Shown: positions 1-42,040 of the stretch, piece by piece
Layout: the number at the start of each line of letters is the position of its first letter
Position numbering within the stretch: position 1 is the first letter of the stretch
DNA from: Deltaproteobacteria bacterium
GTDB lineage: Bacteria > Myxococcota_A > UBA9160 > UBA4427
NCBI GenBank assembly: GCA_019310975.1
Contig: JAFDDH010000009.1
Coordinates: 1-42,040, forward strand
Length of the DNA: 42,040 nt
Direction of reading: 5' to 3'
The notes under the pieces: generated by a model
What the model saw: the letters and a program-made list of their open reading frames with translations, nothing else
Databases searched by the model: none
What the model was told of the DNA's origin: nothing
Made by a program: the position numbers and the translations under genes

Positions 1-26
1 CCTCTACCTGCGCGCCGCCGAAAGCT

Positions 27-983
27 TTATCGGGGCGCCAGCGCACGGATCGTCTCGCGCAGGTCGCCCGTGTGCAGGATGGCGAGCGCCGGCGTGTCCA
101 CGCCGCTCTCCATGTAGCGGCCGATATGTTCGCGGCAGGCCTCGGGCGATCCGTTGACGATGAGGGCGTCCACCACCTCCTCTGGGATTGCCTCCAGGGC
201 GGCATTGCGATCGCCCTCCTTCCACGCCTTCCACATCCCGGCGAGCTGATCACCCCGCCCCAGCCACTCGTGGAAGGCCGCATAGACGGGCACGTTGAGG
301 TATGCGGCCACCGCGCGCCGACCGATCGCCAGTGCGGTCTCACGATCCGCCACCGGCAGCACGAAGATGCGCGCGACGATCTCCTTGCCCTCGCCGCCGG
401 CGTGCACATGCGGCACGACCTGCTTCACGTCTTCTGCCGAGAGCCAGTTGAGGATGGCACCGTCGCCCTCGCGGCCAGCCAGGCGCAGCATCCCCTCGCG
501 CAGAGCGGCGATCAGAATCGGCGGCTGCTGCTCGACCTTCACCCCCAAACGGAAACCCCGAACGCGGAAGCGGCCGAAGTCCTCGTCCACCTTCTCTCCA
601 GCCAGGGCCTTGCGCAGGGAGCGCACCATGGCCTGCACCTGCTTGTAGGGCTCTTCGAATCGGATCCCGTTCCAGCGCTCGACGATCACGTCCGACGAGG
701 TGCCGATGCCCATGACGAAGCGCCCCGGTGCGGCATCCGCCAGGGAGGCGACGGATTGAGCCATCAGCGCGGGGCCGCGCGTGTAGGCGGGAATGATCGC
801 GATGCCGAGGCGAGCGCTGGGCACCCACGCCGCCGCCAGTGCGAGCGGCGTAAAGCCATCGTGGCCGTTGGCCTCGGAGGACCAGAAGTCCGTGTAGCCG
901 ATATCGGACATCTCCTTGAGCCAGTCCCGATGCTGATGAAGCGGAACCCCCGCCAACGGAATCGTCATGCCGTATCGAGCCAT
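27..983 (-). CDS. LLM class (luciferase-like, probably F420-dependent) oxidoreductase
   Basis: Protein from [37 protein letters not shown] with a luciferase-like TIM-barrel pattern; start taken at the internal Met (983), giving a TGATG overlap with the upstream glnS stop. Confidence 0.88.
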   Translation of the reverse strand: MARYGMTIPLAGVPLHQHRDWLKEMSDIGYTDFWSSEANGHDGFTPLALAAAWVPSARLGIAIIPAYTRGPALMAQSVASLADAAPGRFVMGIGTSSDVIVERWNGIRFEEPYKQVQAMVRSLRKALAGEKVDEDFGRFRVRGFRLGVKVEQQPPILIAALREGMLRLAGREGDGAILNWLSAEDVKQVVPHVHAGGEGKEIVARIFVLPVADRETALAIGRRAVAAYLNVPVYAAFHEWLGRGDQLAGMWKAWKEGDRNAALEAIPEEVVDALIVNGSPEACREHIGRYMESGVDTPALAILHTGDLRETIRALAPR

Positions 984-2680
984 CAGCGCTTCTCCTTCTT
1001 CGCAACCTTCGCCCACGTATCGCGTAGAGTCACCGTGCGATTGAAGACCAGCCGGTGCTCGTCGCTGTCCGGATCTACGCAGAAGTAACCCTGCCGCTCG
1101 AACTGGCAGACGCTACCGGGCACGGCACCCGCCATGCTCGGCTCAACCTTCACTTTCCTCAACACCTCGAGCGAGCTGGGATTCAGGTTATCGGTGAAGT
1201 CCTGGCCGGGCAGGGTGCGAGTCGGGTCCTCGACACTGAAGAGCGTGTCGTAGAGACGCACCTCGGCGTCGATTGCATGGTGGACCGAGACCCAGTGCAG
1301 GGTGCCCTTTACCTTACGGCCATCTGGCGCGTCCCCGCCACGCGTCGCGGGGTCGTAGGTACAGCGAAGCTCCACGACCTCGCCGTCCACGTCCTTCACC
1401 ACTTCGGTGCAGGTCACGAAGTACGCGTAACGAAGCCGTACCTCCCGCCCCGGGGCCAGGCGGAAGAACTTCTTCGGCGGGTCCTCCATGAAGTCGTCAC
1501 GCTCGATATAGAGCTCACGCGAAAAGGGGACCTTGCGAGTACCGGCGGAGTCGTCCTCGGGATTGTTGATCGCGTCGAGCTCGTCGACCTCTCCCTCCGG
1601 CATATTCTCGATCACCAGCTTGAGCGGACGCAGGACCCCCATTACCCGCTTGGCGCGTAGATTCAGATCATGTCGGATGCTGTGCTCGAGTCGTGCCAGC
1701 TCGATCATGTTGTCGCGCTTCGCGACCCCGATGCCCTCGCAGAAGCTTCGGATCGAATCCGGCGTGTAGCCACGGCGGCGCAGACCGCGCAGAGTCGGCA
1801 GGCGCGGGTCATCCCAACCGTCGACGTGACCTTCGTCCACCAGGCGCCGGAGCATTCGCTTGCTCATCACCGTGTACGTGAGGTTCAGGCGTGCGAACTC
1901 GATTTGCCGAGGTGCCGGCTCGAGCCCGAGCTCCTGGATGTACCAATCGTAGAGCGGTCGGTGGTCCTGAAACTCCAGCGTGCAGATCGAGTGCGTAATG
2001 CCTTCGATGGCGTCCGACTGCCCGTGGGCAAAGTCATACATCGGATAGATCGACCAGTCCTCACCGGTTCGGTGGTGGTGGCTCTTCTGGATCCGGTACA
2101 TGATCGGATCGCGCAGAGTGAGGACCGACGAGCTCATATCGATCTTCGCGCGCAGCGTCTTCCTGCCGGCATCGAACTCACCCGCTTTCATGCGCGCAAA
2201 GAGATCGAGATTCTCTTCGACGGAGCGATCGCGAGAGGGGCTGTTTCTGCCGGGCTGCGTCAGGCTGCCGTTGTTGGCACGGATCTCTTCTGCGCTCTGG
2301 TCGTCAACGAAGGCCTTGCCCTTCTCGATCAGCCGAACGGCAAACTCGAAGAGCTGATCGAAGTAGTCCGACGTGAAGTGAATGCGATCACCCCAGTCGT
2401 AGCCCAGCCAGCGAACGTCCTCGACGATCGACTCGACGTGCTGTGTCTCCTCAGTAGTCGGGTTGGTGTCATCGAAGCGCAGATTGCAGATTCCGCCCTC
2501 GTTTTCCTTGGCGATGCCGAAGTTCAGCACGATGGACTTGGCGTGCCCGATATGAAGGCAACCATTGGGCTCCGTCGGAAAGCGTGTCGCCACCTGGCCG
2601 CCATTCTTCTTCTTGGCGACGTCCTCCGCGACGATGGCGCGAATGAAGTCCTTCGGTTTCGTCGAATCGTCCGATGACAC
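983..2680 (-). CDS. glnS: Glutamine--tRNA ligase
   Basis: 565 aa; class I aaRS motifs [13 protein letters not shown] and VMSKRML; GlnRS-type anticodon-binding C-terminus. Confidence 0.97.
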
Positions 2681-2699
2681 GGTGCGGCAATCTCTCTAA

Positions 2700-3668
2700 T
2701 CAGGGGATGAGCAGGACTCGGCCAAAGGCCTGGCGGCTCTCGATGTAGGCGTGCGCCTCGGCGGCCTCGGCCAGGGGATAGGTGCGATCAATCACGATCT
2801 GCAGATCGCCTGCGAGCACGCGATCGAGGTGGCGCTGGATCATGGGCCTGACGCGGCTCGGGTTGAAGAAGACCTCCGCCCCCAGGAAGACGCCCGTCAA
2901 CCGCTTGTTGTTGGCGCGCAGCCCGGAGACGTCCGGCACTACGCTACCTCGCCCAGCGTCGCCCACCGTGATGATGCGACCGCGATAGGCCGCGCACTCG
3001 ACACTTTGCTCCAGGGTGCGTCCGCCTACGGAGTCGACCACGAGGTCGGGACCGCGGCCTCCAGTCAGCGCCCGCGCCTCGGCGACGAAGTCGCTCTTCG
3101 TATAGTCGATGCCATGGTCCATCCCGAAGGATTCGAGACGGGCAAGGCGCTCCTTGCTCGAGGCGGTGGCGAGCACGGTCGCACCCGCCTGCTTGGCCAG
3201 CTGGATGGCCGCGAGGCCGACACCGCCGGCACCGGCGTGTACGAGCACGGTCTCGCCGGCCTGCAAGTCGCCAAACTCGAAGAGACAGTCATCTGCCGTG
3301 CCCACCGGGATGGGGACACACGCGGCGCGCTCGACGTCGAGTCCCTCCGGCAAGGTCCAGGTCGTGGCGGCCGGCACGGCGCGTCGCTGCGCATGCGATC
3401 CGTGAAAGCCGATGCAGACGACCGACTCTCCAACCTGGCGATCGCGTGCGTCGGGTCCGACCTCGCTGACCACGCCCGCACATTGGTAGCCGACGACGTG
3501 CGGTTTTCCCGCCATCTCGCCAGCCAGCCGATTCAACGTGTCGCCGCCCTCGATGCTCACGGCCTTCACGTCAATCACCACGCCATCCCGGGCACAGACG
3601 GGCTCGTCGACCTCCTCGTAGCGAAAGACGTCGGGCGAACCGGTCTCGTAGTAGACTGCTGCCTTCAT
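2700..3668 (-). CDS. Zinc-type alcohol dehydrogenase/quinone oxidoreductase family protein (MDR superfamily)
   Basis: MKAAVYYETGSPDVFRYEEV... with AGAGGVGLAAIQLAKQAGATVLATASS nucleotide-binding motif; start reassigned to internal ATG at 3668. Confidence 0.92.
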   Translation of the reverse strand: MKAAVYYETGSPDVFRYEEVDEPVCARDGVVIDVKAVSIEGGDTLNRLAGEMAGKPHVVGYQCAGVVSEVGPDARDRQVGESVVCIGFHGSHAQRRAVPAATTWTLPEGLDVERAACVPIPVGTADDCLFEFGDLQAGETVLVHAGAGGVGLAAIQLAKQAGATVLATASSKERLARLESFGMDHGIDYTKSDFVAEARALTGGRGPDLVVDSVGGRTLEQSVECAAYRGRIITVGDAGRGSVVPDVSGLRANNKRLTGVFLGAEVFFNPSRVRPMIQRHLDRVLAGDLQIVIDRTYPLAEAAEAHAYIESRQAFGRVLLIP

Positions 3669-3713
3669 GGCTGCCGAGCGTAGCATCCCGCCCTCTCCAA
3701 ACGGGAGACCAGT

Positions 3714-4406
3714 GTGATCGAGCTCTACAGCTTCCCGACGCCGAACGGCCAGAAGATCAGTATCGCCCTCGAGGAGCTGGGCCTCGCCTACACGATCGTG
3801 CCCATCAACATTGCCCGCAACGACCAGCTCTGGCCCGAGTTCCTGGCCATCAGCCCCAACAACCGGATTCCCGCCATCGTCGATCTGGACCCGGTCGATG
3901 GCAACGCGCCGCTGCCCGTCTTCGAATCCGGCGCGATTCTCCTCTATCTGGCGCGCAAGACCGGCCGACTGGTGCCCAGCGAGCCACGCCGCGAGGCCAA
4001 GGTACTCGAGTGGCTGATGTGGCAGATGGCGGGCTTCGGTCCAATGTTGGGTCAGCTCGGCCACTTTCGCGCCTTCGCACCCGAGCGCATCGAGTACGCG
4101 ACGGCCCGCTACGCCGACGAGGCCGATCGGCTCTATCGCGTGCTCGACCACCGGCTGGCGGGCCGCGAGTGGGTGGCCGACACGTACTCGATCGCCGACA
4201 TCGCCATTGCACCGTGGGTCCACTTCCGTGCTGTGCATCAGATCGAGCTCTCCAGCTATCCCGAGGTGGAGCGCTGGTACGCGGCCTTTGGCGCGCGCCC
4301 GGCCGTGGTGCGTGGGCTGGCGGCGGGTCACGACGTCTGGGGAGATTCGCCACTCAGCGAATCAGAGCGCGCCGAGCTCTTTCTGCGCGGGCAGCCAGGC
4401 GACTAG
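3714..4406 (+). CDS. Glutathione S-transferase family protein
   Basis: MIELYSFPTPNGQKISIALEELGLAY...; N-terminal thioredoxin-like fold and C-terminal GST helices (ADIAIAPWV); GTG start. Confidence 0.93.
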   Translation: MIELYSFPTPNGQKISIALEELGLAYTIVPINIARNDQLWPEFLAISPNNRIPAIVDLDPVDGNAPLPVFESGAILLYLARKTGRLVPSEPRREAKVLEWLMWQMAGFGPMLGQLGHFRAFAPERIEYATARYADEADRLYRVLDHRLAGREWVADTYSIADIAIAPWVHFRAVHQIELSSYPEVERWYAAFGARPAVVRGLAAGHDVWGDSPLSESERAELFLRGQPGD

Positions 4407-4488
4407 ACCGGGTCGTCATCGGAGGCTTTCTCGGCCATAGTTTCAGCACCTCGCTCCCACCCATGGCTGCGAGGCGAAGGAGGAGTCC

Positions 4489-4932
4489 ATGCCGACGTTT
4501 GCCGATGTGCCCTGGATCGCGGAGCACATCAAGCTCTACCAGACCGATCCCGAGAAGGCGCATATGTGGGACTCCAGCGTGGCCGGGGGCCCCGGACCGC
4601 TTCCGACCCTGCTGCTGACGACGATTGGACGCAAATCGGGCAAGCCTCGTCCGATCCCGCTGATCTATCAAGAGGTCGAAGCAGGCTACTCGGTCATCGC
4701 GTCGAAGGGTGGAATGCCCAGCCACCCGCTGTGGTACGAGAATCTCCTGGTGACCCCTGACTGTCGGCTCCAGGTCGGGGCCCAGTCGCTCTTGGCGCGC
4801 GCACGCACGGTCGAGGGCGAAGAACGAGAGAAGATCTGGAGGCATATGGCCGAGCTCTACCCCCCCTACGACGACTACCAGGCGCGAGCGGGCCGAACGA
4901 TCCCGGTCGTCTTTCTGGAGCCCATCGGCTGA
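4489..4932 (+). CDS. Nitroreductase/deazaflavin-dependent oxidoreductase (DDN-like)
   Basis: 147 aa with LLLTTIGRKSGKPRPIPLIY, characteristic of the DDN/F420-binding split-barrel family; aaggaggag RBS just upstream. Confidence 0.88.
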   Translation: MPTFADVPWIAEHIKLYQTDPEKAHMWDSSVAGGPGPLPTLLLTTIGRKSGKPRPIPLIYQEVEAGYSVIASKGGMPSHPLWYENLLVTPDCRLQVGAQSLLARARTVEGEEREKIWRHMAELYPPYDDYQARAGRTIPVVFLEPIG

Positions 4933-5002
4933 GGATCCGAACGGGTCGGCGTCCAGCCGGGGATGGACATTCGCCGCATTCTTCAAGACCGGCCGGGCCG
5001 CT

Positions 5003-6343
5003 TCAGATCTCGAGCCCGTGCTCGCGAATGACCCGCGCGTACCAGCGCGCAGAGTCTTTCAGGGTCCGCGTCTGCGTGACGAAGTCGACGTAGATCAGAC
5101 CGAAGCGTTTCTCGTAGCCCTCCGCCCACTCGAAGTTGTCGAGCAGACTCCACGCGTGGTAGCCCTCGACCTGCGCTCCCTCTTCCACCGCCCGAGCCAA
5201 TGCCGCGATATAGCCCTCCAGGTACTCGACGCGCCGCCCGTCCTGCACACGACCGTTGGCATCTGGCGCATCGTCGTACGCGCAGCCATTCTCGGTCACC
5301 TCGATGGACGGACCGTCGTAGTCGCGATGGATGCGCATGACCATATCGTGCAGCGCGTCCGGCCAGACTTCCCAGCCCATATCGGTCAACGGGCCGATGG
5401 CCTCTCCGCCAGGCATGGCGCCGATCGGGGTGTCGTCACGGTGCTCGACCCGGGTGCGCGAGTAGAGATTGATGCCGATCCAGTCGAGCGGTGCCCGGCA
5501 GCGCTCCATATCGTCGGGCCGGATCCCCATTGCTTCCTCGGGCAGCCCCCCCACGAAGGCGTCGGGGTAGCGGCCAAGAAGTGCCGGCTCCAGGAAGAAG
5601 ACGTTGGCGAAGCGGTGGTAGCGCTCCGCCGCCTCGAGATCCTCCTGCTCGTCTCGTGCCGGCTCGCAGGCGCTCATGCTGAATGCCGTGCCGATCTGCA
5701 GGTCTGGCCGCACGCTCTTGATGGCACGGAAGGCGTCGCCCTGGGCCATACAGACGGTGTGGCTGGCGCGGGCAAAGGCCTCGAATGAGCGGATGCCCGG
5801 CGCGTGGGTGCCGAGCAGGTGACCGAGCAATGTGAAGATCCATGGCTCATTGAAGATCGCGATGCGCTCCACCCGATCTCCGAGCACGGCCGCGCAGCGC
5901 TCCGCGTACTCGGCGAAGTAGCCTGCGAGGTCGCGCTCCGGCCAGCCGCCCGCATCCTGCAACGCCTGGGGTAGATCCCAGTGATAGAGAGTCGGCAGCG
6001 GCCGGATCCCCGCCTCGAGCAATGTATCGACCAATCGCTGATAGAAGTCCATTCCCTTGCCGTTTACTGGCCCACGCCCCTCGGGCTGGATGCGCGGCCA
6101 TGCGATCGAGAAGCGGTAGGAGGTGAGCCCGATCTCGCGCATCAGGTCGACGTCCTCCTGCATGCGGTCGTAGTGGTCACAGGCGACGTCGGCGTTGGCA
6201 CCTCCCACGGTACGGCCCGCCGTGTGCGAGAAGCGGTCCCAGATCGACTCGCCCTTGCCGTCCGCCCGCCAGGCCCCCTCGATTTGATGGGAGGACGTGG
6301 CGACACCCCAGTGAAATCCGTCAGGAAATGTGAATCGGGCCAT
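5003..6343 (-). CDS. GH1 family beta-glucosidase
   Basis: 446 aa; FPDGFHWGVATSSHQIEGAW, acid/base motif FNEPW, nucleophile motif TENG. Confidence 0.97.
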   Translation of the reverse strand: MARFTFPDGFHWGVATSSHQIEGAWRADGKGESIWDRFSHTAGRTVGGANADVACDHYDRMQEDVDLMREIGLTSYRFSIAWPRIQPEGRGPVNGKGMDFYQRLVDTLLEAGIRPLPTLYHWDLPQALQDAGGWPERDLAGYFAEYAERCAAVLGDRVERIAIFNEPWIFTLLGHLLGTHAPGIRSFEAFARASHTVCMAQGDAFRAIKSVRPDLQIGTAFSMSACEPARDEQEDLEAAERYHRFANVFFLEPALLGRYPDAFVGGLPEEAMGIRPDDMERCRAPLDWIGINLYSRTRVEHRDDTPIGAMPGGEAIGPLTDMGWEVWPDALHDMVMRIHRDYDGPSIEVTENGCAYDDAPDANGRVQDGRRVEYLEGYIAALARAVEEGAQVEGYHAWSLLDNFEWAEGYEKRFGLIYVDFVTQTRTLKDSARWYARVIREHGLEI

Positions 6344-6414
6344 ACTGCTATATTCTCACCTTTCCCATCGGTCTGCGACGGCGAGAGCGACCCCCTGCCT
6401 CGGAGGACCCGCTT

Positions 6415-6444
6415 CCTCAGACGAATAGACCTCAGACGAATAGA
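6415..6444. repeat. 15-bp tandem duplication (cctcagacgaataga x2) in the intergenic region upstream of lysA
   Basis: Two directly adjacent identical 15-mers read from the sequence. Confidence 0.8.
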
Positions 6445-6459
6445 CGATGCCCAACCCAG

Positions 6460-7710
6460 ATGACTTTTCCGACCCAAGATCAGATCCGCGCCCTGCAGGC
6501 CGAGTTCGGCACGCCGCTCTACGTCTATGATCAGAGCAGCCTCGAACGCGCCGCAGGCGAGGTCCTCGGCTTCCCGAACGCCTACGGGCTGACTGCGCGT
6601 TATGCGATGAAGGCGCTCTCGACCGGCGCGATCATCCGTGTGCTCGCACAAGCCGGCCTGCACATCGACGCCAGCAGCGGCTACGAGGCTGAGCGTGCGA
6701 TTCGCGCCGGTGTGGCCCCGGAGCGCATCCAGATCACCGCGCAGCAGCTGCCGGCCGACCTGAAGGGCCTCGTCGAGCGTGGCGTCGGCTTCAATGCCTG
6801 CTCGCTGCGCCAGCTGCAGGCGTTCGGTCAGATCTTCCCAGGGCGCGAGATCTCGGTGCGCATCAATCCCGGCCTCGGTTCCGGCCACAACAATCGCACG
6901 AACGTGGGCGGCCCGTCCTCCTCCTTCGGTATCTGGCACGAGCACCTCGACGAAGTGCTCGCCCTGCAGCGCGAGTTCGACCTCCGGCTCACCGGCATGC
7001 ACACCCATATCGGCTCGGGGAGCGATCCCGTCGTATGGGAGCGCTGTGCGCGCATGAGCCTGGACATCGCGGCGCAGCTGCCGGGCGTGCAGCGCCTGAG
7101 TCTCGGCGGCGGTTTCAAGGTGGCGCGCGCGGAGGGCGAAACGCCGACGGATCTGCAGGCCATCGGTCGGGCGCTCCTGCCCGACTTCGAGGCCTTCACG
7201 GACGCCCACGGCCGCGAGCTGCACCTCGAGATCGAGCCCGGCACCTATCTGGTCGCGAACGCGGGCTGGATCGTTGCCAGTGTGATCGACGTCGTCGATA
7301 CCGGCGCCAATGGCTACCGCTTCATCAAGACCGACACCGGCATGACGGAGCTGCTGCGCCCCAACCTCTACGGCGCGCAGCATCCGATCGAGATCGTGCC
7401 GGCCGACGGAGACGAGAACCGCGAGATCAGCGACTACCTGGTAGCGGGCCATTGCTGTGAGAGCGGCGACGTAATTACGCCGCGGCCCGGCGATCCCGAG
7501 GGCCTGCTGCCGCGCGAGCTGGCTGCGCCGCAGGTGGGCGATGCACTGGTGATCGGTGGTGCCGGCGCCTATTGCTCCAGCCTGGCCGGGAAGAACTACA
7601 ACAGCTTCCCCGAGGCGGCCGAGGTGCTGATCTCACGCGACGGCACGCCGCGCCTGGTGCGCCGGCGGCAGACGTTGGATCAGATGCTCGCAAACGAGGT
7701 GCTGGATTGA
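6460..7710 (+). CDS. lysA: Diaminopimelate decarboxylase-like PLP enzyme
   Basis: 416 aa; FGTPLYVYDQ, YAMKAL, HTHIGSGSD, LSLGGGFK, GAGAYCSSL: fold-type III PLP decarboxylase motifs. Confidence 0.88.
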   Translation: MTFPTQDQIRALQAEFGTPLYVYDQSSLERAAGEVLGFPNAYGLTARYAMKALSTGAIIRVLAQAGLHIDASSGYEAERAIRAGVAPERIQITAQQLPADLKGLVERGVGFNACSLRQLQAFGQIFPGREISVRINPGLGSGHNNRTNVGGPSSSFGIWHEHLDEVLALQREFDLRLTGMHTHIGSGSDPVVWERCARMSLDIAAQLPGVQRLSLGGGFKVARAEGETPTDLQAIGRALLPDFEAFTDAHGRELHLEIEPGTYLVANAGWIVASVIDVVDTGANGYRFIKTDTGMTELLRPNLYGAQHPIEIVPADGDENREISDYLVAGHCCESGDVITPRPGDPEGLLPRELAAPQVGDALVIGGAGAYCSSLAGKNYNSFPEAAEVLISRDGTPRLVRRRQTLDQMLANEVLD

Positions 7711-7780
7711 GCCGATGCGTGCGAGCGTGGCCGCCTGCGCGACGGCCGTGGCATGTGATGGTTCCGTCGCCCAGCCCCGC

Positions 7781-8656
7781 TCAGCCCGCTCCGCCCTGCT
7801 CGGCGCCACCTCGGCTCGCCTGCTTGGCCTCGAGGATGAGCCGCTCATAGACACGACCGACGCCGGAACAGAGCACCCGCAGCGCACCGAGACTCGTATC
7901 GGAGAGCGCCTCGAGCCCGTTGTCGACGTAGAGCAGGTTGACGACGCGTCGGCCAATCGCGATCGGCAACACCGCGATCTCCTTCGCACCCTCGCGCCCC
8001 ATGGCGCGCAGCAATCGCTGGTCAACCGGTTGTGGCGGCGGCTGGCCACGCACCATGCGGCCGGCCTCGAGGGGCGCCGACAACATGGACTCGGCATCGG
8101 CCGGCACCATGATGCCCTCGAGGCGCTCCTCGAGTCCCTGGCCCGCACCGCGCAACCCGGCGATCAGCCCGCGGCTATAGACGAAGAGAGCGGCTACGCG
8201 CGCGTAATGGAGTGCAATACGCAGGGTGAGCTCGGAGACTTCGCTGCGGTCCTTGGCAGCCAAGAGCATCCGTTCGAGCACAGCCACCTCGGCGGCGTCC
8301 GCGGGAGGACGGCTGGCCTCTAGGGCTTCGCGCGACTGGGTGGGCAGCTCGGTCGCAATCTCCTCGAGGAGGAGCTCGTCCTCCTCGGGCATTCCAGCGG
8401 GCGCTCCCGACGCCGGCTCGGCAGCCCGCGCGAGCCGCCCCGCCTCGCGGTCGTCGCGGGCCATCGCGAGGCGGTCGTGAATCTGCGAGAAGGTGACGTT
8501 GTCGATCAGCTCTTCATCGTCCGTGAGTGTCTCGATGCCAAATTCTTCGCGCGTGGCCCTGGCCTCGGCGCGTCGGCGATCGTCCTCACCCTCGTCGCTG
8601 GCCTCGTTCTTCTTGGTCAGCTCGATCGCCATTCGCCCTACCCGTCGCGCGCTCAT
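7781..8656 (-). CDS. GAF-like-domain regulatory protein (hypothetical)
   Basis: Acidic N-terminus, then a GAF-like region (LTLRIALHYARVAALFVYSRG...LRAMGREGAKEIAVLPIAIGRRVVNLLYVDNG); start ambiguous (8656 or 8632). Confidence 0.6.
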   Translation of the reverse strand: MSARRVGRMAIELTKKNEASDEGEDDRRRAEARATREEFGIETLTDDEELIDNVTFSQIHDRLAMARDDREAGRLARAAEPASGAPAGMPEEDELLLEEIATELPTQSREALEASRPPADAAEVAVLERMLLAAKDRSEVSELTLRIALHYARVAALFVYSRGLIAGLRGAGQGLEERLEGIMVPADAESMLSAPLEAGRMVRGQPPPQPVDQRLLRAMGREGAKEIAVLPIAIGRRVVNLLYVDNGLEALSDTSLGALRVLCSGVGRVYERLILEAKQASRGGAEQGGAG

Positions 8657-8769
8657 GCGATGTGAGTGATGTGGGTGATGAGAGTAATGATGCGCCGGGG
8701 ACGGCCCCCGCCGCCTCACCGAACTCTTCCAATCGGTGTGGACGAGCGTGGACTTGAAGGGGCCGACTT

Positions 8770-9528
8770 TCACCGCGGCGGCAAGTCTCCACCGACAACG
8801 GAGCCAGCGATGATCATCTCGAGCACGCGCTCGCGGCTGAGTGCCTCGCGGGGACCGTGGCCCACCAGACGGCCGTTCTTGAGCACGGCGATGCGATCTG
8901 AGAGGTCGAAGACGTCGTGCAGATCGTGGCTCACCAAGAGGATCGCGATCCCCTCGCCCTTGAGGCGCTCGATCTGTTCGGCCACCTGCCCCGTCTCCTG
9001 CGGACCGAGCGCCGCTGTGGGCTCGTCCATGATCAGTACGCGCGCCTCGAAGAGAAGGGCGCGCGCGATGGCCACGGATTGGCGCTGCCCACCGGAGAGC
9101 TGTCCGACGGGCCGGTGGAGATCGCTCAGCGCTGGGTTGAGGCGCTCGAGCACGTCGCGCGTGGCACGCTCCATGGCGGCCTCGTCGAGACGACCGAAGC
9201 GCGTCGTGCGCTCGCGCCCGAGGAATACGTTGGCGGGCACGGGTAGGTTGTCGGCCAGGGCCAGATCCTGGTAGATGGTCTCGATTCCGAGACGGCGTGC
9301 ATCGCGCGGGGTCCGGATCGAAACCGGTTGATCGTCGATTCGAATCTCGCCACGATCGCAGGGATCCGCGCCTGAGAGCATCTTCACCAGCGTCGATTTG
9401 CCGGCGCCGTTGTGGCCGAGCAGCCCGAGCACCTCACCCGCCGTGAGCTCGAGGTTCACTGCGTCCACGGCGACGACACCGCCGAAGGCCTTGGAAACAC
9501 CACACAGAGCCACCCTTGCGGCCGTCAC
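8770..9528 (-). CDS. xylG: Sugar ABC transporter ATP-binding protein (XylG-like, single nucleotide-binding domain)
   Basis: Walker [10 protein letters not shown], signature LSGGQRQ, Walker B VLIMDEP; GTG start at 9528 overlapping the permease stop (GTGA). Confidence 0.9.
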
Positions 9529-10742
9529 AGGGCATCTCCTCGGCGAGTCCAAACCGTATCGAGCCATACTGCCAGCACCAGCACCGCACCGATGCCCACC
9601 TGTCGAACCGCGCTCGAGATACCGAGCAGCACCATGCCATTCTCGAGGCTCTGCATCACCACCGCCCCGAGCACGGCGCCCGCGACGCTGCCGACACCCC
9701 CTGCGAGGCTGGTCCCGCCGATCACGGCCGCGGCGATCACCGCCAGCTCCGAGAGTGTCCCCATCGAATTCGTGCCGGCACCCAGTCGCGCACTGGTGAG
9801 CACACCCGCGATGCCCGCGAGCAGACCCATTGCGGTGAAGACCACCAGCGTGACCCGCCGCAGATCGATGCCCGCGCGTGCGGCCGCCGTCGGGCTGCCG
9901 CCCATCGCATAGACGTGTCGGCCGAAGCGCGTGGCGCGCGAGACCACGTGCATCGACGACCCGACGGCAATCAGCACCAGCACGGGAATCGGAAGGCCTC
10001 GCCCGACATCGCTGCGCGGCAGGGTGTGGGCGTTCATGACGGCCACGAACGCGAGTACACCCAGCACGGGCAGCCCCACCCGAATCGCCTCGGCCCAGAG
10101 CGGCGGAACCGTGACACCGTGGCGCCTGCGTTCGGCGCGCGTGCGCAATGTCAGCAGGGCGATCACGATGATCGCGACGCCGGCCAGCGCCCAGCTCGGC
10201 CCCACGCCGATGGAGCCCTCGATACCGCCGCCCAGGCGCTCGAATCCCGGGTCCAGGGGAGCCACTGTGCGGCCGTCGGTGAGCAGATAAGCGCTGCCGC
10301 GAAAGATCATCAGCCCACCGAGTGTAACCACGAAGGCGGGCACGCCGCGGTAGGCGATCCACCAGCCCTGTGCGGCACCGATCAGCCCGCCGCATGCGAG
10401 GGCAATCAGCGACGCAGAGGGCCAGCTGAGGCGGCTTCCAGCGAGCAGCCCATCGACCTGCAGAAGGGCAGCCAGCATGCCCGCGAAGCCGAGCAGCGAT
10501 CCCACCGAGAGATCGATGTGGCGGCTCACGATCACCAGCACCATCCCGCAGGCCATGACTCCGACGACGCTGCTCTGCACGGCGAGGTTGTAGAGATTGC
10601 GGGGCGTGAGAAAGACACCGTCGCTGGCGCGATTGAATGCGAGCGCGATCAACGCCAGAGCGCTCAGCATGCCCAGCAACCGGACGTCGATCTCGATGCG
10701 GCGCAGAACGCGCCCCACGAGCGAAGGCGTGGCGCTACTCAC
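9525..10742 (-). CDS. xylH: Sugar ABC transporter permease (XylH-like)
   Basis: 405 aa multi-TM protein with [21 protein letters not shown], characteristic of BPD_transp_2/XylH permeases; ATGA overlap with xylF. Confidence 0.93.
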
Positions 10743-11809
10743 CTTGCGTCCGCGCGACAGGCCGGCGGCGGATCTTCACTCACAGCTCGGCAGACCGTCT
10801 CGCGTGACACCCAGCCGGCATCGATCACCACTTCGAGGTTCTCCCGCGTGATCGGAACGGGCCGCAGCAGGATCGCGTCCATGCCGAGCCCGCGCGGGCC
10901 GTCTCGGTAGATCGTCGCGGCATCGATCTCGCCGGCCGGACGACCGCGCGCCAGCTCCAATGCCACATGCGCCGCGATCTTGCCGAGTGCCCGAGCATCC
11001 TTCCAGACACTCACCGTCTGCAGTCCGCGAGCCACCCGATTGAGCGCGGCATGGTCGCCGTCCTGTCCGGATACCGGCACCCCCTGCAGACCCTGTGCGG
11101 AGAGCGCGGCCACGACAGCGCCCGCCATCCCGTCATTCGAGCAGACCACCGCATCGACGCGATCGTCGTTGGCTGTCAGGATCTGCTCCATTACGCGCTG
11201 TGCGACCTCGGGCAGCCAGCCATCCACGTACTGCTCGCCCACCACTTCGATCCGACCCGCGTCGATGGACGGACGCAACACCTCCAACTGTCCCGCATGC
11301 ACGAAGTCGGCATTCGGATCCTGGGCCGAACCCTTGATGAATACGTAGCGGCCGTTCGGGCGCACCGCCTGCAGCGAGCGCGCCTGCAGCCGCCCGACCT
11401 CGACGTTGTCGAATGAGATGTAGAAGACACCGGGCGCCTCTACGAGCCGATCGTACGCAATCACCGGGATTCGCTCGGCACGAGCCAGCGCAAGCGCCGG
11501 GTGGATGGCATCCGCGTCCTGCGCAAGCACGACGAGCACATCAGCACCGCGCGCGATCAATCCCTCGATGTCGGCGATCTGCTTTTCGCTCGAGCTCTGT
11601 GCGTCACTGGAGAGATAACGAGCCCCCGCTGCATCGAGGGCGTCGCGGATGGCTGCCTCGTCGGTCTTCCAGCGCTCCTCCTGGAAGTTCGACCAGCTCA
11701 CGCCCACCACGATTCGGCCGTCCGTGCCGGACGCCTGGCCCACGCACGGCAGGAGCAGCAGCAGAATGCACACGCTCGTGAGCAGACGGCCAAGGGGGAA
11801 GAGGCGCAT
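10739..11809 (-). CDS. xylF: D-xylose-type periplasmic substrate-binding protein
   Basis: Signal peptide then [39 protein letters not shown]...[10 protein letters not shown]...[14 protein letters not shown], typical XylF; start reassigned to ATG at 11809. Confidence 0.93.
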
Positions 11810-12072
11810 GCCCGAGAGGGAACCACGGGGCCGTGGAGGTGTCGAGACTGGCACGCGAATGCGTTGCCTCGGAAACCAGCTTCGTGCCATCGGGGTCGGG
11901 TCGACTCGGCGGCCCCCGGTGGCTATACCACGCAGTCGAGGCGCCACGATGGTGTGACAGCACCGGTTGCAGAGCCGGGATCGGACGTGACTTGGAGCGG
12001 CGAGAATCCCCCTTCCTCAAGAGCCTCAGAAACCGACCCGAGCGCGAGCCCGATTGGATCATCCGTCCGAGC

Positions 12073-13287
12073 ATGCCACCGCATCAGAAGTGGGGAAGAA
12101 GGCTGGGCATCCCACTCCTCGTGCTGGCGGTGCTCTGGGGCACGGCCGAGATCTCGCTGCGCTTGGTCACGCAGTTGGATGGCAATGGCAACGAATACTT
12201 CGGCGACACCCGGCTCAAGCCCTATCACCTACCGGTGGCGAGCATGACCATCGGCGCGATCGAGGCCCGCCAGGACGACAGCTATCTCATGTCGGATCCG
12301 GATCTCGGCTGGTCGATCCGACCGAACGCTCGTAGCAAGGACGGCCTCGCCCTTTCTGGCCACCTCGGCAATCGCACCGAAGATCCGGATGCTCTTGTCG
12401 CATCTTCGGCGCAACGCGGACGGCTACGCCTCGCCGTCTTTGGCGACGACTTCACGCACGGCAGAGAAGTCACTTACGCGGAGACCTGGCCCGCCGTCAT
12501 GGGGCAGGCCCTCGAGGAGACGGGACTTTCGGCGGAGGTCCTGAACTTCGCCGTTCCGGGCTATGGCGTCGACCAGGCGCTGCTGCGCTGGCGCAAGCAC
12601 GGCCGGTCGCTTCACTCCGATGTGGTGCTGCTCGGCTTCCAACCCGACAACACTCTCAACAACCTCTCGCTGATCCGCGAGATTCTATTTCCTGGCCACG
12701 GCTATCCCTACTCGAAGCCGCGCTTCGTTCTGGCCGGGGATGACCTGCGCCTGGTCAACTCGCCGGCCGACGGCCCCGACGAACTCGTGAAGCACCTGAT
12801 CGACTTCGAGCGCTGGAAGTGGGCTCGCTACGAGTTCTACTACGACCCGGCCGACTACCGATCGACGATGCTGCGCCGGAGCCGCTTCCTCAGCTTCATC
12901 GAGGCAAAGGCCACGCTCCAACGCGACATCCGAAGCATCGACATGTACTCGCCGAGCACCATCGGCGGCGCGCTCACGATCGCAATCATCGATACCTTCG
13001 CCGAGGAGGTCCAAGCCACGGGTGCCGAGTTCGTGGTCGTCGTACTCCCCAATTTGGGCAGCTTCGTCCATCCCGACGTGATCGGAGGACTGGCAGCGCT
13101 CCTGGTCGATCTCGACCTACGACATTCCGTCGTCGACGCAAAGAGCGCGGTGGACTCGCTCGGCGGACTCGGCGCACTCCGTGAGATCTACGGACCCAGC
13201 GGCCACTACACACCACGCACCCACGGCGCAGTCGGCGAGCTCGTCGCCTCCCGCCTACAAGAACAACACCCGCCCCCCACCCCCTAA
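12073..13287 (+). CDS. SGNH/GDSL-hydrolase-like protein with atypical catalytic motifs, membrane-anchored or secreted
   Basis: N-terminal hydrophobic segment; block I-like LAVFGDDFTHG; C-terminal SGHYTPRTHGAVGELVASRL resembling SGNH block V; start at ATG 12073. Confidence 0.72.
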   Translation: MPPHQKWGRRLGIPLLVLAVLWGTAEISLRLVTQLDGNGNEYFGDTRLKPYHLPVASMTIGAIEARQDDSYLMSDPDLGWSIRPNARSKDGLALSGHLGNRTEDPDALVASSAQRGRLRLAVFGDDFTHGREVTYAETWPAVMGQALEETGLSAEVLNFAVPGYGVDQALLRWRKHGRSLHSDVVLLGFQPDNTLNNLSLIREILFPGHGYPYSKPRFVLAGDDLRLVNSPADGPDELVKHLIDFERWKWARYEFYYDPADYRSTMLRRSRFLSFIEAKATLQRDIRSIDMYSPSTIGGALTIAIIDTFAEEVQATGAEFVVVVLPNLGSFVHPDVIGGLAALLVDLDLRHSVVDAKSAVDSLGGLGALREIYGPSGHYTPRTHGAVGELVASRLQEQHPPPTP

Positions 13288-13373
13288 CGGGACCCTGACC
13301 TGCCGCCTACCCAACCACACCAGAGTTGGCAAAGCCGCAGGGAGCGGAACAGAATCTACCTCGCGACGACCGT

Positions 13374-13516
13374 GGCCGGGGGGATGGACGCCTGGCACGA
13401 AATCAAGCGCAGTAGAACCGTCCCCAACAAGGCCCCGCACACCCAACGGCCACCCACGCCAAACCAGCGGTGCCCCCCACACGAGCCATTCGTGCCAGGC
13501 GTCCATCCCCCCGGCC
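13374..13516. repeat. Perfect 28-nt inverted repeat (arms 13374-13401 and 13489-13516) flanking an 87-nt spacer
   Basis: Left arm ggccggggggatggacgcctggcacgaa; right arm ttcgtgccaggcgtccatccccccggcc is its exact reverse complement; lies between convergent genes. Confidence 0.93.
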
Positions 13517-13579
13517 CTGGCAACCCACCAACCTTACTCCGCCAGCCCCCACCACCAATCAACCAGCGTCAGAGCCAGC

Positions 13580-14326
13580 TCAGCCGCGTCTCTTCTGCTT
13601 GCGCTGCTTGCCCCGAAAGCCCTTCCGCATGCCCGGTGGCATCTGCGCCATGGAGGCGGGCGGTCGCTCCAGCTTCAGGCTGTACCACTGCATACCGAAG
13701 CGCTTCATGTTCAGCTTGCGATTGTTCTGAAGGCGCAGAAGGTTGTCCTTGGTGGCTTCGTTGCTCTTCTCCACCTTGAGACAGCGCTGCAGCTGCTCGA
13801 TGGCCTTGTCGCGATTGCCCCGCTTCTCGAGCATCCAGGCGTAGACGTTATAGGGGAGCATCTGCTTCTTGTTGGCCTTGATGCAGACGTCCATCGTATC
13901 CCACGCCGTGTCGTAGCTCTTGCGCCGGTAGTGGATGGCGGCGAGGGCGAGCTGCGCGTCCGGGACGCGCAGGCCGGCCCTCTCGAGATACTCGAGGGCG
14001 CGGTCCTCCTTGTCCATCGCATGGGCGAGCACTCCCATCTGCGCGTAGATCTGCCCGGTGAGCATCACCTGCCAGCGGCCCCAGGAGAGCAGCTCCTCGA
14101 GGCTCTGAAGAGCCAGAGGCTGGGCGCCCGCCTGAAGCTGCTTCTGAGCATGCAAGAACTTCGGCTCGATGCGGCGTGCCACAATGCGCGAGAGCACGAC
14201 GAAGCAGGTGATCGCGATCAGCACAGCGAGAATGATGCCCATCGCCCACGTCTTCCAGAAGCCGAGCAGCGTGTAGACCACACCGACCAAGATGCCCAGC
14301 GCGATGGAGATCAGGATGTTGTACAT
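13580..14326 (-). CDS. TPR-repeat membrane protein (hypothetical)
   Basis: Two N-terminal TM segments, then TPR-like helices (ALEYLERAGLRVPDAQLALAAIHYRRKSYDTAWDTMDVCIKANK), basic tail; start at 14326. Confidence 0.7.
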   Translation of the reverse strand: MYNILISIALGILVGVVYTLLGFWKTWAMGIILAVLIAITCFVVLSRIVARRIEPKFLHAQKQLQAGAQPLALQSLEELLSWGRWQVMLTGQIYAQMGVLAHAMDKEDRALEYLERAGLRVPDAQLALAAIHYRRKSYDTAWDTMDVCIKANKKQMLPYNVYAWMLEKRGNRDKAIEQLQRCLKVEKSNEATKDNLLRLQNNRKLNMKRFGMQWYSLKLERPPASMAQMPPGMRKGFRGKQRKQKRRG

Positions 14327-14350
14327 GGGGACCGACCCTAGCAATCGCGG

Positions 14351-17300
14351 CTAGCCCGCGCTGCGAATGCCCCCGGGACCGCTGCCCGCCGCGCGAAGGC
14401 GGATGTCCGTGACCTCGCCGCCCTCTTCGTCGGGGGGCGTGCGCGAGAATAGATGCCTCAGGTCCTCCAGGATCATATATGCGCTCGGCACCAGGAAGAG
14501 CGTAATCAGCGAGGAGAAGGCGACGCCGAAGCCGAGCGAGATCGCCATCGGGATGAGGAATTGCGCCGACACGCTGCGCTCGAGCAGAAGCGGCGTGAGG
14601 CCCGCGAAGGTGGTCATGGACGTGAGTACGATCGGCCGGAAGCGAGCAGCGCCCGCCTCGCGAACAGCCTGACGAACGGAGGCCCCCAGCGCTCGCCGGG
14701 TGTTCACATAGTGCACCATGACGAGGCTCGCGTTCACGACCACACCCGAGAGCGCAACGATGCCGAATACTGACATCATGCTGAGACTTCGCCCCATCAG
14801 CAGGTGGCCACCGATGGCGCCGACCAGTCCGAAGGGAATGACGGACATGATGATCAGCGGCTGACTGTACGAGCGCAGCGGAACCGCCAAGAGTGCGAAG
14901 ATGAGAATCAGCGAAAGTGGAAGCGTCCGCTGCATGCCCTGTTGAACCTTGCGCTGCTCGCGCTGCTCTCCATCGGGCGCAAAGTTGAGGCCCGCGTGAT
15001 CGGCCATCAGCTGTGGCATGAAGTTCGTCCGGAGATCGCGCATGATCTCGTTGGCGTTGCCCTTCGAGAGATCGAGGTCGGCGGCCACGGTGATCACGCG
15101 CTGGCGATCGATGCGACGAATCGTCGAGTATCCGCGGCCGGTCTCGACCCGGGCCACGCTGTGAAAGGGCACCTCGCCACCATCCGGCGTGCGGATGCGC
15201 ATATTCTCCAGATCGCCGAGCGAGCGGCGCTCTGCCGCGGGGAAGCGGACCATCACACGCACATCCTCGCGGTCTCGCTGGATTCGCTGCGCCTCCTCGC
15301 CGTAGAAGGCCTGCCGCACCTGCCTCGCCAGGTCTTCGAGGCTGAGCCCGAGGACCTCTGCCGAGGGCAGAATCGCCAATCGCAGCTCACGCTTGCCCTC
15401 CTCGAAGGAGTCCTTCACGTCGAAGGTGCCGGGGTAGGCGCGCAAGTGCTCCTTCAGCGCCTCGGCGGCGTGCACGAGCTCCTCGACGTCTGGAGACTGC
15501 AGCCGCAGCGAGATCGGATCACCGACACGAAAGAGCGCCGAGCTGAAGGTCACGGACTCCGCATCGGGGATCTCCGGCACCTCCTCGCGCCAGACACGCA
15601 CGACGGCAGCGGACTCGATGGGACGACCCTCCCCGGAGAGCAGCTCGATGCTGACCTCTCCGAGATGGCTGCCGCCGGAGGACGAGCCCGAACCACGACC
15701 GCCCGTCGACGGCTGTGCGCCGACCGTCGTCATCACGTGCTTGACCATTGGCTCGTCGAGGTCGCCGTACTCCTGGTTCAATCGCTCGCGCATGCGCAGC
15801 GCTGCGGCCTCGACATCCTGCACGACCGCCGCCGTACGAGCGACGGGCGTACCGATCGGCATCGTGATCGACGCGCTCACATAGTCACTCTCGACCGGTG
15901 GGAAGAACGAGAAACGGATCGCCCCGGTGCCGACGATGGCGAGAGTCCATAGCAGGAGCAACAACCCGACGGAGACGGTCGTGTAGCGCCACTCGAGCGC
16001 GCGCTCGAGGGCGGGCCGATACTTTTCATCGATCAACCGCTGCATGCCGCCCGACATCGTGTCCTGGAATCGGCGCCAGCGCATGCTGACCGCATTGGAG
16101 GGTTCCGAGCGCTCTGCCATCCGCACATGGCCGAGGTGCGAGGGGAGCACCATCTGGCTCTCGAGCAATGAGAAGATCAGGCAGAGCACCACCACCACCC
16201 CGATGCCGCTGAAGATCTGTCCCATCGTGCCGGGCGCGAGCAATAGCGGCAGGAAGGCGGCGATCGTGGTGAGCACGCCGAAGATCACCGGAACGGAGAC
16301 CTCCTGGGTGCCGGCAATGGCCGAGTCCAGCGGATCCTCGCCGCGCTGCTGATGGGTGTGGACGTTCTCTCCGACCACGATGGCATCGTCGACGAGCAGA
16401 CCGAGCACCAGGATGAACGCGAAGATCGAGATCACGTCGATGGAGATGCCCAGCACCGGAAACGTTGCGAGCGCCCCCAGAAAGGCGACCGGAACGCCCA
16501 GGCTCACCCAGCCTGCGAGCCGCAGGCGCAGGAAGCACGAAAGCACGACGAAGACGAGCACGAAACCCTGGATCCCGTTGCGAGTCAGGATATCGAGTCG
16601 GTCGCGCAGGCTGCGTGAGCCGTCGGCCCAAACCGTGAGATTGATGCCCTCCGGCAGGTCCGGCCGCACGTCCTCGACGTAGGCCCTCACGGTCTTGACC
16701 AGATCGAGCACCTTCTGCTCGCCAACCCGATACACGATGATCAGCAGCGCCGGATCTCCATCGAAGCGGGCAAAGCGGTGATCCTCCTCGAAGCCGTCCA
16801 CGACGTTCGCGATGTCGCCCAGACGGAGACGCGTACCGTCCGCGCGGGTCAGCACCACGATCTCCTGGAACTCGTAGCCCGCGTACGCCTGCCCCTTGGT
16901 GCGCACGAGGATATCCCCCTCGGCGGTGCGAATGGCGCCGCCGGGCAGATCCAGGGACGAGCGGCGCACGGCTCGAACAACATCGTCGAAGGTCAGATTG
17001 TGACGCCGCAGCGATGTCTCAGAGACCTCGATGGAGATCTCATCGGCGCGCACGGCGCGCAGCTCCACCTGGGTCACACCGTCCAGCGCCGAGATGTCCT
17101 GACGAATCCGCTCACCAAACAGCTTGAGGCTGCGCTCGTCCGTGTCTCCGGAGAGCGCGAGGCGCATGGCCGTGCGACGAATCTGGTAGTGGCTGACGAT
17201 CGGCTTCTCGGTCTCGTCCGGAAAGGTGCTGATGCTGTCGACGGCGTTCTTGATCTCAGAGAGTGCTCGAGCGATGGGATAGTTGGAGATCAGCTCCGCC

Positions 17301-17578
17301 CCGACGTTGCAGGCGCCCTCCGCGGCCACTGTGCTGAGTGTCTCGATACCGTCGATGCCCTGGAGCTCGTCCTCGATCCGCAGGCAGACGCCGCGCTCCA
17401 CCTCCTCCGGCGCCGCACCGAGGTAGGGGACGGTGACCTGGATGACCTCGACGTTGATGTCCGGGAAGCTCTTCTGCTGCATCGCCGGCAGTGCCACGAA
17501 GCCGCCGATGATCATGATCAGCATCACCAGGTTGGCGGCGACGTGATTGCGGGCAAACCAGGCGATGATGCCCCTCAT
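14351..17578 (-). CDS. Efflux RND transporter permease subunit (HAE1/AcrB-like)
   Basis: 1075 aa; RND TM architecture, LGLLVDDAIVVGENV, duplicated porter/TM domains; ATGA overlap with adaptor gene. Confidence 0.96.
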   Translation of the reverse strand: MRGIIAWFARNHVAANLVMLIMIIGGFVALPAMQQKSFPDINVEVIQVTVPYLGAAPEEVERGVCLRIEDELQGIDGIETLSTVAAEGACNVGAELISNYPIARALSEIKNAVDSISTFPDETEKPIVSHYQIRRTAMRLALSGDTDERSLKLFGERIRQDISALDGVTQVELRAVRADEISIEVSETSLRRHNLTFDDVVRAVRRSSLDLPGGAIRTAEGDILVRTKGQAYAGYEFQEIVVLTRADGTRLRLGDIANVVDGFEEDHRFARFDGDPALLIIVYRVGEQKVLDLVKTVRAYVEDVRPDLPEGINLTVWADGSRSLRDRLDILTRNGIQGFVLVFVVLSCFLRLRLAGWVSLGVPVAFLGALATFPVLGISIDVISIFAFILVLGLLVDDAIVVGENVHTHQQRGEDPLDSAIAGTQEVSVPVIFGVLTTIAAFLPLLLAPGTMGQIFSGIGVVVVLCLIFSLLESQMVLPSHLGHVRMAERSEPSNAVSMRWRRFQDTMSGGMQRLIDEKYRPALERALEWRYTTVSVGLLLLLWTLAIVGTGAIRFSFFPPVESDYVSASITMPIGTPVARTAAVVQDVEAAALRMRERLNQEYGDLDEPMVKHVMTTVGAQPSTGGRGSGSSSGGSHLGEVSIELLSGEGRPIESAAVVRVWREEVPEIPDAESVTFSSALFRVGDPISLRLQSPDVEELVHAAEALKEHLRAYPGTFDVKDSFEEGKRELRLAILPSAEVLGLSLEDLARQVRQAFYGEEAQRIQRDREDVRVMVRFPAAERRSLGDLENMRIRTPDGGEVPFHSVARVETGRGYSTIRRIDRQRVITVAADLDLSKGNANEIMRDLRTNFMPQLMADHAGLNFAPDGEQREQRKVQQGMQRTLPLSLILIFALLAVPLRSYSQPLIIMSVIPFGLVGAIGGHLLMGRSLSMMSVFGIVALSGVVVNASLVMVHYVNTRRALGASVRQAVREAGAARFRPIVLTSMTTFAGLTPLLLERSVSAQFLIPMAISLGFGVAFSSLITLFLVPSAYMILEDLRHLFSRTPPDEEGGEVTDIRLRAAGSGPGGIRSAG

Positions 17579-18819
17579 GAACGCCCGCCTCCGACCGGCC
17601 GCTCATCTGGCTCCGGCGCGCCGGCATGCCCGCCGCCAGATGCATCGACCACGCGCACCGACATGCCGTCGATCACGGCCGCCAGCGGTGAGACCACGAC
17701 TCGCTCGCCCCGCGCAAGGCCCTTGCCGACGACGATCTGGTCGGCCTCGATGCGCAATACCTCCACTTCCCTCGGGTGGATTCGATTCTCGCCGTCGACC
17801 ACCCATACGCGTCCGTCGCGGTGCAGAGCGACACGCGGCAGCACGGTCGCCAGAGGAATGTGTCGGCCCCGGATCTCGGCCTCGACGAAGAGGCCGACGG
17901 CCAGTGGCGGCCGGGCGTGGCGCTCCTCGGGCGTGGCGTCCCGCGCGTAGGGATCGTCGACCCGCGCGATCACGTGGACCATCCGGCTGCGCGGATCGAT
18001 CTCGCCCTCGGTCCGGACCACGCGTCCGATCCACTCGTGTTCGCGGCCGGCGAAGGTCGCGCGCAGCGACACGACGGGACCCGGGCTCCCACCCTCCTCG
18101 GCACCCCGCAGACCCAGCAGGGGCAGGTCCACGTAGCCGAGCTCGGAGTCCGGTATCGGCAGCCGCACCTCGGCCTGGTCGACCGAGTAGATCCGGCCGA
18201 TGGCGGCGCCGCGAGTGACGAACTGCCCCACGGCGACGTTCTCGCTGCGCACGCGGCCCACGTAGGGGGCGCGCAGCTCCGTGCGATCGAGATCGCGGGT
18301 GGCCTGGTCGAGGCGTGCCTTCGCCTCGCGCAGGCTGGCCGACGCCACGCGATCCGCATTCTGGGCGTCGTCGAAGACCGATTGGCTGGCTGCCGAGCGG
18401 GCCGCCAGGCGCTTCTGGCGCTTGAGCTCCTTGCTGGCGTGGTGCACCTCGCTCTCGGCCCGCGCCACCGCTGCACGGGCACTCTCGAGCGCCACCTCGT
18501 AGTCGGCGCGGTCGATCCGCACGAGCGCCTCGCCGGCTTCGAAGAAGCCACCCGACGCCAGCGCGGGCGACACCCAGGCCACCGGCCCGGAAACCTGCGG
18601 CACCAGATCGCCCTCGCGGCGCGGCACCACCGTTCCATGCGCGCGCACGAAGAAATCGAGCGGCTTCGGCTCGACTCCCTGAATCCGCACCAATGGCAAG
18701 CGTGGCGTTCGCGTCGCCGGCTCCGTGGTCGGCCGCGTCGTGACGAATATCGCGACGCCAATCATCGCGAAGGCCAGCACCGCAAGCGGCAGCAGCGTCT
18801 TGCGCATTCGATCCGTCAA
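17575..18819 (-). CDS. Efflux RND transporter periplasmic adaptor subunit (MFP/HlyD-type)
   Basis: 414 aa; N-terminal TM, lipoyl/alpha-hairpin/beta-barrel pattern (RAPYVGRVRSENVAVGQFVTRGAAIGRI). Confidence 0.93.
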   Translation of the reverse strand: MTDRMRKTLLPLAVLAFAMIGVAIFVTTRPTTEPATRTPRLPLVRIQGVEPKPLDFFVRAHGTVVPRREGDLVPQVSGPVAWVSPALASGGFFEAGEALVRIDRADYEVALESARAAVARAESEVHHASKELKRQKRLAARSAASQSVFDDAQNADRVASASLREAKARLDQATRDLDRTELRAPYVGRVRSENVAVGQFVTRGAAIGRIYSVDQAEVRLPIPDSELGYVDLPLLGLRGAEEGGSPGPVVSLRATFAGREHEWIGRVVRTEGEIDPRSRMVHVIARVDDPYARDATPEERHARPPLAVGLFVEAEIRGRHIPLATVLPRVALHRDGRVWVVDGENRIHPREVEVLRIEADQIVVGKGLARGERVVVSPLAAVIDGMSVRVVDASGGGHAGAPEPDERPVGGGRS

Positions 18820-19544
18820 CCCGACCCCTCCGCTCCCGAGATGCGCCCCGCTCCGGCAAACGTCTTCGCGCGCAGCCCGGCGGCCGCGAAGGCGACCATT
18901 CGATAGAGCAGCATCTCATCGTCGATGCGGGGAGTCGCCTCCGTCGACTTCGTCGCCCACAGCTGAGTTTGTCCGCCGACCACCTGGACGAGCATCCCCA
19001 CCACGAATTGGAGATCGAGGGCGATCTCCTCGCGACTCCGATCCGGGAGGATCTCTGCCAAGACGTCGACGAAGCGATCGACCACCGGGCCGAAGAGCTC
19101 GACCTTGAGGTCGGCGAGCCGCTGATCGGGATCGGTGTGGAGCTGCGCCAGGATGTGGCGGGTGCGCCGACCGCTGGCGGCCTGCCACATGCGCCATCCC
19201 TCCACGCTCGGCCGCAGGAAGGCGTCGAGCACCTCGTCGAGGGCGGGCGAAGCGGGGGCCGAGCGACCCTGCAACGCGCCCAAGAGCTCCAGGCGGCGGG
19301 CGTTCATGGGCTCGATCCGGCGCACCAGGACCGCGCGCACCAGCTCGAGCTTGCCGCCAAAGTGGTAGTGGCCCGCCGAGACGCTGGTACCCGCCCGCTC
19401 GGCCAGCGCCCGCATCGACGTCCCCTCGAAGCCGCGCTCCGCGAAGAGACGCTCGGCGGCCTCCAGCAGGCGTGCCGGGGTGTCGTCGGAGGACCGCTCG
19501 GTGCGGGCGGCGGGGGCGGGGATTGGGGCGGTACGCGGCGGCAA
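18816..19544 (-). CDS. TetR/AcrR family transcriptional regulator
   Basis: TPARLLEAAERLFAERGFEGTSMRALAERAGTSVSAGHYHFGGKLELVRAVLVRR is a TetR HTH; overlaps MFP start by 4 nt. 5' end uncertain (TTG 19544 proposed; ORF extends to 19754). Confidence 0.9.
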   Translation of the reverse strand: MPPRTAPIPAPAARTERSSDDTPARLLEAAERLFAERGFEGTSMRALAERAGTSVSAGHYHFGGKLELVRAVLVRRIEPMNARRLELLGALQGRSAPASPALDEVLDAFLRPSVEGWRMWQAASGRRTRHILAQLHTDPDQRLADLKVELFGPVVDRFVDVLAEILPDRSREEIALDLQFVVGMLVQVVGGQTQLWATKSTEATPRIDDEMLLYRMVAFAAAGLRAKTFAGAGRISGAEGSG

Positions 19545-19558
19545 GCGGGCTCCAATTG

Positions 19559-19586
19559 GAACGATCGTTCGAAACGTCCGTTCGAA
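19559..19586. promoter_or_regulatory. Putative TetR operator: gaacgatcgttcgaaacgtccgttcgaa
   Basis: Contains perfect 12-bp palindrome GAACGATCGTTC plus second inverted pair TTCGAA-N7-TTCGAA, between divergent tetR and hemJ. Confidence 0.6.
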
Positions 19587-19706
19587 GCATAACCAGTGCC
19601 CGTCGGCGCGCCAGCCGAGTCGCCCAAACCCCATGATCTTCCGACCTTTTTCAGTCCAAGGGGAGCTAGACTGGGCGCGCCCGCCCACCTCGCCCACGAG
19701 AGACCC

Positions 19707-20156
19707 ATGTCCTATTGGATGGCCCTCGTCTTCCTCTGGCTGAAGGCGATCCACATCATCGCCGTGATCAGCTGGATGGCCGGCCTCCTCTACCTACCGC
19801 GTCTCTTCGTCTACCACTGCACGGAAGCCCCCGGCTCGCCCACATCCGAGACCTTCAAGGTGATGGAGGACAAGCTCTCCAGGCTGATCATGTTCCCCGC
19901 CATGCTGGTCAGCCTCGGCTGCGGGCTCGCGCTGATCGCGATGCCGGGCTACCTGGCCGCCGCCAGCCTATGGCTCTGGCTCAAGCTGGCGCTGGTGCTC
20001 GGGCTGCTGGCCGTGCACCGAGCGCTCCTGGTCTGGCGCAACGATTTCGCAGCCGACGCAAACAGGCGCTCGCAGAAGTTCTTCCGTGTGATGAACGAAG
20101 TGCCGACACTGATCATGATCGGCATCGTGATCCTCGTCGTGGTGCGGCCCTTCTGA
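19707..20156 (+). CDS. hemJ: Protoporphyrinogen oxidase HemJ
   Basis: 149 aa 4-TM protein: LWLKAIHIIAVISWMAGLLYLPRLFVYHCTE ... MNEVPTLIMIGIVILVVVRPF. Confidence 0.93.
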   Translation: MSYWMALVFLWLKAIHIIAVISWMAGLLYLPRLFVYHCTEAPGSPTSETFKVMEDKLSRLIMFPAMLVSLGCGLALIAMPGYLAAASLWLWLKLALVLGLLAVHRALLVWRNDFAADANRRSQKFFRVMNEVPTLIMIGIVILVVVRPF

Positions 20157-20159
20157 GCA

Positions 20160-20822
20160 GTGGGGAGCACGCGCATCCGCGACCGACGAGGGATCTGGCG
20201 GTGTGCGCTCGCGAGCACAGCGATCGCGCTCGCCGCGCCCGACGCGGCGGTCGCAATGGCGGACGCCGCCTCTGCCTCAGCGACCGCGCGGTCCACTCCG
20301 GCACAGCACCCACACCGCTTCGGTTTCGGACTCCACCTGGGCTACGGGCTCGGCATCGCACCACGCGACCGCCAGCGCGGTCGTGACGTCGCCGACATCC
20401 GCTTTGTCGCTGTGAGCCCGCACGTCCGCGTGCTGCTGGCGCATCCGGGCGCGGACGAGCGCTGGTACCATGGCGATCTGGACGGGATCGTCGAGGCCAC
20501 ATTCCTGATCGAGACCGAGCCAGCCAGCGGCTGGGCGGGCGGAGTGAACTTCAACCTGCGTTACCGCTTCCTCCGCCATCACCGGCTGCAACCCTACGTG
20601 GAGGGCGGTGTCGGCGTGGGTTCGCTCTCATTCGGACTCGCCGACCAAGATGACGGTGTGAGCTTCTTCCTTCAGGGCGGTGCGGGGGCGCGCTGGCGAA
20701 TCGACGACCGTTTCTCGCTGATCGGCAGCGTGCGCTGGCACCACATCTCGAACGCGCAGCTGCGCCAACCGAACAACGGCATCGACAGCGTGCTCTTCGT
20801 CGTCGGCCTGGAGCTGTGGTAG
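20160..20822 (+). CDS. PagL-like lipid A 3-O-deacylase / acyloxyacyl hydrolase family
   Basis: Signal peptide, beta-barrel alternation, terminal motif RWHHISNAQLRQPNNGIDSV typical of PagL; GTG start 4 nt after hemJ stop. Confidence 0.85.
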   Translation: MGSTRIRDRRGIWRCALASTAIALAAPDAAVAMADAASASATARSTPAQHPHRFGFGLHLGYGLGIAPRDRQRGRDVADIRFVAVSPHVRVLLAHPGADERWYHGDLDGIVEATFLIETEPASGWAGGVNFNLRYRFLRHHRLQPYVEGGVGVGSLSFGLADQDDGVSFFLQGGAGARWRIDDRFSLIGSVRWHHISNAQLRQPNNGIDSVLFVVGLELW

Positions 20823-20824
20823 AG

Positions 20825-21691
20825 CTAGAGCTTTGCGATGACGCTGTCCGCGAAGGCGCGCAGCGCACCGAGCTTCTGGTCCAGCGTCGTCGTATCGGCC
20901 TCGTAGGCGTTGCGAAAGCCCACGATCGTGTCTGTGACGCCCAGGTCCTCGAGCCGCTTCACACCGTCGAGCGTAAAGCCGTCCATCGAGATCACGTGAA
21001 TCTCGAACGGGTCATTCTCCCGACCGTACTCCTTGCGCAGCTCCTTCACACGACCGAGCAGCTGCAGCAGCGTCTCTGGGTCGCCCCCGGCGTGCATCCA
21101 GCCATCACCGATACGGGCGGCGCGGCGCAGAGCCCGATCGGCGTGACCGCCAACGAGAATCGGGATGGGCTGCGTGGGCGCCGGGCTCATCCTGATGCTC
21201 TCGATGTCGTAGTGGTCACCGTGGAATTCGAAGAACTCGCCGCGGGCGAGACCGCGAATGATTTCGATCATCTCGTCCATCCGCTTGCCGCGCGCCTTCC
21301 ATTCCGCGCCGGCCACGCGGAAGTCCTCCGGCCAGGGCGAAAGCCCGACTCCGAACCCGAAGCGGTTGTTGCTCATCACCGCAATCGACATCACCTGCTT
21401 GGCGACCAACACGGGCTGGCGGATGGCGAGCTTGACCACGAAAGTCGTGAAGCGGATGCGCTCCGTGACCGCCGCCAGCGCGGGAATCAGCACGAAGGGC
21501 TCGATGAAGGGCTTGCCATCGAGGAACTCCCGATTGCCGTCCGGCGTGTAGGGGTATTTGCTGTCGGAGACCTCGGGGTAGCAGATGCTGTCCGGCACGC
21601 AGAACGAGGCGTAGCCCGCCTCCTCGGCCGCCATCACGAGGGGCATGTATTGGCTCGGGTCGCACATGGATTCGGCGTAGGAGAAGCGCAT
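20825..21691 (-). CDS. LLM class (luciferase-like, probably F420-dependent) oxidoreductase
   Basis: MRFSYAESMCDPSQYMPLVMAAEEAGYASFCVPDSICYP ... NNRFGFGVGLSPWPEDF ... PIPILVGGHADRALRRAARIGDGW; start reassigned to 21691. Confidence 0.93.
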   Translation of the reverse strand: MRFSYAESMCDPSQYMPLVMAAEEAGYASFCVPDSICYPEVSDSKYPYTPDGNREFLDGKPFIEPFVLIPALAAVTERIRFTTFVVKLAIRQPVLVAKQVMSIAVMSNNRFGFGVGLSPWPEDFRVAGAEWKARGKRMDEMIEIIRGLARGEFFEFHGDHYDIESIRMSPAPTQPIPILVGGHADRALRRAARIGDGWMHAGGDPETLLQLLGRVKELRKEYGRENDPFEIHVISMDGFTLDGVKRLEDLGVTDTIVGFRNAYEADTTTLDQKLGALRAFADSVIAKL

Positions 21692-21754
21692 GATTCCGTC
21701 CTGAATTGGGGTGGCGGGGCTGCCGCCGGACCGGCGCACAGAGAGCCACGCGGG

Positions 21755-22042
21755 ATGAAGACCGAGAGCTTAAGCGACGCCGCAGGGACAGGCGAACGGA
21801 GCAGGGCAATCTCCGTCGACCAGGGTGTCGACCAGCCCGACGAAATGCTCTTCCGGGCCTGTGAGGCGATCTTCCTCCAATACGCCGGTCGACCGCATTG
21901 GGCCAGAGTCGACTACCGGGGCGGGCCCGACCTCGCGGCAATGCATCCACGCTGGGCGGACTGGTGGCGGGTGCCCGACGCCGCCGATCCGGCTGGCCAC
22001 TTCCTGAACCAGCACCTCGAGGCGTTACGCGACCGCGCGTAG
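21755..22042 (+). pseudogene. C-terminal remnant of a D-arabinono-1,4-lactone oxidase-type FAD-linked oxidase
   Basis: ISVDQGVDQPDEMLFRACEAIFLQYAGRPHWARVDYRGGPDLAAMHPRWADWWRVPDAADPAGHFLNQHLEAL resembles the ALO C-terminal end; the upstream N-terminal FAD domain is absent and replaced by an antisense LLM gene. Confidence 0.7.
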
Positions 22043-22140
22043 GCGCTCGGCCGAGGAGCCGGCGATGCGATTGGCCCGGCCCGCGCTCTTCTCGTAGACT
22101 CGCCGCGCATCTGCTCGAGCCGAAGAGAGGACCGCGCCCT

Positions 22141-22659
22141 GTGAGTCATCCCGTCGTGCGCGCCCTGCTGGCACCGTCCCTCTCGGTTTCACTCCTGGTC
22201 GTCGGCTCGGGGGCCGTGATCTTCGGCTTCTACCTCCTCGCCATGGCAATCGGGGCCTTCGAGAATAGGGCACACGGCCAGATCCCGATCGCGATCTACT
22301 ACAAGGTCGTCGTATTGAAGGGGCTGCTGCCGCAGCTGCTGCTGACCCTCGCTCTGCATCCGCTGGCGCGTCGCGTGCGCGTGCGCTGGGCAACCCCTGC
22401 CACCCGCCCCGAAGCCGTGGCGCCGGGTCGGCTGGCGCTTCTGCTCGAGCTCTTCGTGGTGAGCGCGCTCGCCTACTGCGCGGTGGCACCCTTTCTGCTC
22501 ACCGTGGACTACTCCTCTGCACCGGCCCTGCAGATGACCACAGCCGGCCAGCAGATCACGACCTTCGTCCTCATGACTGGCCTCACCGGCCTCGCGGCCT
22601 GGCTGCCCCGCCTGCGGCCCGGCTCACGGCAATTCGACCGCGTGCCCGGGCCGTCCTGA
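22141..22659 (+). CDS. Hypothetical four-TM membrane protein
   Basis: 172 aa, four hydrophobic segments; GTG start; no family recognised. Confidence 0.6.
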   Translation: MSHPVVRALLAPSLSVSLLVVGSGAVIFGFYLLAMAIGAFENRAHGQIPIAIYYKVVVLKGLLPQLLLTLALHPLARRVRVRWATPATRPEAVAPGRLALLLELFVVSALAYCAVAPFLLTVDYSSAPALQMTTAGQQITTFVLMTGLTGLAAWLPRLRPGSRQFDRVPGPS

Positions 22660-22673
22660 GCAGGCGGCCCGGC

Positions 22674-23912
22674 GTGGAGCCCTCGGCCGAGAGCGACTCG
22701 AGCGGGCACCCGGCGTGGACGCTCGCGCTGATCTGGTGGCTCGTGCTCTCGGGACTCGGCCTCGTCTTCCCTTTCTACAGCCTCTACCTGCGCGAGAACG
22801 TCGGCCTGCGCGGTGGTCAGATCGGCGTCGTCATGGCGACGCTGCCCCTCGTCGGTCTGGTCGCACAGCCGCTCTGGGGCCAGATCGCGGATCGCAGCGG
22901 CGCCCGCTCGCGTGTCGTGGGCGTGCTCTGCCTGGGCACCGCGGCGGGCTACGCCGCGCTTGCCTTGCCCACGCAATTCGCCGCCTTCGTACTCGGCACG
23001 GCGGCACTCGCGCTCTTCTCGACGGCGCTCAATCCCGGGCTGATTGCCCTCAGCCTGGCGGCGCTTCCCGATCCAAGCAGCGCGAGGTTCGGCAGGGTGC
23101 GGGTGATGGGCACACTCGGCTTCGGGGCCAGCGTCGCCCTCTTCCCCTTCGTGCTGCGCGCATGGGAGTCGGCACGCGGGCTCTCACCCGAAGCGGAGGG
23201 CACCTCGGCGCCGGGGCTGAGCCTGGCCTTCCTGCTGGCTGGCGCATTCGTGGGGCTGGCCGCGCTGGCCGCGCTGCGCCTGCGGGCCAGCGGCTCGGTG
23301 ACCACGCGTGCGGAGCGCGGCGAATGGCGACTCTTGATTCGCAACCGCTACTTCGTGCGCGTGCTGGTCTTCACCTTCCTCACCTATCTCTTCACGCAGG
23401 GCTCGATGGTGCTCTTTCCAATCCTGGTGCGCGCCCAGGGCGGCGGCGTCGAGGCGATCAGCCAGATGTGGATCATCATGATCGCGCTCGAGATCCCACT
23501 GGTCTACAAGCTGGGAGCGGGCGTCGTCCGAATTGGACCACGCGGCGTGATCGCCGTGGGCATCGTGGCATCGGCGCTGCGTTGGAGCGTGAGCGGTTTC
23601 GCGACGAATCTATTCGTCGTGCACGCCGCACAGATCTTCCATGGCATCACCGTCTGGGGGATCATCCTCGGCATCCCCCTCTACGTGGACCGTGTGGTGC
23701 CGGAGCGGCTGCGCTCCACCGCCCAGGGCGTACTCGCAATGATCGGCATCAGCCTTGGCTCCCTTCTCTCGAACATCTCGGCCGGCTTCCTGGTGGAGTG
23801 GGTCGGGCCGCGCGCGCCGGCTCAGGTCGCCGGCATCGCAAGCCTGGTTCTGGCGCTCGCCCTGCCCCTGCTGGTGGCGCGCCTGCCCGACCAGGATGAG
23901 CGAGAGAGATGA
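22674..23912 (+). CDS. MFS transporter (PPP/MFS_1-like)
   Basis: 412 aa, about 12 TM segments; PFYSLYLRENVGLRGGQIGVVMATLPLVGLVAQPLWGQIADRSGARSRV typical MFS loop 2-3; GTG start. Confidence 0.92.
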   Translation: MEPSAESDSSGHPAWTLALIWWLVLSGLGLVFPFYSLYLRENVGLRGGQIGVVMATLPLVGLVAQPLWGQIADRSGARSRVVGVLCLGTAAGYAALALPTQFAAFVLGTAALALFSTALNPGLIALSLAALPDPSSARFGRVRVMGTLGFGASVALFPFVLRAWESARGLSPEAEGTSAPGLSLAFLLAGAFVGLAALAALRLRASGSVTTRAERGEWRLLIRNRYFVRVLVFTFLTYLFTQGSMVLFPILVRAQGGGVEAISQMWIIMIALEIPLVYKLGAGVVRIGPRGVIAVGIVASALRWSVSGFATNLFVVHAAQIFHGITVWGIILGIPLYVDRVVPERLRSTAQGVLAMIGISLGSLLSNISAGFLVEWVGPRAPAQVAGIASLVLALALPLLVARLPDQDERER

Positions 23913-23972
23913 TGATCAGCCGAGGCCCCGAGACCCTTCGCCTGCGCGTCACACCGCACCTATGCTCCGAGC

Positions 23973-25034
23973 ATGGCTGCCGACGAGCTGATCCCCGACC
24001 CGGGCGTTCTCCACGAAGCGCCGCTGCTCGAGTACCAGGGATACACCGGCGCCCAAAGGACCGGTGGCGCGGCCGTAGTGCCCTGGCGCGCGGAGTGGCT
24101 GGAGGCGGATCGATCGGGCGTGCGTGCCGTCGAGGCGGTTGCTTCGCTCCGAGCGGAGAAGTTCGCGCAATGCCTCGTGCACCTACAGAAGAGCCGTTCG
24201 GCCACATGGCTGGACCTCGGAGACGCCTGGCAGCGGCTGGAGCTCGGCGGACGGCTGCTGCTCTGCGGCGGCAACGAGCTGGGCGTCGTCTCCGCCGTCA
24301 AGCGGCTGGCGCAGCAGCTGGATCAGCGCGCCCGCGTGCTCGCCAATCGCCGCCACGCACGCATCGTGCTCTTCCACAAGGACGAGGGGGCCGGGCCGGA
24401 GGTGCCGGGATCGACGCGCGTTCCGCTGCCGATGCCAGACGGGGAGATGCGATCGCTCGAGGCGGTGCCGGGTGTTTTCAGTGCGAAGCGACTCGACGTC
24501 GGGACCGAGCTCATGCTGGAGGCGCTCGCCGGGCAACCCGCCCCGAAGCAGGTGCTCGATATCGGCTGCGGGATCGGTGCCCTCGGCCTCGCCGCACTCG
24601 CGACCTGGCCGGATGCGCGCGCCACACTGCTCGATGGCGACGCGCGCGCCGTGGCGTGCGCACGCCGCAACGCGCAGACTCTCGGTGTATCGGAGCGCTG
24701 CGATCTGGTCTGGTGGGACGCCCGCGAGCCGTGTCCCGGGATCGACTTCGACCTGATTCTTCTGAATCCGCCCTTCCACACTGGCAAACACGTCGACCTG
24801 GCTCCGGCACGCGCGATGTTCCAGCGAGTCGGCGAGGCACTCGCGCCCAGGGGCCGCGCGCTCGTGGTCGCCAATCGCACGCTGCCCTGGGAGCGCGACC
24901 TCTCGGACCTCGGCACGCTCGAGAGACTGCGCGAGACGCGCGGCTACAAGCTGCTCTCGCTCAGCAGGCGATCGAGGTCAGAGTCGTCTAGGAGTCGCCA
25001 GCGCCGTGGCTCCAGATCGGCGGGTAGCGGGTAG
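23973..25034 (+). CDS. Class I SAM-dependent methyltransferase, RsmC-like
   Basis: LDIGCGIGALGLAALATWP SAM motif and FDLILLNPPFHTGKHVD (NPPF) motif; inactive N-terminal duplication typical of RsmC. Confidence 0.85.
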   Translation: MAADELIPDPGVLHEAPLLEYQGYTGAQRTGGAAVVPWRAEWLEADRSGVRAVEAVASLRAEKFAQCLVHLQKSRSATWLDLGDAWQRLELGGRLLLCGGNELGVVSAVKRLAQQLDQRARVLANRRHARIVLFHKDEGAGPEVPGSTRVPLPMPDGEMRSLEAVPGVFSAKRLDVGTELMLEALAGQPAPKQVLDIGCGIGALGLAALATWPDARATLLDGDARAVACARRNAQTLGVSERCDLVWWDAREPCPGIDFDLILLNPPFHTGKHVDLAPARAMFQRVGEALAPRGRALVVANRTLPWERDLSDLGTLERLRETRGYKLLSLSRRSRSESSRSRQRRGSRSAGSG

Positions 25035-25112
25035 TCACCCCAGCAGACTCCGTGCCAGGGACAATCTGCGCTCCACAACCCCATCCTATGCCACTTTTGC
25101 CACTTCGCTGCG

Positions 25113-25130
25113 CGGCCCACAGATGGGCCG
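25113..25130. terminator. Short GC-rich hairpin cggccc-acagat-gggccg, possible terminator-like element
   Basis: Perfect 6-bp stem and 6-nt loop in the gap between two genes; no T-tract. Confidence 0.25.
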
Positions 25131-25150
25131 ATTGCGTACCATCGAATGAA

Positions 25151-25684
25151 GTGACGACCTCTTCCAGTCAATCGACGCCTTCCCGGACCGCCCGCGCGCT
25201 CGCCGGGATCCCGCTCGCCCTCGCGCTGCTCTCGAGCATCGTCCACCCGGCCGTGGCGCAGCTCCACCAGCGCACGGTCTCGGAGCCAGGTCCAGCCGAC
25301 GAGGCCAAGAGCAGACGCCAGCGCCAGAGCGTCGATGACATGGTGCGGCGCCATCTCGGCACGCGGCTGCGCGGCGACACCCGCGACCTCGACGCCCTCC
25401 AGCGGCTGCTCGACGACGACTACATACGAGCCAACGATGTTCTGGGTCAACAGGCGCTCGGCGTCGTCCTCGCTGACGTGATGGTCGCCCAGCTGGGGCT
25501 TGATTGGATCGTGGTCGACGACGACTACGGCCACAGCCGCGGCCTGCGCTGGCGCAAGAGCGACCAGCTCTTCTTCCCGATCACAATGATCTCGAAGCGC
25601 ATCCAGGCCGGTGAACGCGTCCGCGTCCGCGCCCTCTACACCATCGTCGAGGACCGCGTAAAGGTGCTGCGCGCGCGGCCCTAG
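25151..25684 (+). CDS. Secreted DUF3806-like hypothetical protein
   Basis: Signal peptide (AGIPLALALLSSIVHPAVAQ), then VRRHLGTRLRGDTRDLDALQRLLDDDYI...LGLDWIVVDDDYGHSRGLRW; GTG start. Confidence 0.6.
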   Translation: MTTSSSQSTPSRTARALAGIPLALALLSSIVHPAVAQLHQRTVSEPGPADEAKSRRQRQSVDDMVRRHLGTRLRGDTRDLDALQRLLDDDYIRANDVLGQQALGVVLADVMVAQLGLDWIVVDDDYGHSRGLRWRKSDQLFFPITMISKRIQAGERVRVRALYTIVEDRVKVLRARP

Positions 25685-25757
25685 CCCGGGCTCGCGACGG
25701 AAGATTCTTCGGCTGGGCCGTATCATGGAGCCCTCGGGTGGGCCGTGTACAGAACCT

Positions 25758-26138
25758 TCAGCCGGGCTCCCGTCGAAACAAGAAGCGGCTGATGACGTGG
25801 CGATTGCGGGCCACCACTCCGTAGCCAAACTCCACGAGCCCAATCAGCGGCGGTCGGCCCAGAATGCGCGCCGTCCAACGCCAGCCCAGCTCGTTCAGGA
25901 TGAAGAGTGTCGCCCTGCCGGCACGCAGGAGCGTGCCGTCCTTACACACGACGTGCATCGCGATCGCGCACGCCTCGGCAAGCTCCGGTGTCATGGGGGG
26001 CGAAGGCGCCTCCTGGTAGGGGATGAAGCACAGGCGGCCCCCGCTGTCCTTGCGCTCGCCCCACGCCGCAAAGCGGCGGCACATGCCGCACTCTCCATCC
26101 CACAGCACGCTGTGCCTGGCCTCCGCGACTTCCTGCAT
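25758..26138 (-). CDS. Thiol-disulfide oxidoreductase DCC family protein
   Basis: 126 aa with VLWDGECGMCRRFAAW (DGxCxxC) and GWRWTARILGRPPLI. Confidence 0.88.
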   Translation of the reverse strand: MQEVAEARHSVLWDGECGMCRRFAAWGERKDSGGRLCFIPYQEAPSPPMTPELAEACAIAMHVVCKDGTLLRAGRATLFILNELGWRWTARILGRPPLIGLVEFGYGVVARNRHVISRFLFRREPG

Positions 26139-26316
26139 CGCCTCGCAGAGCCTCCGCTCGCGCCAACACCGCCGAGCTGGAAGCAGCCCAGCCCGCGGCC
26201 TCACACGCGAGACAGAGTCTACCACCCGGGCTCTGTCATGTACCCGCAGCGAGTGGTGGCGCGTGCCTGTCGGCTGGGTGAGCCTTGATGGCCGGCATGG
26301 CGGAGGAAGACGAATC

Positions 26317-27174
26317 TTGAAGCGCGCACTCATTCTGGGCGGCGGTGGAGTGATCGGTGTGGCCTGGGAGACGGGCCTGACGACTGGGCTCCTGCAGGGC
26401 GGCATCGACCTACGCGATGCCGATCTCGTGGTCGGCACCTCGGCGGGCAGCCTGGTGGGTACGCGTCTCGCCGCTGGCCACGATCTGTCGCAGCCGGTGA
26501 AGCAGAGCCCGGCCGCCGTCCCGATCCCCGAAGGCGGCATCGACCTGCCCAAGGTCACGGAGATCTTCCGACTCTGGTCGCAGGCCAGCAGGATGGATGA
26601 GACGCTCTGCGCCCGCATCGGGCAACTCGCCAGCGAGGCCCGCACCGTGGACCAGGCGGCCTGGATCGCCAACACCGGGCGCAGCGTCGGCGTCGACGAT
26701 TGGCCGGAAAAAGGGATGCGCATCACTGCGGTGGACGTTCACAGCGGCGGCTTCGAGGTGCACTGCCGCGAATCCGGCGCACCGCTCCACCACGCCATCG
26801 CCGCTTCGTGCGCGGTGCCCGGTATGTTTCCTCCCATCACTCTCGACGGACGCGACTACATGGATGGCGGTGTACGCAGTGCTACGAGCGCCGACGTGGC
26901 GCTCGACCACGAGCCGGATGTCGCCATCGTGATCGCACCAATCTGTGCAGCCACCGCCAGCTTCGGCGCACTCGCCGAGCGTTGTCTCGACGACGAGGTG
27001 GCGCAGCTGCGCGCGGCCGGCACACGCGTCTGCTGCATACTCCCGGACGGGACCGACCTCGAGGCCTTCGGTCCGAATCTCATGGACGCGGGGCAAGCCG
27101 TGGCCGCCCAGAGAGCGGGACACGCCCGCGGCCTTGCGCTTGCACAAGACGAGGCAGGGCTCTGGCTCGACTAG
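26317..27174 (+). CDS. Patatin-like phospholipase family protein
   Basis: ALILGGGGVIGVAW, GTSAGS nucleophile elbow, YMDGGVRS (DGG); TTG start after ggaggaag RBS. Confidence 0.9.
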   Translation: MKRALILGGGGVIGVAWETGLTTGLLQGGIDLRDADLVVGTSAGSLVGTRLAAGHDLSQPVKQSPAAVPIPEGGIDLPKVTEIFRLWSQASRMDETLCARIGQLASEARTVDQAAWIANTGRSVGVDDWPEKGMRITAVDVHSGGFEVHCRESGAPLHHAIAASCAVPGMFPPITLDGRDYMDGGVRSATSADVALDHEPDVAIVIAPICAATASFGALAERCLDDEVAQLRAAGTRVCCILPDGTDLEAFGPNLMDAGQAVAAQRAGHARGLALAQDEAGLWLD

Positions 27175-27199
27175 CCGGATGACCCAGAATGAGTCGACG

Positions 27200-27217
27200 G
27201 GCTCCCGATCAGGAGCC
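27200..27217. terminator. Hairpin ggctcc-cgatca-ggagcc downstream of the patatin gene
   Basis: Perfect 6-bp stem about 25 nt after the stop codon; no T-tract. Confidence 0.3.
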
Positions 27218-27423
27218 TGGCCGTCGAGCCCATGCCCCTGTTGCGCACGAGCTGCTCGCTGCATTCACATGAGTGAACGAGTGCAGACGCCACAGACGAG
27301 CAGGAGAGCGACCACAGCCTCGTCCCGCCTCAAGCATGTGTCCTGCGGCACCGTTACCTGGAAGACACCGGCCGATCGACCCGGGGCCGGCTCGCTCCGG
27401 AATGAGTCCGATGAGGGGGGCGG

Positions 27424-28089
27424 ATGCGCGAACGCGGGCAGAGCGCGGGATTCACCGTCATCGAGGTGGCGGTCGCGACGGCGATCGTCGCCGCCGGTGT
27501 GCTGCTTGCCTTCAGCAGCTTCCGTCAGTGGACGCGCGATCAGCACAGTACCGAGATGGCCCACGACTTCGCTGAGCTGCTGATGGCCGCACGGGGTCAT
27601 GCGTTCGCAAAGGGAGAAACGGTCGTTGCCTTCTTCGACACGGACCGGGACGGCCAGCCGCTGATCGGCTCTGACGACGAGGCCGTCGCCGCTCTCAGCA
27701 TCCGGGACTTGAACGGCAACGGACGCATCGACCCGGGCGAGCGCCTCGCCGACGTCCCCTACGCGCCGGCCGGTTCTCTGTCCTGGGGCCACAGCCAGGC
27801 CACGCTGCGCGCACGGGGCGATCCTCGCGGATCGGCGGGTGGGCCCCCGGAGGCTGCCGTGACGTTTCAGAAGCCCGATGGCTCGATCGCCAACTGGGTG
27901 GCCTTTGGTCTCGACGGCAACCCGCGCGCCTATCTCGACCATTCTAAAGCCGGAACCGGCGCAGCGGGAAGCGGGGGTGGGGCGATCTATCTCACCAGCG
28001 GTGGAAGCGACTATGCGGTCGTTCTGAGCGCACTCGGAAAAGTCTACATCCGGGAGTGGGACGGCAGCGACGAGAGCTGGTCGCGCTGA
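27424..28089 (+). CDS. Type IV pilin-like/GspH-FimT-type pseudopilin with prepilin methylation motif
   Basis: GFTVIEVAVATAIVAAGVLLAFSSFRQW class III signal peptide; GspH-like body; acidic DxDxDG/DLNGNGRID loops. Confidence 0.85.
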   Translation: MRERGQSAGFTVIEVAVATAIVAAGVLLAFSSFRQWTRDQHSTEMAHDFAELLMAARGHAFAKGETVVAFFDTDRDGQPLIGSDDEAVAALSIRDLNGNGRIDPGERLADVPYAPAGSLSWGHSQATLRARGDPRGSAGGPPEAAVTFQKPDGSIANWVAFGLDGNPRAYLDHSKAGTGAAGSGGGAIYLTSGGSDYAVVLSALGKVYIREWDGSDESWSR

Positions 28090-28193
28090 GACCATTCGGG
28101 CCAGCGAACGGCTTTGACCCACCCCCGAAGCCGGGTAGAGTCATCGGGCAAGCGGGCAATTCGGCCCGCGCCGATCGGGGTGGGACGCGCGCG

Positions 28194-29684
28194 ATGAGCC
28201 GATGCAACGTGGTGGTCATCGGAGGCAGCGCGGCCGGCCTGGCGACTGCCCTGCTGCTCTCGCAGGACGGTCACGCCGTGAGGCTTCTCGAAGAGGAGAG
28301 GCTGCCCGAGTGCGCGACACCACTCGAGGCCTTCGAGCTCTGGGAACGGCGCGGCTCGCCGCAATCGCGCCACTCTCACGCCTTCCTGGCGCGCCTCCAC
28401 AACGCGATCAAGAACCGGGTTCCGCGTCTCTACCAGGACCTGATGGAAGCCGGCGCCGACACACTACGCTTCAGCGACATGGCGCGCGAGGTCTTCGACG
28501 AGGCCGAGCTGATCCCGGAGGACGAGGAGATCACACTGCTGGCGTGCCGGCGTATTACCTACGACTGGGTGATGCGCCGCTACGTGGAGCGCGAGACCGA
28601 CGCCGTCTACGAGAGCGGAGTCCAGGTGCGGGGGCTGCTGGCCGACCGAGATCCGTCGACAGATCTGCCGCGGGTGCGCGGCGTACGCGTTCAACGCGAC
28701 GACGGCTCCGAGGAAGAGATCGAGGCGGATCTCGTCGTGGATGCGTCCGGGCGAAACTCGAGCCTACGTGAGTGGCTCGAAGAGATCGGCACTGAACCCT
28801 TCACCCAGGAGTCCGAGAGCTGCGGGATCTTCTACTGCTCCCGCTTCTATCGTCTGCTCGACGACGCGCCCACGCCGGCAATCGACGGGCCGATCGGCGC
28901 GGACCTCGGCTATATGAAGTACGCGATCTTCCTCGGCGACTCGCGTATCTTCTCGATCACACTGGCCGCCGCACCGAGCGACGATGCCCTACGCGAAGTG
29001 CGCAGATCCGAGGTCTTCCAGGCCGCGGCCACCGCCCTGCCCAGCACCCGCGCCTGGGTGGATCCCGCCGTATCGGCGCCGATCACCGACGTCTACACCT
29101 ACGCGAACCTGAAGAACACGCTGCGCTTCTTCGTGCGCGACGGACGGCCTCTGGCCCTCGGCCTCTACCCCGTGGGCGACTCATTGGTGCACATGAATCC
29201 GATTTCGGGGCGCGGGTGCACGGCGGCGTGGATCGGTGCCGAGCTACTCACGAGCGCGCTCCGCACCCACCCCGGCGACCCCCTCGCCTTTGCGCTCGAG
29301 CTCGATGCCGGCGTCCAGCGCGAGCTCGTACCCTGGTATCAGAGCATGCGCGAGCAGGATCGCGGCGCACGCGAGACCAGCCAGCTCACCAGCGAGGGCA
29401 TAGACCCTTTCGCGTTCCAACGTCCCGACGGCACGATCGATCCCAAGGGCTATATGCGCTCGATCCTCCGAGACGGGCTGATGCCGGCCATGCGCGAGGA
29501 CATCGTGGTGCTGCGCGCTTTCATGCGCGTCTTCAACATGCTGGACGCACCGTCCGATCTGCTGACCAAGCCCGAGCTGATGCAGCGGGTGCTGGCCGTG
29601 TGGCAGCGACGCGAACAGCGCGAGCCGATGCAGCTCGGGCCGCCGCGCGCCGAGATGCTACGGCACCTGGAGAACGCTGCCTGA
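28194..29684 (+). CDS. FAD-dependent oxidoreductase/monooxygenase
   Basis: NVVVIGGSAAGLATALLLSQDGHAVRLLEE dinucleotide-binding motif; SPQSRHSHAFLARL; DLVVDASGRNS; start at ATG 28194. Confidence 0.9.
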   Translation: MSRCNVVVIGGSAAGLATALLLSQDGHAVRLLEEERLPECATPLEAFELWERRGSPQSRHSHAFLARLHNAIKNRVPRLYQDLMEAGADTLRFSDMAREVFDEAELIPEDEEITLLACRRITYDWVMRRYVERETDAVYESGVQVRGLLADRDPSTDLPRVRGVRVQRDDGSEEEIEADLVVDASGRNSSLREWLEEIGTEPFTQESESCGIFYCSRFYRLLDDAPTPAIDGPIGADLGYMKYAIFLGDSRIFSITLAAAPSDDALREVRRSEVFQAAATALPSTRAWVDPAVSAPITDVYTYANLKNTLRFFVRDGRPLALGLYPVGDSLVHMNPISGRGCTAAWIGAELLTSALRTHPGDPLAFALELDAGVQRELVPWYQSMREQDRGARETSQLTSEGIDPFAFQRPDGTIDPKGYMRSILRDGLMPAMREDIVVLRAFMRVFNMLDAPSDLLTKPELMQRVLAVWQRREQREPMQLGPPRAEMLRHLENAA

Positions 29685-29726
29685 CGGCCGTGGCGCCGCC
29701 TGGCGCCACTGCTATACAGGGCCTCC

Positions 29727-30506
29727 ATGACTGAGACTCCGGCCAGCACACCCGCCCGCACCGCCGTGGTGACCGGCGCCTCCTCGGGTCTCGGCGTCGC
29801 GATCGCGCGTGCACTCGGCGCGCTTGGCTGGCGCGTGGCCGTCGGCGCGCGACGCGAGACGCGTCTGGCCGATACCGCACGGGATGTCGAAGCGGCCGGC
29901 GGCGAGGCCTTCGCGCACCGGCTCGACGTCGCCGACCCCGCCTCCGTCGATCTCTTCTTCGATGCGGTGGAGAAGCGCTTTGGCCGCGTGGATGTCGTGG
30001 TCAACAACGCCGGCCTCAGCCAACCTGGTCGTGTCCAGGATCTCGATCCGAAGGACATCGCATATGAGATCTCGGTCAACCTGCTCGGAGCGATCCAGGT
30101 GACGCGCCGTGCGCTCTCGCCCCTCCTCAAGCAGGGCGCTCGGGGCGACGTCGTCTTCATCACGTCGGACGCCACTCGCCAGCCTCGGCCGCGACAGAGC
30201 GTGTACACCGCTACCAAGGCGGGGCTCGAAGGCTTCTCGCGCGCACTCTCGATGGAGCTGGAGGGAACCGGTATCCGCTCGACGATCGTCCGCCCCGGTC
30301 CCACCCTTTCGGAGTACGCGGCTTCGTGGAAACCGGGGACGATCGCCGAGATCATGCCCTACTGGAAACACTTCGGGCTACAGCGGCACAATGGCGTCAT
30401 GCCCGCCGACGCCGTGGCGCGTGCCGTCGTGCTGGCGTTGACGACGCCGCCGGGTGTCCACCTGGATACCATCGAGGTCCAGCCCGAGGCGCCCGTGAAC
30501 GACTGA
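29727..30506 (+). CDS. SDR family oxidoreductase
   Basis: VVTGASSGLGVAIARALG, NNAG, YTATKAG motifs. Confidence 0.94.
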   Translation: MTETPASTPARTAVVTGASSGLGVAIARALGALGWRVAVGARRETRLADTARDVEAAGGEAFAHRLDVADPASVDLFFDAVEKRFGRVDVVVNNAGLSQPGRVQDLDPKDIAYEISVNLLGAIQVTRRALSPLLKQGARGDVVFITSDATRQPRPRQSVYTATKAGLEGFSRALSMELEGTGIRSTIVRPGPTLSEYAASWKPGTIAEIMPYWKHFGLQRHNGVMPADAVARAVVLALTTPPGVHLDTIEVQPEAPVND

Positions 30507-30577
30507 GGCGCGTGGCCGAAGTCAACGAAACGACGAGCAGTCGAAACGATGTGATGATGTGATAGAGGAGCAGCTCA

Positions 30578-30958
30578 TTGGCAGAGAAGGATCGCTGGGA
30601 GCGAGGATACGAAAAGTTTCAGCAGGTCTACTGCGGCGACGTGGTGGCCCCACCGCGCGGCACGAACGACTTCTTCGATCTGATGATGGAGAACCTCTTC
30701 TGCGATGTCTGGACGCGTCCACAGCTCAGCCAGCGCGACCGCCGGTTGGTCATGCTGGGAGCCATCGCCGCGCTGGGCGAGCAGATGACCTTCGGCATCC
30801 AGGTCAAAGCCGCACTCAAGAACGACGAGCTCACGCCGGAGCAGGTGCGCGAGATCCTGATCCACATGTCGCAATATGCCGGCTATCCGCGCGTAGCGGG
30901 TCTGATCGCGGAGACCGAGGGCAAGATCGCCGAGGTCGCCAAGGAGCGCGCCAAGTAG
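30578..30958 (+). CDS. Carboxymuconolactone decarboxylase family protein
   Basis: 126 aa; DRRLVMLGAIAALGEQMTFGIQVKAALKNDELTPEQVREILIHMSQYAGYPRV; TTG start with gaggag RBS. Confidence 0.9.
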   Translation: MAEKDRWERGYEKFQQVYCGDVVAPPRGTNDFFDLMMENLFCDVWTRPQLSQRDRRLVMLGAIAALGEQMTFGIQVKAALKNDELTPEQVREILIHMSQYAGYPRVAGLIAETEGKIAEVAKERAK

Positions 30959-30995
30959 GCGGAACGTCCACCCGGTGCGCCGTGCACGATCGCGG

Positions 30996-31601
30996 CTAGT
31001 GGCTCTCGCTGCCGGGGTCGGGCGGGAATCTTGTGAGGATCTTCGTGACGGCCTCGTGGATGGTCTGTTTGGATTTTTCCGGCGTGGTCTTCTTCGCCAG
31101 GCGCGTCGTCGCCGAACCGCGCCAGACCAGATCGGACGGATCCCCGTGCGTCACGTCGAGGATCAGCGTTCCCTCTTTGTACTGATCGACCACCGTCTGT
31201 GACCCGAAGCCACCGGGGCCGTAGCCCCAACCCGTGTGATAGCCGGGCCCGCCCGGTCCGTACCCGTATCCGTAGTGATTGTTGATCGTTGTGACGTCCA
31301 CCTTGTCCTCGACCACGAGGAAGAAGGAGATCTGGAAGTCCGCCCTCGCTCGGTCGACCTGCTGATGACCCTTCGAAGCGAGCTGCTGCTCGACAGCGCG
31401 CTTGACGCGGTCTTCGAAGAGTGTGTCCGCCTCGAGCACCACATCACCCTCTGACCGATGCGGCTGGGCGGCCCACGCCCAGGTGCGCAGCGATGTGAAA
31501 TCGAAGCCGGTATTCCAGTCCGAGTGGATCTTCATGCTGCTGCAGCCGCCCAAGCTGGCGACGGCCAGCAGCAGCGCAACCGTTGTGGCTATCCTCGTCA
31601 T
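30996..31601 (-). CDS. DUF4136 domain-containing lipoprotein
   Basis: Lipobox (ASLGGCSS), DWNTGFDFTSLRTWAWA, Gly/Tyr-rich segment, DPSDLVWRGSA near the C-terminus. Confidence 0.88.
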   Translation of the reverse strand: MTRIATTVALLLAVASLGGCSSMKIHSDWNTGFDFTSLRTWAWAAQPHRSEGDVVLEADTLFEDRVKRAVEQQLASKGHQQVDRARADFQISFFLVVEDKVDVTTINNHYGYGYGPGGPGYHTGWGYGPGGFGSQTVVDQYKEGTLILDVTHGDPSDLVWRGSATTRLAKKTTPEKSKQTIHEAVTKILTRFPPDPGSESH

Positions 31602-31632
31602 CGGAACCCCTCCTTGATCGCAGCCATTCGCA

Positions 31633-32394
31633 CTACTCCTCTGCCTTTCCAGTCATCGGCACGAATCGCACCGGCATCAGTGTCTTGCTCTCGAGGCCGC
31701 TCTCTGTGCGCGTGAAGACGCGAAGCTCCTGCCACGCCTCGCCCACTGGGATCACGAGATGGGCGCCGATGGCGAGCTGCTCGAGCAAGGGCGGCGGCAC
31801 CTTGCCCGGCGCGGCGGTGACGATGATGCCGTCGAAGGGCGCCTCCTCGGGCAGGCCCGCGTAGCCGTCGCCCACGATCACCTGCACGTTCTCATAGCCA
31901 TTCGCCGCCAGAACCTTCTTGGCTTGACGGGCCAACGTCTCGATGATCTCGATGCTGAAGACCTGCTCCACGAGCTCGGCGAGCACCGCAGCCTGGTAAC
32001 CGGATCCGGTGCCGACTTCGAGCACTCTGTCGCCGGGCTGCGGATCGAGCGCCTCCGTCATGGCGGCCACGATGAAGGGCTGCGAGATCGTCTGCTGCTC
32101 GCCGATCGGTAGGGGATGGTCCTCGTAGGCCTGATTGGCCAGTGAATCGGGCACGAATCGGTGTCGCTCGACTCGTCGCATGGCCGCCAGCACGCGCGGA
32201 TTGCGAATGCCGCGCGCCTCGATCTGTCGCTCCAACATTCGATCGCGCATGATCTTCCAGTTTCGCGGCTCGTCGTCACCGGCCCCGCCCTGATCAGCCC
32301 ATCCGGGCGCAGCACAGAGCACGATTGCCAGCGCGATCGCCATGCGAATCGGGCCAGACCGTGATGATCTCGTCTCGCGTCGCAGCCCCTGCAT
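31633..32394 (-). CDS. pcm: Protein-L-isoaspartate O-methyltransferase
   Basis: VERHRFVPDSLANQAYEDHPLPIGEQQTISQPFIVAAMTE, VLEVGTGSGYQAAVLAEL. Confidence 0.95.
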   Translation of the reverse strand: MQGLRRETRSSRSGPIRMAIALAIVLCAAPGWADQGGAGDDEPRNWKIMRDRMLERQIEARGIRNPRVLAAMRRVERHRFVPDSLANQAYEDHPLPIGEQQTISQPFIVAAMTEALDPQPGDRVLEVGTGSGYQAAVLAELVEQVFSIEIIETLARQAKKVLAANGYENVQVIVGDGYAGLPEEAPFDGIIVTAAPGKVPPPLLEQLAIGAHLVIPVGEAWQELRVFTRTESGLESKTLMPVRFVPMTGKAEE

Positions 32395-32715
32395 GCGCCT
32401 CCCTCGGCCGACGCCGCGGATCCGGGCTCAAGAGTAGACGATCTGTACCGGTTTCCGCAGAGAGTTGGAATCCTTCTTGTTCGCAAGGCCTCCCGCTGGC
32501 CGGGGCGGATTGGCGGCCGCTCGAGCCCGAGAAGCTTGATTCGCATCTCTCGCGCGATCTATTGCGTGCTCGAGCAGAGCGAGATTTTCGAGGTCTTGTG
32601 GAATCCGAGTTCCGGAGCCAGGCCCGGGGCTGTCGTGGCAGAGCGGACCCGGGCGACTCCGCTGGCTTGGCGGGCGGCGCGTGTCGCGCTGAGGTGTGAC
32701 CCGCCGCAGGTCCCG

Positions 32716-32733
32716 CGCGCGATTCATCGCGCG
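32716..32733. terminator. Perfect palindromic hairpin cgcgcgat-tc-atcgcgcg just downstream of the WrbA-like gene
   Basis: 8-bp perfect inverted repeat 17 nt beyond the stop at 32750 (reverse strand); no clear U-tract. Confidence 0.4.
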
Positions 32734-32749
32734 AGCCGCACACGTGACT

Positions 32750-33349
32750 TCACGAGTGGGCCGATGCGGATCGACCCGCGCCCAGCTCCGAGGCGATGCG
32801 GGCGACGCGCGCCCCGAGCTCCGCGCCCGACTTGCGGTCGCCATCGTGGAGCGTGATTTCGGTACTGCCGAACACGCCCTGACCGACCGCGCCCAGGAAG
32901 ACGCTCAGACGGTTGATACCCTCGTCATTCATCGGGGTACGCTCCATTCCGACCCAGACCATGCCGTGTTGAAGGCCGAAGTAGAGCAGATCCGAGAGCG
33001 TGTTCAGCTTGTCGCCGCTGGGCGTGGCCGAGACGGTGAAGCCCGCCCCGACCTTGTCCTTCCACACGCGCGGGTACCAACGATCCAGGGTGGCGTCGAA
33101 GAACGCCTTGAGGGGCGATGAGATGCAGCCCATCCAGGTCGGGCAGCCGAAGATGATTGCGTCGGCTTCGTCGAGCTCCGCGAGCATCTGGGCATTCGTC
33201 CACACTCCGGCCTCGAAGTCGTCGGGCACGATGGCATGCAGGCTCGCCTCGACTCCCGGAATCGACGATGCGCCTTCGAGTACGCCCTCGGCCATGATCT
33301 TCGTATGGCCGTCCTTCGAGTGGTAGACCACTGAAACCTTCGTCAACAT
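32750..33349 (-). CDS. WrbA-like flavodoxin / NAD(P)H:quinone oxidoreductase
   Basis: VSVVYHSKDGHTKIMAEGV flavodoxin motif; FGCPTWMGCISSPLKAFFDAT. Confidence 0.9.
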   Translation of the reverse strand: MLTKVSVVYHSKDGHTKIMAEGVLEGASSIPGVEASLHAIVPDDFEAGVWTNAQMLAELDEADAIIFGCPTWMGCISSPLKAFFDATLDRWYPRVWKDKVGAGFTVSATPSGDKLNTLSDLLYFGLQHGMVWVGMERTPMNDEGINRLSVFLGAVGQGVFGSTEITLHDGDRKSGAELGARVARIASELGAGRSASAHS

Positions 33350-33374
33350 CCTCTCCTCATTGGCTCGAAGCCCA

Positions 33375-34211
33375 TCACGCGGCCCCTCTCGCTCGCGCTC
33401 GTACTGCGCGCATTGCGTCCCCTACTCGGCGGGCGATCTGCCGCGGCGAGCCCCACGCCAGCAGCTCATCGCTAAAAATCTCGGCACAGAGCGGCGCGAC
33501 GCTGCCAATCTGGTGCAATACGCCGAGCCAGCCGTCGAGATCGATATCGCCCTCCCCCGGCACGAGGCGATGGTGCAGTGTTTCGATGACCGGATCGTCC
33601 ATCGATTCGGCAGGTGCGTCGTTCACCTGCGTGCCCAGCACACGCTCACCCGGAATCGCGCGTAGATCGTCGAGGCTCGTCGCGCCGCGATGGCAGTGCC
33701 AGGTATCGACCATGATTCCCGTGCGCTCGCATCCGGATCGCTCTACGACCTGCCAGGCCGTGCGAAGATCGGGCACGGACATGAAGGGGACGAACTCCAG
33801 ATAGGCCTTCAGCCCGTGCTCTGCGGCCCGGCCCGCGACGCCGGCGAAGACCTCCGCCATCTGATCGAGCGGAGCCTCACCCTCGGAGATCATCACCACG
33901 TTGATGTAGCGCGCACCGAGCGCTTCGCCGGCCTCGTACATCAGGGCTTCGCCCTCGAAGACGCTGGACGCTTTGGCAGCAGGCAGATGACAGACCAGCG
34001 CGTCCACATCGTTCACGACCAGGCCATGGTCGTCGAGAAGGGAGCGCATGTCGGCGACAGACAACCCATCGCGCCGGGCGCCCAGCCAGGTCTCGTGCGG
34101 CCAGATCGAGAGCCCCGTGAAACCGCCGGCCCGCGCCGCCTCCACCAGCTCGGGCAGGGGCGGATGGCCCAGCGTGGAGGCCGTCACGAGCAGGTCATCG
34201 GGCCCCAGCAT
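33375..34211 (-). CDS. Sugar phosphate isomerase/epimerase family protein (xylose isomerase-like TIM barrel)
   Basis: 278 aa; AARAGGFTGLSIWP, YLEFVPFMSVPDLRTAWQVV, GIMVDTWHCHRG, PGEGDIDLDGWL. Confidence 0.88.
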   Translation of the reverse strand: MLGPDDLLVTASTLGHPPLPELVEAARAGGFTGLSIWPHETWLGARRDGLSVADMRSLLDDHGLVVNDVDALVCHLPAAKASSVFEGEALMYEAGEALGARYINVVMISEGEAPLDQMAEVFAGVAGRAAEHGLKAYLEFVPFMSVPDLRTAWQVVERSGCERTGIMVDTWHCHRGATSLDDLRAIPGERVLGTQVNDAPAESMDDPVIETLHHRLVPGEGDIDLDGWLGVLHQIGSVAPLCAEIFSDELLAWGSPRQIARRVGDAMRAVRARARGAA

Positions 34212-34232
34212 GCATCGTCCTCTCTGTGTCGC

Positions 34233-35858
34233 TCATTCGCTCGCGCCCTCGAGTGTACCGGCCGGGCCCCTTCGCCTCACGATTCCGATTCCGATCGCAA
34301 GCGTCGCAAGCTGACAGGCGTGAGGGAAGAGCCATCCGAAGCGTGCGAAGGGCGTGGGATCGCGCTCGGTGTTGCGCGCCAGCGCAATGCGCTCCACGAG
34401 CATCTCTGGGGGAAACTCCGCCAGCGTGTCCAGGGCAACCGGGCGGAGCGGAATGTGCGCCACCACGCGACCGGTATTGTCCACCACCGCGCTCACGCCG
34501 GTGCTCACGCTGCGCAGCATCGGAATACGGTGCTCGATACTGCGGAACTGCGCCAACGCCAGGTGCTCCCAGGGCTCGGCGCTATCGCCGTACCAGGCGT
34601 CGATGGTCACGTTGACGAAGAGATCGACACCACCGGGTAGCGCGGCCACCTCGCGCACGAAGCTCGGGATGATGTCCTCGTAACAGATCAGAGGACCGGC
34701 GGCGAAGGTCCGCTCCGGCCGGGGCGGTGACGTCTCGACCGGCAGCACGAAGCGCACCGGTGCCTCGCCCCGCTCGTGGTGCCCGATGTACGGGATCAGG
34801 TCGCTGACCCACTCCGGATCGATGATGGGAATCACCTCGCCGAAGGGCACGAGGTTCACTTTGTCGTATTCGCCCAGCACCTCACCGTCGGCGGCGAGGC
34901 TGTAGACGGTGTTCCAACCGAATCGCTCACCGGGCGCCCGCGTGTTGGCACCAAAGATCGTGGCAGTACGGTGGCGCACCAGCACCCGGCCCGGTCCGAG
35001 GTCGCGATCGTGTCGAAAGGGCCGCTCGATTCGGTAGGGATAGGCGCCCGCCTCGGGCCAGACGATCAGATCCACGCCGACGCGCTCTGCGCGGGCCGAC
35101 GGAGCCGTCAGCCGAGCCATCTTGATGCCCGAAGGCACACCGCCGACCGGCAGGTTCGGTTGCACGATGCCGACACGCAGCGACGGTGCGCCCTCGGCCT
35201 CGGCGACGAGGACACCCATGCGCCAGCTCCCATAGCCAAAGAGCAGGCTCGGAATCACGACGGCGATCGCGAAGTCCCGCGCCATCGCGCGCCCCGGCCG
35301 CGCAACGACTGCACGCGCCGCGAAGAGCGCGGCCCCGATCACGATCGATTCGACGAGGTGGACGCCGCCGACCTCGGCCAGCTGCATCCATTCGGGCCGC
35401 TCCGCAAAACCGAGCAGGGGTGTGTAGGGAAAGAGATTGGGCCACAGGTTCTGGATCGAGACGAAGAGCACGATCGCCCAGGCGAAGGACGCGACGCCTT
35501 CGCGCGGGCCGGCGCGAAGTCCGACGGACCAGATCACATAGGGGATGGCCATCCAGATCGAGAAGATCAGCAGTCCGATGCACGCCAGCGCCCAGGGCAG
35601 GCCGGCGAAGCGCACGAGCATTTCGGCGATCCAGGGAAAGCCTCCGAGACCCACACCCATCCCGCCGGCCAGGCCCAGCCACGCAGCCTGGCGCAGGCTC
35701 ACGATCTCACGGCGCACGATCACCAGCAGCGGCACCCAGCCGAGCCAATGCCCCAGCGTCCATCCGTTCGGTGGTGCACCCAGTGCAAGGATGAAGGAAG
35801 AGCTCGCCGCGACGGCGACACTCGGAGCGAAGCCGAGCGAGAGGAGTCGCGACTGCAT
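34233..35858 (-). CDS. lnt: Apolipoprotein N-acyltransferase
   Basis: N-terminal TM bundle then nitrilase domain with WPEAGAYPY (Glu), YDKVNLVPFGE (Lys), GPLICYEDIIP (Cys); start at ATG 35858. Confidence 0.93.
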   Translation of the reverse strand: MQSRLLSLGFAPSVAVAASSSFILALGAPPNGWTLGHWLGWVPLLVIVRREIVSLRQAAWLGLAGGMGVGLGGFPWIAEMLVRFAGLPWALACIGLLIFSIWMAIPYVIWSVGLRAGPREGVASFAWAIVLFVSIQNLWPNLFPYTPLLGFAERPEWMQLAEVGGVHLVESIVIGAALFAARAVVARPGRAMARDFAIAVVIPSLLFGYGSWRMGVLVAEAEGAPSLRVGIVQPNLPVGGVPSGIKMARLTAPSARAERVGVDLIVWPEAGAYPYRIERPFRHDRDLGPGRVLVRHRTATIFGANTRAPGERFGWNTVYSLAADGEVLGEYDKVNLVPFGEVIPIIDPEWVSDLIPYIGHHERGEAPVRFVLPVETSPPRPERTFAAGPLICYEDIIPSFVREVAALPGGVDLFVNVTIDAWYGDSAEPWEHLALAQFRSIEHRIPMLRSVSTGVSAVVDNTGRVVAHIPLRPVALDTLAEFPPEMLVERIALARNTERDPTPFARFGWLFPHACQLATLAIGIGIVRRRGPAGTLEGASE

Positions 35859-35940
35859 GCGGGAAGCGTGAACGATCCGCTCAGGGCTCGCCACCTTGCC
35901 GCGGCGGCGAAGCCGACGACGAAAGTCTATCGTGCGCCGC

Positions 35941-36564
35941 ATGCGCGTGGGTGCCGCTCTCCTCGTCTGGCTCTGGCTGGCGCTCGGGCCCCTCGGACCG
36001 GCACGCGCCGAGAGCGAAGCCGAGGAGAGTCCACCCGCCCTCTTCGTCGTCGGGCCCCGGACTGCGGGTCTCGCGCTCGGTTACGGGCACGGCGTTTCGG
36101 TCATCGCGGCGGGCGAGTTCGAGAGCAGCGGTGCGCGTATGCTGCTGGTCGTGCCCCACTGGCAGATGGACATGACACGCCCCCCCCTGCATCCGGCCTG
36201 GTACAAGGGCAGCCTGGCGATCCGCCTCGAGCCCACATTCGGGGTCAACTTTCGCCCTCGCTCGGGCTACTTGATCGGCCTCAACATGCTGCTTCGCTAT
36301 CGCTTCTTGCGCTGGGAATCGGTGGCTCCCTATCTGGAGCTCGGCGCCGGTCCTGCCTACATCGACCTCGATATTCGCGACCAGATCGATGGATTCGCAT
36401 TCATTCCCACCGCGGGCGCCGGTGTCACCTGGCGCACCTGGGAACGCGTCTCGCTGGAGCTGGGCGTGCGCCTGCAACACATCTCGAACGCGTATACGCG
36501 ACGACCGAATGGGGGCGTCGATACCGTGCAGGTGCTGCTGGGCGCGGCCTACCACTTCGATTGA
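35941..36564 (+). CDS. PagL-like lipid A 3-O-deacylase / acyloxyacyl hydrolase family (second copy)
   Basis: Signal peptide, beta-barrel pattern, RLQHISNAYTRRPNGGVDTVQVLLGAAYHF. Confidence 0.86.
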   Translation: MRVGAALLVWLWLALGPLGPARAESEAEESPPALFVVGPRTAGLALGYGHGVSVIAAGEFESSGARMLLVVPHWQMDMTRPPLHPAWYKGSLAIRLEPTFGVNFRPRSGYLIGLNMLLRYRFLRWESVAPYLELGAGPAYIDLDIRDQIDGFAFIPTAGAGVTWRTWERVSLELGVRLQHISNAYTRRPNGGVDTVQVLLGAAYHFD

Positions 36565-36645
36565 GGGGCGACGATCGAGGAGCAACGCCGACCGGAGCGA
36601 GTTGCTAGCGTCCCGTCCCACCTCACCGCACATCACGGAGACCCC

Positions 36646-37416
36646 ATGGACATCGAAGGAATCGGCGCGGTCATTACCGGCGGAGGATCCGGGCTCGGCG
36701 AGGCCACTGCACGCGCGTTGGCGGCGCGCGGCGCACGTGTCGGCCTGCTCGATCTCGGGCGCTCGAAGGGGGCCGAGGTCGCAAAGGATATCGGGGACGC
36801 TGCGCTCTTCCTCGAGGCCGACGTCAGCAGCGAGGAACAGGTCACCACTGCCCTCGACCACGCCCGGGAAGCGTTCGGCGCACTTCACGTCACGGTCAAC
36901 TGCGCGGGAGTCGGCATGGCGGGGCGCACCCTCGGCAGGGGGAACGAACCCTTCAGCCTCGACCTCTTCCGGCGTACCATCGAGGTGAATCTCGTCGGCA
37001 CATTCAACGTCATCCGCCTGGCCGCGGCCCGCATGGCGGACAATCAGCCCAACGATGAGGGCGAGCGCGGCGTGATCGTCAACACCGCCTCGATCGCGGC
37101 CTTCGAAGGACAGATCGGGCAGTGCGCGTACTCCGCTTCGAAGGGCGGCGTCGTGGGCATGACGCTGCCGATCGCGCGGGACCTCTCGCGCAGCGGGATC
37201 CGCGTTGTGACCATTGCACCCGGGCTCTTCGGCACCCCGATGCTGATGGGTCTACCCGAGCCGGCCCGCGACGCGCTGGGCGCCTCGATTCCCTTCCCGT
37301 CGCGGCTGGGCAAGCCGCCGGAGTACGGCGCCCTCGCCTGCCAGATCGTCGAGAATCCAATGCTCAATGGCGGGGTGATCCGCCTGGACGGCGCCCTGCG
37401 GATGGCACCCAAATAG
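36646..37416 (+). CDS. SDR family oxidoreductase (3-hydroxyacyl-CoA dehydrogenase type-2-like)
   Basis: [50 protein letters not shown]. Confidence 0.94.
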
Positions 37417-37480
37417 CCGAAATATCAGCTCTATTGGGGTCCACCTCAAATTCTGGACCGGTCGTGCCGATGACTGGGGC

Positions 37481-38125
37481 GTGGCTTGCTGCATCCCCGA
37501 CCGATATGCGTGGCAGAGTGCCGCCGGATTCCTGCTCGCGGCGATCGCGCTCACATGGATGGTGTCGGCCCCGGCCGCGAGTGCCGAGGACGACGCCCGG
37601 CCGATCGTTCTCACCAACGAGGACATCGATCGGATTCGTGCGCAGCCGGCCACGGATGAGCCCCGGGGCCCGGGGCTGATCCTGACCGGCGTCACGAGCG
37701 AAGCGCCAGCGCCAGAGGCGACGGGCGGCGACACCCACCCTGCGGCGCCGGCACCGGGAGCCGGTCCCCAGGCGGGCTCCTGGCAGGAGGAGTACTACCG
37801 CCTCAAAGCGATGGCGCTACGTCAGGCCATTGGACGCGGCGAGTCCATCGACTTCATGGACGCCATCGGGCCGGCGCAGGCCGAGAGCGCCTCACGCGAC
37901 GAGCATCGCGCGGTCGAGATCAGCGTGCCCGCGGCAGGGCCAGCGTGCATGTACGGCAAGGGGGGGATCCTGTTCCACCAGCCCGCCGGCGTCCAGTGCG
38001 GAGCCACACGCGGTGAGGCGGTCCGCAGGCGCTCATCCAGCAAGTACGACTCCTGCGTATACGACGCAGATGGAGGCGTGATCTACACCCCAACCGGCCG
38101 GCGCTGCAATCGCCACGGAGGCTAG
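37481..38125 (+). CDS. Secreted hypothetical protein with a C-terminal Cys-containing tandem motif
   Basis: Hydrophobic N-terminus ending ASAE, Pro/Ala/Gly-rich middle, CMYGKGGILFHQPAGVQC and CVYDADGGVIYTPTGRRC; start codon uncertain. Confidence 0.6.
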   Translation: MACCIPDRYAWQSAAGFLLAAIALTWMVSAPAASAEDDARPIVLTNEDIDRIRAQPATDEPRGPGLILTGVTSEAPAPEATGGDTHPAAPAPGAGPQAGSWQEEYYRLKAMALRQAIGRGESIDFMDAIGPAQAESASRDEHRAVEISVPAAGPACMYGKGGILFHQPAGVQCGATRGEAVRRRSSSKYDSCVYDADGGVIYTPTGRRCNRHGG

Positions 38126-38134
38126 GCTTCGCTG

Positions 38135-38192
38135 GCCACTCTTTCCGCTCACTCTTCTCGCTCACTCTTTTCGCTCACTCTTTTCGCTCACT
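38135..38192. repeat. Short tandem repeat, 13-bp unit cgctcactctttt, about 3.6 copies plus a degenerate leading copy
   Basis: Units at 38146-38158, 38159-38171, 38172-38184 and partial from 38185; preceded by ccactctttc. Confidence 0.9.
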
Positions 38193-38223
38193 ACGGCTCG
38201 TCACCATGCGGCCGCGGCGCGCG

Positions 38224-38643
38224 TCAGTGAAGCATGCGTGGCGCGAAGATCTCGGTCAGAACGTCCTTTACGCGGACGGGACCCGCGTCCGGCTTCACCT
38301 CGAGGAGGCGCAGCTCGAAGTTCGGCCGGCTCATGCTCGGAAATTCGTCGCAGAAGTCGCCGGTGAGCCGCTCCAGCACGCCGCTCGCACGGGTGGCGTC
38401 CACATCCGCGAGGTGAATCACGGCGCGCTCCCGTGTCATGCGGAAGATGGCGTCCTCGACGCGCAGAGCCGCCTGTAGGAAGTTCAGGTACTCGGGGAAG
38501 ACGAGATCCCCCTCCGCCGCGGCCAGCCCCGCAACCACCGAAGGAACGGAGTGTGTGACCGCGAGGTCGCAGACCCGCTCGATCAGCGCACTCAGCTTGC
38601 GCGGATCATCGATGCTGCTGCCTGACATGAGCGTCTCGAACAT
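38224..38643 (-). CDS. Hypothetical protein with degenerate GGDEF-like fold signature
   Basis: EYLNFLQAALRVEDAIFRMTRERAVIHLADVDATRASGVLERLTGDF resembles the GGDEF-domain core but lacks the GGDEF motif; start 38643. Confidence 0.5.
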   Translation of the reverse strand: MFETLMSGSSIDDPRKLSALIERVCDLAVTHSVPSVVAGLAAAEGDLVFPEYLNFLQAALRVEDAIFRMTRERAVIHLADVDATRASGVLERLTGDFCDEFPSMSRPNFELRLLEVKPDAGPVRVKDVLTEIFAPRMLH

Positions 38644-38768
38644 AACACCGGCCTTATCGACGTCAGTTCGGCCAATCTGAAGACAGCCGCCGCGCCGCGC
38701 ACCGAGGCCCTGCACGGGCGCGCAGAGCGGAGGCAGAGCGGACCCACGAGCTGCACACGACCCCGCAG

Positions 38769-38811
38769 GGCCGAGGCCTTACGCCCCACGCTCGGCCTGG
38801 AGGCCTCGGCC
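38769..38811. repeat. Perfect 10-bp inverted repeat ggccgaggcc ... ggcctcggcc with 23-nt spacer in divergent intergenic region
   Basis: Arms 38769-38778 and 38802-38811, directly read. Confidence 0.85.
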
Positions 38812-38885
38812 ACGCTCCCACCGCAGTGCTAAATACTCTCGGCGTCGCCTGCAGCGGCACGTCTCCGACGAGAGGTTCTTCTGAA

Positions 38886-39362
38886 ATGCGCCCGCACGAG
38901 ATCTTCGCCTCGATGACGCCCGAGCACGCGGAGGCGGTCTTCCGGCGGCTCGCCAAGGAATCGCCGGCGATGTTCTTGCAGGCCGTGCACGCCGCGGCGA
39001 TCGCGCTCAAGAGCCGGCCCCAGTTCCTGATGAAGCAGCCGATGGAGCGCCGCACGAGCGCAGTGCGCCGCGCGCTCGCCCGCGTGTCCTCAGCGGCGGT
39101 CGCCGAGGAGATCCTCGCGGTCTACTTCCTCGAATGCCGCAGGGATGTGCTCGTGGAGTGGCTCGACCTGATCGGGCTGGCCCACGACGAGGGCGCGCTC
39201 GAAGTGGCGAGTCCGCCGAGCCCACCCGCGGCCGAGCTCGAGAAGCACGTGGCCGCCTACCGGGCCAAGGATGACGACCTCGACCGCGAGCTCCTGCTGC
39301 AGGCCTTCGCCGCTCAGAACTCCATCGACTGGCCGGATCTGGAAGCCCTGCTGCACAAGTAG
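38886..39362 (+). CDS. Hypothetical alpha-helical protein
   Basis: 158 aa, MRPHEIFASMTPEHAEAVFRRLAKESPAMFLQAVHAAAIALKSRPQFLMKQP...; coding-like composition, no family recognised. Confidence 0.6.
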   Translation: MRPHEIFASMTPEHAEAVFRRLAKESPAMFLQAVHAAAIALKSRPQFLMKQPMERRTSAVRRALARVSSAAVAEEILAVYFLECRRDVLVEWLDLIGLAHDEGALEVASPPSPPAAELEKHVAAYRAKDDDLDRELLLQAFAAQNSIDWPDLEALLHK

Positions 39363-39377
39363 ACGGGCGTGTGGATG

Positions 39378-40280
39378 TCAGTCGGAGAGCGCCGCCATGA
39401 CTGCTTTCATCTCATCCGCGATGCTCGTCCCGATGATGTAGTCCCCGGGCTCCTGGATCTGAGCGAAGTTCGCTTGGATCTCCTCGGCGGTGGCGGTGCC
39501 GTCCTTCTTGGTCCAGCCCGGCGCCATTCCGATGAAGATCCGGGCGTAGCGACCGCCGCCGACATCGTAGATGCAGTGGGTCTCCTCGTTCTGCTCGGAG
39601 CAGAGGTACACGACCAGCGGCGTGACGTGTCCGGGCTCCAGCTTGTCGGCCATCGGCCCGAGCAGCTCCTCGGTCAGACGCGTCTTCGCGATCGGCGCGA
39701 TCACGTTGGACTTGATGTTGTACTTGGCGCCCTCGACGGCGAGCACGTTCGAGAGGCCAACGAGTCCCATCTTGGCCGCGCCGTAGTTGGACTGGCCAAA
39801 GTTGCCGAAGATGCCGGCACCCGACGACGTGTGGACGATGCGACCGTAGCTGCGCTCCTTCATCACGCGGAAGGCCGGCTGCGAGACGAAGAACGCTCCC
39901 TTCAGGTGGACGTCGATGACGATCTCGAGCTCCTCGGGGCTGAGCTTCACGAAAGACCTGTCGCGCAGGATGCCGGCGTTGTTGACGACGATGTCCACCT
40001 GCCCGTAGTGGTCGACGGCGGTCTTGATGATGGCCTCTCCACCCTCGGGCGTGGAGACGGAGTCGTAGTTGGCCACCGCCGTGCCGCCGGCCTCCTCGAT
40101 CTCCTTCACGACCTGATCGGCCATGCTGCTGCTGCCGCCCGTGCCGTCCGAGGCGCCGCCGAGGTCGTTGACGACCACCTTCGCGCCGCGCCGCGCCAGC
40201 TCCAATGCGTAGGTCTTGCCCAGACCGCCGCCCGCACCAGTGATCACCGCGACACGCTCGTCGAAACGAATCTCGCTCAT
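39378..40280 (-). CDS. SDR family oxidoreductase, MFE-2 type (3-hydroxyacyl-CoA dehydrogenase-like)
   Basis: RVAVITGAGGGLGKTYALELARRGAKVVVNDLGG, VVNNAGILRDRSF, NYGAAKMGLVGLSN. Confidence 0.95.
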   Translation of the reverse strand: MSEIRFDERVAVITGAGGGLGKTYALELARRGAKVVVNDLGGASDGTGGSSSMADQVVKEIEEAGGTAVANYDSVSTPEGGEAIIKTAVDHYGQVDIVVNNAGILRDRSFVKLSPEELEIVIDVHLKGAFFVSQPAFRVMKERSYGRIVHTSSGAGIFGNFGQSNYGAAKMGLVGLSNVLAVEGAKYNIKSNVIAPIAKTRLTEELLGPMADKLEPGHVTPLVVYLCSEQNEETHCIYDVGGGRYARIFIGMAPGWTKKDGTATAEEIQANFAQIQEPGDYIIGTSIADEMKAVMAALSD

Positions 40281-40532
40281 TGCCGTAACTCCTTTCGGGG
40301 TGTGAATCAGGGTATGAATCAGGCTGTGGAGGCCGCCCCTCCGACGCTCTTTCCGAGGTCGACCGGGTGCGGGCGGCCAATTGACTCGCGAATCAACTCG
40401 CTTCGACGCGAGCGGGTGCCAAAGCAGGCAAGTGGGGGCTCGGCCGAAATGTCATCTGGAGAGAACGACCCTCGGACGCGGCCTTGTCGGGGCCCACTCC
40501 GTCGGCCGAACGCCGCGAACCATAGCGAAGGC

Positions 40533-41366
40533 GTGATCGCGACCCCAAGCCGCGGCCGGCTCGCGCGCTTCGCCCCGCGGGCAGCCAGCCTCTTCGTGAG
40601 CGCCGCGATCGCTCTTGCGGGCGCCGAAACCGCTGCGGCCGGCCCGGCAAGCGAGTGCGATGCGAGGGCGGACGCGCACGGGGTCCGGCTCGCGCAGCCG
40701 GGTGAGCCGGAATGGAAGCCGGAGATCTTTCCCAACATCGATCGGCACACGCGCTATGAGCGCGTCCTGATCACGATTCCGGGCGGCTCCAGCCAATCGA
40801 CCCCGGCCTATCACGCTCGGGCCGACTGCTCGGCCTCGGGCCTGCTACTGCCGCTGCCGGATATCGACCTGGAGCGGACACCGGTTCTCAGCTGGAGCTG
40901 GAAGATCGTGCGCGCGCCGGGTGGTCCCGACGAGCGAAGCGCGGCCGGAGACGACTTCGCGGCGCGTGTCTACGTGCTCTTTCGGTTCGACAAGGAGGCT
41001 GCCTCCGCGCCTGCCTGGGTCGCACACGGCCTCCTGTCGCGACTCCTGCGTCGCCCCGCCCCGGGTGTCACACTCAACTACGTATGGACCCGACGCATCG
41101 CGGAGGGCGAGACATGGCGCAATCCGTCCGTAGCATCGACACGCATGCTGGCGATCCGGTCCGAGGCGGACGCAAGCGCCCGCGGGCCCGGCGAAGAGGC
41201 CGGCTGGGTACGCGAGCGCGTCGACGTACGGGCGGACTACCTTCGCCTGATGGGCGGATCGGAGCCCAAAGGCGTTCTCGCGCTCGCGATCATGACGGAC
41301 AGTGACGCGGTCTGCGACACCGCCGAGGCGCTCTTCGCCGACTTCCGCTTCGAGTGCAGCCCGTAA
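40533..41366 (+). CDS. DUF3047 domain-containing secreted protein
   Basis: Signal peptide (AASLFVSAAIALAGAETAAA), LSWSWKI...DDFAARVYVLFRF...LNYVW, AIMTDSDAVCDTAEALFADFRF typical of DUF3047; GTG start 40533 proposed (ATG 40449 alternative). Confidence 0.82.
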   Translation: MIATPSRGRLARFAPRAASLFVSAAIALAGAETAAAGPASECDARADAHGVRLAQPGEPEWKPEIFPNIDRHTRYERVLITIPGGSSQSTPAYHARADCSASGLLLPLPDIDLERTPVLSWSWKIVRAPGGPDERSAAGDDFAARVYVLFRFDKEAASAPAWVAHGLLSRLLRRPAPGVTLNYVWTRRIAEGETWRNPSVASTRMLAIRSEADASARGPGEEAGWVRERVDVRADYLRLMGGSEPKGVLALAIMTDSDAVCDTAEALFADFRFECSP

Positions 41367-41467
41367 CCGCATCGAGAGTGGCAGCGTATCCCTGCGAGTC
41401 CGCCTACTCGCGCGGAGCGCACGCGTGAGCATTTAGTCCGTCCAAGTCCAAGTCGAAGGGAGTCCCG

Positions 41468-42040
41468 ATGTCAGAGGCCATCCGGTCCGCGAGGTCTGAG
41501 CCCAGTTCGTCCGAGCACGCCGTACGGAGCCGCTACAGCGCCGCCGCGCGCGACCGCGAGCCGGCACTCTGCTGTCCGGTCGACTACGATCGCCGACTCC
41601 TCGAAGTGATACCCGACGAGGTCATCGAGCGGGACTACGGATGTGGTGACCCGTCACGCCATGTTCGTCCGGGCGACACCGTGCTCGACCTCGGCAGCGG
41701 CGGTGGCAAGGTCTGCTTCATTGCGAGCCAGATCGTCGGATCGGAGGGCCATGTGATCGGCGTGGATGCGAACGACGACATGCTCGAGCTCGCACGCTCC
41801 GCGGCACCCACGGTGGCCGAGGGCCTCGGGTACGCGAACGTCGAATTTCGGCGCGGCCGCATCCAGGATCTCACGCTCGATAGCGATCGGCTTGCCGAGT
41901 GGCTGGTACGCGAGCCGGTGACGGACCTCGCGAGCCTCGAACGGCTCGAGAACGAGACGAATCGCCTGCGCAGGGACGAGCCAATGATCCCGGACCAGAG
42001 CGTCGACATCGTCGTATCGAATTGTGTTCTCAACCTGGTG
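41468..42040 (+). CDS. Methyltransferase domain protein, ArsM-like (truncated by window end)
   Basis: VIERDYGCGDPSRHVRPGDTVLDLGSGGGKVCFIASQIVGSEGHVIGVDANDDMLELAR; open to the end of the window. Confidence 0.82.
   Translation, partial: MSEAIRSARSEPSSSEHAVRSRYSAAARDREPALCCPVDYDRRLLEVIPDEVIERDYGCGDPSRHVRPGDTVLDLGSGGGKVCFIASQIVGSEGHVIGVDANDDMLELARSAAPTVAEGLGYANVEFRRGRIQDLTLDSDRLAEWLVREPVTDLASLERLENETNRLRRDEPMIPDQSVDIVVSNCVLNLV

What the first reader, a model, noticed from the sequence alone, without database searches (positions are those of the whole stretch)
13374..13516. Perfect 28-nt inverted repeat with C-rich spacer between convergent genes
The arms ggccggggggatggacgcctggcacgaa / ttcgtgccaggcgtccatccccccggcc match 28/28 with an 87-nt spacer. 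They sit in a ~290-bp non-coding gap (13288-13579) whose + strand is visibly C-rich and G-poor, unlike its surroundings. The arms are much longer than a typical terminator stem, and there is no transposase. This layout would fit a REPIN/MITE-like dispersed element, a bidirectional processing/terminator structure, or a structured RNA. I did not see a second copy in this window.
Basis: partly seen in the sequence, partly recalled or inferred. Interest (0 to 1): 0.6.

Follow-up and report, generated by a model that had tools for sequence, protein, structure and literature searches.

The report
Dispersed hairpins with an invariant core
The hairpin is one copy of a previously unlisted family of about 8-25 hairpins per genome, found across one bacterial order, sitting just past the ends of genes, whose stems mutate almost freely yet stay paired around a fixed core, which suggests that an unknown protein reads the folded single strand.

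Summary
In detail: 28/28 arms at 13374-13401/13489-13516, 87-nt spacer, far above chance. It is not unique. It belongs to a dispersed family: about 21 copies in the host genome, and multi-copy in most of the 44 (of 379) genomes of the phylum that have it, all 44 in the window's own order.

Anatomy on the + strand: a 28-33 bp outer stem of nearly free sequence; an invariant asymmetric internal loop (GAARTMAAGCGCAG / CGAGCCAT); a short covarying inner stem; a free terminal loop (5 to about 100 nt).

Stem positions change on both sides while staying paired (383 two-sided cells; 0/500 shuffles). Residual mismatches are G.T/G.A (110) rather than A.C/C.T (16), so the + strand is the one that folds. 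Its 3' side sits a median 36 nt past the stop codon of a neighbouring gene, antisense to it. Close pairs are (-,+). Several positions are shared between families, so copies are old and partly inherited.

Y1/RAYT transposase is absent from the host and 13 other carriers of 25; Rfam has no match; GTAG and attC boxes are not conserved. I read it as a strand-specific folded site, working like REP or attC but a member of neither. Whether DNA or RNA folds, and what binds it, is unknown.

The parts
13374..13401 (+). 5' arm of the outer stem (28 nt)
   Evidence: pairs 28/28 with 13489-13516; covaries across the family
13402..13412 (+). 5' half of the invariant core, ATCAAGCGCAG (family RTMAAGCGCAG, following the GAA that closes the 5' arm)
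   Evidence: AGCGCAG in 119 and AGCGGAG in 11 of 130 family copies
13413..13481 (+). terminal loop (C-rich here), opened by a first inner pair T13413-A13481 that covaries in the family
   Evidence: inner pair C-G 28, U-A 5, G-C 3, A-U 1; loop length 5 to about 100 nt elsewhere
13482..13488 (+). 3' half of the invariant core, CGAGCCA
   Evidence: CGAGCC in 128 of 130 family copies
13489..13516 (+). 3' arm of the outer stem (28 nt)
13580..14344 (-). gene ending on the 3' side of the element (TPR protein), the antisense neighbour that the family rule predicts; stop 63 nt away
11833..13287 (+). gene ending on the 5' side (SGNH/GDSL-like hydrolase; true start not determined)

Best explanation
The element is one copy of a new, order-wide family of dispersed hairpins that work as a folded single strand. 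SHOWN: the + strand is the strand whose fold is conserved; an invariant asymmetric internal loop is held between an outer stem of nearly free sequence and a short inner stem; copies sit just after stop codons, on the strand complementary to the mRNA of that gene; some positions are shared between families. INFERRED: a protein encoded by these bacteria recognises the folded + strand by the invariant internal loop and contacts the 28-33 bp stem mainly by shape. I think it most likely acts on single-stranded DNA (bottom strand of the gene, exposed in replication or transcription), as REP transposases and integron integrases do, and that the copies are a mostly old, slowly decaying set of such sites, occasionally used or misused in recombination. 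INFERRED: the stems stay perfect because one arm is copied onto the other (template switching at the hairpin) together with selection against unpaired forms.
For: Family and covariation: 15 copies of the host genome, 97.6% of cells paired, 65 two-sided changes; 38 copies of 18 genomes, 383 two-sided cells, covariation score 0.749 against 0.164 in shuffles and at most 0.138 when slid. Strand: over 130 distinct copies, outer 20 bp, G.T 62 vs A.C 12 (p 3e-9) and G.A 48 vs C.T 4 (p 1e-10); the same sign where only the - strand should be transcribed by neighbours (24 vs 3). Placement: convergent gaps 40 of 81 with an element against 15 of 125 without; a gene ends on the 3' side in 75 of 94, median 36 nt. 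Orientation: 26 close pairs, all (-,+), one exception at a contig end. Old positions: PP2C - element(s) - sigma factor in three families and other cases. Fast symmetric stem change between orthologous copies: 45 two-sided against 23 one-sided differences, one pair 10 and 0. Strand-specific ssDNA hairpins read by mismatches or extrahelical bases are known for REP (PMC8266576) and attC (PMC8946536).
Against: No recombinase or nuclease was found next to the copies; flanking genes are diverse. No near-identical recent copies, no target-site duplication and no insertion caught in the act; the one readable difference between relatives is a deletion. A G.T pair is also a G.U pair, so the strand signal does not separate ssDNA from RNA. 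Low counts per genome would also fit a small set of host RNA or DNA sites.
Confidence: 0.45

Rival explanations
1. A dispersed structured RNA: the + strand is transcribed as read-through of the opposite gene or as an antisense RNA, and folds into a protein-binding hairpin at gene boundaries that stops or processes transcripts before they run antisense into the neighbouring gene.
For: G.U-type tolerance on one strand only; strong covariation; convergent gene ends preferred; the (-,+) pairs place each sense hairpin just before the opposite gene; positions conserved across families; one promoter-like match just 5' of the window copy.
Against: In 27 tandem (-,-) and 9 divergent cases no neighbour's read-through would make the + strand, yet the signal persists. 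G.U is only about 2.4% of outer-stem pairs. No terminator-like site, no Rfam match. Only 8-25 copies per genome, so not a general terminator.
Confidence: 0.3
2. A relict non-autonomous mobile element (MITE- or REP-like) that spread early in the order by a transposase now lost or unrecognised, and is now only inherited and deleted.
For: Multi-copy and dispersed; copies of one genome resemble each other more than copies of other genomes (loop 0.68 vs 0.56); a hairpin lost with arm stubs left in one species.
Against: The core is invariant while stems and loops change, which implies current use, although detection by the core favours intact copies; arms are not a conserved terminal sequence; no target duplication seen; Y1 transposase absent in 14 of 25 carriers.
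Confidence: 0.15
3. An attC-like cassette site: genes followed by a hairpin are inserted and excised between hairpins by a site-specific recombinase.
For: Folded bottom strand after a gene stop and a variable terminal loop, as in attC. In G048 an IPP-transferase gene lies between two direct hairpins, in G060 the same site has one hairpin and no gene, and an 87% identical gene lies elsewhere without hairpins. In the host, a 430-bp stretch holding a hairpin pair is repeated on both sides of two LssY_C genes.
Against: R boxes facing in the arms in only 4 of 130; no array; neighbours are mostly core genes; the one excision-like case fits plain homologous recombination between similar repeats. An integron integrase was not searched for.
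Confidence: 0.09
4. A chance palindrome or local inverted repeat kept by template switching without function.
For: Template switching can make and mend perfect stems (PMC8794818).
Against: Invariant core and strand-biased mismatches in about 130 copies of more than 20 genomes.
Confidence: 0.01

Closest known systems
REP/REPIN elements and TnpA_REP (RAYT)
   Same: Dispersed intergenic hairpins, inverted pairs, recognised (for REP) as folded ssDNA on one strand
   Different: Here the stem is 28-33 bp and almost free in sequence, the invariant part is an internal loop, GTAG is not conserved, and no Y1 transposase is present in the host or in 13 other carriers of 25
Integron attC sites
   Same: Imperfect palindromes with variable arms and a variable terminal structure, placed after gene ends, with the bottom strand as the folded one
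   Different: No conserved R boxes, core sequence unrelated, no arrays, mostly fixed positions next to core genes
MITEs and similar bacterial palindromic repeats (ERIC, Correia and the like; recalled, not tested)
   Same: Small dispersed inverted-repeat elements without a gene
   Different: Those keep a common terminal repeat; here each copy has its own arms and the common part is internal
Structured RNA families of Rfam
   Same: Covarying stems around conserved unpaired nucleotides, wobble tolerated on one strand
   Different: No Rfam family matches; the stem is unusually long and wobble pairs are scarce; the folded strand is antisense to the gene it follows

Membership tests
REP/REPIN (RAYT-associated) | Y1 (HUH) transposase TnpA_REP in the genome | tested here: not met
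   PF01797: none in the host (draft genome 90.6% complete), absent in 14 of 25 carriers, host included
REP/REPIN (RAYT-associated) | conserved GTAG tetranucleotide 5' of the hairpin | tested here: not met
   No conserved GTAG beside the stem in the aligned copies; GCAGTAG after the core in only 13 of 130 copies
REP/REPIN (RAYT-associated) | strand-specific folded single strand | tested here: met
   mismatch asymmetry 110 vs 16; binding itself not testable here
Integron attC | R boxes RYYYAAC / GTTRRRY at the stem | tested here: not met
   4 of 130 copies carry them facing in the arms, by a simple pattern search
Integron attC | folded strand is the bottom strand of the preceding gene | tested here: met
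   75 of 94 copies, median 36 nt from the stop, with the strand signal
Integron attC | integron integrase IntI and attI | not tested
MITE | conserved terminal inverted repeats shared by copies | tested here: not met
   arms differ freely between copies
MITE | target-site duplication and empty sites | tested here: inconclusive
   one hairpin absent in two relatives; one of them keeps arm stubs, so it is a deletion; no duplication seen
Known structured RNA (Rfam 15) | match to a covariance model | tested here: not met
Intrinsic terminator | G+C stem followed by a T run | tested here: not met
   no site found in 13150-13700

The most novel reading that the evidence does not exclude
An order-wide system in which a host-encoded protein recognises chromosomal single-stranded DNA hairpins by an invariant internal loop, with stems whose sequence is free and is renewed by arm-to-arm copying, placed on the bottom strand just after stop codons and able to mobilise or exchange the genes between two copies: a cassette-like system unrelated to integrons.
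Probability: 0.12. Interest if true: 0.9.

Novelty: new variant of a known kind. Interest (0 to 1): 0.68.

Why it matters
A family with an invariant core and stems that change almost freely while staying paired separates what a hairpin-reading factor needs from what it does not. The orthologous copies are a natural experiment on how perfect DNA or RNA stems are kept, since double changes outnumber single ones between close relatives. If the factor is a DNA recombinase it would be another class of strand-specific hairpin systems beside REP and attC; if it is an RNA it would be a new, abundant 3'-end structure in a little-studied order.

Tried and rejected
RAYT search in the host and 25 carriers: no association. 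Rfam at gathering and at lenient threshold: only chance microRNA-like hairpin matches. Recurrent neighbour gene as an autonomous partner: none; neighbours are diverse core genes. A gene between wide pairs (G322/G060, 1.1 kb): a multi-copy gene without Pfam match, not a recombinase. Viral contigs: 32 pattern matches, none with a hairpin, so chance. Eight named MAGs that carry the nearest relatives of the window's RND protein: no copies. Very long arms in G048 at a contig start look like an assembly fold-back and were not used as evidence. My first reading, that the near absence of G.U meant a purely double-stranded DNA palindrome, was dropped when the larger set showed the strand asymmetry. Literature searches found no description of this family; the library is open-access only.

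Full report
OBSERVATION. The inverted repeat is exactly as described: 13374-13401 and 13489-13516, 28/28, spacer 87 nt. No other perfect repeat of the window comes near it; the longest perfect arm in 30 shuffles was 16 bp. It lies between convergent genes ending at 13287 and 13580. The + strand of the gap is C-rich and T-poor.

IT IS A FAMILY. The 292-bp gap finds further dispersed hits in the same genome at 70-87% identity. A pattern with only the shared internal letters, AAGCGCAGTAG(50-80)CGAGCCA, gives 10 hits against 0 for the reversed control. A covariance model of 15 copies finds about 21 real copies in the host, some with a loop of only a few bases. In 60 relatives it finds copies in 20 more genomes. 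A second model from 38 copies of 18 genomes rings in 44 of 379 genomes of the phylum, every one of them in the window's order and in several families of it, and in none of eight named MAGs. The nearest named relatives of a window protein are mostly MAGs labelled Deltaproteobacteria, Myxococcota, Proteobacteria or Acidobacteria, so the host is probably an uncultured deltaproteobacterial or myxococcotal lineage (inference).

ANATOMY. Reading 5' to 3' on the + strand: an outer stem of 28-33 bp; the 5' core GAARTMAAGCGCAG (its GAA closes the stem); an inner stem of 1-6 bp; a terminal loop of 5 to about 100 nt; the inner stem again; the 3' core CGAGCCAT; the outer stem. AGCGCAG (or AGCGGAG) is present in all 130 distinct copies and CGAGCC in 128, but these copies were collected with the core as anchor, so the figure is partly by construction; the covariance-model searches, which do not demand it letter for letter, give the same picture. 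Stem sequence is nearly free: 26 of 28 outer pairs show changes on both sides, most with all four Watson-Crick pair types; 383 two-sided cells, covariation 0.749 against 0.164 in shuffles and 0.10-0.14 when slid by 1-3 columns. The first inner pair covaries too (C-G 28, U-A 5, G-C 3, A-U 1).

WHICH STRAND. In the outer 20 bp of 130 copies, departures from Watson-Crick pairing are G.T 62, A.C 12, G.A 48, C.T 4. G.T and G.A are tolerated in a folded strand; on the complementary strand the same cells would be A.C and C.T. So the fold of the + strand is what is kept. The bias has the same sign where both flanking genes run on the - strand (24 against 3), where no neighbour's read-through would transcribe the + strand. 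DNA and RNA cannot be told apart by this.

WHERE IT SITS. Gaps with an element are convergent in 40 of 81, against 15 of 125 other gaps in the same loci (genes called by a simple script). Oriented to the + strand, a gene ends on the 3' side in 75 of 94 cases, at a median of 36 nt (quartiles 25 and 51). The folding strand is thus the strand complementary to the mRNA of that gene. Where two copies lie close together they are (-,+), 26 of 27 by my count; the exception is at a contig end. Neighbour genes are diverse and mostly core metabolism or information genes.

HOW IT EVOLVES. Some positions are old: the gap between a PP2C phosphatase and a sigma factor carries elements in genomes of three families, and other gaps are shared between families. 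Orthologous copies in three species of one genus change their stems mostly by double changes, 45 against 23 single ones over the pairwise comparisons, and one pair differs at 10 of 28 positions with both stems perfect, although the flanking DNA is about 87% identical. Template switching between arms is a known way to do this (PMC8794818); replacement of a whole copy by another is not excluded. One copy present in G048 is gone in G060, and in G322 only arm stubs remain, so it was deleted. In G048 an IPP-transferase gene lies between two hairpins in the same orientation, whereas in G060 the same place has one hairpin and no such gene, and a gene 87% identical lies elsewhere without hairpins. In the host a 430-bp stretch with a hairpin pair is repeated on both sides of two LssY_C genes. 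These two cases suggest recombination at the hairpins but fit ordinary homologous recombination as well.

MECHANISM. Shown: a strand-specific hairpin with an invariant asymmetric core and a stem kept only for pairing. Inferred: a trans-acting factor reads the core of the folded strand. I favour single-stranded DNA over RNA, narrowly, because the folding strand is antisense to the anchoring gene and the signal does not depend on + strand transcription by neighbours. The factor is not known.

KNOWN KINDS. It works like REP (PMC8266576) and attC (PMC8946536), both strand-specific hairpins. It is neither by the tests made: no Y1 transposase in the host or in 13 other carriers of 25, GTAG not conserved, R boxes not conserved. 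It is not in Rfam, has no terminator-like tail and was not seen in viral contigs. I found no paper on it in the open library.

Noticed in passing
L247:19-448 and L247:3015-3443 (host contig C264): A 430-bp stretch with a (-,+) hairpin pair is repeated directly (88% identical) on both sides of two LssY_C-domain genes.
   Followed up: partly
L244:377-1811 (G048 contig C84) versus L245 (G060) and L243:5074-5991: An IPP-transferase (MiaA-like) gene lies between two direct hairpins in one species and at an unrelated place without hairpins in its relative.
   Followed up: partly
L156:1-250 (G048 contig C187): Very long palindromic arms at a contig start and a (+,+) pair, probably an assembly fold-back at the hairpin.
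   Followed up: no
window 8770-11947, - strand: Genes for a sugar-type ABC transporter (binding protein, permease, ATP-binding protein) upstream of the finding, judged from the ORF translations only.
   Followed up: no
window 13326-13355, + strand: A single sigma-70-like promoter match (TTGGCA-18-CAGAAT) just 5' of the hairpin, above the shuffled expectation; could drive a + strand RNA.
   Followed up: no
G032 and G055: Element-bearing genomes with many Y1-transposase genes (12 and 31 hits) beside others with none; no association with the hairpins was seen.
   Followed up: partly
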